Source: a virus. Taken from it: a DNA stretch of 41,956 nucleotides. The position numbers were made by a program, and so were the translations under genes. Position 1 is the stretch's first letter, and every line of letters begins with the position of its first letter. Of the stretch, positions 1 through 41,956 are shown piece by piece. The notes beneath the pieces were generated by a model, which worked only from the letters and a program-made list of their open reading frames with translations, made no database searches and was not told the DNA's origin. The DNA lies in the IMG/VR virus record IMGVR_UViG_3300024224_000008, positions 1 to 41,956 of that record; one strand, 5' to 3'.

Positions 1-721
1 TGGCGGTGTCGAGCACGTCCCACACGTCGCGCGTTGGATGCGCGTGGAGTTCATCGACGATCGCGCCGTAGACGTTCAGGCCGTCGAGCGTGTGCGCGTC
101 AGCGGACAGCGGCGCGAACTTGCTCGCGGTGGCCGGCACTTCCAAACTGCGCGTCGTTTTCGCGCCGAGCCGTACGCCGAAGTACTCACGGAACTCCGGC
201 GATCGCTTCACCATTTCCCACGCGGTCTCGGCGACGGCTTTGGCTTGCTCGCGCGTGGTGGCGGCGCTGTAGACCTCCGCGCCGCTCTCGCCGTCGGCCG
301 CCGTGAGGACGTTCGCGATCACGGCGCCGAGCGTGGATTTAGCGTTTTTGCGCGGCACCAGGACGAGGCCGACCTTGAATCGCCGCGCGCCGGTCAGCAC
401 GTGCAGCCAGCCGAACAGCGTCGTCAGCAGCCAGCATTGCCACGGCTCCAGGACGATCGTCGCCCAGCGATTGCGGCCTTCGCTGTCGCGGCCGACGACC
501 TTTGCCTTCGGTCCTTTGATATGCGGAAACTGCTCGGCCGCGCGGCAGATGCGCGTCGCGGCCGCGGCGTCAAACCGATACGGAAACTCGGGATCGGTGC
601 CGACGCGCGCCAGGTCGCGGACGTTCCGCTCGCACGCCAGGCGGACCCATTTACACGCGAGGATCTCGCCGGCGGCGACCGCCGCCTCATACGCCCGCGC
701 GATCCCGACGTAATCCTTCAC
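1..721 (-). CDS. terL: Terminase large subunit, N-terminal part (ATPase half)
   Basis: This is the 5' part of the packaging motor gene, which continues across the assembly join at 41820 to a stop at 40724. The 721 + 1,097 bases make 606 codons exactly, so the product has 605 residues. The ATPase half carries a Walker A (VPRKNAKST, residues about 122-130) and a Walker B (GAIVDELH, about 219-226 with D223/E224), the pattern of HK97/YmfN-type terminases. The start is GTG at 721, which overlaps the terS stop as GTGA. The protein docks on the portal, pumps DNA into the prohead and cuts concatemers with its C-terminal nuclease. The break inside the gene is purely an artefact of linearising a circular assembly. 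Confidence 0.95.
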   Translation of the reverse strand, partial: MKDYVGIARAYEAAVAAGEILACKWVRLACERNVRDLARVGTDPEFPYRFDAAAATRICRAAEQFPHIKGPKAKVVGRDSEGRNRWATIVLEPWQCWLLTTLFGWLHVLTGARRFKVGLVLVPRKNAKSTLGAVIANVLTAADGESGAEVYSAATTREQAKAVAETAWEMVKRSPEFREYFGVRLGAKTTRSLEVPATASKFAPLSADAHTLDGLNVYGAIVDELHAHPTRDVWDVLDTA

Positions 722-1233
722 GGCTGTTTGGCGACGGCCGCCCACGGATTCGCGGCGGCGGCTGCGGCGGCGGCCTGGCGCGCGGCGCCGTCGACCGGCT
801 TGCCGAACGCGGTCAGCTTGAAGCGTGCGAGCAGCCCGTCGAGCCGCTGCGCATACTTGGTGTAGAGCTTCAAGCCGTCAGCGATCACGCGCCGCTGCGG
901 CTCTTTGTGGTTGCGCTCCAGGTCGATCGAGTCCGCGATCGCGTGCGTCAGCGCCGCGACGGTGCACAGCTCGCGGAATCCGATCGCGGTGGCCGGCGTC
1001 AGCGTCTGCGCCTCGATCGCGAGCGGTGCGCACGTGCGCCACACGTCACGCTCCGCCGACGTGAGGTCGCTCGGCGGCAGCGCCAGGTCGTCGTCGGCCG
1101 CCGCGGCCGCGGCGGAGGCCTCCGCCGGCGGCGCCGGCGCCGGCGCGGGATCGCGGCGCGTGGTGACGAGCGACAGCACGCGCTTTTTGGTTGGCTTGCG
1201 GCCGGCGCCGACGCGAGGTCCGCCGCGTGGCAT
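718..1233 (-). CDS. terS: Terminase small subunit (P27-like)
   Basis: This 171-residue protein starts with MPRGGPRVGAGRKP, the glycine/arginine/lysine-rich opening typical of P27-family small terminases. A low-complexity Pro/Ala linker (about 35-55) follows, then a helical domain. In that family the protein recognises the packaging site and hands DNA to TerL. The ATG at 1233 is chosen over longer open sequence because the family opening begins there and because it overlaps the preceding stop as TGATG. Its own stop overlaps the terL GTG. The Ala-rich C terminus probably contacts TerL, by inference only. Confidence 0.88.
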   Translation of the reverse strand: MPRGGPRVGAGRKPTKKRVLSLVTTRRDPAPAPAPPAEASAAAAAADDDLALPPSDLTSAERDVWRTCAPLAIEAQTLTPATAIGFRELCTVAALTHAIADSIDLERNHKEPQRRVIADGLKLYTKYAQRLDGLLARFKLTAFGKPVDGAARQAAAAAAAANPWAAVAKQP

Positions 1234-1325
1234 CAGACCAGCCCCGCCAGCGCGCGGCCGATCGCCGCGAGCAGCTCCAGGATCGCCGCCGTCGATTGGA
1301 TCGCCGCGGCGATCGCCGCGATCAT
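1233..1325 (-). CDS. Tiny hydrophobic peptide, 30 residues
   Basis: This reading frame, almost entirely Ala, Ile and Leu (starting MIAAIAAAIQ), fills the exact gap between the 72-residue protein upstream and terS. Its ATG overlaps the upstream stop as ATGA and its TGA overlaps the terS start as TGATG. Both ends therefore show the stop-start coupling used across this genome, and that is the main support for it. It could be a small membrane peptide, or simply a translational relay that carries ribosomes to terS. No family was recognised. Confidence 0.5.
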   Translation of the reverse strand: MIAAIAAAIQSTAAILELLAAIGRALAGLV

Positions 1326-1540
1326 CGGAGCGCCTCGGCGGCGACCTGGACGCGCGCCACGTCCGCGAGCAGCTCCAGGAAATACGCGGCGTCGGCTTCG
1401 CCGGCGGCCGCCGGATCATCGGGTTCGGTATCCGCGAACGCCGCCGGATCGGCCTGATACCGGCGCCGCCATTCCGCGAAGGCCTCCGCCACCAGGCGTC
1501 GCTCGGTGTCGCCGGCGATCAGCTGCAGTAGTGCGCGCAT
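1322..1540 (-). CDS. Small hypothetical protein upstream of terS
   Basis: This 72-residue acidic helical protein has no recognised family. The ATG at 1540 is chosen because GGAGG lies nine bases upstream, whereas a longer in-frame version would start in an AT-rich leader without a ribosome site. It is the first gene of the packaging operon after the 134-base gap behind the HNH gene. It overlaps the 30-codon frame by ATGA. Confidence 0.72.
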   Translation of the reverse strand: MRALLQLIAGDTERRLVAEAFAEWRRRYQADPAAFADTEPDDPAAAGEADAAYFLELLADVARVQVAAEALR

Positions 1541-1674
1541 GTTTGAAAACCTCCAGGAATCTTTGAAAAAAAGTTTTTGTGTAAACGACCGGGCCCGGTC
1601 TCCGCCAGGTTTGGCCCTAAACAAAGATCAAGGCCATACCCCCCCCACACGACGGTCGCGTGCTGCGTTCGCAT
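1541..1674 (-). promoter_or_regulatory. Leader of the terminase operon with a perfect palindrome
   Basis: This 134-base gap is one of the few untranslated stretches in the packaging region. It holds a perfect 14-base palindrome (GACCGGGCCCGGTC, 1587-1600), an A/T-rich tract with a run of seven T on the minus strand, and the GGAGG of the next gene. It may combine a terminator for the HNH gene with the leader of the terminase genes. It is also a reasonable place to look for the packaging (cos/pac) site, because it lies between HNH and terS. No clear -35/-10 pair was seen. Confidence 0.4.
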
Positions 1675-2094
1675 CTACAGTGCTCGCGCGCGCCGCTCGC
1701 GATTGGTCTTGCGTGAGTGACACGACACACAGAGGAATCCCACGCGCAGCGGATCGCACACGCTGCGACGATCGCTGCGCTCGTGTTCCTGCAGTGGTGG
1801 ATCGTGATCAAGGTGAAGGCGACGATCCGTGATGCGGCCTTCTGCTTTGCAAATGCTCTCGCGCATCGCTGGCCCGCCTGGCAGCGCAGCGCCGCAGACC
1901 GGCGCAACACCAGCGCGGATCAGCTGTCGCACGAACAGCGCGCGGAATGTTTTTGACCAGTACGACGTATAACCACGCGCCGAGGCGGTGCGCCGACCGT
2001 GCGTTGGCGCGCAGCTGCTGCACAGCGTGCCCGCTGGTGTGAGGTTCGGACAGCCGGCCGATCCGCGACATGGCGACAGCGGTGCGCTCGGCAT
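1675..2094 (-). CDS. HNH endonuclease of the packaging module
   Basis: This 139-residue protein has the typical phage HNH layout. An N-terminal Cys/zinc segment (CRGSAGCPN, then CSSC) is followed by ARGYTSYWSKTFR and then the nuclease core LHLDHDPP...LCVSCHSRKTN. The DH pair and the CHSRKT ending are the metal-binding and catalytic signatures. HNH proteins next to terminase genes assist cos cleavage in HK97-like phages, so placement and family point to DNA-end processing during packaging. The ATG at 2094 overlaps the previous stop as ATGA. Confidence 0.86.
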   Translation of the reverse strand: MPSAPLSPCRGSAGCPNLTPAGTLCSSCAPTHGRRTASARGYTSYWSKTFRALFVRQLIRAGVAPVCGAALPGGPAMRESICKAEGRITDRRLHLDHDPPLQEHERSDRRSVCDPLRVGFLCVSCHSRKTNRERRARAL

Positions 2095-2315
2095 CAGTGC
2101 CGCTCCGTCGCCGCAAGTAGATCGCTGAGCGACAGCGACAACAGCTCCGCGCGCAGCTCGCCCTCGATGATCTCTAGCTGCGCGTCCTCGACGAGCGGTG
2201 CCAGCTCCGCGCGGATCGCGGCGGCGTACTCGAGCGGGATTCCTTCGGGAAATCGGCGGTTCAGCCGCTCCAGGAACACGCGGATCGCCGTGAGCCGATC
2301 GAGCGCGGTCATCAT
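2094..2315 (-). CDS. Small helical hypothetical protein
   Basis: This 73-residue, Leu- and Glu-rich protein is probably all alpha-helical. Its start overlaps the methyltransferase stop (ATGA) and its stop overlaps the HNH start (ATGA), so it is translated as part of a methyltransferase-to-HNH string. No family was recognised. The start has two consecutive ATG codons, and 2315 is chosen for the overlap. Confidence 0.72.
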   Translation of the reverse strand: MMTALDRLTAIRVFLERLNRRFPEGIPLEYAAAIRAELAPLVEDAQLEIIEGELRAELLSLSLSDLLAATERH

Positions 2316-2956
2316 GCGGCGCGCCGTTCCTCACGCCGCGCGGCTTCGATGCGGCGCGCAGCGATCTCGCAGTACCGTTCCTCGCGTTCGATCAGCACCG
2401 CCTCGCGCCCCAGCTCCAGCGCGGCGAGGCCGGTCGTGCCGCTGCCGGCGTAGGGATCGAGGATCGTGCGGACGTCGCCGGCTTGCTCGATGCACCAGCG
2501 CATCAGCGCGACGGGTTTCTGTGTCGGGTGAAACTTGCCGCGGTGGTAGTCGCGGCGCGCGAGCGGATCGCGCATGAACACACGCGCGTTCGCATCCCAC
2601 GAGCACCAGGCCAGCTCGCACTCGGCAAACGTGCGGCCCTTGAAGCCGGCGCCCTTATCCCACACGAAGAAATTGCGCGTCGGCGGCAGCGAAAAATAGT
2701 TCATGCCGAACACGACGGCGCGCTCCGCGTGGTCGACGAGCATCTGCAGGATCCACGGCGCCGGCGCGGCGTCATCCCAGCGCAGATCGCTGCGGCGGAA
2801 TTTCTGCTCGCCGTATTTGCCGGTGCCGCCGCTGCGGCCGGCGCCGTACGGCGGATCGGTCAGCAGCAGATCGACGCGCGGCAGCGCCGGCACGATTTGC
2901 CGACAGTCACCGAGGTAGAGCGTGACGCCGCCGCGTTTGTAGTACGGCCGCTGCAT
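2312..2956 (-). CDS. DNA methyltransferase (N6-adenine/N4-cytosine type)
   Basis: This 214-residue protein has the catalytic DPPY motif early (TDPPYG, about 33-38). The AdoMet-binding region comes late: HPTQKP at about 143-148, then ILDPYAGSGTTG at about 165-176. That order is characteristic of beta-class amino-methyltransferases. It would methylate adenine or cytosine to protect phage DNA from restriction or to mark it. No cognate restriction enzyme is adjacent, so it looks like an orphan enzyme. The target is unknown; the many GATC sites in the genome are one candidate. The start is fixed by ATGA overlap with the HTH gene upstream. Confidence 0.93.
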   Translation of the reverse strand: MQRPYYKRGGVTLYLGDCRQIVPALPRVDLLLTDPPYGAGRSGGTGKYGEQKFRRSDLRWDDAAPAPWILQMLVDHAERAVVFGMNYFSLPPTRNFFVWDKGAGFKGRTFAECELAWCSWDANARVFMRDPLARRDYHRGKFHPTQKPVALMRWCIEQAGDVRTILDPYAGSGTTGLAALELGREAVLIEREERYCEIAARRIEAARREERRAA

Positions 2957-3228
2957 CAGCGGCTCGCGCGCTCGACCGCGAGACCATCAGCCGGCGTCGG
3001 CAGCCGTTGCCAGCCGAGCGCCTGTAGGAACGCCACGAAGTGATCCAGGTGGATCCGGTACTGGCGGCGGCCGCGGACGATCGTGACCTCCGCGTCGAGC
3101 TGCACCAGGCGGTCGCCGCTGGTGATGCCGCGCACGATCGCGCGACGAATGAAGCTGGAGTCGAAGCCCATGAACGAGGCGCACGCGCCTACGGTCCACG
3201 GCGTCGAGGCAATTGCGGCTGGTGTCAC
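2956..3228 (-). CDS. Small HTH-type DNA-binding protein (copy B of a tandem pair)
   Basis: This 90-residue protein aligns over most of its length with the product of the gene just upstream. Both share a pattern of VGxxxxFMGxxxSxxRxAI, a central V-R-L/Q-L-D/K segment, and the ending RIHLDxFxAFLQAxGWxRxP. It reads like an excisionase/Xis-type winged helix that selects DNA. It starts with GTG at 3228, with only a weak ribosome site, and its stop overlaps the methyltransferase start as ATGA. It may control the methyltransferase/HNH string, by inference from position. Confidence 0.7.
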   Translation of the reverse strand: MTPAAIASTPWTVGACASFMGFDSSFIRRAIVRGITSGDRLVQLDAEVTIVRGRRQYRIHLDHFVAFLQALGWQRLPTPADGLAVERASR

Positions 3229-3332
3229 GCTGAACCCTGGAGCACGCGGCGCGGTGAATCGCGCGCGTGATGGGATCAGAGTCGCGCACTTGTCGAGGTT
3301 TGCAGCCGGTCGGAATCCTGGAGACGCTCGCC

Positions 3333-3386
3333 GCGCTCTGTGCGCTCTAGCCGCTCAGTACGCTCAAGCCGCTCCGCGCGCTCAAG
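3333..3386. repeat. Three tandem 18-bp repeats between the two HTH paralogs
   Basis: Three consecutive 18-base units (3333-3350, 3351-3368, 3369-3386) each contain two CGCTC-type half-units nine bases apart. On the minus strand this appears as recurring GAGCG boxes. The array lies in the gap between the paralogous HTH genes and just overlaps the stop of the upstream copy. It could be a binding array for one of those proteins. One minus-strand frame through it reads as a Leu-Glu-Arg-Thr-Glu-Arg periodicity, which is taken as a by-product of the repeat. Confidence 0.6.
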
Positions 3387-3732
3387 CCGCGGTGCTCTCG
3401 CGTGGATGCCGCGGGATCCGGCGCCAGCCGATCGCCTGTAGAAATGCAATGAAGTCGTCGAGATGGATCCGGTGTGTGCGGCGCCCGTTGAACGTGAGCG
3501 ATTCCGCTTTGAGGCGCACCAGGCCGCCCGGTACCCACACGCCCTCGTCGATCGCGCCACGAACCCAGGACGTCGACCGCCCCATGTAGTCGCCCACGTC
3601 GCGCGTTGTCAGCGGCGGATCGGTGGCACGTGAGCCGCCAGCGATCGGCCGCGATCGACCGCGGCGCCGGTCCACCAGTGCCGGCGCCGGCGCTGGCGCG
3701 CTGACGTCGGCATCATCCGAGCGACTACTCAT
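3382..3732 (-). CDS. HTH-type DNA-binding protein (copy A of a tandem pair)
   Basis: This 116-residue protein has a disordered Arg/Pro/Ala N-terminal region (about 1-40) and then an excisionase-like HTH. The HTH reads LTTRDVGDYMGRSTSWVRGAI and is followed by a basic wing ending RIHLDDFIAFLQAIGW. It is a clear paralog of the next gene downstream, with an added N-terminal tail. The ATG at 3732 is preferred because the longer in-frame start is TTG. It is transcribed divergently from the HTH-Ku cassette across a 104-base gap, so it is a candidate regulator of that cassette as well as of its own operon. Confidence 0.75.
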   Translation of the reverse strand: MSSRSDDADVSAPAPAPALVDRRRGRSRPIAGGSRATDPPLTTRDVGDYMGRSTSWVRGAIDEGVWVPGGLVRLKAESLTFNGRRTHRIHLDDFIAFLQAIGWRRIPRHPRESTAA

Positions 3733-3836
3733 GTGCCCGACCGTTTCTGCTCGCAAGGTTCACGCCTCTATTGTCCTTTTTCGGCTCAGCTCCGCGCGTG
3801 GTGCAGCACCGTGCCGATCTGCCCGATACCGGGTAC
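3733..3836. promoter_or_regulatory. Divergent promoter region between HTH copy A and the HTH-Ku cassette
   Basis: This 104-base gap separates the minus-strand HTH gene from the plus-strand cassette, so it must hold both promoters. It contains the only notable A/T-rich patch here (TTGTCCTTTTT at about 3771-3781). No convincing -10 box could be paired with it, so individual promoters are not called. Confidence 0.5.
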
Positions 3837-4037
3837 ATGTCCGATGAACAGCTCGTCTCGATCACCAAAGCCGCACAGCTCGTCGGTGTCAGCCGCCGTA
3901 CGATCTACAACTGGATGTCGGCCGGGAAACTCCAGATCCGGCGGACCGCCGGCGGCCGCGTGCGCATCACCGCGTCGTCGCTCTGGCGTCCAGCCAGCTC
4001 GCCGGCGTCAGCTGCTGCCGAAAATCCGGCAGCGTGA
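3837..4037 (+). CDS. Small excisionase/MerR-like HTH protein heading the Ku cassette
   Basis: This 66-residue protein is essentially one HTH domain: SITKAAQLVGVSRRTIYNWMSAGKL followed by a basic wing (QIRRTAGGRVRIT). That is the standard helix-turn-helix-17/excisionase pattern. It is the first gene of a three-gene plus-strand cassette in an otherwise minus-strand region, 14 bases ahead of Ku. The ATG at 3837 is chosen because the domain starts directly after it and the longer in-frame extension looks non-coding. It is probably an autoregulator of the cassette or an excisionase-like architectural factor; excision is less likely because no integrase was found. Confidence 0.8.
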   Translation: MSDEQLVSITKAAQLVGVSRRTIYNWMSAGKLQIRRTAGGRVRITASSLWRPASSPASAAAENPAA

Positions 4038-4051
4038 AAGGACCTCGATCC

Positions 4052-4870
4052 ATGCGTGCCACCTGGCGCGGTCACCTGAAAATTAGCCTCGTCAACATTC
4101 CGATCTTGGTGTTCCCGGCGACCGACGCCGCGGCGGCGCTGTCCTTCAATCAGCTGCACGACGCATGTCAGACGCGCGTGCAGCAGCGGCGCTGGTGTCC
4201 GCAGTGCGCGCGCGAGGTCCCGAATAGCGAGATCGTCAAAGGCTTTGAGTTTGCCAAAGGTCAGTACGTCGTGCTGCGCGACGAGGACCTGGACGCCGTA
4301 CGGCCGGAATCCACGCGCGTGATCGACCTGGTGCAATTCGCGCCGGCGCGCCAGCTGGATCCGATGTACATCGATCGCACCTACTACCTCGCGCCAGACA
4401 AAGGCGGCGCCGACGCGTTCGTGGTGATGCGCGAGGCAATGGCGGACCGGATCGGGATCGGCAAGCTGGCGATCTACGGCCGCGAGTACTTGATCGCCGT
4501 GCGGCCGCTGGAGCGCGCGCTCGTGCTCCACACGCTGCACCACGCCGCGGAGCTGCGCGCCCTGGAGGACGTCGTCGACCTCACGGCGATCGCCGGCCAG
4601 GCGCCGGCGGCCGACGTCAAGCTGGCGCGCCAGGTGGTCGCCACGTTCACCGCGCCGCTGCGCCTGGACACGTTCACCGACGCGTATGTGGCCGGCTTGC
4701 GCCAGGTGATCGATCGGCGGATCGCTGGTGAGGACACCGCGGGCGCGCCGGCGGCGCCGGCGCCGCGGGCGACGGCCGACCTCAAGGCCGCGCTGCTGGA
4801 GAGTCTGGCGGCGGTGCGTGGCCAGGCGGCGGCCGCGGCGCCCCGCAAGCGTCGAGGAAAGGCCGCGTAA
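4052..4870 (+). CDS. ku: Ku protein (non-homologous end-joining DNA-end-binding protein)
   Basis: This 272-residue protein matches bacterial Ku from end to end. It opens MRATWRGHLKISLVNIPI and continues with FNQLHDAC, a CPQC pair (49-52) followed by VKGFEFAKGQYVVL, and DPMYIDRTYYLAP. The core ends with the helical LHHAAELR segment. The basic C-terminal tail (PRKRRGK) resembles tails that aid DNA threading. The length equals that of cellular Ku, and no truncation is visible. Ku homodimers ring double-stranded ends and recruit LigD. No ligase is encoded here, so a host LigD would be required. The ATG at 4052 is favoured over GTG 4034 because AAAGGA lies nine bases before it and the family opening starts there. 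Mycobacteriophages Omega and Corndog are known Ku carriers. Confidence 0.95.
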   Translation: MRATWRGHLKISLVNIPILVFPATDAAAALSFNQLHDACQTRVQQRRWCPQCAREVPNSEIVKGFEFAKGQYVVLRDEDLDAVRPESTRVIDLVQFAPARQLDPMYIDRTYYLAPDKGGADAFVVMREAMADRIGIGKLAIYGREYLIAVRPLERALVLHTLHHAAELRALEDVVDLTAIAGQAPAADVKLARQVVATFTAPLRLDTFTDAYVAGLRQVIDRRIAGEDTAGAPAAPAPRATADLKAALLESLAAVRGQAAAAAPRKRRGKAA

Positions 4871-4879
4871 AATGCGCGC

Positions 4880-5107
4880 ATGGATCGACGTGATGCGCTC
4901 AAGGTCCTCGCCGCGCTGCCGGCCGCGACGCGGATTGGCCGCGCGGAGCCGGCGCCGCGTGACGTGATCGTCGTGGAGCTGCCAGGCGAGCCGGAGGTCA
5001 GCGACGTCCAGCGGTATCGGGTGGCGCTGCAGCAAGTCTGGCCGCAGCATCGGATCGTGATGCTCGCCGGCGGCGTCCGTCTGTCGTTCGCCGCCGGCGG
5101 CCGGTGA
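4880..5107 (+). CDS. Small protein with a Tat-like leader, downstream of Ku
   Basis: This 75-residue protein begins MDRRDALKVLAALPAATRIG. The twin arginine followed by a hydrophobic stretch resembles a Tat export signal, although the hydrophobic core is short. The mature part (about 50 residues) is beta-rich with no recognised family. It follows Ku by nine bases and is probably co-transcribed. It ends one base from the convergent 51-residue gene. An alternative is a cytoplasmic protein with a coincidental RR motif. Confidence 0.6.
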   Translation: MDRRDALKVLAALPAATRIGRAEPAPRDVIVVELPGEPEVSDVQRYRVALQQVWPQHRIVMLAGGVRLSFAAGGR

Positions 5108-5108
5108 G

Positions 5109-5264
5109 TTAGCGGCTCGGGCGTTTGCGCGGTCGGCCGCCGAGCTTGCCGTTGCGGCGCGCGGCCGCGGCTTTGGCGGCGCTGGTGCGCGAGCCGGCGC
5201 GGCGCGCCCATTCACGCGCCAGGGCGTTGTCGTCGATCGTTGCGGCCTTCCGTGGTTTCTGCAT
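5109..5264 (-). CDS. Small basic protein ending in a GGRPRK tail
   Basis: This 51-residue, strongly basic protein ends AAARRNGKLGGRPRKRPSR. The same kind of basic tail (NGKxGGRPRK) recurs in many short bacterial proteins of unknown function and suggests nucleic-acid binding. The ATG at 5264 overlaps the upstream stop as ATGA. It closes the long minus-strand string that begins at 7690 and converges with the Ku cassette. Confidence 0.75.
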   Translation of the reverse strand: MQKPRKAATIDDNALAREWARRAGSRTSAAKAAAARRNGKLGGRPRKRPSR

Positions 5265-5473
5265 CAGTCTGCCTCCGCGGGCGCCGGCCAGTACCGGAAT
5301 GTCGCCGTGCGCGCCGGCCGCGCCGCGGCGTCCTCGTTCAGCTGCCGCGCGCGCTCGCGCGCCTCCGCCTCTGTGAAGTGCAGCACCTGGCCGCCGTCGC
5401 CGCCGCGCAGCGGTCCGACGCGGTGCCCGGTGACGCCGCCGCTAACCTCACACATCACGATCCACGTGTTCAC
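5264..5473 (-). CDS. Small hypothetical protein
   Basis: This 69-residue protein (starting MNTWIVMCEVSGGVTGHR) has an early beta region and a middle helix rich in Glu, Ala and Arg. It starts with GTG at 5473, overlapping the lipoprotein stop as GTGA, and ends in ATGA overlap with the 51-residue gene. No family was recognised. Coupling to the lipoprotein suggests related expression, not necessarily related function. Confidence 0.72.
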   Translation of the reverse strand: MNTWIVMCEVSGGVTGHRVGPLRGGDGGQVLHFTEAEARERARQLNEDAAARPARTATFRYWPAPAEAD

Positions 5474-6141
5474 GGCTGCACCACGAGCGCCTCGCGCGCG
5501 CTGATCGTGTGACCGTTGGCCAGCGTGGCGTCGACCTGCACCGTGAACAGTCCCGCGTGCGCGAACGTGTGATCGAGCGTGCGCTGTGTGGATTGGACGA
5601 CGACGTCGTTCAGCGCGGCGCCCTCATCGAGAAACGTATACGCGATCCCGCGCGTGGCCACGTCATCAGCGGAGAACGTCACCGCCACGCGGTACGCCAG
5701 CGGCGGCCCGAGGCGCCGCACGGAGAGGCCGAGCACCGGATCGGCGACCGGCGGCGCCGGCGGCACGAGCAGCGGCTGCACGGCGACCGTGGTTTCCGCG
5801 TGCACGGTGTCGGTGCGCGCGGCGATCGCGGCCACGCCGGCCGGCGCCTCGCTGAGCGTGACGCGCGCCACGCCGGCGACGTCGGTGGCCACGACCGCGG
5901 CCGACAGCGTGCCGGCGGAGGCCTGGAACGTGACGGCCGCGCCAGGCACCGCGGCCGCGTAGGCGTCGATCACGCGCGCCTGGATCGCCACCGTGCCGCC
6001 GGCGGCGCCGAGGCCTGGTGCCGCGGACAGCTCCAGGCGCGCCGGCACGCCTGGCGCCGGCTGTGACGACGGCGCCGTTGGCGGCGCCGCCACCGAGCAC
6101 GCGGCGGTCAGCGCCGCGACGAACAGGATGATCAGTTTCAT
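5470..6141 (-). CDS. Lipoprotein with a bacterial Ig-like (Big_1-like) domain
   Basis: The 223-residue product begins MKLIILFVAALTAACS, a lipoprotein signal with an LTAAC lipobox, so the mature protein would be anchored through Cys15. A Pro-rich linker leads to a domain (about residues 32-125) with the Big_1/invasin pattern: VAIQARVIDAYAAAVPGAAVTF, a GTLSAAV turn, and TDVAGVARVTL. A second beta domain ends with a PKD-like FAHAGLFTVQVDA strand. A surface lipoprotein expressed from a phage outside the lysis cassette suggests lysogenic conversion or superinfection exclusion, by inference. The ATG at 6141 has GGGGGAG upstream and overlaps the previous stop. Confidence 0.82.
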   Translation of the reverse strand: MKLIILFVAALTAACSVAAPPTAPSSQPAPGVPARLELSAAPGLGAAGGTVAIQARVIDAYAAAVPGAAVTFQASAGTLSAAVVATDVAGVARVTLSEAPAGVAAIAARTDTVHAETTVAVQPLLVPPAPPVADPVLGLSVRRLGPPLAYRVAVTFSADDVATRGIAYTFLDEGAALNDVVVQSTQRTLDHTFAHAGLFTVQVDATLANGHTISAREALVVQP

Positions 6142-6566
6142 TTGCTCCCCCTCACGATCCGATACCCGGCACGGTGCGCTGCACACGCGAACTGACGCGC
6201 GCAGACCAGCCGGCAAAACAAACCGTCGTACGAATCCCAGCGGATAAACTGCCGCCGCACGACCGCCGGCCGCGTCCAATCGATCAGCCCTTTGCGGCGT
6301 TCGTGCGTGGTTATCGGCCGCAGCTTGCGATCGCAAAACGCGCAGCGCGGCCGCTCGGCCGGCAGTCCGTCGATCGGCGGCAGCTGCCGGTACGGATCCA
6401 CGATCCGGCGCAGCTCCGCGAGCGGCAGATTCACCGTGGCGCGGTCGTCCGCCTCTCCGTCGATGCCGACGTCGGCGGTGCCGTTCTCATACACGTACCG
6501 CACGCGGCCGATTGCGCCGTCGGCGGTGCGAACCCAATGGTCGGTCGCGATCGTGCGCGCGCTCAC
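6138..6566 (-). CDS. Hypothetical protein with a Cys pair motif
   Basis: This 142-residue protein has an N-terminal beta-rich half (VRTADGAIGRVRYVYENG, like a small SH3-type barrel). A CAFCDRKLRPITTHERRKG segment and later cysteines (LFCRLVCARQFACAAH) could together bind zinc. The function is unknown. The start is GTG 6566 (GTGA overlap with the zinc-ribbon gene upstream), and the stop overlaps the lipoprotein start as ATGA. Confidence 0.75.
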   Translation of the reverse strand: MSARTIATDHWVRTADGAIGRVRYVYENGTADVGIDGEADDRATVNLPLAELRRIVDPYRQLPPIDGLPAERPRCAFCDRKLRPITTHERRKGLIDWTRPAVVRRQFIRWDSYDGLFCRLVCARQFACAAHRAGYRIVRGSK

Positions 6567-6838
6567 AGCCGCACCTCGGCGCAGAACTCGCACACCGTGC
6601 AGCCCACGAACGGCGCCAGGCGCGGCCGCTCCACCAGGCCGCCGGCGCCGGCGCGGTCCGCCGGCACGACCAGGTCGATCACGTAGCCGTCGGGCGCGCT
6701 GATCACGTCCAGCCGGCCGCCGCAGCGCGGACAGATCGCCACGCCGGCCTCGATCAGCGGGATCCCGGCGTGCCGGTGGCAGCGGCCCGTCGAGGCCTCG
6801 CGGCACTCCAGGCAGTGCGGCGGCCGCTGGCGCCTCAC
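6563..6838 (-). CDS. Small multi-CxxC zinc-ribbon protein
   Basis: This 91-residue protein has three Cys clusters: HCLECREASTGRCHRH near the N terminus, CPRCGG in the middle and CTVCEFC at the end. They are arranged like two zinc knuckles. It is likely a DNA- or protein-binding accessory. It starts with GTG at 6838, overlapping the coiled-coil gene stop as GTGA. No specific family was recognised. Confidence 0.76.
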   Translation of the reverse strand: MRRQRPPHCLECREASTGRCHRHAGIPLIEAGVAICPRCGGRLDVISAPDGYVIDLVVPADRAGAGGLVERPRLAPFVGCTVCEFCAEVRL

Positions 6839-7095
6839 GATGCACCGCCTTCGTCGACCACGCCGGCCAGGGCGCGCAGCATCTTGCGCTCGTGCCGGAT
6901 GTCCGCCTCGATGCGCCGCAGCTCCGCGCGCAGCTTGCGCCGGCGCGCCTGGAGCCGTTCCAGCCGCTTCGCGCTGAGCACCAGCTCGGAGGCGCGGCGC
7001 ACCTTGTGCGGCTTCGCCGGCAGATCGTTCGCCAGGCCGACGATCGCGCCGCCGACCTCCGCCGCGAGCGGTAGCGGTTTCCGCCGGCGGCTCAT
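6835..7095 (-). CDS. Small basic coiled-coil protein
   Basis: In this 86-residue protein the second half (about 38-78: LVLSAKRLERLQARRRKLRAE and on) is a strongly charged, heptad-like helix, so a coiled coil is expected. The N-terminal third is basic. The function is unknown. Both ends show ATGA/GTGA coupling to neighbours. Confidence 0.74.
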   Translation of the reverse strand: MSRRRKPLPLAAEVGGAIVGLANDLPAKPHKVRRASELVLSAKRLERLQARRRKLRAELRRIEADIRHERKMLRALAGVVDEGGAS

Positions 7096-7394
7096 CGGCG
7101 CACCTGTGTGTTATGCACCGCGGCCGCGCACGTGACGCCGGCGTCCGCGATCGCCAGGATGCGCGCGGCGCGGTGATGGCCACGGTCGTCGAGCAGCTTC
7201 GCGGCCAGGACGACGGCCGCCGTTGCGCTCGCCTTGCTCAGCGCCAGCGTGGCGCGCGGCTGACCGCTGACGACGCCGTTCCCCTCCACGGCGCCGCGGT
7301 TGAACGCTTGAAAGGTCGTCGCCAGGTCCGCCGCGTTGCAGCCCACGACGATCCCGTAGTGCAGACTGAGGCCGAGCACCGCCGCGGCGATCAC
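7092..7394 (-). CDS. Small membrane protein
   Basis: This 100-residue protein starts at GTG 7394 with a hydrophobic segment (IAAAVLGLSLHYGIVVGCNAADLATT) and has a second hydrophobic helix (ASATAAVVLAAKLL). The AADLATTxxAFxRGAxExN pattern is seen in small integral membrane proteins of unknown function such as DUF5658-like families; this is a pattern resemblance only. It has GTGA overlap with the gene upstream and ATGA with the coiled-coil gene. Confidence 0.72.
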   Translation of the reverse strand: MIAAAVLGLSLHYGIVVGCNAADLATTFQAFNRGAVEGNGVVSGQPRATLALSKASATAAVVLAAKLLDDRGHHRAARILAIADAGVTCAAAVHNTQVRR

Positions 7395-7690
7395 GACCGC
7401 GCCTCGTTGGCAGGGATCGAGACCACGATCACGCGGCCGAGCGCGTCGCACGTCAGCCCGCGATCGTGCGCGGTGGCGAGCCGCACGCCGTCGCGCGCGT
7501 GGTAACAGCACAGGACGCCGGCGGCGATCAGTTTCATCAAACTGTCGGTGACGGAGTTCGGCGCCGCGTAGTGCTGCAGCGCGAGGATCTCGTGGCGCAG
7601 CGCGTACCCGCGGTGCGCGCTGTTGCGGCTGACGTAGCCGACCAGTTCGTACACAACCTTGTCGGCAGCGGTGAGTGCGATCGTTGGCAT
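7391..7690 (-). CDS. Winged-helix (LexA-N-like) DNA-binding protein
   Basis: In this 99-residue protein, residues about 1-70 resemble a winged helix of the LexA N-terminal/MarR sort (LTAADKVVYELVGYVSRNS, ALRHEILALQHYAAPNSVTDSLMKLIAAGVL). A short beta wing follows. The ATG at 7690 has GGAG about seven bases upstream. It is the first gene after a strong hairpin and so probably begins a new transcription unit of eight coupled genes down to 5109. It could regulate that unit. Confidence 0.75.
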   Translation of the reverse strand: MPTIALTAADKVVYELVGYVSRNSAHRGYALRHEILALQHYAAPNSVTDSLMKLIAAGVLCCYHARDGVRLATAHDRGLTCDALGRVIVVSIPANEARS

Positions 7691-7723
7691 AATCGGATCT
7701 CCGTGGTGTTGGGGTGAACGAAG

Positions 7724-7756
7724 GCGGCCGCGATCCGGTCCAGGGATCGCGGCCGC
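7724..7756 (-). terminator. Strong hairpin between transcription units
   Basis: A perfect 13-base stem (GCGGCCGCGATCC at 7724-7736 against 7744-7756) with a 7-base loop sits four bases after the stop of the 106-residue gene. No clear U tract follows, so it could terminate with help or act as an RNA-end stabiliser. Confidence 0.65.
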
Positions 7757-7760
7757 GGTG

Positions 7761-8081
7761 TTACTCAAAGGTCTGCGCGATCAGCTCCGCGACCTTCCAA
7801 TCGCCGGTCTGGTGATCGGTGTCGAGAAACCGCGCCAGGTCCTCCGCGGTGGCGCCTTCCGATTTGTTGGCCGCGTCCGCGGCCCAGCGCGTCCACTTGG
7901 AGCGGAGGATCGCCTCGATCGCGCGCGCGGTGTAGCGGCGGCGCGCCAGCATCCGAGCGGCGGCCTGCCAATTGGCCGCGCCGTACCGCTCAAAGCTGTA
8001 CGCGCCGGCGCCGGCGGCCTGGAGCGCGACGAGGTCAGCTTGCGCCGTGGTGAGCACGTGGTCGGTTCTGACGTTTTCCAT
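7761..8081 (-). CDS. Hypothetical helical protein with its own promoter
   Basis: This 106-residue, mostly helical protein contains SERYGAANW-type and ARRRYTARAIEAILRSKWTRWAAD segments, which may form an HTH. A regulatory or DNA-binding role is possible but not shown. The ATG at 8081 is chosen because the longer version would begin with TTG, and because a -10 box ends only seven bases upstream, which predicts a nearly leaderless mRNA. A hairpin follows the stop, so it looks like a monocistronic, independently controlled gene. Confidence 0.74.
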   Translation of the reverse strand: MENVRTDHVLTTAQADLVALQAAGAGAYSFERYGAANWQAAARMLARRRYTARAIEAILRSKWTRWAADAANKSEGATAEDLARFLDTDHQTGDWKVAELIAQTFE

Positions 8082-8088
8082 ACTCAAC

Positions 8089-8117
8089 AGTATAACCTAA
8101 CCGTTGGGTTATTGGAA
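8089..8117 (-). promoter_or_regulatory. Promoter with embedded palindromic operator
   Basis: On the minus strand a TATACT -10 (8089-8094) lies 17 bases from a weak TTCCAA -35 (8112-8117). The spacer holds a perfect palindrome, TAACC-GTTG-GGTTA (8098-8111), ideally placed for repression. The transcription start would fall at or one base before the ATG at 8081. It drives the 106-residue gene. Confidence 0.6.
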
Positions 8118-8165
8118 GGCGGACCGGCGCCGCCGCCCCGCCGCCGGCGTTCCACGTGCAACAGG

Positions 8166-8185
8166 CTTGTGAAGGCTTATGAAGT
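8166..8185. repeat. Partition-associated operator/centromere-like site 1
   Basis: The 20-mer CTTGTGAAGGCTTATGAAGT consists of two CTT-N3-AAG boxes (8166-8174 and 8176-8184) one helical turn apart. The identical 20-mer occurs at 15977-15996 and a variant at 10012-10034. This copy overlaps the stop codon of the ribbon-helix-helix gene at the 3' end of the partition operon, where type Ib plasmids often carry a centromere. Confidence 0.65.
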
Positions 8186-8515
8186 GCCGCGCAGCGGTGG
8201 CCGCTGGCGCCTGGCGACGGCCTCGTCTCGGAAGAATTGCAGCAGATCGGCGCCGTCCTCCAGGCCGCGCGCCTCCAGGACCGCGCGCAGCTGCGCGACC
8301 GCTTCCTGGAGGACGCGCGATCGGCTGGCCTTCGGATCGCCGGCGGCCTCCAGCTGCAGCACCAGGCGTTCCACGAACAACAGCTCGTCGGTGTAGAGCG
8401 AGATCGTGATCGCGCTGTAGCCGCGGCGCCCCGGCGCCACGAGCGGCGCCTGGCGGTGCGATCGCGCCGTCTCCCGGGCGCGCTGTTCCGTTCGCGCGGT
8501 CCGCTTCGCGCTCAC
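8177..8515 (-). CDS. Ribbon-helix-helix partition partner of ParA (ParG/ParB-like)
   Basis: This 112-residue protein has a basic flexible N terminus (about 1-30) and then a ribbon-helix-helix domain: SAITISLYTDELLFVERLVLQL, a turn, and SRSRVLQEAVAQLRAVL. The order parA then a small RHH gene, with GTGA overlap (GTG at 8515), matches type Ib partition systems in which the RHH protein binds the centromere, represses the operon and stimulates ParA. The basic N-terminal tail fits the arginine-finger role known for ParG, by inference. No classical ParB is present. Confidence 0.8.
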   Translation of the reverse strand: MSAKRTARTEQRARETARSHRQAPLVAPGRRGYSAITISLYTDELLFVERLVLQLEAAGDPKASRSRVLQEAVAQLRAVLEARGLEDGADLLQFFRDEAVARRQRPPLRGTS

Positions 8516-9399
8516 GACCAGGCCTCCGCGGCCGCCGGCAGCTCCAGCAGCGGCCGCAGCTCGCGCGCCAGCTCCAGGTATGCGGCCGCGCCTTTGGACG
8601 CCGGCGCATACGTGAACACGTCCACTTGATCGATCTGCGCCTGGTTCAGCGCCTCGGACTGCGGGATCCGCGTCGTCAGCGTGTGATCGGCGTAAGCCTC
8701 CAGCGCCGCGGTGATCATGCGGTTCGTTGCGCTCTTGCGCGCGTCATACCGCGTGTAGACGATGCGCCAGTTCTCAAACGGCGGATCGTCGTCGCTCGGT
8801 TGTTTCACCGCCGCGATCAGCTGCAGCAGATCGCCGACGGCGCTGTAGCTGCGCGCTTCCATCTGGCACGGTGCGAGCACCAGGTCGGCGGCCGCGATCC
8901 CGTTCTCCGTGAGCGGCCCGAGCGACGGCGGACAATCGATCACGACGATCTCGGGCGCCGGCTGCAGCCGCGCGAGCGCCTTGCGCAGCACGCGCTCGCG
9001 ATTCAGCCGGATCGCCAGCAGCTGCGCGTCGCGCTCCGCGGTGAGGTCCGCCGGCAGCACGCGCAGCGGCGGCCGCGTGGCCACGCGCTGACAGATCGCG
9101 CACGGCGTGAGCGGTCCGTCGCCGCGTCCGTGGTCGTAGGTGGGCGTCGCCGGCGGCGCCGCGATCGCCGTGGCCACGAGGATCTCGTGTAGCGGCCGCG
9201 GCGGCTCCACGATCAGATCGCGGAGTGTCGGCTGACCGGGCGCGATCTCCACGCCGAGGCCGAGCGTGCTGTGCCCTTGCGGATCCAGGTCCACCAGGAC
9301 CGTCGCGATCCCGTCACGTGCGAACGCCGCGGCGATCGCCATTGCCGAGACCGTTTTCCCGGTGCCGCCTTTGTGTGTGGCGATCGCGATCGTGCGCAT
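8512..9399 (-). CDS. parA: ParA-family partition ATPase
   Basis: This 295-residue protein has the deviant Walker A KGGTGKT (10-16), the A' motif VLVDLDPQG (34-42) and Walker B IVVIDCPPSLG (151-161), all diagnostic of ParA/Soj ATPases. There is no N-terminal HTH, as in type Ib ParA. An insertion around 85-105 contains CAIC with a nearby DH, which may form a small metal site and is unusual for the family. ParA coats the nucleoid and moves low-copy replicons to daughter cells. Its presence in a phage implies a plasmid-like prophage. The start is set by ATGA overlap with the membrane-protein gene. Confidence 0.93.
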   Translation of the reverse strand: MRTIAIATHKGGTGKTVSAMAIAAAFARDGIATVLVDLDPQGHSTLGLGVEIAPGQPTLRDLIVEPPRPLHEILVATAIAAPPATPTYDHGRGDGPLTPCAICQRVATRPPLRVLPADLTAERDAQLLAIRLNRERVLRKALARLQPAPEIVVIDCPPSLGPLTENGIAAADLVLAPCQMEARSYSAVGDLLQLIAAVKQPSDDDPPFENWRIVYTRYDARKSATNRMITAALEAYADHTLTTRIPQSEALNQAQIDQVDVFTYAPASKGAAAYLELARELRPLLELPAAAEAWS

Positions 9400-9710
9400 C
9401 ACTGGTGCACCGACGGAAACGGCCGCGGCCGCCGCCATTCCGCCGCGGCGCGCACGACGTCGCGTTCGATCGCCCGGCGCCAGCGCGCCTGCTGCTCCGC
9501 CGCGTGCACGCCGGCGAGCAACAGCCCGCTCGTCGCCGCCGCGAAAAACGCGCAGACCGTGGAGGCAATCAGATCGCCGCGGAAAAACTCCACGCCGGCG
9601 AGGATCGCGGCGTAGACGATCACGAGGCTGCAGATGATGCAGAACGGCGTGAGCACGTTCGGCACGATTAGTCGGTCGTCGGTGGTGGCGCGCCACCAGT
9701 GGATCCGCAT
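9399..9710 (-). CDS. Membrane protein upstream of parA
   Basis: This 103-residue protein has two hydrophobic segments (about 18-42 and 50-70) and a charged C-terminal tail, so two transmembrane helices with the tail on the cytoplasmic side is the simplest topology. It is coupled to parA by ATGA. The function is unknown; immunity or exclusion roles are possible for small membrane proteins of prophages, but nothing here proves it. Confidence 0.75.
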   Translation of the reverse strand: MRIHWWRATTDDRLIVPNVLTPFCIICSLVIVYAAILAGVEFFRGDLIASTVCAFFAAATSGLLLAGVHAAEQQARWRRAIERDVVRAAAEWRRPRPFPSVHQ

Positions 9711-9985
9711 GTGGTGTTCTCCCTTCGATGGATCGCCGCGGCCCGCGCGGCGATCTGTTCAGCGCGGTACTCGGCCGCGGCCAGCGACGGCAGCGTGGCG
9801 ATCTCGATCCACGCGGCGTCGAGCAGCCGCCAGCCGCCGGCCTTGAAGTTGCGCACGATCTGAAATTGGCGATCGGTGGATCGCCGCCCGAGTTCGGTGC
9901 CCTCCCAGGCGAGCCGCGTCACCGGGATCGCCTCCGCGAACAGGAACGCCCATTGCCACACGAGCGGCAGCTGTTGCGCGCGCAC
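9668..9985 (-). CDS. Hypothetical protein at the head of the partition operon
   Basis: This 105-residue protein has a compact alpha/beta core (about 1-85; RQFQIVRNFKAGGWRLLDAAWIEIATL) and a disordered Gly/Pro end. The start is GTG at 9985 without a strong ribosome site, so the N terminus is uncertain. It overlaps the next gene by 43 bases, longer than the four-base overlaps usual here. An operator-like site lies about 27 bases upstream, so it appears to be the first gene of the partition operon. Confidence 0.62.
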   Translation of the reverse strand: MRAQQLPLVWQWAFLFAEAIPVTRLAWEGTELGRRSTDRQFQIVRNFKAGGWRLLDAAWIEIATLPSLAAAEYRAEQIAARAAAIHRRENTTCGSTGGAPPPTTD

Positions 9986-10011
9986 CGGGCGAGTTGATCA
10001 CGGCTCGGCAT

Positions 10012-10034
10012 CACTTCACAAGTGTTATGAAGTG
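10012..10034. promoter_or_regulatory. Operator/centromere-like site 3 upstream of the partition operon
   Basis: A 7-base inverted repeat, CACTTCA and TGAAGTG with a 9-base spacer, contains CTTCACAAG (10014-10022) and GTTATGAAG (10024-10032). These are the same two boxes as in the other copies, with the first box reversed and one mismatch in the second. It overlaps the stop of the 102-residue gene and lies directly in front of the operon 9985-parA-RHH, the expected place for an RHH autoregulatory operator. Confidence 0.62.
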
Positions 10035-10333
10035 CGCGGCACGACGCCGCGCAGCCGGCCGCGGGCGACCAGGTCCTCACACCGTGCGCGGTCCACTTCC
10101 GGCGCGGTCACCAGGCCATACAGCCGAGCGTCGTCCACCAGCAGCCAGAAGGCGGCCGCGTCGACCGCCTCCTGCCATTCCGCCAGCGTCTCGGGATCGC
10201 GCTGGCGGCCGGCTGCCGGCGCCCTGGCGGCCCGCCTGGCGCGCGCGGCGGCGCTGGCGGCCTGGCGGCTCCCCTGGCCCGCTGGCCCCGCCTGGCGGCC
10301 CGCGGAGGCGCCCCGGCGGCCCGCTCGCCTCAT
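10025..10333 (-). CDS. Hypothetical protein downstream of the HerA-like ATPase
   Basis: The first 45 residues of this 102-residue protein are a low-complexity Arg/Ala/Gly tail. The folded part (DPETLAEWQEAVDAAAFWLLVDDARLYGLV...) is helical with no recognised family. It is translationally coupled to the ATPase gene (ATGA), so it may be its small partner. The Ala/Gly-rich start region has unusual composition (strings of gcggcc-type triplets). Confidence 0.7.
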   Translation of the reverse strand: MRRAGRRGASAGRQAGPAGQGSRQAASAAARARRAARAPAAGRQRDPETLAEWQEAVDAAAFWLLVDDARLYGLVTAPEVDRARCEDLVARGRLRGVVPRTS

Positions 10334-11955
10334 GGCTCCTCGACGCGCACTTTGGCGCCTGGTGCCAGCCGGTACGTGCTCCCCTCCAGCGTCAGAAACC
10401 GCTCGGCGACCAGCTCGCGGAGCACGCGCCACAGCGAGCCGTCGTTGACATCGCGGCCGGTCCGCTTGAGTTCCTTGCGGACCGCGCCGGCCGCGGCGCC
10501 CTCATCGAAAAAGCCGTCGGCGATCAGCCGCGCGACGCGGCCTTTCAGCTGCGTGCCGTCGATCGTGATCGTGGTGCGCTCCACCGTGACGACCAGCTCG
10601 GGCCGCGTCTCACGGAGCCGCAGCAGCGCGCCGGCCAGCTCCGCGTCGGCCAGCAGCCGCGTTTTGACGCCTTCGTAGATCGCGTCGTCGACCGTGGCCT
10701 CAGCGGTCACCAGCTTGCGCGGCGCCGGCGGATCGTTCGTCGGCCCGCGGTGCGCGTTCGCGATCAGCAGCTGGCGCCGGAGGTCCTCGTTTTCGGTTTT
10801 GAGTGCCGCGATCTGCCGCTGCAGATCCGCGGCTTCGGCCTTCGTCACGTTCGGCTCCCCTTTCCGCGGTGGCGCCAGCGCGCGCGCCAGGTCCTCGGAG
10901 ATGCGCGGCCCGAGCACCTGGCGCGCCGCGCGCGTCACGTTGCCGGCGGTCGCGATCGCGTTTGCATTGCGCAGATCGATCGCGCCGGTGGCGACCTTGC
11001 GCGCGAGGTCCTTCGTCATCCAGGCCGGCTGCACGTAGGTTCGGATCGCGTTGCGCGACCAGCACGCCAGGAATTGCCCCAGCTCCAGCGTCGCCACGTC
11101 CGCCGCGGTTGGTTTGGCCACGCTTGCCGGAATGTTGGCGAGCGTGCGTTTGATCTCGTTGGCCTCCCGCTGCACGCCGACCAGGAACACCGGGCACGCG
11201 CGGATCGCCAGCTTCCACACGCCGGCGAGATCTTGTGAATCGATCCAGACGAAATTACGGAGCGCGGCGCCTTTGCGCACCAACGTTTCAAAGGCGAGCC
11301 GCACTGGCGAGCCGCGCTGCTCCGGCAGAAATTCCCAGGCTTCCGGTATGACGGTGACCACGTCGGTCTCGTGCGTGTACACGTGCTCCAGCACGGAGCG
11401 GATCACCAGGCCTTGCAGCTCCACGCGGTACGCGGTCAGATCGATCACGTTCAAGCCGTCACCGAGCGTGAAGTGCCGCGACGGTGGCAGCTCGCGCAGC
11501 TGCGGGACGACCAGATCGAGATACCCCTCGATCTCGGTGTAGATGCTCTCGGAAAAGCCGCGCGACGAACCTTTGGCGGCGATCACATTGCGCTGCACGT
11601 CCGCGAGCGTCTCCGCGCCGCGGCACACTTTCATCAGAAACGATCGCAGTAGCTTGTTTTTTTCGCCCATCGTGGCGTCGATCAGCGACGCCACAAATTG
11701 CCAATCGGCGCGCTCGCGGAAGTACGGCGCGATCATGTGGCCAGTGCGGAACGATTGCTCGCCGCGTTTGGTGATGAACGACACCGATCGCAATCCCGAT
11801 CGCACGATCAGCGCCTCCAGCGCCGTCGTTTTGCCGGCCTGTTGCGTCTGCCCTGTCACGCACAGATGGCCGATCGGGATCGCGACCGGCTCGCCGCTGC
11901 CGACCGCGTAGCCGAGATGCACCGGCGCCAGCGCCGCGCGGAATTTATGCGTCAT
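10330..11955 (-). CDS. HerA/FtsK-superfamily DNA-translocase-like ATPase
   Basis: This 541-residue protein has a Walker A (GQTQQAGKTT, about 35-44), a Walker B-like VVTVIPEAWEF (about 199-209) and a downstream sensor-type VWIDSQDLAGV. A coiled coil (about 370-400) and a C-terminal winged helix (about 465-530) follow. The layout fits HerA/VirB4/TraD-like motors. The acidic residue before EAW is replaced by Pro, so the Walker B Glu must serve. It sits between the replication gene and the partition operon, which suggests a role in segregation, DNA transfer or replication-linked translocation, not in packaging, since terL is separate. The ATG at 11955 is chosen for the GAGGAA ribosome site. Confidence 0.8.
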   Translation of the reverse strand: MTHKFRAALAPVHLGYAVGSGEPVAIPIGHLCVTGQTQQAGKTTALEALIVRSGLRSVSFITKRGEQSFRTGHMIAPYFRERADWQFVASLIDATMGEKNKLLRSFLMKVCRGAETLADVQRNVIAAKGSSRGFSESIYTEIEGYLDLVVPQLRELPPSRHFTLGDGLNVIDLTAYRVELQGLVIRSVLEHVYTHETDVVTVIPEAWEFLPEQRGSPVRLAFETLVRKGAALRNFVWIDSQDLAGVWKLAIRACPVFLVGVQREANEIKRTLANIPASVAKPTAADVATLELGQFLACWSRNAIRTYVQPAWMTKDLARKVATGAIDLRNANAIATAGNVTRAARQVLGPRISEDLARALAPPRKGEPNVTKAEAADLQRQIAALKTENEDLRRQLLIANAHRGPTNDPPAPRKLVTAEATVDDAIYEGVKTRLLADAELAGALLRLRETRPELVVTVERTTITIDGTQLKGRVARLIADGFFDEGAAAGAVRKELKRTGRDVNDGSLWRVLRELVAERFLTLEGSTYRLAPGAKVRVEEP

Positions 11956-12175
11956 CGTGTGGCCATTCCTCACGGAGCGCGGCGAGCCGCGGCAGCGGTG
12001 GCAGGCTGTCGGCCGGCGGCGTTGGTTCGTCCGCGCACGCGCTGCAGCGGAATTTCTGCCAGCGCGTGCGGCTGTTGCCGATGTAGACGAGCACCGGCCG
12101 GCCCGGCACGATCTCGGTCGTGCAGCGGCCGCAGATCGCGCGGCCGTCGGCCGGCACCAGGAACCACGCTTTCAC
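11945..12175 (-). CDS. Small zinc-ribbon protein
   Basis: This 76-residue protein has a CGRC pair (about 15-18) and a CSAC pair (about 44-47) spaced as in a zinc ribbon, followed by a Pro-rich tail. It starts with GTG at 12175 in GTGA overlap with the tiny gene upstream and runs 11 bases into the ATPase gene. It may recruit the ATPase to DNA, by inference from position. Confidence 0.75.
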   Translation of the reverse strand: MKAWFLVPADGRAICGRCTTEIVPGRPVLVYIGNSRTRWQKFRCSACADEPTPPADSLPPLPRLAALREEWPHDDA

Positions 12176-12240
12176 GACGCCGCCTCGCGCGCCTTGCGTT
12201 TGCGATCGATCGCGCTGCGCCAGTAATCGGCGAGCGTCAC
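12172..12240 (-). CDS. 22-residue mini-protein
   Basis: A basic helical peptide (MTLADYWRSAIDRKRKAREA then AS) starts at GTG 12240, overlapping the upstream stop as GTGA. It ends in GTGA overlap with the zinc-ribbon gene. Codon third positions are GC-rich, as in proven genes here. It is in the same frame as the long open extension of the replication gene, so it could alternatively be that protein's C terminus. Confidence 0.45.
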   Translation of the reverse strand: MTLADYWRSAIDRKRKAREAAS

Positions 12241-13119
12241 GAGCGGCCGCCTCTCACTACGCGCCCGATCGTCAGCGGCTGCACCGGCGGCGCCGATCGC
12301 GGTGAAGGCGTCGTCGCCGAGCGCGAGCGGTCCGAAGGTTTGTTGCACTGGCGCGGCTGCAGCGCCGCGATCGCGCGGTGGATCGTCTCGGTCTGATAAC
12401 TGAACCCGCGCGCCACCAGGATCCGCGCCGCCAGGTCGCACCAGCTGGTCGGATCGTGATCGGGATAGCAGCCCATCACTTCGCGCGTGATCGTCACCGT
12501 CTGCGCAAACGTCGGCGGCTCCAGCCGCCAGCGTCTGCCCTTCCGTAACAGCCAGCCCATAGTCGCCTCGCTCAAAGACTGCGCCACCGGCGGCCGTCGC
12601 GTTTTCTGACGCGGCCGCGACCGGCGCGTGCTCGTCGCGCCGGTGCACTTGGGTACTGATCACGGGTACTGATCTACGGGTACGTCCGCCAGGTTGGCGG
12701 ACAGCGCCCGCCACATTGGCGGACAGGTCCGCCAGGTTGGCGGACTGCAGATCGGCGTCGTTGTCCGCCAGGTTGGCGGACAGTGCGGGCCGCGCGCGGC
12801 GCACTTTGAGATCGGGCCGCGTGCTCGCTAACCGCTCAAGCACGATCGCATAGGTGGTATACCCGAGATGTTGCCGGCCGGTGACCACGATCCGGCCTTC
12901 GTCCTGGAGCCGCCGCAGCGATCGCTCGACGGTCCGTTTGGGGAGATTGGCGCGCGCGACCAGGCGATCCATACCCGGGCGCGCATTGCGGCCGTCGTCG
13001 AAGTTCGCCCAAAACGCCAGGGCGCCGAGGACGACCTTATCCGCGGGTTTGGAAAAATCGGTCGTCCAGCTGATTCGCTCGTCAATCGAGGCGCGGTGTG
13101 GTTCCCGCGGCGCGCTCAT
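12172..13119 (-). CDS. Replication initiator-like HTH protein (C-terminal extent uncertain)
   Basis: The frame is open for 315 codons, but only the first 140 or so look coding. These hold a HTH_36/replisome-organiser-type domain (DKVVLGALAFWANFDD, RLVARANLPKRTVERSLRRLQDEGRIVV) followed by in-frame repeats reading SANLAD, encoded by the iterons. The last iteron is one base out of phase. In the +1 frame it again reads SANLAD and then stops at 12660, so the true protein may end near there, by natural or sequencing frameshift. Below that point the overlapping frame starting at 12560 has better codon statistics. The ATG at 13119 overlaps a leader-peptide stop. By analogy with lambda O it would bind the internal iterons and start replication. 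Confidence 0.6.
   Translation of the reverse strand: MSAPREPHRASIDERISWTTDFSKPADKVVLGALAFWANFDDGRNARPGMDRLVARANLPKRTVERSLRRLQDEGRIVVTGRQHLGYTTYAIVLERLASTRPDLKVRRARPALSANLADNDADLQSANLADLSANVAGAVRQPGGRTRRSVPVISTQVHRRDEHAPVAAASENATAAGGAVFERGDYGLAVTEGQTLAAGAADVCADGDDHARSDGLLSRSRSDQLVRPGGADPGGARVQLSDRDDPPRDRGAAAAPVQQTFGPLALGDDAFTAIGAAGAAADDRARSERRPLVTLADYWRSAIDRKRKAREAAS
12237..12560 (-). CDS. Replication-region hypothetical protein overlapping the initiator frame
   Basis: The 107-residue product (MGWLLRKGRRWRLEPPTFAQ...) contains a compact helical domain (about 20-70; TITREVMGCYPDHDPTSWCDLAARILVARGFS) and a disordered tail. Codons in this frame have strongly GC-rich third positions for about the first 75 codons. 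The competing frame of the initiator over the same DNA does not, so this frame is judged the true one here. The ATG at 12560 has GAGCGAGG just upstream. By position after an O-like initiator it could be a helicase-loader analogue; no family match supports that. Confidence 0.65.
   Translation of the reverse strand: MGWLLRKGRRWRLEPPTFAQTVTITREVMGCYPDHDPTSWCDLAARILVARGFSYQTETIHRAIAALQPRQCNKPSDRSRSATTPSPRSAPPVQPLTIGRVVRGGRS
12651..12781. repeat. Candidate replication origin: four palindromic iterons plus GGGTAC repeats
   Basis: Four 19-base elements of the form GTCCGCCA-N3-TGGCGGAC lie at 12684-12702, 12706-12724 (two mismatches in the left arm and spacer), 12727-12745 and 12763-12781. The spacings are 22, 21 and 36 bases. 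Beside them, GGGTAC repeats occur at 12651, 12664 and 12678 within a repeated GGGTACTGATC context. The array lies inside the initiator gene, as in lambdoid origins. The near-helical spacing supports cooperative protein binding. Confidence 0.72.
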
Positions 13120-13193
13120 CGTGTGAACCCGCCGCCGCCGCCGCGCCGTGCTGCTGCTACACTGATCTCGGCACTCGTTCCCAGCTTGTGCAT
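13116..13193 (-). CDS. 25-residue leader peptide coupled to the initiator
   Basis: GGAGG lies four bases before the ATG at 13193, the best ribosome site in this region. The short frame (MHKLGTSAEIS..., then an Ala run and five Gly) ends in ATGA overlap with the initiator start at 13119, which itself has no good ribosome site. Ribosomes on the leader would therefore feed the initiator gene. An attenuation role is possible because a hairpin lies just upstream. Confidence 0.55.
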   Translation of the reverse strand: MHKLGTSAEISVAAARRGGGGGFTR

Positions 13194-13519
13194 AGGTCCT
13201 CCGGTCACCGACACGACGAACCCACGCGGCCGGCTGTGAGAGGTTCAGCCGCGTGCAGTCCCCGATCGGTTGGTTAAGGTCCTGCGTACGATCGAGCGAG
13301 TGTCGCGTCGTTTCACGTCCGCGGCCGCGGGTGACGTAGCCCGCGCGCGGTGCCGCTATTCCGCGCGATCGCGACGAGCGCGCGCTGGGAAGGCGCGCCG
13401 TCGGATCGCCGGCCTGGTCGTGGTGCTCCCTTCGTCCTCCGCTCCGGTTGCGTCTGTCACGACGCCGCGCGTGTGTGCCCCGCACGCGCGGTCGTCGTGG
13501 TGAATCGCGGCCGCCGATC
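13194..13519 (-). promoter_or_regulatory. Noncoding region before the replication genes
   Basis: These 326 bases separate the 47-residue membrane protein from the replication leader peptide. No frame shows the codon bias of its neighbours. It contains a CGGCTG/CAGCCG stem with a 9-base loop (13231-13251) close to the leader start, and a TTAACCAACC tract near 13267-13276. The replication promoter should be here, but no confident -35/-10 pair was found; a small RNA is also possible. Confidence 0.5.
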
Positions 13520-13663
13520 TCAGCGATCGATCCAGCCGCGGCGTACGAGTTCCTTCCGTGAAAACGATCGCGATCGCCGCTGCGCGGCCCGGTGCCGACG
13601 CCGCACGATCGCGGTAATCCACCAGGCGCCGGCGCTGGCGGCGATCGCCACGATCCACGCCAT
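13520..13663 (-). CDS. Small single-span membrane protein
   Basis: This 47-residue protein has one hydrophobic helix (MAWIVAIAASAGAWWITAIV) and a highly basic cytoplasmic tail ending RKELVRRGWIDR. Its ATG overlaps the upstream stop as ATGA. It is the last gene before the noncoding replication leader. The function is unknown. Confidence 0.7.
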   Translation of the reverse strand: MAWIVAIAASAGAWWITAIVRRRHRAAQRRSRSFSRKELVRRGWIDR

Positions 13664-13938
13664 CACTGATCGTCCACCGTGACGAACACGACCAGGTTCA
13701 GCCGCTGCGCGATCTGCAGATCCGGCGCGGTGCAGCGATCGCGGTGGCGCCGCCAGAATCCGGCGCAGCAGACATTGCCGGCGGCCGCGTGATGGCACGC
13801 GCGCCAGCGCGAAAACTGGCCCGGCAGATACCGATCGGCGACGTCCGCCTCCAGCTTGCGCAGATCGAGCGGCGACGCTTTGCGATAGATGCACGTCGCA
13901 CACTGGCGCCGCTGCACCTGGAAGCCGGCGCGCCTCAC
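13663..13938 (-). CDS. Cys-rich hypothetical protein
   Basis: This 91-residue protein has a CATC pair near residue 13 and then ACHH, CCAGFWRRHRDRC and QIAQRLNLVVFV. The order CxxC, CH, CCGF resembles small Cys-rich phage proteins of unknown function that may hold zinc or an Fe-S cluster. GTG 13938 overlaps the upstream stop as GTGA, and the end overlaps the membrane-protein start. Confidence 0.75.
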   Translation of the reverse strand: MRRAGFQVQRRQCATCIYRKASPLDLRKLEADVADRYLPGQFSRWRACHHAAAGNVCCAGFWRRHRDRCTAPDLQIAQRLNLVVFVTVDDQ

Positions 13939-14303
13939 GCCTCCGGCTCCACGCACGCGAGCGGCACTTTGCACTCGTTCACGGCGATCAAATTGGTTTG
14001 CTGCAGGATCTGATCGGCCTCCGCGTCGGTGTAGCGGCCGGCGTCGCGCACCGCGCGCGTGTAGCCGAGCGCGCCCGGGCGCCACCAGGCGCGGTGCTGG
14101 ATCGACCAGATCAGAAACTGCCGCTCGGCGGCGCCGTTTTCATGCTCCGCGACCAGCTCACACGCGCGGTGCACCAGGCGCAGATCGAAGCACTGCACGG
14201 TCTCGGGATCGGCTTTGAACGCGGCCACGATCAAGCCGAGGACCTCCCACACGTTCGCCGTGGGCAGGTTCTGATAGTCGCCCGGGCCGATCGGTGCGCG
14301 CAT
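13935..14303 (-). CDS. Hypothetical helical protein
   Basis: This 122-residue, mostly helical protein (VWEVLGLIVAAFKADPETVQCFDLRLVHRACELV...) has no recognised family. The start is ATG 14303 or the adjacent GTG 14306, both touching the upstream stop. It lies in a string of coupled small genes (14829 to 13520) probably expressed early, between the regulator and the replication genes. Confidence 0.73.
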   Translation of the reverse strand: MRAPIGPGDYQNLPTANVWEVLGLIVAAFKADPETVQCFDLRLVHRACELVAEHENGAAERQFLIWSIQHRAWWRPGALGYTRAVRDAGRYTDAEADQILQQTNLIAVNECKVPLACVEPEA

Positions 14304-14551
14304 CACGGATGGTCCACGCCGACGCCGAATAGCGCGATCTGCGTTTTCATCACCGCCGCCCAGCGATCGACGAGCATGTAGGCGCGCGCCTCCGTGGGCG
14401 CCTCGCGGGCGATCAGCGCGGCCAGCTCATACACCAGCGCGCCGGCCTGGATCTCCACGGCGCCGCCGCGCGCGTGTTCGCGCAGCCAGGCGCGCAGCTG
14501 CAGCGAGAGGCGATCGGTCGCGTCGGCTGGTGTGGGATCGCCTGGCGTCAT
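14303..14551 (-). CDS. Small hypothetical protein
   Basis: This 82-residue, largely helical protein (RLSLQLRAWLREHARGGAVEI...) starts at ATG 14551 by ATGA overlap and ends on the next gene's start. No family was recognised. Confidence 0.7.
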   Translation of the reverse strand: MTPGDPTPADATDRLSLQLRAWLREHARGGAVEIQAGALVYELAALIAREAPTEARAYMLVDRWAAVMKTQIALFGVGVDHP

Positions 14552-14829
14552 CAGATGCGCCGCGCGTCCACCAGCTCGGGATCCACCGGCGGCCCGAGCA
14601 CGATCTCGCGCGCGTGCGCGATCGCGGTCAGCAGCCGCTCGATCTCGGCGTCCTCCAGGACGCCGCGGCGGCCGGCGCCGTCGTCGGTGTAGCAGACGTC
14701 GGGGATCGCCGCCCACGGCGTCTCGATCCACAGCCGCAGCGCCGCGCGCAGCGTGGCGATCTCTTTGGCGTCCAGCGGGCGACTAGTCGCGCGTGCCGGT
14801 GCGGCGGCGGCGATCGGTGTGTCGCTCAT
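14551..14829 (-). CDS. Small hypothetical protein
   Basis: This 92-residue protein has a disordered Ala-rich start followed by a helical part (AKEIATLRAALRLWIETPWAAIPDVCYTDDGAG). GGTAGG lies before the ATG at 14829. It overlaps the end of the upstream HTH gene by 47 bases, the longest overlap in this string. No family was recognised. Confidence 0.7.
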   Translation of the reverse strand: MSDTPIAAAAPARATSRPLDAKEIATLRAALRLWIETPWAAIPDVCYTDDGAGRRGVLEDAEIERLLTAIAHAREIVLGPPVDPELVDARRI

Positions 14830-15298
14830 CGAGGCCTACCTTTGCCATGCGCCGCGGTGCCGCCGCGGCGCGGGTGTCCGTAACCGTGCTTATCAGACGA
14901 GGCCCGTTTGCCGGCCAAACGCGCCACGGTTCACTACGCACTCGCGTATCGACCTTTGGCTGCGCCGGATCCCGGTAGAGCGGTAACCAGCCCTGGACCG
15001 GATCGCCCGGCACCACGTGCGCCGCGGCGCCGCCTTGCGCCGCCGCATACCGCGCGCGCCATTCGTCACGCGGTGCGCGCAGCCGCCGGCGCGTGCGTGC
15101 GTCCGCGACCGCCAGGACCTCCGCGCGGCTGAACAGCCATTGCCCCGTCGCCGGCGTCACGACCGGCGTGAGTTCGCCCGCCTGCACCAGATACCGCACA
15201 CCGTCGCGGGTGACCTGGAGCGCGCGCGCCACGTCCGCCGTCGTGATCCGGTCGCGGCTCACAATCAGCCGCGGCCGGCGTACACTGAATCGCGCCAT
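14783..15298 (-). CDS. Excisionase/MerR-like HTH protein
   Basis: This 171-residue protein has an N-terminal HTH: ITTADVARALQVTRDGVRYLVQAGELTPV, then a wing and LFSRAEVLAVADAR. That pattern is typical of excisionase-family and MerR-like DNA-binding proteins. The rest is low-complexity and may be disordered; the last 15 residues lie in the overlap with the next gene, so the C-terminal end is less certain. ATG 15298 is preceded by GAGG. It may be a second regulator of the early operon, downstream of the XRE gene. Confidence 0.72.
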   Translation of the reverse strand: MARFSVRRPRLIVSRDRITTADVARALQVTRDGVRYLVQAGELTPVVTPATGQWLFSRAEVLAVADARTRRRLRAPRDEWRARYAAAQGGAAAHVVPGDPVQGWLPLYRDPAQPKVDTRVRSEPWRVWPANGPRLISTVTDTRAAAAPRRMAKVGLDERHTDRRRRTGTRD

Positions 15299-15351
15299 AC
15301 GGCCTCGCCCTCTGTGCCCAAAAACCGAGCGGCTGGTGTCGTGTGTCGTCA

Positions 15352-15382
15352 GCGGGCCGCGCCGTGCCGCGGCGCGGTCCGC
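15352..15382 (-). terminator. Hairpin after the 83-residue gene
   Basis: A 13-base stem with one A/C mismatch (15352-15364 against 15370-15382) and a 5-base loop lies 16 bases beyond the stop at 15398. A T-rich stretch appears about 25 bases later. It would separate the regulator transcript from the early genes. Confidence 0.5.
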
Positions 15383-15397
15383 ACGCTCTGCTGTTCC

Positions 15398-15649
15398 CTA
15401 CTGGCTCGGCGTGCTCCCCTCCAGCGCGCGATCGATCGCCGCCAGATCCGGCTCGCCGCGGCGCGGCGCCGGCGGCTCCGCGTCTGCGTCACGCGGCGCG
15501 GTGCGCCGCATGCTCTCGGCGAACTCCCAGGCCTTGCTCGTCCAGTGATCCACGCTCGGGCCGCTGGTGCCGACCGCGGCGTCTCGGTTGCCGGCAAGGA
15601 TCCCCATCAGCGCAAAGCCGGCCATCATCCGAAAATCTTGCTCGGTCAT
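15398..15649 (-). CDS. Small hypothetical protein of the early region
   Basis: This 83-residue protein begins MTEQDFRMMAGFALMGILAGNR. An opening of this kind (acidic residues, then a hydrophobic 'alpha-GILA' helix) is common in short phage early proteins of unknown function. GGAGG lies eight bases before ATG 15649. It follows the XRE regulator by 22 bases and is probably co-transcribed with it. Confidence 0.72.
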   Translation of the reverse strand: MTEQDFRMMAGFALMGILAGNRDAAVGTSGPSVDHWTSKAWEFAESMRRTAPRDADAEPPAPRRGEPDLAAIDRALEGSTPSQ

Positions 15650-15671
15650 CGGTGCCGCCTCCACGCGGCGA

Positions 15672-15920
15672 TCAGCTCCGCTCGATCCGCTCCACGTAGC
15701 GGCGGATCTTCACCAGCGCGCGCTCGGTCGGCCGCTGCGTGCCGCGCAGAAACCGGAACACGAGCGTTTCCGAGACGCCGCCGATCGCGTCCGCCAGCTC
15801 GGCGTACGTGAGATCGCGATCCAGGCGGATCCGGTTGAGGCGATCGACCAGGTCGTCGGCGGCGCTGCGCTCGTGAACGGCGCGCGCCGCCGCCGGTGTG
15901 GCGGCGGTGATCGGTTCCAT
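15672..15920 (-). CDS. XRE/Cro-like helix-turn-helix regulator
   Basis: In this 82-residue protein, residues about 25-80 form an XRE-type HTH (LNRIRLDRDLTYAELADAIGGVSETLVFRFLRGTQRPT). At this size it is DNA-binding domain only, like Cro or a minimal repressor. It has the clearest promoter in the genome and lies divergent to a plus-strand exported protein. It is the best candidate for a lysis-lysogeny regulator, by inference. Confidence 0.82.
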   Translation of the reverse strand: MEPITAATPAAARAVHERSAADDLVDRLNRIRLDRDLTYAELADAIGGVSETLVFRFLRGTQRPTERALVKIRRYVERIERS

Positions 15921-15929
15921 AGGCTCGGG

Positions 15930-15958
15930 AGTGTAGCGCCGCGGCGCACCAGACGCAA
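15930..15958 (-). promoter_or_regulatory. Sigma70-type promoter of the XRE regulator
   Basis: On the minus strand TTGCGT (15953-15958) is separated by exactly 17 bases from TACACT (15930-15935), a good -35/-10 pair. The ATG at 15920 begins nine bases after the -10, so the mRNA would be leaderless or nearly so. The repeated operator-like site lies about 20 bases upstream. Confidence 0.68.
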
Positions 15959-15976
15959 GAGACGCAGCCGCCCGAA

Positions 15977-15996
15977 CTTGTGAAGGCTTATGAAGT
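15977..15996. repeat. Operator/centromere-like site 2 in the regulator's divergent promoter
   Basis: This is an exact copy of the 20-mer CTTGTGAAGGCTTATGAAGT found at 8166-8185. Its two CTT-N3-AAG boxes are at 15977-15985 and 15987-15995. It lies between the divergent XRE gene and the plus-strand Tat-leader gene. This could mean co-control by the partition RHH protein, or an additional centromere. Confidence 0.65.
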
Positions 15997-16010
15997 TAGG
16001 ATCGCCGCCG

Positions 16011-16403
16011 ATGCACCGACGCGGCTTTTTCGCCCTCATCGGCGGCGCCCTGGCGCGGCCGGTCGTCTCCCCCGCCGGCGCCGCGCCGCCGCCGCCGCGG
16101 CCCGGGCCGCTGACGCGGATCGATCTCGATTGCGTGGCGTTCGGGACCTTGCAGATCACCGAGCAGCCGCTCGACGAGGCCGGCGCCCTCTGGCAGCACG
16201 CGACCTTTGTGCAGCTGGCGGACACCGCGCCGCCGCTCGGCGCCTGGATCCAGATCGACTGCTGGTGTGGCTGCAGCGACGTCGGCGGTCACGCGCCGCT
16301 CTTCGTCGGCCAGGTGGTGCGCCGCCGCGCGATCCGCCACGTGCGCTCGTTCGGCGGCCTGGCCTGGCGCGTGGAGGCGGAGACGCCGAGGCGGCGGTGC
16401 TGA
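16011..16403 (+). CDS. Exported protein with a Tat-like signal
   Basis: This 130-residue protein begins MHRRGFFALIGGALARP, a twin-arginine signal followed by a hydrophobic core and an Ala-X-Ala-type end (PAGAA, about 22-26). A Pro stretch and a beta-rich domain follow, with WCGC and closely spaced cysteines (about residue 90-94). The ATG at 16011 has AGGA nine bases upstream; an earlier ATG at 15990 lies inside the operator-like repeat. It is the only plus-strand gene outside the Ku cassette and is transcribed away from the regulator, so lysogenic expression (a moron) is plausible. Confidence 0.72.
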   Translation: MHRRGFFALIGGALARPVVSPAGAAPPPPRPGPLTRIDLDCVAFGTLQITEQPLDEAGALWQHATFVQLADTAPPLGAWIQIDCWCGCSDVGGHAPLFVGQVVRRRAIRHVRSFGGLAWRVEAETPRRRC

Positions 16404-16435
16404 CGGTGATCGATCGCGTGGTGTGGTGTCTGGTG

Positions 16436-16798
16436 TTACTCGCGGCGATCGGCGTCGCCTGGCGCCGACGTCCGCGTCCAGCGGAGCCGCCGCGCCAGAT
16501 CGGGATCGCGGGCGCACGCGCGGTCGAGATACGCCGCGGCCTCCGCCGGTCCCGAGGTCTCGTACGGCAGCGCGATCGCCGCGTCGACCAGCTGCCGGTA
16601 CGTGCGCGGGTGGACGACCACGAGTAGACAATCGGCCGGAAACCGATCCGCGCCGGCGTGCCGCGCGTCGCCCGCTGCCAGCGCCGCGGTGTCGATCACG
16701 AACGATAGATCCGCCCACGGTGAGATCCAGATCGCGCACCGGCGCGATCGGCCAGGCAGCTGCGCGACGCCGATGTTCAGCGTGGTGCCGGTCAGCAC
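16436..16798 (-). CDS. Hypothetical protein
   Basis: This 120-residue protein begins with a beta-rich part (LNIGVAQLPGRSRRCAIWISPWADLSFVIDTAAL), and the later half is helical. The start GTG 16798 lies six bases after TACACT, so a leaderless mRNA is possible. It converges with the plus-strand exported protein across 32 bases. No family was recognised, and GTG with no ribosome site makes the start uncertain. Confidence 0.6.
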   Translation of the reverse strand: MLTGTTLNIGVAQLPGRSRRCAIWISPWADLSFVIDTAALAAGDARHAGADRFPADCLLVVVHPRTYRQLVDAAIALPYETSGPAEAAAYLDRACARDPDLARRLRWTRTSAPGDADRRE

Positions 16799-16817
16799 GC
16801 CGGCAGTGTACCGCGGC

Positions 16818-17270
16818 TCACGCGGCGACGCGCTCCGCCGCCGCGCGCCGGTACTTGCTCCAGGCGACGCCGCCGCCGATCCGTAATCCGAGCCGGTAGG
16901 CCTGGCGGCGCCAGGCGGACAGCGGCCGCCGCGGCGGCACGTCGGGATCGTGCGTCGCGGGATCGTCCGCGCTGCCGATCCAGGCGATCAGCTCCGCGTG
17001 TACCGCGTCCGCGTCGGCGCGCGTGATCGCGCGGCCGTTCACGGCGCCGCGCTGATACAGCAGATCGTGCGGCACCGAGGCCTCGCCGCATTCGGTCGGC
17101 GGGAGAATGTTCCACAGCAGCCGCGGCGTCGAGTTGAAATCGGTAATGAAGCCAGCCGGCACCTCGATCCGCCCGAGCCGATCGGTCACCACGACGAACG
17201 GCTCCAGCAGCCGCCAGCGATCGCCATCCAGACACTCGACGCGGATCCGCGTCAGTACGCGCGTGCTCAT
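16818..17270 (-). CDS. DUF1353-like protein
   Basis: This 150-residue protein has the DUF1353 pattern: a beta-hairpin start (CLDGDRWRLLEPFVVV), then IEVPAGFITDFNSTPR, SVPHDLLYQRGAV and a helix with TRADADAVHAELI. The GF.TDF.S.PR and HDxLY motifs are conserved in this family of small phage proteins, whose role is unknown and which often lie near lysis genes. ATG 17270 overlaps the HNH gene stop as ATGA. Confidence 0.85.
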   Translation of the reverse strand: MSTRVLTRIRVECLDGDRWRLLEPFVVVTDRLGRIEVPAGFITDFNSTPRLLWNILPPTECGEASVPHDLLYQRGAVNGRAITRADADAVHAELIAWIGSADDPATHDPDVPPRRPLSAWRRQAYRLGLRIGGGVAWSKYRRAAAERVAA

Positions 17271-17665
17271 CGTCTCCCCCAGCGCCGGATCTCGGCTTGT
17301 GCCGTCTCGAGTCGTAGATCGCCGCGGCACACCGCCACGTGCAGCGCGTTTTCGCGGCGGTCCTTCACGTGCGCGTCGCTCCACGGTTCCGGCCACAGAT
17401 TGCGCTCGTCGTCGGCGCCGCCCAGCTCCCGCGGCACCAGGTGATCGAGTTCGTACAGCGCGTGCTTCGCGTACGGGATCCGATAGGCCGCGAACACGCG
17501 GCGCCGCATGGCGTCGGTGACATGGCGGCGATCAGCGCCCCAGCGCGTCGCGCAGACGGCCTCGCGCGTCAGCGGCCGCACGACGCCAGGCGTCAGCGCC
17601 GGATCGGGCGTGAACGGGCCGACGATCAGAATGGCGAGCAGCGCCAGGATCACGGCTCGCACCAT
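17267..17665 (-). CDS. Exported HNH-type nuclease
   Basis: This 132-residue protein starts with a hydrophobic segment (MVRAVILALLAILIVGPFT) that is a signal peptide or membrane anchor. The catalytic region reads YELDHLVPRELGGADDERNLWPEPWSDAHVKDRREN, the DH...N...H HNH signature found in small secreted bacterial nucleases. Exported from the cytoplasm, it would act on DNA in the envelope or after lysis, for example clearing released host DNA or degrading competing phage DNA, by inference. It overlaps the small membrane gene by 16 bases and has ATGA overlap at its end. Confidence 0.82.
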   Translation of the reverse strand: MVRAVILALLAILIVGPFTPDPALTPGVVRPLTREAVCATRWGADRRHVTDAMRRRVFAAYRIPYAKHALYELDHLVPRELGGADDERNLWPEPWSDAHVKDRRENALHVAVCRGDLRLETAQAEIRRWGRR

Positions 17666-17820
17666 GCTTCCGGCAGGACCTCGCCGTTGGGGAACAGCGC
17701 GCGCGCGGTGGCCACGCACTGCCGCCCCGCGGCGTCGCGGCGCGCGGCCACACGCGCCCACTCCGCGCCGGCGGCCGCGATCGCCAGGACGACCAGGACG
17801 AGCACGGCGGCTTTGATCAT
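17650..17820 (-). CDS. Small single-span membrane protein of the lysis region
   Basis: This 56-residue protein has an N-terminal hydrophobic helix (MIKAAVLVLVVLAIAAAGA) and a short outer domain with two Cys (GRQCVATARALFPN and EAWCEP). The topology (N-terminal anchor, periplasmic tail) would fit a small spanin-like or lysis accessory role, but no partner lipoprotein is adjacent. ATG 17820 overlaps the upstream stop as ATGA. Confidence 0.7.
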   Translation of the reverse strand: MIKAAVLVLVVLAIAAAGAEWARVAARRDAAGRQCVATARALFPNGEVLPEAWCEP

Positions 17821-18581
17821 TGGAAGTGCCTCGCGGTGAGATAGCCGCCGATCGCCGGCAGCACGTATTTCGCCGTGAACCCGCCGAGCGCCTTGAAGGC
17901 CTCGATCGCCGGCCGCGCCTCGGCGCGCGCGTCGGTGATGTTCTGCGCGATCGACGCGTGCGCGTCTCCGTCCGCGCGCACGTGCTCGGCGAGCGTGGCG
18001 GCGATCGCGTCGATCGATCGTGCGATCGGCCCGAGGTCACACGCGGCCGCCGGCACCACGACGATCGGCGGCGTCGCCGGCGCCGCCGGTGGCAGCGGCG
18101 CCGCGGCGGTGTGCAGGTACGGCGCCGGATCGAGCGGCTCGGCGACGTTCAGCCGATTGCGCGCGACCAGGCCGGGATCGGTTTCGGGTCCGGTCCAGTG
18201 CGCGCCGTTGCTGCCGCCGGCGTCCGATAGGGTGTCGTAGCCGACAAAGGACGCGCGGTCGATCAGATAGTCCGCCGCGAAGCCGGCCTCGCGCGTGGTG
18301 TCGGTCTCCGCGCCGCCGCTCTCACACGTCCCGTCGGGCCGCAGCACGGCGCGGAATCCGCCGGCCTTGCGCAACAGTCCGAACGCCGGCCGCAGATTCC
18401 AGGCGACCAGGTTGGTGATCTTCGCGGCGCCGCACGCGCCGTGCAGCTCCACGCCGGCGGCGTTCAGCTGCGCGATCGCCGCGGCGACGTCGGCGGTGTG
18501 ATCTTGTGCGGCGGCCGGCGCCGCCGCGGTGACGAGGACGAGCAGCGCGATCGCGCCGCCCCAAACAGCTTTTGCGCGCAT
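17817..18581 (-). CDS. Exported protein of the lysis region
   Basis: This 254-residue protein has a clear Sec signal (MRAKAVWGGAIALLVLVTAAAPAAAQ, cleavage near 26). A compact domain (about 27-150) contains ACGAAKITNLVAWNLRPAFGLLRKAGG and HWTGPETDP. After a Pro/Ala linker comes a helical region (about 185-230) and a weakly hydrophobic C terminus. The AWxLR...GLLxK pattern recurs in uncharacterised phage proteins near endolysins. The position suggests a periplasmic or envelope role during lysis; this is inference. Confidence 0.75.
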   Translation of the reverse strand: MRAKAVWGGAIALLVLVTAAAPAAAQDHTADVAAAIAQLNAAGVELHGACGAAKITNLVAWNLRPAFGLLRKAGGFRAVLRPDGTCESGGAETDTTREAGFAADYLIDRASFVGYDTLSDAGGSNGAHWTGPETDPGLVARNRLNVAEPLDPAPYLHTAAAPLPPAAPATPPIVVVPAAACDLGPIARSIDAIAATLAEHVRADGDAHASIAQNITDARAEARPAIEAFKALGGFTAKYVLPAIGGYLTARHFQ

Positions 18582-18584
18582 GGT

Positions 18585-18917
18585 TCAGCGATCTCCGAGG
18601 CCGGGTTGAATGTGAACGGCGGTCGTCTGCCGCGCGAGGATCGTGTGCGCCTGGTCGAGCACCGCCACGGCGATCACGTAATCGCCGGCCGGTACACGCC
18701 GCCACGGCTCTAGCCAGACCGTTTGGCGACGGTCGGATGGCCACAGCGGGATCTCGCTCTGTTGTTCGTAGTCGGTGGAGACGAGCGCGACGATCAACGT
18801 GCGGGCCGTCGGCTCGGCGTCGATTGTCACACGTGCGCGGACGTCGGCCGGCGCAAACGCGAAGCCGCGCGGCGTCACGGTCAGCGACAGCGCCGCGGCG
18901 ATCAGCCAGGCGATCAC
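18585..18917 (-). CDS. Small exported beta-sandwich-like protein
   Basis: This 110-residue protein has a short hydrophobic leader (MIAWLIAAALSLTVTPRGFA) and then alternating beta strands (RVTIDAEPTARTLIVALVS, VPAGDYVIAVAVLD), as in Ig-like accessory domains. It starts with GTG at 18917 by GTGA overlap. It lies between the holin region and the larger exported protein and may assist it. Confidence 0.7.
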   Translation of the reverse strand: MIAWLIAAALSLTVTPRGFAFAPADVRARVTIDAEPTARTLIVALVSTDYEQQSEIPLWPSDRRQTVWLEPWRRVPAGDYVIAVAVLDQAHTILARQTTAVHIQPGLGDR

Positions 18918-19123
18918 GCCAGCCCCGCTGCTGCGTCGAACTCCGCCAGCCAGGCCGCACGCGCGCCGGCGAGGTCTCCGTCGCGCGCCAGGTCATACAC
19001 GCGCTCGCTGACCGGCACGTCGTCGATCCAGTACCGATCGCCGTGCCACATAAACGCATGCGGCGGCGTCAGCAAAAACCCTTCGCGCACGGCGGCGACC
19101 GCCTGGCGGAAATTCGATCGCAT
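18914..19123 (-). CDS. Small hypothetical protein
   Basis: This 69-residue protein (MRSNFRQAVAAVREGFLLTPPHAFMWHGDRYWIDDVPVSERVYDLARDGD...) is a soluble mixed alpha/beta type with no recognised family. ATG 19123 touches the holin-like gene stop (TGATG); an earlier in-frame start inside that gene is not favoured. Confidence 0.7.
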   Translation of the reverse strand: MRSNFRQAVAAVREGFLLTPPHAFMWHGDRYWIDDVPVSERVYDLARDGDLAGARAAWLAEFDAAAGLA

Positions 19124-19398
19124 CACTTCACCCCGCCGGCGAGCTTGCTTTTCGCCCATTCGATCAGCCCGGCGCCGACCGTGCCGAGGACCGCGACCAC
19201 GAGCGCGTCGGCTGTCGTGCGGCGGCGCGCGTGCGCGGCGTCGGCGGCCGCGAGCTGCTGCTGCAGCGCCGCGATCGCGAGCGTGTTGGCTTGTGTGTCG
19301 CGGCTGACGCTGGCGACGTCCGTTTTGAGCTCTCGCACGTCATCCCGCACGTATCCGAGATGCGCGAGCAGCTCCTCGCGCGTTAGGTCCGTCGTCAT
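19123..19398 (-). CDS. Holin-like protein with coiled coil and one membrane helix
   Basis: In this 91-residue protein, residues about 5-55 form an amphipathic coiled coil (ELLAHLGYVRDDVRELKTDVASV, ALQQQL). A single hydrophobic helix (TADALVVAVLGTVGAGLIEWA) and a lysine tail follow. This is the XhlA-type layout and the gene lies directly after the endolysin, so a holin or holin-partner role is likely. Start and stop show ATGA/TGATG coupling. Confidence 0.75.
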   Translation of the reverse strand: MTTDLTREELLAHLGYVRDDVRELKTDVASVSRDTQANTLAIAALQQQLAAADAAHARRRTTADALVVAVLGTVGAGLIEWAKSKLAGGVK

Positions 19399-19907
19399 GG
19401 CTGTCCCTCGGTCACAAACGCCACGGCGCGCCGGATCCAGCCGTGGAAAAAATGCAGCTGCGTCGGATCGCGATCGACGACGCGCTCCAGGTAGCGCACG
19501 CGCGCGGCGACGAGCGCGGCGCGGAGGAATGGCCCGGCGGCGGCCGCCGCGGCGACCGTGATCGGGCCGACCTGGCCGTCGGCACGCACGCCGAGCAGCC
19601 GCTGCAGCGCCGCGGCCGCGGTGCCGACGCCGCTGGTGATCCCGAAGTCCACCAGCTGCGCCCGCAGCCGCTCGTCGGCGATCGCCGCGAACGGCTCCAC
19701 ATACCAGGCGGAATAAATGTCGCCGGCCTCCGTGGTCGACAGCGCCTGGACCTCCGCCGCGGTCGCATCGCGCCCCAGCTGCCGCCAGCGCCCGAGATCA
19801 CGCGCAGTGATCCCGTATTTGGTCGGGCCGCCGCGATCGAGCGGATCGTTGGTGAAGCCGCCCTCGCGCGCGATCACGCCGGCGATCACGTCCGCGGTCG
19901 TCATCAT
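19395..19907 (-). CDS. Endolysin, GH108-like muramidase with peptidoglycan-binding domain
   Basis: The 170-residue product has the glycosyl-hydrolase-108 opening REGGFTNDPLDRGGPTKYGIT (catalytic Glu15) and a C-terminal PG-binding-3 type domain (LLGVRADGQVGPITVAA, about 105-118). It hydrolyses the glycan backbone of peptidoglycan. There is no signal sequence, so release would depend on the adjacent holin-like protein. Enzymes of this family are usual in phages of Gram-negative bacteria. The start ATGATG at 19907 overlaps the hub gene stop. Confidence 0.9.
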   Translation of the reverse strand: MMTTADVIAGVIAREGGFTNDPLDRGGPTKYGITARDLGRWRQLGRDATAAEVQALSTTEAGDIYSAWYVEPFAAIADERLRAQLVDFGITSGVGTAAAALQRLLGVRADGQVGPITVAAAAAAGPFLRAALVAARVRYLERVVDRDPTQLHFFHGWIRRAVAFVTEGQP

Positions 19908-22837
19908 GCGGCCGCCAGCAGCGCCACACGGCGCAACAGATCGCTGAGCGTGAAGGCGACCGAGGTCGCGGTCACCGCATACAGCGGATTCAGTGCGGGA
20001 CCATCGAAGGACAGATCGACGCGCTGGATCGTGAAATCGCCGGTCTGTGCCCACGGCGCGCCGTTCGCGGTCAGATTGATCGAGACCGTGCGGCCGGTTT
20101 TGGTTTTGGTGTCGCGCGTGTAGTACTGCGCGGTGACGACCGGCCGACTAAAGATCGCCAGGTCCGCGTCGCAGAGCGCGATCATGCGCGCCTCAGTGCT
20201 GCGCTCGTCGGTGATCGTGTATTCGCGGATTCCGTCGGTCGGGTTGCCGGCGGCGTCACGCTCCAGGGCGCCGAGCGCAGCTTGCGCGGCGAGATCGTCG
20301 CGCTGTACCCAGATGTTCACCGCCGAGCCTTTGGCCAGCGGTAGCGCGACGCCGTTCCAGCTGTTGATCCCGACCAGCGCCGGCGCCGGCAGAACCTGCG
20401 ATCCGTACAACACGGTCGTCGTGATCGCGCCCGGGCCGCTGGCCGGGATCCCGGTCAGCGTGTTGCCCGAGACGCCGGTATAGCGGATCGTCTGGTTGCC
20501 GCTGCTCAGCAGCGCCCAGCCGCCGCTCGCCGCGGAGAACGGCCCCGCGCTGGCGGTCGGCAGCGTCGTCGATCCGGCGAGCACCTGGCCGGCCGGCTGC
20601 GTGAGGCCGGAGGTATCGCCGGTCGGTGCGTTCACGCCGAGCGCGCCGTCCGCGGTGGTATCCAGGAACGACGTCGTCGTGTTATCCGCGAGCGTGGTGA
20701 GTAGTTGCAGCTGCGTGCCGCCGACGACGGTGCGATAGACCTTGCGCGCGGTCGTGCCGGTGGCGCCGACGGCGATCCCGGTCAGCTGCACGCGCCGCTC
20801 GGCGGCGGTGTTCGTGGACGGCGCCGCCGCGCCGAGGCTGGCGTTGGCCGTCGTATCGGTGTAGGTCGTCACCACGTTGTCGAGCGTGGTGACGAGGTTG
20901 TACGTGCCGCTGCCGTTGAAACGGCGATAGAGCTTGCGGCCGGTCACGTTGCTGTCGCCCGAGGTCAGCAGCGTCAGCGGGATCGTGCGGATCGCCGCGG
21001 TGTTGGTGCCTGGCGGCGTCAGTCCGCCGGTACCGCCGCCGTTCAGCCCGTTGTCGGGAAACGTGCCGGCGCCGGCGAACGTGTTGGAAAACATCCAGTC
21101 ATACACGCCGTTGCGATTGCGCCAGATCGTGCGGCCGGTGGCGCCGGTGGCGAGCGCGGGATAGTCGACGAACGTGCCCTCGGCGAACCCGCCGACGTTT
21201 TTGATCGTGTAGGAATTGGACGCCGCGCCGGCGGTCGTCTGGCCGGCGGCGTTCGTGAACGTGCAGACGTAAAAGACAACGTCGCCGATGTTGCAGCTCG
21301 ATGATCCGACGCCCGATCCGCGATTGTTTGTCATCGCGCCCGGGGTGGCGACGTTGGACGACGTCGCGGAGCTGCTCGCCGCGCTCGGCGTTGTCTCGCC
21401 GATCGCGGTCACAAACGTCAGCACGTAATCGTGTGTGCCGAGGTCGACCGATCCGCCGCTGGTCGGTGTGCCGACGGAGACGCCGGCGCCGCCGCCGCCT
21501 GGCGCGGCCGCGTCGCCGGTCAGAATCGCGGCCAGTGGACTCGGCAGCGATTCACCGGAGGCGGTCACGTCGGTGTACGCGTACTTGTAGACGCCGGCGC
21601 CGAGTTCGGTGCCGCTCACGCGCGCGACGGCCGGCGCGGTCGACGGCGCCGCACCAGGCCCGACCAGCGAGCCGCCGCCGCCGGCCTGCACGCCGGTATA
21701 GGTGAGGATCTGGCTTTGCGCGCCGTCCGGTGTGGTGCTGGCGATCGCCTGGCCGCCGGTCGGATTGAACATCACCGCGTCGGCGACCGGCAGGATCACC
21801 TCGCGCGCGGCGACATCGGCCAGCAGCTGCTCGCCGTGGCCTTTGCCATAGCAGCGCGTGCGCAGCTGCGAGTGATCGACAGAAAAACGGATCGGCGACG
21901 GCAGCTGCAGCGGTGGATGCGTGGCGTCGAGCGGATCCGGCTGCTCGCCGGCGTAGGTCTGATACAGCCAGACGTCGCCGGCGTAATCGATCTTGGTTTT
22001 GCCGGCGGTCGCGCTCGTGCTGATCGCCGTGGCCAGCCCGCGCATACACGACATGAAATCGGCCGAGCCGTCGAAGGTGATCGTGACGGCCGGCAGGTTG
22101 TCGGCGACGTGGTTGGACGTAAAGCCGGGCGCGTAGGTGGCGACCAGGTAGCGCGCGATCGTGGACGCCGACACGTTCGTCCAGGTCCCGAACGGCCGGC
22201 GCCGATTGATGCGGAACGTCTGATCGATCAGCGTGGCCGGATAGATCGAACTCGCCTCAGCGGTGCCGACGCACGTCTGATCGACCGCCTGGACCTCTCC
22301 GCCGAAAATCAAATGGTCGTCGTCCAGCGTGCCGAGGCCGATCGTGATCGCCTCTCCGCCGCTCGGCGCCTCGGTGTCAAACGTCACGCTCGCGGTGTTC
22401 GGTGAGGCGCCGAGCGTCTCGTGGATCGACAGCGTGTGAAACCGCGCGCGCGAGGTCACGATCTGGCCGGCGAGCGAAAACAGCACCGCGGTCGCCGCCG
22501 GCGTCGTGAACGACCACACCGGCCCGACCGCGGAGCCGCCGTCGTTGAACGCGACGATCTTCCAGTAGTAGGTCGTGCCGGGCGTGAGCGTCGGCACGTA
22601 CGTCGTGGTGTTGTATTTCGGCACCACGATCGTCGCTGGCGGATTCACCGTATCGAGGTAGATGTCGAACTTCGTCGCCCGCGCAGAGGTCCACGCCAGC
22701 CGCGTGTAATACGCGGTCCCCGCGTCCGCCGGCGACGGCGCACTCGGGGTGTCTGGCGCCGCCGGCGGCGTCGGCACCAGGGCGCCTGGTGATCGACGAC
22801 GCTTGCGCCACGGTGCAGCGAGCAGCGCGCCAGGCAT
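19904..22837 (-). CDS. Tail hub/baseplate protein with FN3 and inserted Ig-like repeats
   Basis: This 977-residue protein has a basic N terminus and then a fibronectin type III domain (about 27-113; TTYYWKIVAFNDGGSAVGPVWSF). A tail-hub-like region (about 115-390) follows, then an insertion of repeated beta modules (about 400-745). Three of these share the pattern GRKLYR...TTLxDNxTTxxxDTTAxxxLG. A hub C-terminal part (about 750-977) ends with WAQTGDFTIQRVDLSF. In siphophages the protein after the tape measure forms the tail tip that contacts the cell. The inserted repeats are related to a module in the head-tail connector gene. The start follows the upstream TAA directly. Confidence 0.82.
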   Translation of the reverse strand: MPGALLAAPWRKRRRSPGALVPTPPAAPDTPSAPSPADAGTAYYTRLAWTSARATKFDIYLDTVNPPATIVVPKYNTTTYVPTLTPGTTYYWKIVAFNDGGSAVGPVWSFTTPAATAVLFSLAGQIVTSRARFHTLSIHETLGASPNTASVTFDTEAPSGGEAITIGLGTLDDDHLIFGGEVQAVDQTCVGTAEASSIYPATLIDQTFRINRRRPFGTWTNVSASTIARYLVATYAPGFTSNHVADNLPAVTITFDGSADFMSCMRGLATAISTSATAGKTKIDYAGDVWLYQTYAGEQPDPLDATHPPLQLPSPIRFSVDHSQLRTRCYGKGHGEQLLADVAAREVILPVADAVMFNPTGGQAIASTTPDGAQSQILTYTGVQAGGGGSLVGPGAAPSTAPAVARVSGTELGAGVYKYAYTDVTASGESLPSPLAAILTGDAAAPGGGGAGVSVGTPTSGGSVDLGTHDYVLTFVTAIGETTPSAASSSATSSNVATPGAMTNNRGSGVGSSSCNIGDVVFYVCTFTNAAGQTTAGAASNSYTIKNVGGFAEGTFVDYPALATGATGRTIWRNRNGVYDWMFSNTFAGAGTFPDNGLNGGGTGGLTPPGTNTAAIRTIPLTLLTSGDSNVTGRKLYRRFNGSGTYNLVTTLDNVVTTYTDTTANASLGAAAPSTNTAAERRVQLTGIAVGATGTTARKVYRTVVGGTQLQLLTTLADNTTTSFLDTTADGALGVNAPTGDTSGLTQPAGQVLAGSTTLPTASAGPFSAASGGWALLSSGNQTIRYTGVSGNTLTGIPASGPGAITTTVLYGSQVLPAPALVGINSWNGVALPLAKGSAVNIWVQRDDLAAQAALGALERDAAGNPTDGIREYTITDERSTEARMIALCDADLAIFSRPVVTAQYYTRDTKTKTGRTVSINLTANGAPWAQTGDFTIQRVDLSFDGPALNPLYAVTATSVAFTLSDLLRRVALLAAA

Positions 22838-23401
22838 TTACTCGAAGGACACCAGCTCGGCGCAGTACTGGTGCAGCGTCAGTGATCCGGTGGCGACCGT
22901 CTGCGTGAAAAACAGATCGAGAATGTTCGCGGCCGTCGCGTCGAACGTGTTGCCGCTGACCGCCGGCGCGGAGTTCCACGGCAGGATCGCGGACAGCACG
23001 CCCTTTGGCGCGCTCGCCGGTACGCCGAGGATGTCCTCACACGTGAACGTGCCTTGTCCGAACAGCGTCGCCGCGGTGCCCGGCGTGCGCATCGTCAGCA
23101 GGATGTCGAGCATCCAACCGACGTTTGTGTGCGCGGCGACGGAGTCCAGCAGGATCGCCAGGCTGTCGAACATCACGGTGCCGCCGAGCCGCACGTCGAA
23201 TCGCGCGGTGCCCGGCGTCGTGATCACGGAGCTGATCCGGCCCGAGGCCTTGATATGCAGCAGCTTGCCTGGCGCATCGAGCGCGCCGCCCGGGATCAGT
23301 ACTTTGGCCTGGCCGGGTAGACACGTCGCCGCGGCGGCGGCCGTCAGCGTCGGGCCGTCCCCTTGCGCGCTCACTAACGTTTTGCGATAACCGACACTCA
23401 T
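22838..23401 (-). CDS. Minor tail protein, probable tip component
   Basis: This 187-residue, beta-rich protein (GKLLHIKASGRISSVITTPGTARFDVRLGGTVMFDSLAILL) has regular strands and a jelly-roll-like composition. It sits between tape measure and hub, where distal-tail proteins are found. No family was recognised with certainty. GGAG is placed correctly before ATG 23401. Confidence 0.72.
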   Translation of the reverse strand: MSVGYRKTLVSAQGDGPTLTAAAAATCLPGQAKVLIPGGALDAPGKLLHIKASGRISSVITTPGTARFDVRLGGTVMFDSLAILLDSVAAHTNVGWMLDILLTMRTPGTAATLFGQGTFTCEDILGVPASAPKGVLSAILPWNSAPAVSGNTFDATAANILDLFFTQTVATGSLTLHQYCAELVSFE

Positions 23402-23413
23402 ACCGATCTCCTG

Positions 23414-24970
23414 TTACGCGGCCGGAAACTGCCGGCCCTGGCGCATCGCGCGCGTCGTGTGGTCGTTGACAATTGAGGCGAGCACGCGGCCGTCGACCAC
23501 GAGCTGAATTACCTGTGTGCCGCCGCCGCCGGCGATCGCGGCGTTCGGCACGATCGCGCCGCTGCTGCGCGGCACGAACAGTTCTGGTCCCTCTTCGCCG
23601 ACCAGATACGGCGCGCCGGCGCTGACCGGACCGCCGCTCGCGCGCGCGGTCAGATTGGTGTTTTGATTCGTGATGATCCCGTTTTGGTGGATCACCGGCG
23701 GCAGCACGATCGGCGGCACCACGATCGGCGCCGGCCCGGCGCCGTTCGGCACGTCGGGACCGTGGCCGATGTTCGGAATGATCGCGTTCAGCGCGTTGAC
23801 CGCGTCGATCTCCGCCTGCACCGCGGCTTGTGCGACCTCGCGCTCTTTGGCTTTCAGCCGCTCCGCGGATTCGTTGGCGAGCGCCTCGACGTTGGCGTTG
23901 AAGATCCGCCGCTGCTCTTCGGTCCCGCGAAATGCGGCCTCTTGCTCGTGCGCGACATCCCAGATTTTTTTAATCTGATAGTCGGTACTCGAGAGGACGC
24001 TTTTCGCCAGGAAATCCGCGAGATCGTCGTTCGCTTTGCGGATCTGCGCGTTGCCATCGACGACGGCTTTGTTCCGCTCATCGAGCGCGCGTTTGGTCTC
24101 GGCGGCCCATTCCTTTTCGTGCTGCTGCGCCAGCTCAAAGGTCGTTTTATGGATCTGATCCCACAGCTTGATCGTTTCGATGTCGTGCTCGCGCGCGTCC
24201 GCGACCGCGCGGACCTGCGCGGCCGTCAGCCCGTACGCCGCGGCGAGATCGCGCTGTGAGACGCCGGCGGCCAGATAGAACTTGATCGCCTCGACCACGC
24301 GGCCGTCGATCGTGGCGAGCGTGGTGGCGTAGCCGTCGCCGGCCTCTTTGATCGCCTTGATCCCAGCCTCGTACGCCTTCTGCGCGTCGGCCGCCTCTTT
24401 GTGCTTTTTGTTGAGGAAATCCACGGCGGCCGCGTAGCTGGTCGTCGAGGCGCCGAGCGCATTGGCGCGCGCGATCGTGTCCAGCTGCGCGCCGGCGACC
24501 TCGTTTTTCAGCGCCTGCGAGCTGCCGGTCAGATGCTCGATCGCGCGGTCCAGGCCGAACACGTCCGCGATCACGCGGCCGATCTCCCAGCCGGCGAACG
24601 CGGCGCCGACGACCAGGCCGCCGCTCGCCAGGGCGCCGAGCTGCCCGACCGTCTGCGTGGAGGCCTGGCCGATCTCCGCGAGCGCGCGCGTGCCGGCGCT
24701 GATATTGATCCCGACCGAACTCAGCACGCCGTCGAAGCGTTGCAGCGCGCTGTGAAAGTCCTGCGTAAACGTGGTCGCGCGCTGCGTCTCGCCGCTGAAC
24801 GCCCGCGTCGCGTTGGCGAGCTGCGTGACCGCCGGCGCCGCGTCCGCCGATCGCTTGAACGCATCGACGGTGTTGTCGATCAGCGGCTTGATCCCGTTGA
24901 GGTTCTCGCGCAGCCCTTCCAGGTTGGCGGTAACCACGACGGAGAGATTCGGATCGGTGCCGGTGCTCAC
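23414..24970 (-). CDS. Tail tape measure protein
   Basis: This 518-residue protein is largely helical with Ala/Glu/Lys heptads. One hydrophobic patch (about 90-130, GALASGGLVVGAAFAGWEIG) is typical of tape-measure membrane segments. The C-terminal ARASGGPVSAGAPYLVGEEGPELFVP signature is common to these proteins. It sets tail length and enters the cell during injection. At about 0.15 nm per residue the tail would be near 78 nm, a short siphovirus tail; this figure is a rule-of-thumb inference. GTG 24970 has GGGAG upstream. Confidence 0.9.
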   Translation of the reverse strand: MSTGTDPNLSVVVTANLEGLRENLNGIKPLIDNTVDAFKRSADAAPAVTQLANATRAFSGETQRATTFTQDFHSALQRFDGVLSSVGINISAGTRALAEIGQASTQTVGQLGALASGGLVVGAAFAGWEIGRVIADVFGLDRAIEHLTGSSQALKNEVAGAQLDTIARANALGASTTSYAAAVDFLNKKHKEAADAQKAYEAGIKAIKEAGDGYATTLATIDGRVVEAIKFYLAAGVSQRDLAAAYGLTAAQVRAVADAREHDIETIKLWDQIHKTTFELAQQHEKEWAAETKRALDERNKAVVDGNAQIRKANDDLADFLAKSVLSSTDYQIKKIWDVAHEQEAAFRGTEEQRRIFNANVEALANESAERLKAKEREVAQAAVQAEIDAVNALNAIIPNIGHGPDVPNGAGPAPIVVPPIVLPPVIHQNGIITNQNTNLTARASGGPVSAGAPYLVGEEGPELFVPRSSGAIVPNAAIAGGGGTQVIQLVVDGRVLASIVNDHTTRAMRQGRQFPAA

Positions 24971-24972
24971 GG

Positions 24973-25392
24973 TCAGTCTCCCAGCCCGACCTCGGTGATC
25001 GCCTCCGCGATCACGTCGCGGACGCGCGCCTCGTGCGCCTGGTGCTCCAGCTGGCCGGCGACGCGCAAAAACGGTTTGGCGCCGAAGCGCATCGAGGTCG
25101 CGCCGAAGTCCAGCCAGACCGGCACCGCCGCGGCGCCGCGCGCGGTCTGCGGCTCCGCCGGCGCCGTCGCCTCCACCACGAACCCGGTCGCGATCTCACG
25201 GACGACGATCCCGGCGGCGGTGCGCCCGGTCCGCCGGCGTACGCGGCGGTGTGCCTCGGTGTCGATATTGGTCGCGGAGATCCGCGCGGCCGCCTTCACG
25301 CGCGCCGGTAGGATCTCCAGCAGCCGATCGATCGCCTTGTGCAGCCGTTCCGCGTTGGCCTCGACCGTGACCGTGTTGTCAGCTGTTGCCAT
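24973..25392 (-). CDS. HK97-gp10-like protein
   Basis: This 139-residue protein has a helical start and then EAHRRVRRRTGRTAAGIVVREI, a beta middle and VWLDFGATSMRFGAKPFLRVAG. The tG-x-L...FGT...PFLRPA pattern marks HK97 gp10-like neck/tail completion proteins. Its position is odd: it lies between the tail chaperones and the tape measure rather than among the neck genes, where a separate tail-completion gene (30151-30621) exists. It overlaps the GT reading frame by 14 bases. Confidence 0.8.
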   Translation of the reverse strand: MATADNTVTVEANAERLHKAIDRLLEILPARVKAAARISATNIDTEAHRRVRRRTGRTAAGIVVREIATGFVVEATAPAEPQTARGAAAVPVWLDFGATSMRFGAKPFLRVAGQLEHQAHEARVRDVIAEAITEVGLGD

Positions 25393-26130
25393 TGGCCCTC
25401 GCCTCGATCTCCGCCGCCGCGCGCTCGTAGGTGATCACCTTCACCAGATCCATCAGTCCCGATCGCGGCAGCGCCTCGTGCGCCGCCGGTGTGGTCGCTG
25501 CGTCGTGCAGCGCCTTGAGCCGCGCATAGTGGCGCGCCTCGATCACGTCCTCCAGCGTGCCGACCGGCAGCTGCTGCCATTCGCGCAGCGCGGTCGTTGG
25601 CGACAAGCACGGAAACTCGTCGCACACGCGGGCCAGCCAATACGCCAGCGGGATCGGCCCGTCACCGTCGAGTGCCCGGTGCAGAGCCGTCAGCCGTTTT
25701 TTTGGTCGGCCTCACGCTGCTCCGCCGTCTGGAACAGCGCCGGCTTGGTCAGCTGCAGCACGGCGCGCGCGAGAAACTCCAGCGCCTCGTCGTCCAGGTC
25801 CTCGATCGCCGCGTCGGTGATCGGCTTCGGCTTGCCGGCCTCCTCGTACGTCCAGGCCTTGAGACCGCCGCGCACCAGCGCGATCCGGTCGTAGCCGCTG
25901 AGCGGATCGTCGAGCACCTGTTGCGCGTCGACATTGCTGGCCGTGCCGGCGCGCGCGAGCGCGAGAAACTTCACCGCCCAATTGCGGCCGCGGCCCTCGA
26001 CAAAGCCGCGCATGTGTTCCAGCTGCGCGCCGTCCACCAGGCGGCCCGAGAGTTTCTGGATCGTCACGGTGTGCGGCGGATCGAACGGCAGCGGGATCGT
26101 CGTGGTCGTCAAACTGGCAAAGATCGACAT
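25379..26130 (-). CDS. Tail assembly chaperone GT (minus-one frameshift product)
   Basis: Slippage by one base at A AAA AAC (25696-25702) joins the G-like protein to a second open frame that runs to 25379, giving about 250 residues. The extension reads KRLTALHRALDGDGPIPLAYWLARV and continues with EFPCLSPTTALREWQQLP; it has normal codon bias and no good start of its own. Fusions like lambda gpG-T, where the T part recruits the tube protein, are the known precedent. The frame alone could start at GTG 25627, but that start lacks support. Confidence 0.85.
25690..26130 (-). CDS. Tail assembly chaperone (G-like, zero frame)
   Basis: This 146-residue protein is compatible with a G-type tail chaperone in length and place (after the tail-tube gene, before the tape measure). 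It contains VTIQKLSGRLVDGAQLEH and a long helical C terminus ending EQREADQKNG. The last codons carry the slippery site, so most ribosomes stop at 25690 to give this form. It keeps tape-measure protein soluble and guides tube polymerisation. ATG 26130 follows a stable hairpin. Confidence 0.85.
   Translation of the reverse strand: MSIFASLTTTTIPLPFDPPHTVTIQKLSGRLVDGAQLEHMRGFVEGRGRNWAVKFLALARAGTASNVDAQQVLDDPLSGYDRIALVRGGLKAWTYEEAGKPKPITDAAIEDLDDEALEFLARAVLQLTKPALFQTAEQREADQKNG
25696..25702 (-). promoter_or_regulatory. Programmed -1 frameshift slippery heptamer
   Basis: The zero-frame codons CAA AAA AAC contain the heptamer A AAA AAC exactly in the X XXY YYZ register, two codons before the stop at 25690-25692. 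The -1 frame after it is open for 105 codons. This is a textbook tail-chaperone frameshift site. Confidence 0.88.
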
Positions 26131-26153
26131 CGGTCTGCGCTCCAGGTGAAACG

Positions 26154-26192
26154 GCGTCGGCGGACCGCGCGCGCTGCGCGGCCGGCCGACGC
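26154..26192 (-). terminator. Long hairpin after the tail-tube-like gene
   Basis: An 8-base outer stem (26154-26161 with 26185-26192) encloses a GC-rich inner stem, placed between the stop at 26215 and the chaperone start. Probably a partial terminator or an RNA stabiliser that keeps the tube gene better expressed than the chaperones. Confidence 0.5.
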
Positions 26193-26214
26193 GGTGACGG
26201 CTGTCGCGCCTGGC

Positions 26215-26640
26215 TTACGACCAGGCGCCCGAGTTCTGCTGCAACACGGCTTCAAATTCCGTGAGGTTGCCGGCCTTGCCGAGCACGGCGTACGACACGA
26301 GGAACCCTTCCGACGACCAGGTCCGCGCGTTGCCAAAGACGATCTGCAGCGTGCGCGTCGCGCCTTGCGGGTTCGTGTCCGGCGCAATGAACACCACGTG
26401 CGGGCCGCTCACGGCGGTGTCGTCCCAGTAGCCGTGGATCGTGATCTGGTCGATCTTGCTGACGCCGGTCGGCAGCATCCCCTCGACGGTCGCGCCGAAC
26501 GGCGTATTCGCCTGCATCCCGGCGGTGATCTTCACGGCGCCCATCTGCAGCACGAACGCGGTGATCGTGCGCAGCGTGCCGCCTGGTGCGTCGTCGTATG
26601 CGATCGTGATCTCGGAAGATCCGTGCTTGCCTGCCGCCAT
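26215..26640 (-). CDS. Major tail tube-like protein
   Basis: This 141-residue, beta-rich protein has a single-domain tail-tube look (MAAGKHGSSEITIAYDDAPGGTLRTIT..., IHGYWDDTAVSGPHVVFIAPD, YAVLGKAGNLTEFEAVLQQNSGAW). It is directly upstream of the chaperones, flanked by hairpins, and has its own leader, all consistent with a highly expressed tube subunit. It shares a short C-terminal motif with the 325-residue protein at 27923, so one of the two is the tube and the other a variant or tail terminator. Confidence 0.78.
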   Translation of the reverse strand: MAAGKHGSSEITIAYDDAPGGTLRTITAFVLQMGAVKITAGMQANTPFGATVEGMLPTGVSKIDQITIHGYWDDTAVSGPHVVFIAPDTNPQGATRTLQIVFGNARTWSSEGFLVSYAVLGKAGNLTEFEAVLQQNSGAWS

Positions 26641-26694
26641 GTCTCGTCACTCCTGCCCTCGCGGGCGTTGCGGCGATTCCGGCGGCCAGTGGCG

Positions 26695-26713
26695 GCAGCT
26701 CCGAGCGAGCTGC
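26695..26713 (-). terminator. Hairpin before the tail-tube gene
   Basis: A 7-base perfect stem (GCAGCTC/GAGCTGC) with a 5-base loop lies in the 105-base gap between the 66-residue gene and the tube gene. No U tract follows, so the role is uncertain. Confidence 0.4.
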
Positions 26714-26745
26714 GGGTTCTGGCGGGCGTTCCGCGTCCGTGTTAC

Positions 26746-26946
26746 TTACTTGCCGAGCGCCGCGCGCAGCGCGCGCGCGGAAATCCACTGCTCCAGCGAT
26801 CGCCGCAAGGCGGTCGCGTGCCGCACGATCACCAGCGACGCGTCGCGCTCCGGCAGATCGTCTTTGTGCGCCGTCCAGTACGCCCGGGCGCGCGCCTCCA
26901 GCGCCGTCGCATCGCGCAAGGCCTCGGCGAGCTGCTGCGCGTTCAT
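26746..26946 (-). CDS. Small hypothetical tail-region protein
   Basis: This 66-residue, helical, Ala/Arg-rich protein (MNAQQLAEALRDATALEARARAYWTAHKDDL...) has ATGA overlap with the 325-residue tail protein. No family was recognised. Confidence 0.7.
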   Translation of the reverse strand: MNAQQLAEALRDATALEARARAYWTAHKDDLPERDASLVIVRHATALRRSLEQWISARALRAALGK

Positions 26947-27923
26947 CACGTCCTCGCGAACCCGACAAACGGCGTCAGCGTGCCCGAGCCGGTCACCGTG
27001 CCGGTGACGCACAGATAGCGATCGACCGTGCCGGCGACCGTCTGCCGATCGGCGAACGGCGCCGCGGTCACCGTGGTGAACGTGATCAGATCCGCGTACG
27101 TGATGTCGTCGGCCGACGAGCGGATCTTCACGACGACCTGTGTGAAGCCGCTGTAATCGCTCACTTGCAGATACCCGACGCCGCCGGTGACGGTGTTCGC
27201 CAGGACAAACGATCCAGCGGCGCCGGCGCCGACCGTCACGTTCACCGGGATCGTGAACGTCAGCGTGCCGGTGACCGTCACGGTCTGCTGGCCGTTCACG
27301 CTCGGCGTCGTCGTGGTGCCCGAGATCAGAATCTTTTGCCCGGTCGTCAGCCCATGCGGCACCGTGGTCGTAATCGTGGCCGGGTTGCCGGTGCCGATCG
27401 AGGAGATCGGGATCGATCGCTGTGACGGATCGAGCGTGAAATCCACCGAGGCGCCGTCGGTTTTGGTGGAGAACGTCGCCGCGCGCGCCGTCCAGTTTTG
27501 CAGCACGACACCGCGGTCCACCTGGCCCGAGGCGCTGTACTCCACCGTCGCGTTCGTCAGCTTGCTGCCCTGGCCGAGGACGCTGTACGACATGGCGTAC
27601 TCGCCTTGCGCGCCGACAAACGGCTTGCCGATCGTGTTGCCGGCAAACGCATACGCGACGATCCGGCTGACCGCCAGGTTCGCGATCGCGGCGAGCATCG
27701 TGTGCACGCCGTTCGCGCTGTCATCGAAAAAGCCGCCGATCTGCGCCAGCGACGCGCGCACCGTGCCGGTCGGCACCGCGGCCTCGGTGCCGTCACCGAG
27801 ACCGTGGCTCGGCTGCATCAGTGCTTCCACCTTGTGCGTGATCCCCTGCACTTTGGCGGCGAGCAAGTTGTAACCGTCCACGAGCAGCACGCTGAAACTG
27901 GATGATCCGACCTTGCCGGCCAT
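26946..27923 (-). CDS. Tail tube-like protein with fused beta domain
   Basis: In this 325-residue protein, residues about 1-165 look like a tail-tube protein (SFSVLLVDGYNLLAAKVQGITHKVEAL, then VGAQGEYAMSYSVLGQGSKLTNATVEY). The middle (about 175-235) carries an 'HGLTTGQKILISGTTTTPSVNGQQTVT' module like those annotated as E1-FCCH-type repeats in phages, and the end is another beta domain. It may be the major tube protein with surface decoration. It heads a gene group distinct from the 141-residue tube-like protein. Confidence 0.75.
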   Translation of the reverse strand: MAGKVGSSSFSVLLVDGYNLLAAKVQGITHKVEALMQPSHGLGDGTEAAVPTGTVRASLAQIGGFFDDSANGVHTMLAAIANLAVSRIVAYAFAGNTIGKPFVGAQGEYAMSYSVLGQGSKLTNATVEYSASGQVDRGVVLQNWTARAATFSTKTDGASVDFTLDPSQRSIPISSIGTGNPATITTTVPHGLTTGQKILISGTTTTPSVNGQQTVTVTGTLTFTIPVNVTVGAGAAGSFVLANTVTGGVGYLQVSDYSGFTQVVVKIRSSADDITYADLITFTTVTAAPFADRQTVAGTVDRYLCVTGTVTGSGTLTPFVGFART

Positions 27924-28127
27924 CTATCGATCCCCCGGGCGACCGAGGTCTGCCCACTGCGCCGCCGACATCGCTGCCGGCGCCGCGAAAAATTCGATCC
28001 GCCCCGATTCCAGCAGCCCGGGCAGCGAGGCCGGCGGCACGCGGTCGCACCGCTCGCCCACGTCCGCGAGCGTGCGATCGGCTTTGTCGGACAGCCGCAC
28101 GAGCGCCACGTAATCGCGGCCGTTCAC
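27924..28127 (-). CDS. Small hypothetical protein
   Basis: This 67-residue protein (MNGRDYVALVRLSDKADRTLADVGERCDRVPPASLPGLLESGRIEF...) starts at GTG 28127 in GTGA overlap with the zinc-ribbon gene and stops next to the tail-tube start. The sequence suggests a small soluble alpha/beta protein. No family was recognised. Confidence 0.7.
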   Translation of the reverse strand: MNGRDYVALVRLSDKADRTLADVGERCDRVPPASLPGLLESGRIEFFAAPAAMSAAQWADLGRPGDR

Positions 28128-28294
28128 GAGGCCGCCTCCGCGTCATACCCGCACGCGCCGCAGATCAAACGCACCGGCCCGAAGCCGGCCGCCGGCACAC
28201 GCCGATCCGGCGCGGCGCCGCATTGCGCGCACGGCTTCGCGGTCGGCCGCGCCGGCGCACCGTGCGGGTTCAGGATCCGCGGCTGTTCCGTCAC
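28124..28294 (-). CDS. Small zinc-ribbon protein
   Basis: This 56-residue protein has CAQC (about 22-25) and CGAC (about 45-48) in ribbon spacing. Both ends are in GTGA overlaps (start GTG 28294). Short zinc ribbons are scattered through this genome. The role is unknown. Confidence 0.68.
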   Translation of the reverse strand: MTEQPRILNPHGAPARPTAKPCAQCGAAPDRRVPAAGFGPVRLICGACGYDAEAAS

Positions 28295-28428
28295 GGCTTC
28301 GGCTCCGCTGGCGGCGCCGCCGGCGGCGCCTGGAGCTGCTGGCGGAGCGCGTCGATCTCCGCGGCCTGGCGCGCCACGGTGACGACCAGGTCGCCGATCA
28401 TCGTTTTCAAGTGCTGCTCGACATCCAT
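28291..28428 (-). CDS. Small helical protein with Pro-rich tail
   Basis: This 45-residue protein contains a single amphipathic helix (EQHLKTMIGDLVVTVARQAAEIDALRQQLQ) that could form a coiled coil, then a Pro/Ala tail. The ATG at 28428 has AAGGG upstream, and the end is coupled to the zinc-ribbon gene. Possibly a fibre chaperone or trimerisation helper, given that the fibre gene is just upstream; speculative. Confidence 0.65.
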   Translation of the reverse strand: MDVEQHLKTMIGDLVVTVARQAAEIDALRQQLQAPPAAPPAEPKP

Positions 28429-28438
28429 TGCCAAACCC

Positions 28439-30154
28439 TTAGAACGACGTCCCCGCGAGCTTGAATCGCGAGCCGCCGACGTAATAGACCAGTGCGTTTA
28501 ACGTGGTATCGAAGCCGATGATCCCGTCGCGCGCGGCCGCGGCCGCCGGCAGGCTGGCCGTCGCGGCGCCGCACACGCCGGAGTCGTCGGCGAGGCGCAA
28601 CTGCACGAACACCGTGTCGCGTTTGAGTGATGGGAAACTCGCGCTCGTGCCGCCCAGCTGCAACACTGGCGTCGTGCCGCTCAGCGACAACTTGCCGGCC
28701 GCGCTCCGCGTCAGCGTGGTGTCGCCGCCGGCGGTGCCGGCAAAACTCAGCGCGCCGTACAGCGTGCCGCCGCCGACACTCAGGTGGAACGGATCCCACG
28801 GACACGTCGCGTGATAGAGCTGCACGCGCTGCACGCGGAAATTGCCCGTCGTCGGATCCGGCAGCTGCGACAGCGTCAGCCGCGTTTTGTACATGTTGAA
28901 CGACGCGTCTGGTGAGACGAACGTCGGCGAGACCCAGCAGCCAAACGCGCCGCCGAAGATCGTCACGTCTGCGTCGTAGACCGTGGAGAACGATCCGCCG
29001 GCCGCGGTCGTCCAGGCCTCGATCTTGATATGCCCTGGCCCGACGAAGTCCGATCGGAACGTCAGCCCGATTTGATAACTGCCGTTGTTGCGGTTCGGCA
29101 CGATCGCCGCGGTGGCCGAATGGTCGATCGTGATCTGGACCTGGCCGCCGGTGAGGCCGGTCGCCCAGTTCAGCGACGCCGAGTCGTCGTGGAACAGATC
29201 GGTCGTGGCGCCAGACGTGGACGCCGGCGAGACGGAGACCGTCGCACCGCGGCCGTCGATGAACGCGTACTCGTCCTGATAGTCGTACAGAATGTTGGCG
29301 CTGAGATCGGCGATCCGCGGCAGCCAAACGCCGGTGAGGCGCGGCCCCGCGCTCGTCGTCGCGGCGGTGACTAAGTACCCGAGGTTGGCGCCGTTGGCGG
29401 TGACCGAGCCGCCGAGAAACAGATTGCGCGGCCGGCTGGCGCCCGCGGCGCCGATGTCGTTCGTGTTGTCCGCGGTCGTCGTGAGATGGCCGGTCGCGCC
29501 GGCGATCGTCCACGTGTTCCCGAGGCGCATGTTCCACGCGGTCCCGGTGCCGGCCCAGTCTGGCGTGATGTCCACATTGCCGCCGGCGGTCGAGATCTTC
29601 AGCCGGCGATAATTCGACGCGTCGGTGAACGTGTTGTACAGGTAGAACGATTGCGCGCTGGTGCCGCTGCGCAGCGCGAGCACGCTCGCCGCGTCACGCA
29701 CGAGCAGCGTATCGACGGTGCCGCTCGGTGCGCCGGTCGTCCAGGCGATCTGGCCGGAACTCGGCAGAAATATGTGCCCCGAGCTGTCCAGGCGCATCCG
29801 TTCACCGCCGGAGGTCTGGAAACTCATCACGCCGGCCGCGGCCGCCGTGATCACCTGGTTTGGCTGACCGGCGTCGGCAATTTGCAGCGACGTCAGCAGC
29901 GGCGCCGCGCTCCACGCCGGCGCCGCGGCGACGCCACCAGACACGAGCACCGATCCCACGGCGACGCCTGGCAGCCAGGCCGCGCCGTCGGTGACGTCGG
30001 TCGGATCGCGCAGCAGCAGCGATCCCGCGGCGTCGGCGCCGTCGAGCAAGCTGTTGATCAGCGTGACGACGCGATTCCAGTTTGACGGCCGCAGCTTGCT
30101 GGTGTCGGTGCCGTCTGGCTTCGCCGATTGGAACAGCGCCGGTGTAAGACTCAT
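28439..30154 (-). CDS. Tail fibre-like / receptor-binding structural protein
   Basis: This 571-residue, repetitive beta-rich protein contains the fibre-type motif ADNTNDIGAAGASRPRNLFLGGSV (about 230) and many Gly/Ser/Thr-rich strands. The C terminus (GFDTTLNALVYYVGGSRFKLAG) resembles ends of phage fibres. It would bind the host surface. Its place between neck genes and tail-tube genes, far from the tail tip genes, is unusual. ATG 30154 overlaps the preceding stop as ATGA. Confidence 0.78.
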   Translation of the reverse strand: MSLTPALFQSAKPDGTDTSKLRPSNWNRVVTLINSLLDGADAAGSLLLRDPTDVTDGAAWLPGVAVGSVLVSGGVAAAPAWSAAPLLTSLQIADAGQPNQVITAAAAGVMSFQTSGGERMRLDSSGHIFLPSSGQIAWTTGAPSGTVDTLLVRDAASVLALRSGTSAQSFYLYNTFTDASNYRRLKISTAGGNVDITPDWAGTGTAWNMRLGNTWTIAGATGHLTTTADNTNDIGAAGASRPRNLFLGGSVTANGANLGYLVTAATTSAGPRLTGVWLPRIADLSANILYDYQDEYAFIDGRGATVSVSPASTSGATTDLFHDDSASLNWATGLTGGQVQITIDHSATAAIVPNRNNGSYQIGLTFRSDFVGPGHIKIEAWTTAAGGSFSTVYDADVTIFGGAFGCWVSPTFVSPDASFNMYKTRLTLSQLPDPTTGNFRVQRVQLYHATCPWDPFHLSVGGGTLYGALSFAGTAGGDTTLTRSAAGKLSLSGTTPVLQLGGTSASFPSLKRDTVFVQLRLADDSGVCGAATASLPAAAAARDGIIGFDTTLNALVYYVGGSRFKLAGTSF

Positions 30155-30621
30155 TGCGCCCAGCCCGCGTCGATGAAGTTAGAGACGCCGGTACCGTCGA
30201 CGTTCTCCACGAACAATCGGTACTTGCCGACCAGCTCTTTGCACTTCACGCCGGCGACGAGTTCATCGCCGATCGGGATCGCGCCGTCGTAGAAGATCGC
30301 CCAGCTCGAGAAACCGTCGACCGGCAATGGCTGCTGCAGCAGCTCGGTGACCTTTGCGAGCACGCTTCGCGCCTCGGCGAGGCCTTGGTACTGGCTGTAG
30401 ACGTGCACCGTTAAATTGATCTGCGGCAGCCAGCCGGCGACGCCTGGCTGCACGCCGAAACCTTGCTGCGGCTCTTCGTCGATGTCGTAGAGCACGAACG
30501 GAAACCCGGTCGACTGCGCCACGTCATCGCACACGCCGCCCGGCGCGATCGCGGTCAGCGCGGCGACGTTCAGCGCGGCGTACACCGCGGCGGAGACCGG
30601 CGCGAGTGCCGAGTAACTCAC
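30151..30621 (-). CDS. Tail terminator/completion protein (DUF3168-like)
   Basis: This 156-residue protein contains AVYAALNVAALTAIAPGGVCDDV, then FPFVLYDIDEEPQQGFG and VHVYSQYQGLAEARSVLAKVTELL. That pattern (Y-x-AL...Aigd..., then h-h-x-Y...V.VYs...G...A..i...i..lL) is that of DUF3168-type tail terminators. These cap the tube and join it to the neck. GTG 30621 overlaps the head-closure stop as GTGA. Confidence 0.82.
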   Translation of the reverse strand: MSYSALAPVSAAVYAALNVAALTAIAPGGVCDDVAQSTGFPFVLYDIDEEPQQGFGVQPGVAGWLPQINLTVHVYSQYQGLAEARSVLAKVTELLQQPLPVDGFSSWAIFYDGAIPIGDELVAGVKCKELVGKYRLFVENVDGTGVSNFIDAGWAQ

Positions 30622-30944
30622 GCCTGGACCTCGCTGCACGTGAGGCGCAGAAACCGATAGTCGTCGTCGGGATCGACCGCGCTCTCGATCTGCAGCGTGC
30701 GGCCGTTCCACACGATCCGATCGGTGACCGAGACGTCGTCGCGGTACCGGATCACAAACGCGCGCGCAAATGTGGCGGTAATCTGCGCCGCCGCCAGCGC
30801 CTCGCGGCCGCTCAGCGCCACGAGCGCGGCCGCCACGACGGCGCGGACCGTCCAGGCGACCACGTGGCCGCCCTGGCCGTCGGGCGTTTTCACCTGGCGC
30901 TGGATCGTGATCCGCTCGCGCATGGCGCCGATCGTGGTCGCCAT
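30618..30944 (-). CDS. Head closure / head-tail adaptor protein
   Basis: This 108-residue protein has the SPP1 gp16/HK97-type head-closure look: MRERITIQRQVKTPDGQGGHVVAWTV, then RAFVIRYRDDVSVTDRIVWNGRTLQIESAV. It seals the portal after packaging. ATG 30944 overlaps the connector stop, and the longer in-frame sequence upstream lies inside the connector gene and is non-coding in this frame. Confidence 0.85.
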   Translation of the reverse strand: MATTIGAMRERITIQRQVKTPDGQGGHVVAWTVRAVVAAALVALSGREALAAAQITATFARAFVIRYRDDVSVTDRIVWNGRTLQIESAVDPDDDYRFLRLTCSEVQA

Positions 30945-31945
30945 CACGTCCTCGACAGCGCGTACGTGCGGTGCGCGCGGTAAATGGACGCCGCGCCGGC
31001 CGGCAGCGGCACCACGCCGCCGTCGTCCCCGCGGTGCTCGTAGAGCGCCGACAGATCCATGAGTAGCGCCTGGCGCAGCAGCGCCGGCACCGAGGCGCCG
31101 GTGGCGCCGTAGCCGGCGACGAAGCGCACGGTCGCGGCCTTGATCTGCGCCTGCGTGAATGGCCACACGACGCCGTACGCCGGCGCCACGCGCCCGCGGC
31201 GGCAGCGCGGCCCGCTCGGCGCATCGACGAGGTAATTGCTGGAGCTCCACGTCTGCGATTGGCCGGCCGTATCGACGTAGGTGATCGTCGTGATGCTCTG
31301 CAGCGGCGGCTTGGGAATGTCCAGAAACATGTTGCCGACGCGGTCGTGCGTCCAGTGCGCGCCCAGCTCATACGGCTGCAGCCCGCACGGAAACTCGTCG
31401 AGCACCAGATCCCAGGTCGCGGTGATCAGCTGGCGGCCGGTGAAGGCCTCCGCGCGCTCACGCGCGGCGCTGATCACCATCACGATCGTCGGATCGACCG
31501 TGGTGTTGGTGGTCGGTGCCTGGACGCCGAGCGCACTGTCGGCGGTGTTATCGAGATACGTGGTCGTCGTGTTATCGGCGATCGTGGCCAGGAACAGCGC
31601 GACAGCGCCGCCGGCGACGGTGCGATAGAGCTTGCGCGCGGTGACCGCGGCGCCGCCGACCGGGATCGCCGACACTTGCGTTTTGCCGTTGGTGGTTTTG
31701 TCCGCTACCGTCACGACGGCGCTGAGGACGCCGGCGTCGGTTTCACCGTCCGCGGTCACAAACGTGACGAGGTAACGGTGCGCGCCGTTGTCGACGTTGC
31801 CGGCGCCGACGCCGGCGAGCGCCACCGTGGGCGCCGCGGGCGCCGGCTCGCCGTCGCTGGTGTCGAGGCGCAGATGCCGCTTTGCCTCTAGCACCGTGAT
31901 CGGTTCGACGGCCGGCGCCGCGACGAGTGATAGGCTGCTGCTCAT
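30944..31945 (-). CDS. gp6-like head-tail connector with inserted Ig-like domain
   Basis: This 333-residue protein begins like the HK97 gp6/phiE125 gp8 family (VLEAKRHLRLD, about 18-28). It then departs into an Ig-like module (about 38-148, ending TARKLYRTVAGG...IADNTTTTYLDNTADSALG). The family sequence resumes as AARERAEAFTGRQLITATWDLVLDEFP and ends with PALLRQALLMDLSALYEHR. The insertion is closely similar to repeats in the tail hub gene, at both protein and DNA level. The connector forms the ring under the portal; the inserted domain would project outward as decoration. Confidence 0.86.
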   Translation of the reverse strand: MSSSLSLVAAPAVEPITVLEAKRHLRLDTSDGEPAPAAPTVALAGVGAGNVDNGAHRYLVTFVTADGETDAGVLSAVVTVADKTTNGKTQVSAIPVGGAAVTARKLYRTVAGGAVALFLATIADNTTTTYLDNTADSALGVQAPTTNTTVDPTIVMVISAARERAEAFTGRQLITATWDLVLDEFPCGLQPYELGAHWTHDRVGNMFLDIPKPPLQSITTITYVDTAGQSQTWSSSNYLVDAPSGPRCRRGRVAPAYGVVWPFTQAQIKAATVRFVAGYGATGASVPALLRQALLMDLSALYEHRGDDGGVVPLPAGAASIYRAHRTYALSRT

Positions 31946-31966
31946 CGCTCTACAGAGGAAAAGAGC

Positions 31967-31988
31967 GGCGGCCGACTAAACGGCCGCC
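31967..31988 (-). terminator. Terminator-like hairpin after the capsid-associated gene
   Basis: A perfect 8-base stem (GGCGGCCG/CGGCCGCC) with a 6-base loop is followed on the minus strand by GCTCTTTTCC. This is the best terminator-like structure in the head genes and lies 18 bases after the stop at 32006. Confidence 0.7.
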
Positions 31989-32005
31989 ATTGGTAAATCA
32001 GCCGC

Positions 32006-32452
32006 TTAGCTGATCGTCTGCGTCACGCTGGCCGGCTGCGCGATCGGCTGGTAGCGGCCGTCGAGCTGGAGCAACAGCGCGGAGATCAAGGTCGCCGCGG
32101 TGCCGACCGTGACGGACAGACGCACGAAGCAAAATGCGTTCGTCACGTCCAGCTCCTCGGAGCGGACGTTGATCATGATTTGCTTGTTGTTGCCGCCAGC
32201 CGCGACCATCTGCGTGATCGCCTTGCCGGTGATGTCCTTCGCGCCGGTGCCGGTGCTGTCGCTCGCCTGCTGCAGCTTGGCGTCGACCGTGGCCGAGGCA
32301 CCGAAGGCGCCGACCTGGAGGATCGCGAGCAAGTTTTCCGCGACCTGCATCGAGACCCAGCCGGTCGTGACCGTCGCCGCCGCCTGCGAGACCGGATCGA
32401 GCACAGCGCCGACCGCGATCTTGTCGCTCGGCTTGATGTTCGGCATTGACAT
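32006..32452 (-). CDS. Capsid-associated protein (decoration-like)
   Basis: This 148-residue protein contains VTTGWVSMQVAENLLAILQVGAFGASATVDAKLQQASDSTGTGAKDI and then INVRSEELDVTNAFCFVRLSVTVG. It is reminiscent of small structural proteins frequently found just after major capsid genes in siphophages. Flanking hairpins suggest separate, strong expression. A role on the capsid surface is inferred from position. Confidence 0.72.
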   Translation of the reverse strand: MSMPNIKPSDKIAVGAVLDPVSQAAATVTTGWVSMQVAENLLAILQVGAFGASATVDAKLQQASDSTGTGAKDITGKAITQMVAAGGNNKQIMINVRSEELDVTNAFCFVRLSVTVGTAATLISALLLQLDGRYQPIAQPASVTQTIS

Positions 32453-32490
32453 GATTCGTCGTCTCCCTAACCTGAAAATTTCGGAACGGT

Positions 32491-32518
32491 GCCGCGGCCA
32501 GCGTCTGCCGGCCGCGGC
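32491..32518 (-). terminator. Hairpin after the major capsid gene
   Basis: A perfect 9-base stem (GCCGCGGCC/GGCCGCGGC) with a 10-base loop is followed by ACCGTTCCGAAATTTTC on the minus strand. It lies between the capsid stop at 32540 and the next ribosome site and may limit read-through. Confidence 0.62.
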
Positions 32519-32539
32519 GATCTCAGTGCGTCGTCAGCC

Positions 32540-33928
32540 CTACGGCCGCGCCGCCAGCGTCACAAAATGTGATTTGGTGTTGGAACCCTTCGCCGGCGAC
32601 ACCGCGGCGCTGAGGTACGGCTGACCGCCGAGCCGGAACGTCCAGCGGAAGGCGGTGAGGTTGTAGTCGAAATACAGATGGATGCTCGACGCGAACTCCA
32701 GCCCCGGCGTGCCGGCGTTCTCTCCGTCGCCCGTTTTCACGGTGGCGTAATAGCCGAACGGGTTCACCAGCTGCACGTCGCCTTTGGTGCCGAGCGTCTG
32801 CGCGTGCTCGGAGTACATGATCGGCAGCCCGAGCAGCGTGCCGTTGGGCGCCGCGGCGATCCCCGACATCGGCGGCACAAACACCGGATAGTTCCCGATC
32901 TGGATCGTGGCCAGCTGCGGGATCGTGTCGCGGTTGAGGATCCAGAACGGCGAGCCGCCCTGTGCCAACAGCCGCGAGAACATCTTGAGAATGTTCGCGA
33001 TCACGATCGTCGCGGTGGCCTGGCCGCCTTCAATCGCCTGCGTGACGAGGCACGCCGCGTTCATCCAGCCGAGCGGCTGGCCGGCGCCGGTGCCGAACAT
33101 CAGCGCCTCGTCGGCCTTCCACTTGATCGCGGCCGCGGCTTTGGTCGTCAGCCGATCGTTGAGGCGCGGCGAATCTTCGAGCAGCTCCTGCGAGGCGGTG
33201 ACGAAGGCAAACAGCTCGTGCAGCCGCACGGTGCGCAGATTCGTCGAGGCCTTGCTGCCGACCATCTGCACGCCTTCCGCGCGCCACTTCGCCTGAACGC
33301 CGCTCGATCCCCAGGGCGTCGTTTCGTCGCCTTCCAGGTCGACCGCGTTTTTCGCGGTCGGTTCCGGGTTCACCTTTTCCAGCAAACCGTCGGGCGCGAA
33401 CACGAGTTGGAAAATGCTCTCGGAAAACGCCGCCGGCACTTCGTAGCCCTCCGACGTGCCGCCCTCTTGCGAGACGCTGGACGGCGCCGCGTAGAGGCGC
33501 GCGAGCAGCGAGGACATGCGGCCGCCAGGCACGCACGCCGCCTTGACGTCGCGGGCGAAGTGCGCGAGCGATTTGAAGCCGCGCAGCTTATCGAGCGTCG
33601 AGCGGTCGGCGCCCATGATGATCTGCGCGCCGCGCGCGGCGGTCTCCGCCGTGGCCTGGTCGCCGTCGATCACGGCGGCCTGCGCGCGCTCGTCCGCGTT
33701 GAATCGCTCCGCGAGCGCGAGCATTTCGCTGTTGGTGTCGGCCTCGGCCTTGAGCGCGTCGAACTTGGTGCGCTCGTCCGCGGTCATCGCGCGGCCGGTC
33801 GCGGCCACGGCGAGCGCGTTGAATTCGTTTCGGATCTCGCCGGCGCGCTGGCGGAGCGCCTTGAGGTTGGACCCCTGCGAGAATCGGCTCGCGGCGCCGG
33901 TGGCGACGGCTGCGTCGTTTGACTGCAT
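32540..33928 (-). CDS. Major capsid protein, HK97 fold
   Basis: This 462-residue protein has a helical delta domain (about 15-115, ALRQRAGEIRNEFNALAVAATGR...) that acts as an internal scaffold and is removed by the protease. HK97-fold features follow: SEGYEVPAAFSESIF (about 180), KVNPEPTAKNAVDLEGDE, LHELFAFVTASQELLEDS, and PFWILNRDTIPQLATI...LLGLPIMYSEHAQTLGTKGDV. The length is normal for a capsid gene with its own scaffold domain. ATG 33928 is chosen for GGGGGAG upstream. Confidence 0.95.
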   Translation of the reverse strand: MQSNDAAVATGAASRFSQGSNLKALRQRAGEIRNEFNALAVAATGRAMTADERTKFDALKAEADTNSEMLALAERFNADERAQAAVIDGDQATAETAARGAQIIMGADRSTLDKLRGFKSLAHFARDVKAACVPGGRMSSLLARLYAAPSSVSQEGGTSEGYEVPAAFSESIFQLVFAPDGLLEKVNPEPTAKNAVDLEGDETTPWGSSGVQAKWRAEGVQMVGSKASTNLRTVRLHELFAFVTASQELLEDSPRLNDRLTTKAAAAIKWKADEALMFGTGAGQPLGWMNAACLVTQAIEGGQATATIVIANILKMFSRLLAQGGSPFWILNRDTIPQLATIQIGNYPVFVPPMSGIAAAPNGTLLGLPIMYSEHAQTLGTKGDVQLVNPFGYYATVKTGDGENAGTPGLEFASSIHLYFDYNLTAFRWTFRLGGQPYLSAAVSPAKGSNTKSHFVTLAARP

Positions 33929-34138
33929 TGCGGCTTCTCCCCCTTGTGCGGGACAAAAAAAGACGCGCGGCTGCTCGCACCGTTGCAAGGCGGATCTCGC
34001 CTTCAAAGGTCCGTATCAGCTCGCGCGCCTCTCCGAGGCCGCTGTGCTGCGTTACCGGCGCGGCGACGTTCTCTGAACGTCAGCGGTGCGCCAGCCGTCG
34101 CGTTGTTGTGATCCGAGTATCAGACGCCGGCGGAATTT
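33929..34138 (-). promoter_or_regulatory. 210-base leader of the capsid gene
   Basis: The gap between the RHH gene stop (34139) and the capsid start is the longest untranslated gap in the head genes. It holds a GACGTTC-AGA-GAACGTC stem, a second AAGGCG/CGCCTT stem (33987-34003) and a run of seven T on the minus strand. These structures may terminate upstream transcripts or protect a processed capsid mRNA. No promoter is called. Confidence 0.5.
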
Positions 34139-34462
34139 CTACCGGACACAATCGAACGGCCGCCGATCTTCGGCGTAATCGGCGACGAATTCGTTCACGG
34201 CTTCGCGGATCAGCGCGGCGATCGGGATCCCGTTCTCCCGCGCCAGCGCCTCCAGGCGCGCGTTTTCGTCCACGGTCAGCCGAAACTCGATCCGCCGCGA
34301 CGCGCGCTGTCCGTCCACGCGCGCCGGCCGGCCGCGGCGGCGCCGCTCCACGGCGACGTCGACCTGGACGCGGCGCCGGTCGCGCTCGCGTCCGGTCGCC
34401 GCGGAGAGGCCGACCGTAAAATCCAGCTCTAGCCGATTCACGACTAGCCCGCCGGCGATCAC
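34139..34462 (-). CDS. Ribbon-helix-helix protein within the head operon
   Basis: This 107-residue protein has an N-terminal beta/basic region (VNRLELDFTVGL, then a long Arg-rich stretch). The C-terminal RHH-like domain reads RIEFRLTVDENARLEALARENGIPIAALIREAVNEFVADYAEDRR. It starts at GTG 34462 by GTGA overlap with the protease. An RHH protein between protease and capsid genes is unusual and could regulate late genes. Confidence 0.72.
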   Translation of the reverse strand: MIAGGLVVNRLELDFTVGLSAATGRERDRRRVQVDVAVERRRRGRPARVDGQRASRRIEFRLTVDENARLEALARENGIPIAALIREAVNEFVADYAEDRRPFDCVR

Positions 34463-35469
34463 AGGTCCGCGAGTGCCCGGGCGATTGCGATCGCGTCCGC
34501 GTCCGCTGCCACCTGGTCGTCGGCCAGGTCCTCGGCGATCGTGGCCGCGGTCCTGGCGTTGGTGAGGCCGCTCGCGGCGATCGCGCGCAGCGCCGAGGCG
34601 CCGGCGCGGCCGCCGGCCGCGGCGGAGGCCTTCTGCAGCCGGGCGATCGTCTGATCGAACGTTTCGATCCGGTCGACCATGCCGGCGGCGAGCGCGGCGT
34701 CCGCCTCCAGGCAGCGGCCCTGGCCGTACTGCTTTTTGACGGTGGCCGCCGTGGTGCCGCGGCCTTTGGCGACGGCGCCGGTAAACGACGCGTACGCGCT
34801 GTCGACGGACTGTTGCAGGAACGCGCGCGCCTCGTCGCTCAGCGGCTCCCACCAGGCGCCCTCTAGTTTGTAGTCGCCGGCAGAGATCGCGTTGATCTTC
34901 ACGCCGTCGCGGGCCAGCTTTTCCGACCAATCCTCCGTGAGCGTGAACACGCCCACGCTGCCGACGCCGCCGCTCGGCGTCACGACGACCTCGTGTGCCT
35001 GGCTGCCGATCCAGTACGCGGCCGAGGCCATCAGCGCGTTTGAGCTGGCGACGATGTATTTCGTTTTGCGCGCCGCGGCGATCGCGGCCGCCAGCTCCGG
35101 CACGCCCTCGATCGTGCCGCCCGGTGAGGACACGTCGAACAGGATCGTGCCGATCGACGGCTCGGCCATCACGCGCCGCAGCTGCGCGCCGACGTATTCC
35201 GTGGAGGTTGCCCCGCTGCTCGCCTCAAAGGCGCGGTGCGCGATCACGCCGTAGATCGGAATCACCGCGATCGAGCCGCTCGGCGTCGGCGCCTGCCGGC
35301 TGCCGGCGAACTTTTCGCCGGTGTGCGCCTCGATGCGCGCGACGATCTCGTCCTCGGTCAGCCGGCCGCCGGCGGCGCGGAATCCGAGCAAGTCCTGGAC
35401 GATCGCGGCGTAGGTTGGCTCGATCGCCCACGGCGTGCGGATCGCTTTTCTGAGAATTCGGTCGTACAT
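34459..35469 (-). CDS. Prohead maturation protease, S49/SppA-like
   Basis: This 336-residue protein contains IPIYGVIAHR (about 70-79), FDVSSPGGTIEGVPELAAAI (about 111-130) and the catalytic Ser149 in ALMASAAYWIGSQA. Lys201, in SAGDYKLEG, completes the S49 Ser-Lys dyad. The C-terminal 90 residues are helical and Ala-rich, perhaps a scaffold-like tail. It cuts the capsid delta domain before expansion. ATG 35469 begins a new frame after a short gap. Confidence 0.92.
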   Translation of the reverse strand: MYDRILRKAIRTPWAIEPTYAAIVQDLLGFRAAGGRLTEDEIVARIEAHTGEKFAGSRQAPTPSGSIAVIPIYGVIAHRAFEASSGATSTEYVGAQLRRVMAEPSIGTILFDVSSPGGTIEGVPELAAAIAAARKTKYIVASSNALMASAAYWIGSQAHEVVVTPSGGVGSVGVFTLTEDWSEKLARDGVKINAISAGDYKLEGAWWEPLSDEARAFLQQSVDSAYASFTGAVAKGRGTTAATVKKQYGQGRCLEADAALAAGMVDRIETFDQTIARLQKASAAAGGRAGASALRAIAASGLTNARTAATIAEDLADDQVAADADAIAIARALADL

Positions 35470-35484
35470 GGCGGTCGGTCTCCC

Positions 35485-35703
35485 CTATTGATGCGCGTTA
35501 ATCGTGAGGCGGCAGCGTGTGGCGGCCGTCAGCGGATCCAGCCAACGAACGAAGGCGATCGAGATCGGCACGCCGCACAGCCAGGCGCGCGCGCCGGCGA
35601 GCTGGATCCGGTGCCGCGAGCGGTGCGCGCCGAGCGTGCGGTGGAGGTCGACGTGCACGCGGATCCGCGGCAGCAGCAGCCGCGCCAGCCCGCGACGGAT
35701 CAT
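35485..35703 (-). CDS. Small basic hypothetical protein
   Basis: This 72-residue, Arg-rich protein (MIRRGLARLLLPRIRVHVDLHRTLGAHRSR...) has a possible membrane-interacting stretch near ARAWLCGVPISIAFVRWL. It is coupled by ATGA to the gene upstream. No family was recognised. Confidence 0.65.
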   Translation of the reverse strand: MIRRGLARLLLPRIRVHVDLHRTLGAHRSRHRIQLAGARAWLCGVPISIAFVRWLDPLTAATRCRLTINAHQ

Positions 35704-35924
35704 GGCGTCCTCCGTGTGAGTAGTGCGGCCTGCGCGGCCTCCAGCGTGGTGCCCGGCACGCGCAGCAGCTGCGCCAGCGCGACGGCCTCGTCGCGGGATT
35801 CGGTCCAGTAATCGCGGCGCCGGCGCTGCCAGTGCGAGCCGGCGCCCTCGCGCCACAGCAGCCGCCAGCCAGGTAGGCCGCTGCGCCGCGACAGTCCGCG
35901 ACAGACCTGCACGCGCGTATTCAT
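35700..35924 (-). CDS. Small hypothetical protein after portal
   Basis: This 74-residue protein (MNTRVQVCRGLSRRSGLPGWRLLWREGAGSHWQRRRRDYWTESRDEAVALAQLL...) has a DNA-binding look (basic, Trp-rich) but no recognised family. ATG 35924 overlaps the portal stop as ATGA. Confidence 0.7.
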   Translation of the reverse strand: MNTRVQVCRGLSRRSGLPGWRLLWREGAGSHWQRRRRDYWTESRDEAVALAQLLRVPGTTLEAAQAALLTRRTP

Positions 35925-37546
35925 GCGGCCTCGTCCAGCGCCAGCGCCGCCAGGTCCTCCGCCGCGATCCGCTCCCACGCGTCGTCGAGCACGGCGAGGC
36001 CCTTCGCCACCAGCGCGGCGCGGTGCGCATCAGCGATCGCGCGCGCCTGGTCGGTGGCGATCCGCAGCGTCTGCGCCATGAACGCGGTGTGCTCGGTATA
36101 GAACTCGTCGAGCGCGGCCGCCCAGCCGGCGCCGTCGGCCGCGTGCTTTTTGGCCAGCTTCTCGACCGCCGCGCGCTCACGGCGGATCACGCGCAGCGCC
36201 GCGTCGTGCGCCAGCAGCGTCGCGCGCAGCGCCGCCCGGGCGGTGCGGCCGCTGCCGATCGTCCGTGCCGCGCGATCGGGCGCGTGCGCCGCCTGGCCGC
36301 CTTCCGAGCCGTCGATCGCGGCGGTCGTGGTGTTCCACGGACACAGCTCGTCGCCGCCGTCGATCGGGTTTAGGTCCAGCTCTTCGCGGACCTCGTTCGG
36401 CGTCATCCAGCGATTGCGGATCGCGTTTTTGTAGTAATCCGCCAGCGTTTTCATGTCGCCGCGGAACAGGTCTTTAATCGAGAATTTCGCCAGGTAGCGG
36501 TCGCGCTGGATGATCAGATCGCGCGTGATGCTCTGCTCGATCCCGACGATGATCGGCCGCAAGCACGTCATCACGTACTCGAGATTGGCTTGCTCGCGCG
36601 CCGCATAGGCCTGCGTCTGCTGCTCCGCCTCCAGCTTGTGTGCCGGGAATTTCCACAGCCGCGCGACCTCTTTGATGCCGCGCTCGCGCGTATCCAGCAG
36701 CTGCGCCTTTTGCGGATCGAAGGCGAGATCCTGGATCTCGATGTCGTCCTCGATCACCAGGAACCCGCCGGCGTTCTGCGCGCCGGCCATGTACCGCGCG
36801 ATCGATTCGTGCAGCTCTTTTTTTTCGCCCTCGCCCAGCTCGCCGCCTTTGTGCACGATCGCTTTGGATGCGCTGGCGCCCTGGCGGAAAAAGTTACCGG
36901 CGAACTGCTCCGCGGCGATCGCGGTGCCGAGCGCTTGCGCGCCGTAGGTGGTCGCCGCGGCGCCGGTGATGCCGTCGAACGACATTTCGCGGAGCACGAA
37001 CATTTCATCTTGCGTACGGACGTCGACCGTTCCGTCGGGCCGCGTGATCGCGAACACCAGGCGCCCGGTTTTGAGGCGCAGCGGTTTGACGCGATCGGGG
37101 TGCCGCGGGATCAGCTGATCAATGTAGGTTCCGCCAGGCTGGTAGACGATCTCGGCGTAGGCCGTCGCCCGTAGCAGCAGATGGCCGACCATCATCGTCC
37201 AGAAATCTTTTGCGGTCTGCCATTCGTTCGGCTGGACGCCGAGCAGCTCCGCGACGGCGCCGATCCCGGGTTCCCCGAGGCCGATCCGATCGCGGCCGCG
37301 GCCGCCGGCGCGCCGTTTGAAAAACTCACACGACAGCGCGCCGATGTCGCCGGCGATCGACGTCACCGCGCAATACACCGCGGAGAGGCCGGCGAGCGCG
37401 CCCTCCGGTGAGACCATCACGCCGGCGGTCGATCGCGATCCGATCCACGCGGCCGGCACGAACCAGCGATCGTCGTCGGCGCCGCCCCAGGCGGCTTGTC
37501 GCCGCGGCCTGGCCACGGTCGACAGGCCTCGTTCTAAAAACCCCAT
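35921..37546 (-). CDS. Portal protein, HK97 family
   Basis: This 541-residue protein has the HK97-type portal pattern: YCAVTSIAGDIGALSCEFFKR (about 48-68), LLGVQPNEWQTAKDFWTMMVGHLLLRATAYAEIVY and MFVLREMSFDGITGAAATT. It also contains VARLWKFPAHKLEAEQQTQAYAAREQANLEYV, and KTLADYYKNAIRNRWMTPNEVREELDLNPIDGGDE closes the core (about 400). The extra 130 helical residues at the C terminus could be an internal or crown domain. GGAGG precedes ATG 37546. It forms the dodecameric DNA channel. Confidence 0.94.
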   Translation of the reverse strand: MGFLERGLSTVARPRRQAAWGGADDDRWFVPAAWIGSRSTAGVMVSPEGALAGLSAVYCAVTSIAGDIGALSCEFFKRRAGGRGRDRIGLGEPGIGAVAELLGVQPNEWQTAKDFWTMMVGHLLLRATAYAEIVYQPGGTYIDQLIPRHPDRVKPLRLKTGRLVFAITRPDGTVDVRTQDEMFVLREMSFDGITGAAATTYGAQALGTAIAAEQFAGNFFRQGASASKAIVHKGGELGEGEKKELHESIARYMAGAQNAGGFLVIEDDIEIQDLAFDPQKAQLLDTRERGIKEVARLWKFPAHKLEAEQQTQAYAAREQANLEYVMTCLRPIIVGIEQSITRDLIIQRDRYLAKFSIKDLFRGDMKTLADYYKNAIRNRWMTPNEVREELDLNPIDGGDELCPWNTTTAAIDGSEGGQAAHAPDRAARTIGSGRTARAALRATLLAHDAALRVIRRERAAVEKLAKKHAADGAGWAAALDEFYTEHTAFMAQTLRIATDQARAIADAHRAALVAKGLAVLDDAWERIAAEDLAALALDEAA

Positions 37547-37548
37547 GT

Positions 37549-37767
37549 CTATTTCCTCCGCTGAACGTCCTCGACGACGAATCGGTGCCGGGTTGGCAGC
37601 GCGATCCACAGCAGCACGAGGCCCGGCACCAGATAGGCGCCGGCGTGCCAGACCTCCAGCAGCCCGCGCGCGATCAGCGCCAGCGCGGTCGCGAGTAACA
37701 GCTCCTGGAGGTTGTCGGCGAGGCGGCGGACGACGGCCGCGGCCGCGGCGAGTAGTGCGTGACGCAT
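37549..37767 (-). CDS. Small membrane protein next to the portal
   Basis: This 72-residue protein has two hydrophobic helices (LLLATALALIARGLLEVW and AYLVPGLVLLWIAL) and a basic C terminus. A strong ribosome site (GGGGAG) precedes ATG 37767. The function is unknown. Confidence 0.72.
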   Translation of the reverse strand: MRHALLAAAAAVVRRLADNLQELLLATALALIARGLLEVWHAGAYLVPGLVLLWIALPTRHRFVVEDVQRRK

Positions 37768-37782
37768 TGATCGTTTCTCCCC

Positions 37783-40419
37783 TTACGGCGCGGTGTAGCC
37801 CGACAACACGATGTCGATCGTGTTGGTGGCGGTGCCGATCACACAGATCGCGTTTGCGGCGGTGACCTTGATCCCGACCGGGCCGAGGTTGATCACCATC
37901 GGCGCGGCGGTGCTGATCGGCGCGGTGACCGTGCGGCTCGGCGTCGTGCCGCCAGGCTGCGGCCACAGTCCGGTCGTGCCGGTGCCGCAATTGCTGCCGG
38001 TCCCGTACCGCACGGCAAACGTGCCGGCGGTGCCGGTCGTCGTCGTGGCAATGATCGACGTGAGGTACAGGCTGTAGCCGCTGGCCGGCGCGGCCTGGCA
38101 CTGCGTGAGCGAGGCGGCGAGGCCTTGCTGGTTGCAGCTCCACGAGATCGGCAGCACGTTGTATTGGTTCCCCGCCAGGTCGCCGGCGGAGCGTATGACG
38201 TTGCCGTTCGTGCCGGCTGTCGGTGTGGAGGACCGCGCCTCGACGCCGATCGCGAGCACGTTGGCCGGCGCGGCGCCGTTGTTGGCGGCGTCGAACGCGG
38301 CGCCGGCGTTGCCCACGACGCCGACCTTTTGCACGCCGGTCGCGGCGGTGCTGACCGTGGAGCCGCCGATCTGCGCGGTGTTCTCATTCCACGGCGTCGC
38401 GTTCGCGGTGCCCTGGTTCGCGGTGACCGTGCCGCCGACCGTGACGGTGTCGCGCGTGGTGACGACGAGCGCGGTATCCGTGGCGGCCGGCAGCGTGCTC
38501 GCCGCCTTCACCGTGCCGTCGCGCGTGCCGTCGGTGATCTGCGTTTTCTGCGTGCGGTCGGTCTGCGTGGCGCTGAGCGCGAGCGCGCTGGTGTTCAGGT
38601 TCGTGCCGGCGTTCGCGGTCACGGCGCCGATCGAGTTCGTGCCGGTCGGCAATGGCGAATTCGGCGACACCGCCACGACGAGCGACGGATCCGCCGCGGC
38701 CGCGGCCGTCGAGATGCCCTTCACCGCGGCCATCTGACTACCGTCGGTGACCTTCACCGGCCAACCGAGCGAGAGTGCCGCGGCGGTGCCTTGCGTCGCG
38801 CTGACGTTCAGGTTCGACGCCGTTGGCTGCACGACGGTGAAGTTGCCCGACCCGGTGACTGCGCCGGTCCAGCGATCCCAATTGCCGCCGACCGAGTCCC
38901 ACACGAACGGAAACGTGCCGATCCGCGACAGCGCGGTATTGGTGTTGCTCTCGTTGTCGGCCGGTGAGGCGCCCGCCGGCGTGCGGCCGGTGTAGATGGA
39001 CTCGCGCAGAAACGTGTTACTCACGGCGACCGTACCGCTGACGGCGAGCGGCTGGCCGCTGGTAACCCCTTGCACCGCGATCGCCTGGCTGGCATCGAAC
39101 CCGGGATTCGCCGCGACGCCGTTCAGCGTGGCGTTAGAGGTCGGCTGTGTCACCGCGGAGCCGTCCACCTTGAGCGCGGTCGCGTTCGCCTGCGTTTGCT
39201 TGAGGTCCACATACAGGACCCGATTTGTTGACATGCGCGGCGCGCCGTAGGCGTCCTCGGCGACCGTGGTGGTGCTGGCGTCATCGACGACCGCGGCGAT
39301 CGGCGTCACGTTCGTCGATCCGGCGGTGAACGCGGAGCCGTCCGCCGTCGCCGGCGGCGAGCCGCAGCCGCTGTCGCACGTGATATGCAGATTCGATCCG
39401 GTCGGTTGCGAGGCGGTGACCGCGATCCCGCCGACGAGCGTGCTGTTGATCGTGTTGAGGAATTGCGACGCGAACGGATCGCCCCAGTGGCCGGTCGTGC
39501 CGCGGATCGTGATCGTGGGCGTGCCCGACGTATACACCGTGATGTTGACGCGGAACCCAGCGAAGCCGGCGACCGGGCACGTGTAAAACCGCTGCGATCC
39601 CGTCGCCGTAAACGCGGACACGTGGCCGGTGCCGCTGCTCGCATCCACGCACAGCGTCGGCTTGTAGTTGGTGCCGTCGACCGTGGCAAACCAGGACACC
39701 GTACCCGACCACGCCACATCCCACGAGACCGCCACGGTCGCGGTCGGCTGCGTGAACGCCAGATCGATATTCTGCCCGGCGACGCCGGTCACCGCCGCCG
39801 ACGTCGTGATGTCGCTGGCGCCGCCGCCGCCGCTGCACGTACCGCCGATGCACTTCACCTTGATCGCGCCGCTGGCGCTGTCGCCCACGGTCAGCGGCGA
39901 GCCGGTCTCATCGACGACACGGATGTTTTGCGTTTGCGCGTGCGCCGGCGCCGCGGTGACGAGCAGCAGCGCGCCCAGCACGCCCGCCAGCCAGGCGCGG
40001 AATCCGCGGCGCGCGCGCAGCACGGTGTCGAGGCCGCGGAAGATCCCCAGCTCGACGTCGCGGTGCGCGGCCTCGTCCCGGTAATCGACGAACACGTGCA
40101 GCGACGCCGGCGAGAACGTGTCACCGCCGCGGCGCCGCAAGGCGACGTCGCGGTGCGTCAGCCGTGAAATGTGCCGCGCGATCTCCGCCTCCAGCGGACT
40201 GTCGATCCCGTCCAGGACGATCGCGCCGCCCTCGCTATAGCCGGCGGAGACCTTGATCGCGTACCAGCCGCGGAGCTGCTCGATCGTGGTGAGCGGCCGG
40301 TCGACGGTGGCGTAGCCGCCGGCGCCGAGCCGCGTCCGCAGCGCGGCCGCGAGCTGCTCCGCCACCTGGTGCGCGGCGTCGCCGGCGCCGTTCAGTTCGC
40401 TGTACACCGCAATACGCAT
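37783..40419 (-). CDS. Large beta-rich protein with internal signal/anchor segment
   Basis: This is one open frame of 878 codons. Residues 1-130 are a soluble alpha/beta domain (MRIAVYSELNGAGDAAHQVAEQL...). Residues about 133-162 read like a Sec signal peptide with cleavage after AHA. Residues 163-878 are Gly/Thr/Ser-rich beta repeats (for example NIRVVDETGSPLTVGDSASGA, VTANQGT) like those of phage capsid fibres. A GTG at 40023 lies at the start of the signal-like segment, so either one type-II membrane protein or two products from one frame are possible. It sits between the 101-residue gene and the portal. Confidence 0.72.
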   Translation of the reverse strand: MRIAVYSELNGAGDAAHQVAEQLAAALRTRLGAGGYATVDRPLTTIEQLRGWYAIKVSAGYSEGGAIVLDGIDSPLEAEIARHISRLTHRDVALRRRGGDTFSPASLHVFVDYRDEAAHRDVELGIFRGLDTVLRARRGFRAWLAGVLGALLLVTAAPAHAQTQNIRVVDETGSPLTVGDSASGAIKVKCIGGTCSGGGGASDITTSAAVTGVAGQNIDLAFTQPTATVAVSWDVAWSGTVSWFATVDGTNYKPTLCVDASSGTGHVSAFTATGSQRFYTCPVAGFAGFRVNITVYTSGTPTITIRGTTGHWGDPFASQFLNTINSTLVGGIAVTASQPTGSNLHITCDSGCGSPPATADGSAFTAGSTNVTPIAAVVDDASTTTVAEDAYGAPRMSTNRVLYVDLKQTQANATALKVDGSAVTQPTSNATLNGVAANPGFDASQAIAVQGVTSGQPLAVSGTVAVSNTFLRESIYTGRTPAGASPADNESNTNTALSRIGTFPFVWDSVGGNWDRWTGAVTGSGNFTVVQPTASNLNVSATQGTAAALSLGWPVKVTDGSQMAAVKGISTAAAAADPSLVVAVSPNSPLPTGTNSIGAVTANAGTNLNTSALALSATQTDRTQKTQITDGTRDGTVKAASTLPAATDTALVVTTRDTVTVGGTVTANQGTANATPWNENTAQIGGSTVSTAATGVQKVGVVGNAGAAFDAANNGAAPANVLAIGVEARSSTPTAGTNGNVIRSAGDLAGNQYNVLPISWSCNQQGLAASLTQCQAAPASGYSLYLTSIIATTTTGTAGTFAVRYGTGSNCGTGTTGLWPQPGGTTPSRTVTAPISTAAPMVINLGPVGIKVTAANAICVIGTATNTIDIVLSGYTAP

Positions 40420-40421
40420 GG

Positions 40422-40727
40422 TTAGGATTCCTCGATCTGCTCTAGCGTCTGTGTGCCCGACGTGGATTGCAGGTAGAAGGCGACGTCGCCGGCGGCGTAG
40501 CGGCGGCCCGAGCCGCTGTTGTGTGCGTCGTAGCCGGGCCGCGGCGCAAATGGCAGCCGCTCGCGCGGGATCTCTTCGCCGGCGAGAAACGTCTGTTGAT
40601 GGCCGCCGAGGCTGGTGACCATCAGCACGGACACCGGCAGCTTACGGATCCACAGGTAGTCGCAATTGCGCGTCGCCGTTACCGGCGTCCAGGACGTCGA
40701 GTCGATCGTGATCGTGGTAACTGTCAC
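40422..40727 (-). CDS. Small hypothetical protein downstream of terL
   Basis: The 101-residue product begins with beta-rich MTVTTITIDSTSWTPV and continues with CDYLWIRKLPVSVLMVTSLGGHQQTFLAGEEIPRERLPF. It may be a small beta-sandwich head protein. GTG 40727 overlaps the terL stop as GTGA, and its own stop (TAA) lies two bases before the next start. Confidence 0.72.
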   Translation of the reverse strand: MTVTTITIDSTSWTPVTATRNCDYLWIRKLPVSVLMVTSLGGHQQTFLAGEEIPRERLPFAPRPGYDAHNSGSGRRYAAGDVAFYLQSTSGTQTLEQIEES

Positions 40728-41946
40728 GGCGTCGCCTGCCCTTCTGTCGGCGCCGGCGTCACCGGCACGAACCCGTTCGGCGTCCAGCGGCTCACGCGGC
40801 CGCGGCGCCGCGGCGGCCCGACCACGACCTGCGAGGCGCGGCTGATCGCGGTCAGCGTGGCGACCGGGCCGTCGATCTTGTTTGGTGAGTCTTTGCCGCC
40901 GGCCTTGCGCGGATAAATTTCGTCTTTGTAGTTGCGCTCGACGACGACGTTGCTCCACATCCAGTTAAAAGCCGGGTTCGCTTCGTGCCGGATGTTGGCG
41001 CCGAGCGTCAGACTCTCCACCAGCTGCATAGCCGGGTTCATCGTCTCGACGTTCTGCGGCACCGTGATCACGAACTGATCGACGCCGTCTTTGCCCATGC
41101 GCGGCTGCAGCCGCGTTTTGAGGTTCGGCGCCATGCGTGACGCGAGCGCGCGATCGAAGTCGATCTCGCGAACGTCCTCCAGGACGTCGCACCAATTGAC
41201 GATCTCGTCCTCGATCAGCTGGTAATCCGCCTGGTCGCCGTCGGTCGCGATAATGTGGCCGCGCTCCGCCCAGCCGGCCATCTGCGCGATCGGCGATCGC
41301 TCGATCGTTTTCTCCGGTAGAAAAAACTTGCCAAACACGACGTATTGCTTCGCGGTCGGCCGGAACAGCGCCACGATCGCCGCGAAGTCGCGGACCTCCG
41401 CGAGGTCGACACCGATCCAGCACGGAAACCCGACGAAGTCCTCGATCCGCAGCGTGCTGTCGCCACAGCGGATCCATTCCGCCATCGGCATCCAGGTCGA
41501 TTCGGCGCGGACCCACACGTTGCAGTGCTTGGTGAGGAAGTTGTTTGTCGCGGCCGGTGAGTGTGAGGCCTCGCGCGCCTTGCGCTTGAGATCGTCGGGC
41601 CGCACGCTGACGCCGTAATTCGGGTTGGCCTTGCGCCAGGCGGCCTCGGTGCGCCAGTCATCGCCCTCGTCGATCGTGTACTCCACGCCGAAAAACTCGT
41701 CGTCGTCGAGCGCGCGTTCAAGGATCTTGTGCAGGTAGGTCAGCTTTTCGTAACAGATCCCGCCGATGTCGACGCCTGCCGTGGTGATCGCTAGGATCAG
41801 CGATTGATCGCGCGCGCCGGTGGCGGTGTCGAGCACGTCCCACACGTCGCGCGTTGGATGCGCGTGGAGTTCATCGACGATCGCGCCGTAGACGTTCAGG
41901 CCGTCGAGCGTGTGCGCGTCAGCGGACAGCGGCGCGAACTTGCTCG
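40724..41946 (-). CDS. terL: Terminase large subunit, C-terminal part (nuclease half)
   Basis: This is the C-terminal continuation of the terminase at 1-721. The nuclease domain shows GVDLAEVRDFAAIVALF (first metal-binding Asp), then VERNYKDEIYP and KIDGPVATLTAISRA (last catalytic Asp), the RNase H-like order of phage terminases. The upstream end here runs into the repeat 41821-41946, which duplicates positions 1-126, so bases beyond 41820 are redundant. The stop overlaps the next gene as GTGA. Confidence 0.95.
41821..41946. repeat. Terminal direct repeat marking a closed assembly
   Basis: These 126 bases are identical to positions 1-126 and lie at the opposite end of the window. The shared sequence falls inside the terminase gene, so it is an assembly overlap and not a biological end repeat. 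Confidence 0.95.
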
Positions 41947-41956
41947 ACGGCCTGAA
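41943..41956. other. Inverted chimeric tail of the contig
   Basis: The final 14 bases (CTCGACGGCCTGAA) are the reverse complement of bases 75-88 and of 41895-41908. The first four, CTCG, are shared with the true sequence, so the join is a 4-base microhomology fold-back. Such inverted joins are typical of amplification or library chimeras. Confidence 0.85.

Follow-up and report, generated by a model that had tools for sequence, protein, structure and literature searches.

What use does a phage have for Ku? The window, by which we mean the whole stretch of 41,956 nucleotides that was analysed (IMG/VR virus record IMGVR_UViG_3300024224_000008), carries a gene for Ku close to its packaging genes and on the opposite strand. 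In the original prediction, Ku was the middle member of a cassette of three genes, flanked by an HTH gene and by a gene for a protein with a Tat leader. The genes at this locus are:

3382-3756, minus strand: small DNA-binding-like gene, divergent and opposite the cassette; paralogue of the gene at 2956-3228, with relatives that adjoin Ku in the viral records L011, L025 and L026.
3837-4037, plus strand: HTH_17/MerR/excisionase-like DNA-binding protein, 66 aa (Pfam HTH_17, E=2.3e-10, above cut-off).
4052-4870, plus strand: Ku, 272 aa, with a beta-barrel/bridge core, a predicted C-terminal helix (residues 244-262) and a basic tail (Pfam, PHROG 4873, AlphaFold2, Foldseek).
4880-5107, plus strand: small ORF, 75 aa, with a Tat-like leader and a short domain (Pfam TAT_signal, below cut-off).

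The Ku gene starts at an ATG with an AAAGGA ribosome site, giving 272 aa (an alternative GTG at 4034 would give 278 aa), and its product is the full-length protein that had been proposed: it exceeds the gathering score of Pfam PF02735 (E=1.7e-41; 142.7 bits, cut-off 25) and its residues 1-271 align with PHROG 4873 ('Ku-like DNA end binding', E=2e-43). The coding composition agrees for Ku and for the small ORF (GC3 of 0.87 and 0.85, respectively). The AlphaFold2 model of Ku, a monomer based on 40 sequences, has a mean pLDDT of 85.4; its best match among solved structures (Foldseek) is B. subtilis Ku on DNA (9vnq, E=6e-21), M. tuberculosis Ku (9i91, 9ig8) is matched as well, and most of the bacterial Ku matches are DNA-bound.

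Filament formation and synapsis of M. tuberculosis Ku require L13/V14, and a stabilising role in its dimer bridge has been proposed for His35 and the partner's Cys48/Cys51 (PMC12658125). The equivalents in the window Ku are the bridge ligands H36/C49/C52, invariant in an alignment of eight phage Ku, and the filament loop L13-V14. Fold, bridge ligands, filament loop and C-terminal helix are thus like those of B. subtilis and M. tuberculosis Ku (9vnq, 9i91, 8v53), whereas sequence identity is just 28-30%. A role in LigD recruitment has been proposed in the literature for the C-terminal helix of Ku, in which the positions A247, L248 and S251 are nearly invariant among 40 Ku. Pairwise dN/dS values for 13 phage Ku are 0.20-0.53 (Nei-Gojobori), to be read as a rough guide with synonymous divergence high for most pairs. 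Judged by sequence and model, the window encodes an intact single-domain Ku of the bacterial type, with dimerisation and end binding predicted; the modelled fold is that of bacterial Ku, and the dimer, bridge and filament residues are kept, with none lost.

Two viral-contig scans yielded, with the window included, 18 non-redundant records that carry this type of Ku. The HTH gene of the window, separated from Ku by the predicted 14 bases, is probably the regulator of the cassette, and a same-strand HTH gene is found just upstream of Ku in 12 of the 18 records. The small ORF fared differently: its TAT_signal score of 16.5 bits misses the curated cut-off of 22.7, and homologues occur in two other Ku cassettes only, once before Ku (L014) and once after it (L017), the L014 homologue having a sub-threshold portal-like match, too. 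The recurring unit is HTH-Ku, without the small ORF as a fixed part. In the comparison of gene neighbourhoods the HTH partner was upheld and the Tat partner was not, the conserved neighbours being packaging genes rather than genes of an unrelated function; the suggestion that the cassette does something undescribed through a Tat protein is dropped, as the Tat call is below threshold and the ORF is optional.

Small ORFs with an RR leader recur near Ku in varying arrangements (L014:9719-9985, L017:11096-11359), and further ones lie about 170 bases before Ku in L019, where the leader and a shortened copy of the HTH gene upstream are fused, and about 500 bases before Ku in L024. A small cold-shock-like gene directly follows Ku in two records (L012:8148-8381, L005:6251-6478). 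The genes at 2956-3228 and 3382-3756 of the window are tandem paralogues without a Pfam match. Nothing was found when the cassette was scanned for sigma-70 promoters and terminators.

Comparison of the window with itself showed that bases 1-129 recur at 41821-41950 (99.2% identity), i.e. an imperfect terminal overlap, and collapsing this overlap gives one 613-aa large terminase subunit (TerL) that spans the junction. The record, classed as linear in the database despite the overlap, is a circularly closed phage genome of about 41.8 kb; gene absences therefore carry meaning. The packaging region comprises:

40724-41956, minus strand: TerL, C-terminal part (613-aa reconstruction).
2-745, minus strand: TerL, N-terminal part, continuing across the closed junction (613-aa reconstruction).
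718-1419, minus strand: small terminase subunit, TerS (PHROG 83, E=4e-4).
1555-1584, minus strand: 30-mer with the highest AT content in the genome (23% GC, with A/T tracts), in the HNH-TerS gap; possible small-terminase site (composition scan).
1639-1646, minus strand: G8 run about 30 bases beyond the HNH stop and the sole run of at least 7 G in the genome; putative cos core (sequence scan).
1675-2097, minus strand: HNH endonuclease of the packaging type (PHROG 144, E=2.4e-10).

The genes for head (Caudoviricetes), tail, lysis, replication and packaging are all on the minus strand. The only credible plus-strand genes are the Ku cassette and one ORF at 15990-16403, so that the cassette does stand opposite the rest of its region, as first described; the remaining plus-strand ORFs with a positive coding score are largely antisense to minus-strand genes. 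The ORF at 15990-16403 is isolated, starts MKLGSPPMHRRGFFALIGG, has a Tat-like leader and gave no Pfam or PHROG match on scanning. The putative right-end arm also encodes an N6/N4 DNA methyltransferase (2312-2956), whose gene is located between the Ku cassette and HNH. A conserved P-loop protein of 547-597 aa (10330-11973 in the window) is common to the window and the Ku phages L010 and L015; it has no Pfam or PHROG match and is possibly a DNA-pumping ATPase.

Ku had also been linked to a partition system. ParA is encoded in the window (Pfam and PHROG scans), no ParB was identified there and no tyrosine integrase was matched; the first half of the system is confirmed, the second is not, and a general link of Ku with partition does not hold, with integrases found in five other Ku phages. 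The accompanying proposal was that ParA maintains the prophage outside the chromosome and that Ku mends its breaks, as might suit a genome with ParA and without a tyrosine integrase. We regard this as very improbable: integrase-bearing relatives keep Ku too, and what is constant is the association of Ku with the terminase, not with ParA.

HNH adjoins TerS and TerL in the window, as in HK97-type packaging; the order HNH, TerS, TerL is that of HK97 gp74-type modules, to which the window, unlike these, adds a divergent Ku cassette upstream of HNH. A G7 run is found within 150 bp of the HNH stop in 8 of 13 HNH loci of Ku phages (0.09 expected from run frequency). In HK97, the ends are 10-nt 3' overhangs, and the site bound by the small terminase is next to an A-tract, 15-29 bp away from the cut (PMC11331095). 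One contig of 43.9 kb (L016) has its first base 36 bp ahead of a ParB-like gene that precedes TerS/TerL and its other end 47 bp past HNH, as would be the case for a linear molecule cut between HNH and TerS. On these sequence features, a cos site probably lies between HNH and TerS, 2.4 kb from Ku. Similar G-run elements are present between HNH and TerS in relatives without Ku; a cos type peculiar to Ku phages was thus not seen, and because TerL-related phages with such elements do without Ku, the cos type alone does not demand it. We know of no need for Ku in HK97, though the packaging module of the window resembles that of HK97.

In each of the 18 records, Ku and the terminase genes are divergent. 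Ku starts upstream of TerL, usually with HNH in between, at a distance of 1.0-6.0 kb in 17 records and of 10.5 kb in L010, where sugar-biosynthesis-like genes (4112-6385) are located between the packaging genes and Ku. The association spans three terminase types: most records have an HK97-like enzyme, L018 has the lambda GpA type and a Nu1-like small subunit, and L015 has a protein that resembles Terminase_3 at a score below cut-off. This conserved position bears on a second explanation, that Ku is expressed from the prophage and boosts host break repair (desiccation, radiation), with the HTH protein as a lysogeny regulator. The divergent cassette of its own, on the opposite strand as is typical of morons, the integrases in five relatives, ParA in the window and the soil hosts are in favour of it, and so is mycobacterial work that examined how ku mutants survive desiccation and linked Ku to this survival (PMC12658125). 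A moron would, however, be expected at varied places, yet Ku adjoins packaging genes across three terminase types, and the hosts already own Ku and LigD; we consider a role of this kind quite unlikely. The terminase-side position could also be an inherited linkage rather than a matter of function. The idea that this terminase lineage carries Ku in general was rejected: none of 50 TerL-related records among the matches listed, many of them fragments, has Ku.

The nearest cellular Ku found in a genome scan are those of Acidobacteriota, largely Vicinamibacteria (subdivision 6), with up to 62% identity. Many of these are 'solo' genes located between thymidine kinase (tdk) and uvrC, and other copies adjoin LigD (L067, L069 and L070 gave no LigD match on re-check, which leaves the placement of the phage Ku unchanged; the neighbour in L067 is DUF3500). 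The 17 phage Ku in a tree of 67 sequences group in a single clade (bootstrap 91, SH-aLRT 92), nested inside a supported group with the solo Ku (98/87); several phage branches are long, and the branching order inside the phage clade is unsettled. Unlike the solo genes in their tdk-uvrC neighbourhood, the phage copies are in packaging-side cassettes and on longer branches. The trees are most simply read as a single capture of Ku from the solo genes of Vicinamibacteria and its later spread among phages. LigD-adjacent host Ku is not favoured as the source by the trees, and mycobacteriophage Ku was rejected as the source by a tree of 106 sequences, in which mycobacteriophage Ku, the viral Ku of L029 and L030, and Firmicutes-type viral Ku all fall elsewhere.

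Among the viral Ku outside this clade, those of L029, L030 and L034 have no related TerL nearby, and the gene after Ku in L034 resembles RusA. The viral contigs L031 and L032, apparently from Firmicutes, have a LigD-type ligase gene immediately after Ku; these are apparently phages or prophages with both halves of NHEJ. No cultured phage of the present Ku clade was found, the matches in phage records being mycobacteriophages and one unverified faecal scaffold.

The host of this soil phage is most likely a member of the Acidobacteriota, class Vicinamibacteria, because the phage Ku nest in the clade of solo Ku and because the closest TerL found (59% identity to that of the window) is on a 31.6 kb contig of a Vicinamibacteria genome. 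This contig has portal, protease and capsid genes syntenic with the window, and its genome is of the same class as a solo-Ku host; in addition, TerS of the window is 49% identical to a gene adjoining TerL in a Vicinamibacteria genome. No prophage with Ku was found in Vicinamibacteria genomes, and the 31.6 kb contig, the best candidate, is incomplete and without Ku.

The LigD polymerase domain is present in each of the 22 solo-Ku genomes of the Vicinamibacteria type that were tested (20 over the curated cut-off), so that plausible hosts do encode LigD. The phage ligase search covered the ATP-dependent type (PF01068), for which no match was found in 18 phage records including the window, 15 of these being of this Ku clade; the initial claim that the phage has no ligase is upheld for ATP-dependent ligases and limited to those.

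The main reading, to which we assign a probability of about 0.55, is that the phage uses a bacterial-type Ku on its own DNA ends and that host LigD closes the genome. End handling by Ku with host LigD, as put forward at the outset, is still the best explanation, because of the LigD in all 22 host-type genomes, the lack of an ATP-dependent ligase in all 18 phage records, and the conserved packaging-side position. The virion DNA would most likely be linear, with its ends at the probable cos between HNH and TerS. In a genome flipped to the usual orientation, TerS/TerL would form the left end, and the Ku cassette would lie about 2.4 kb from the right end. The cassette, controlled from a region that includes the HTH gene, would be transcribed inward and independently, presumably early. 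Ku homodimers would slide onto both ends of the entering DNA, shield them from host exonucleases and bridge them, and the C-terminal helix may then recruit host LigD for closure of the genome.

Part of this sequence of events might suffice. Ku could coat the incoming ends without joining them, like Gam of phage Mu, which protects linear DNA (PMC1378119); the cohesive ends would then anneal and be sealed by the host NAD ligase, and LigD would be unneeded. Ku alongside a cos of the HK97 type, and Ku being optional, would both be explained. Against such a shield, the C-terminal helix, i.e. the proposed LigD recruiter, is conserved as well as the core, and Ku was donated by hosts whose genomes all encode LigD; we think it unlikely. 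Ku may join the ends or mainly shield them, because relatives with the same kind of packaging site are without Ku (none of 50 records).

The reading with host LigD has precedents in the mycobacteriophages of clusters J (Omega) and O (Corndog), whose Ku exploits host LigD for circularisation; the phages described here encode Ku without a match to an NHEJ ligase (PF01068), and LigD is present in the inferred hosts. Two reports (PMC3706429, PMC4351075, citing Pitcher 2006) describe 4-nt 3' ends for the Omega group and Corndog, together with NHEJ as a contributor to circularisation. Optimus (cluster J type) has the layout proposed here, with HNH and terminase at the left end and Ku near the right end on the strand opposite to the structural genes. 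For cluster J Ku, an Lsr2-like C-terminus has been reported (PMC3706429). In contrast to these similarities, the window Ku is only about 28-30% identical to the Ku of clusters J and O and has a separate origin in the tree. Cluster J genomes are about 110 kb, unlike the approximately 42 kb of the window, and HK97-like, GpA or Terminase_3-like packaging and acidobacterial hosts set the present phages further apart.

The viral Ku listed in a 2025 survey come from mycobacteriophages and a single Streptomyces phage (PMC11936186). In a broad survey of 2020, no transfer of Ku between bacteria and phages was seen (PMC7719229). Searches of the open-access literature did not yield a separate acidobacterial clade of phage Ku whose position on the packaging side is conserved. 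The clade of the window Ku is a new, independent lineage of phage Ku; the mechanism is not new.

For this group of phages we tentatively suggest, as a possibility rather than an expectation, that HTH and Ku are a portable end-management cassette which moves among acidobacterial phages with unrelated terminases and is nearly always placed at the packaging-proximal end. Ku-dependent circularisation or end protection would then occur outside the actinobacteriophages, perhaps with the longer cohesive ends of the HK97 type too, and the explanation of phage Ku by 4-nt overhangs would be extended. The clade itself shows host-to-phage transfer of Ku in a different phylum, after which at least 18 diverse phages have retained Ku under constraint and at a telling position, and it makes the role of Ku for a virus testable by comparison, in related phages that have the same kind of packaging site with and without Ku.
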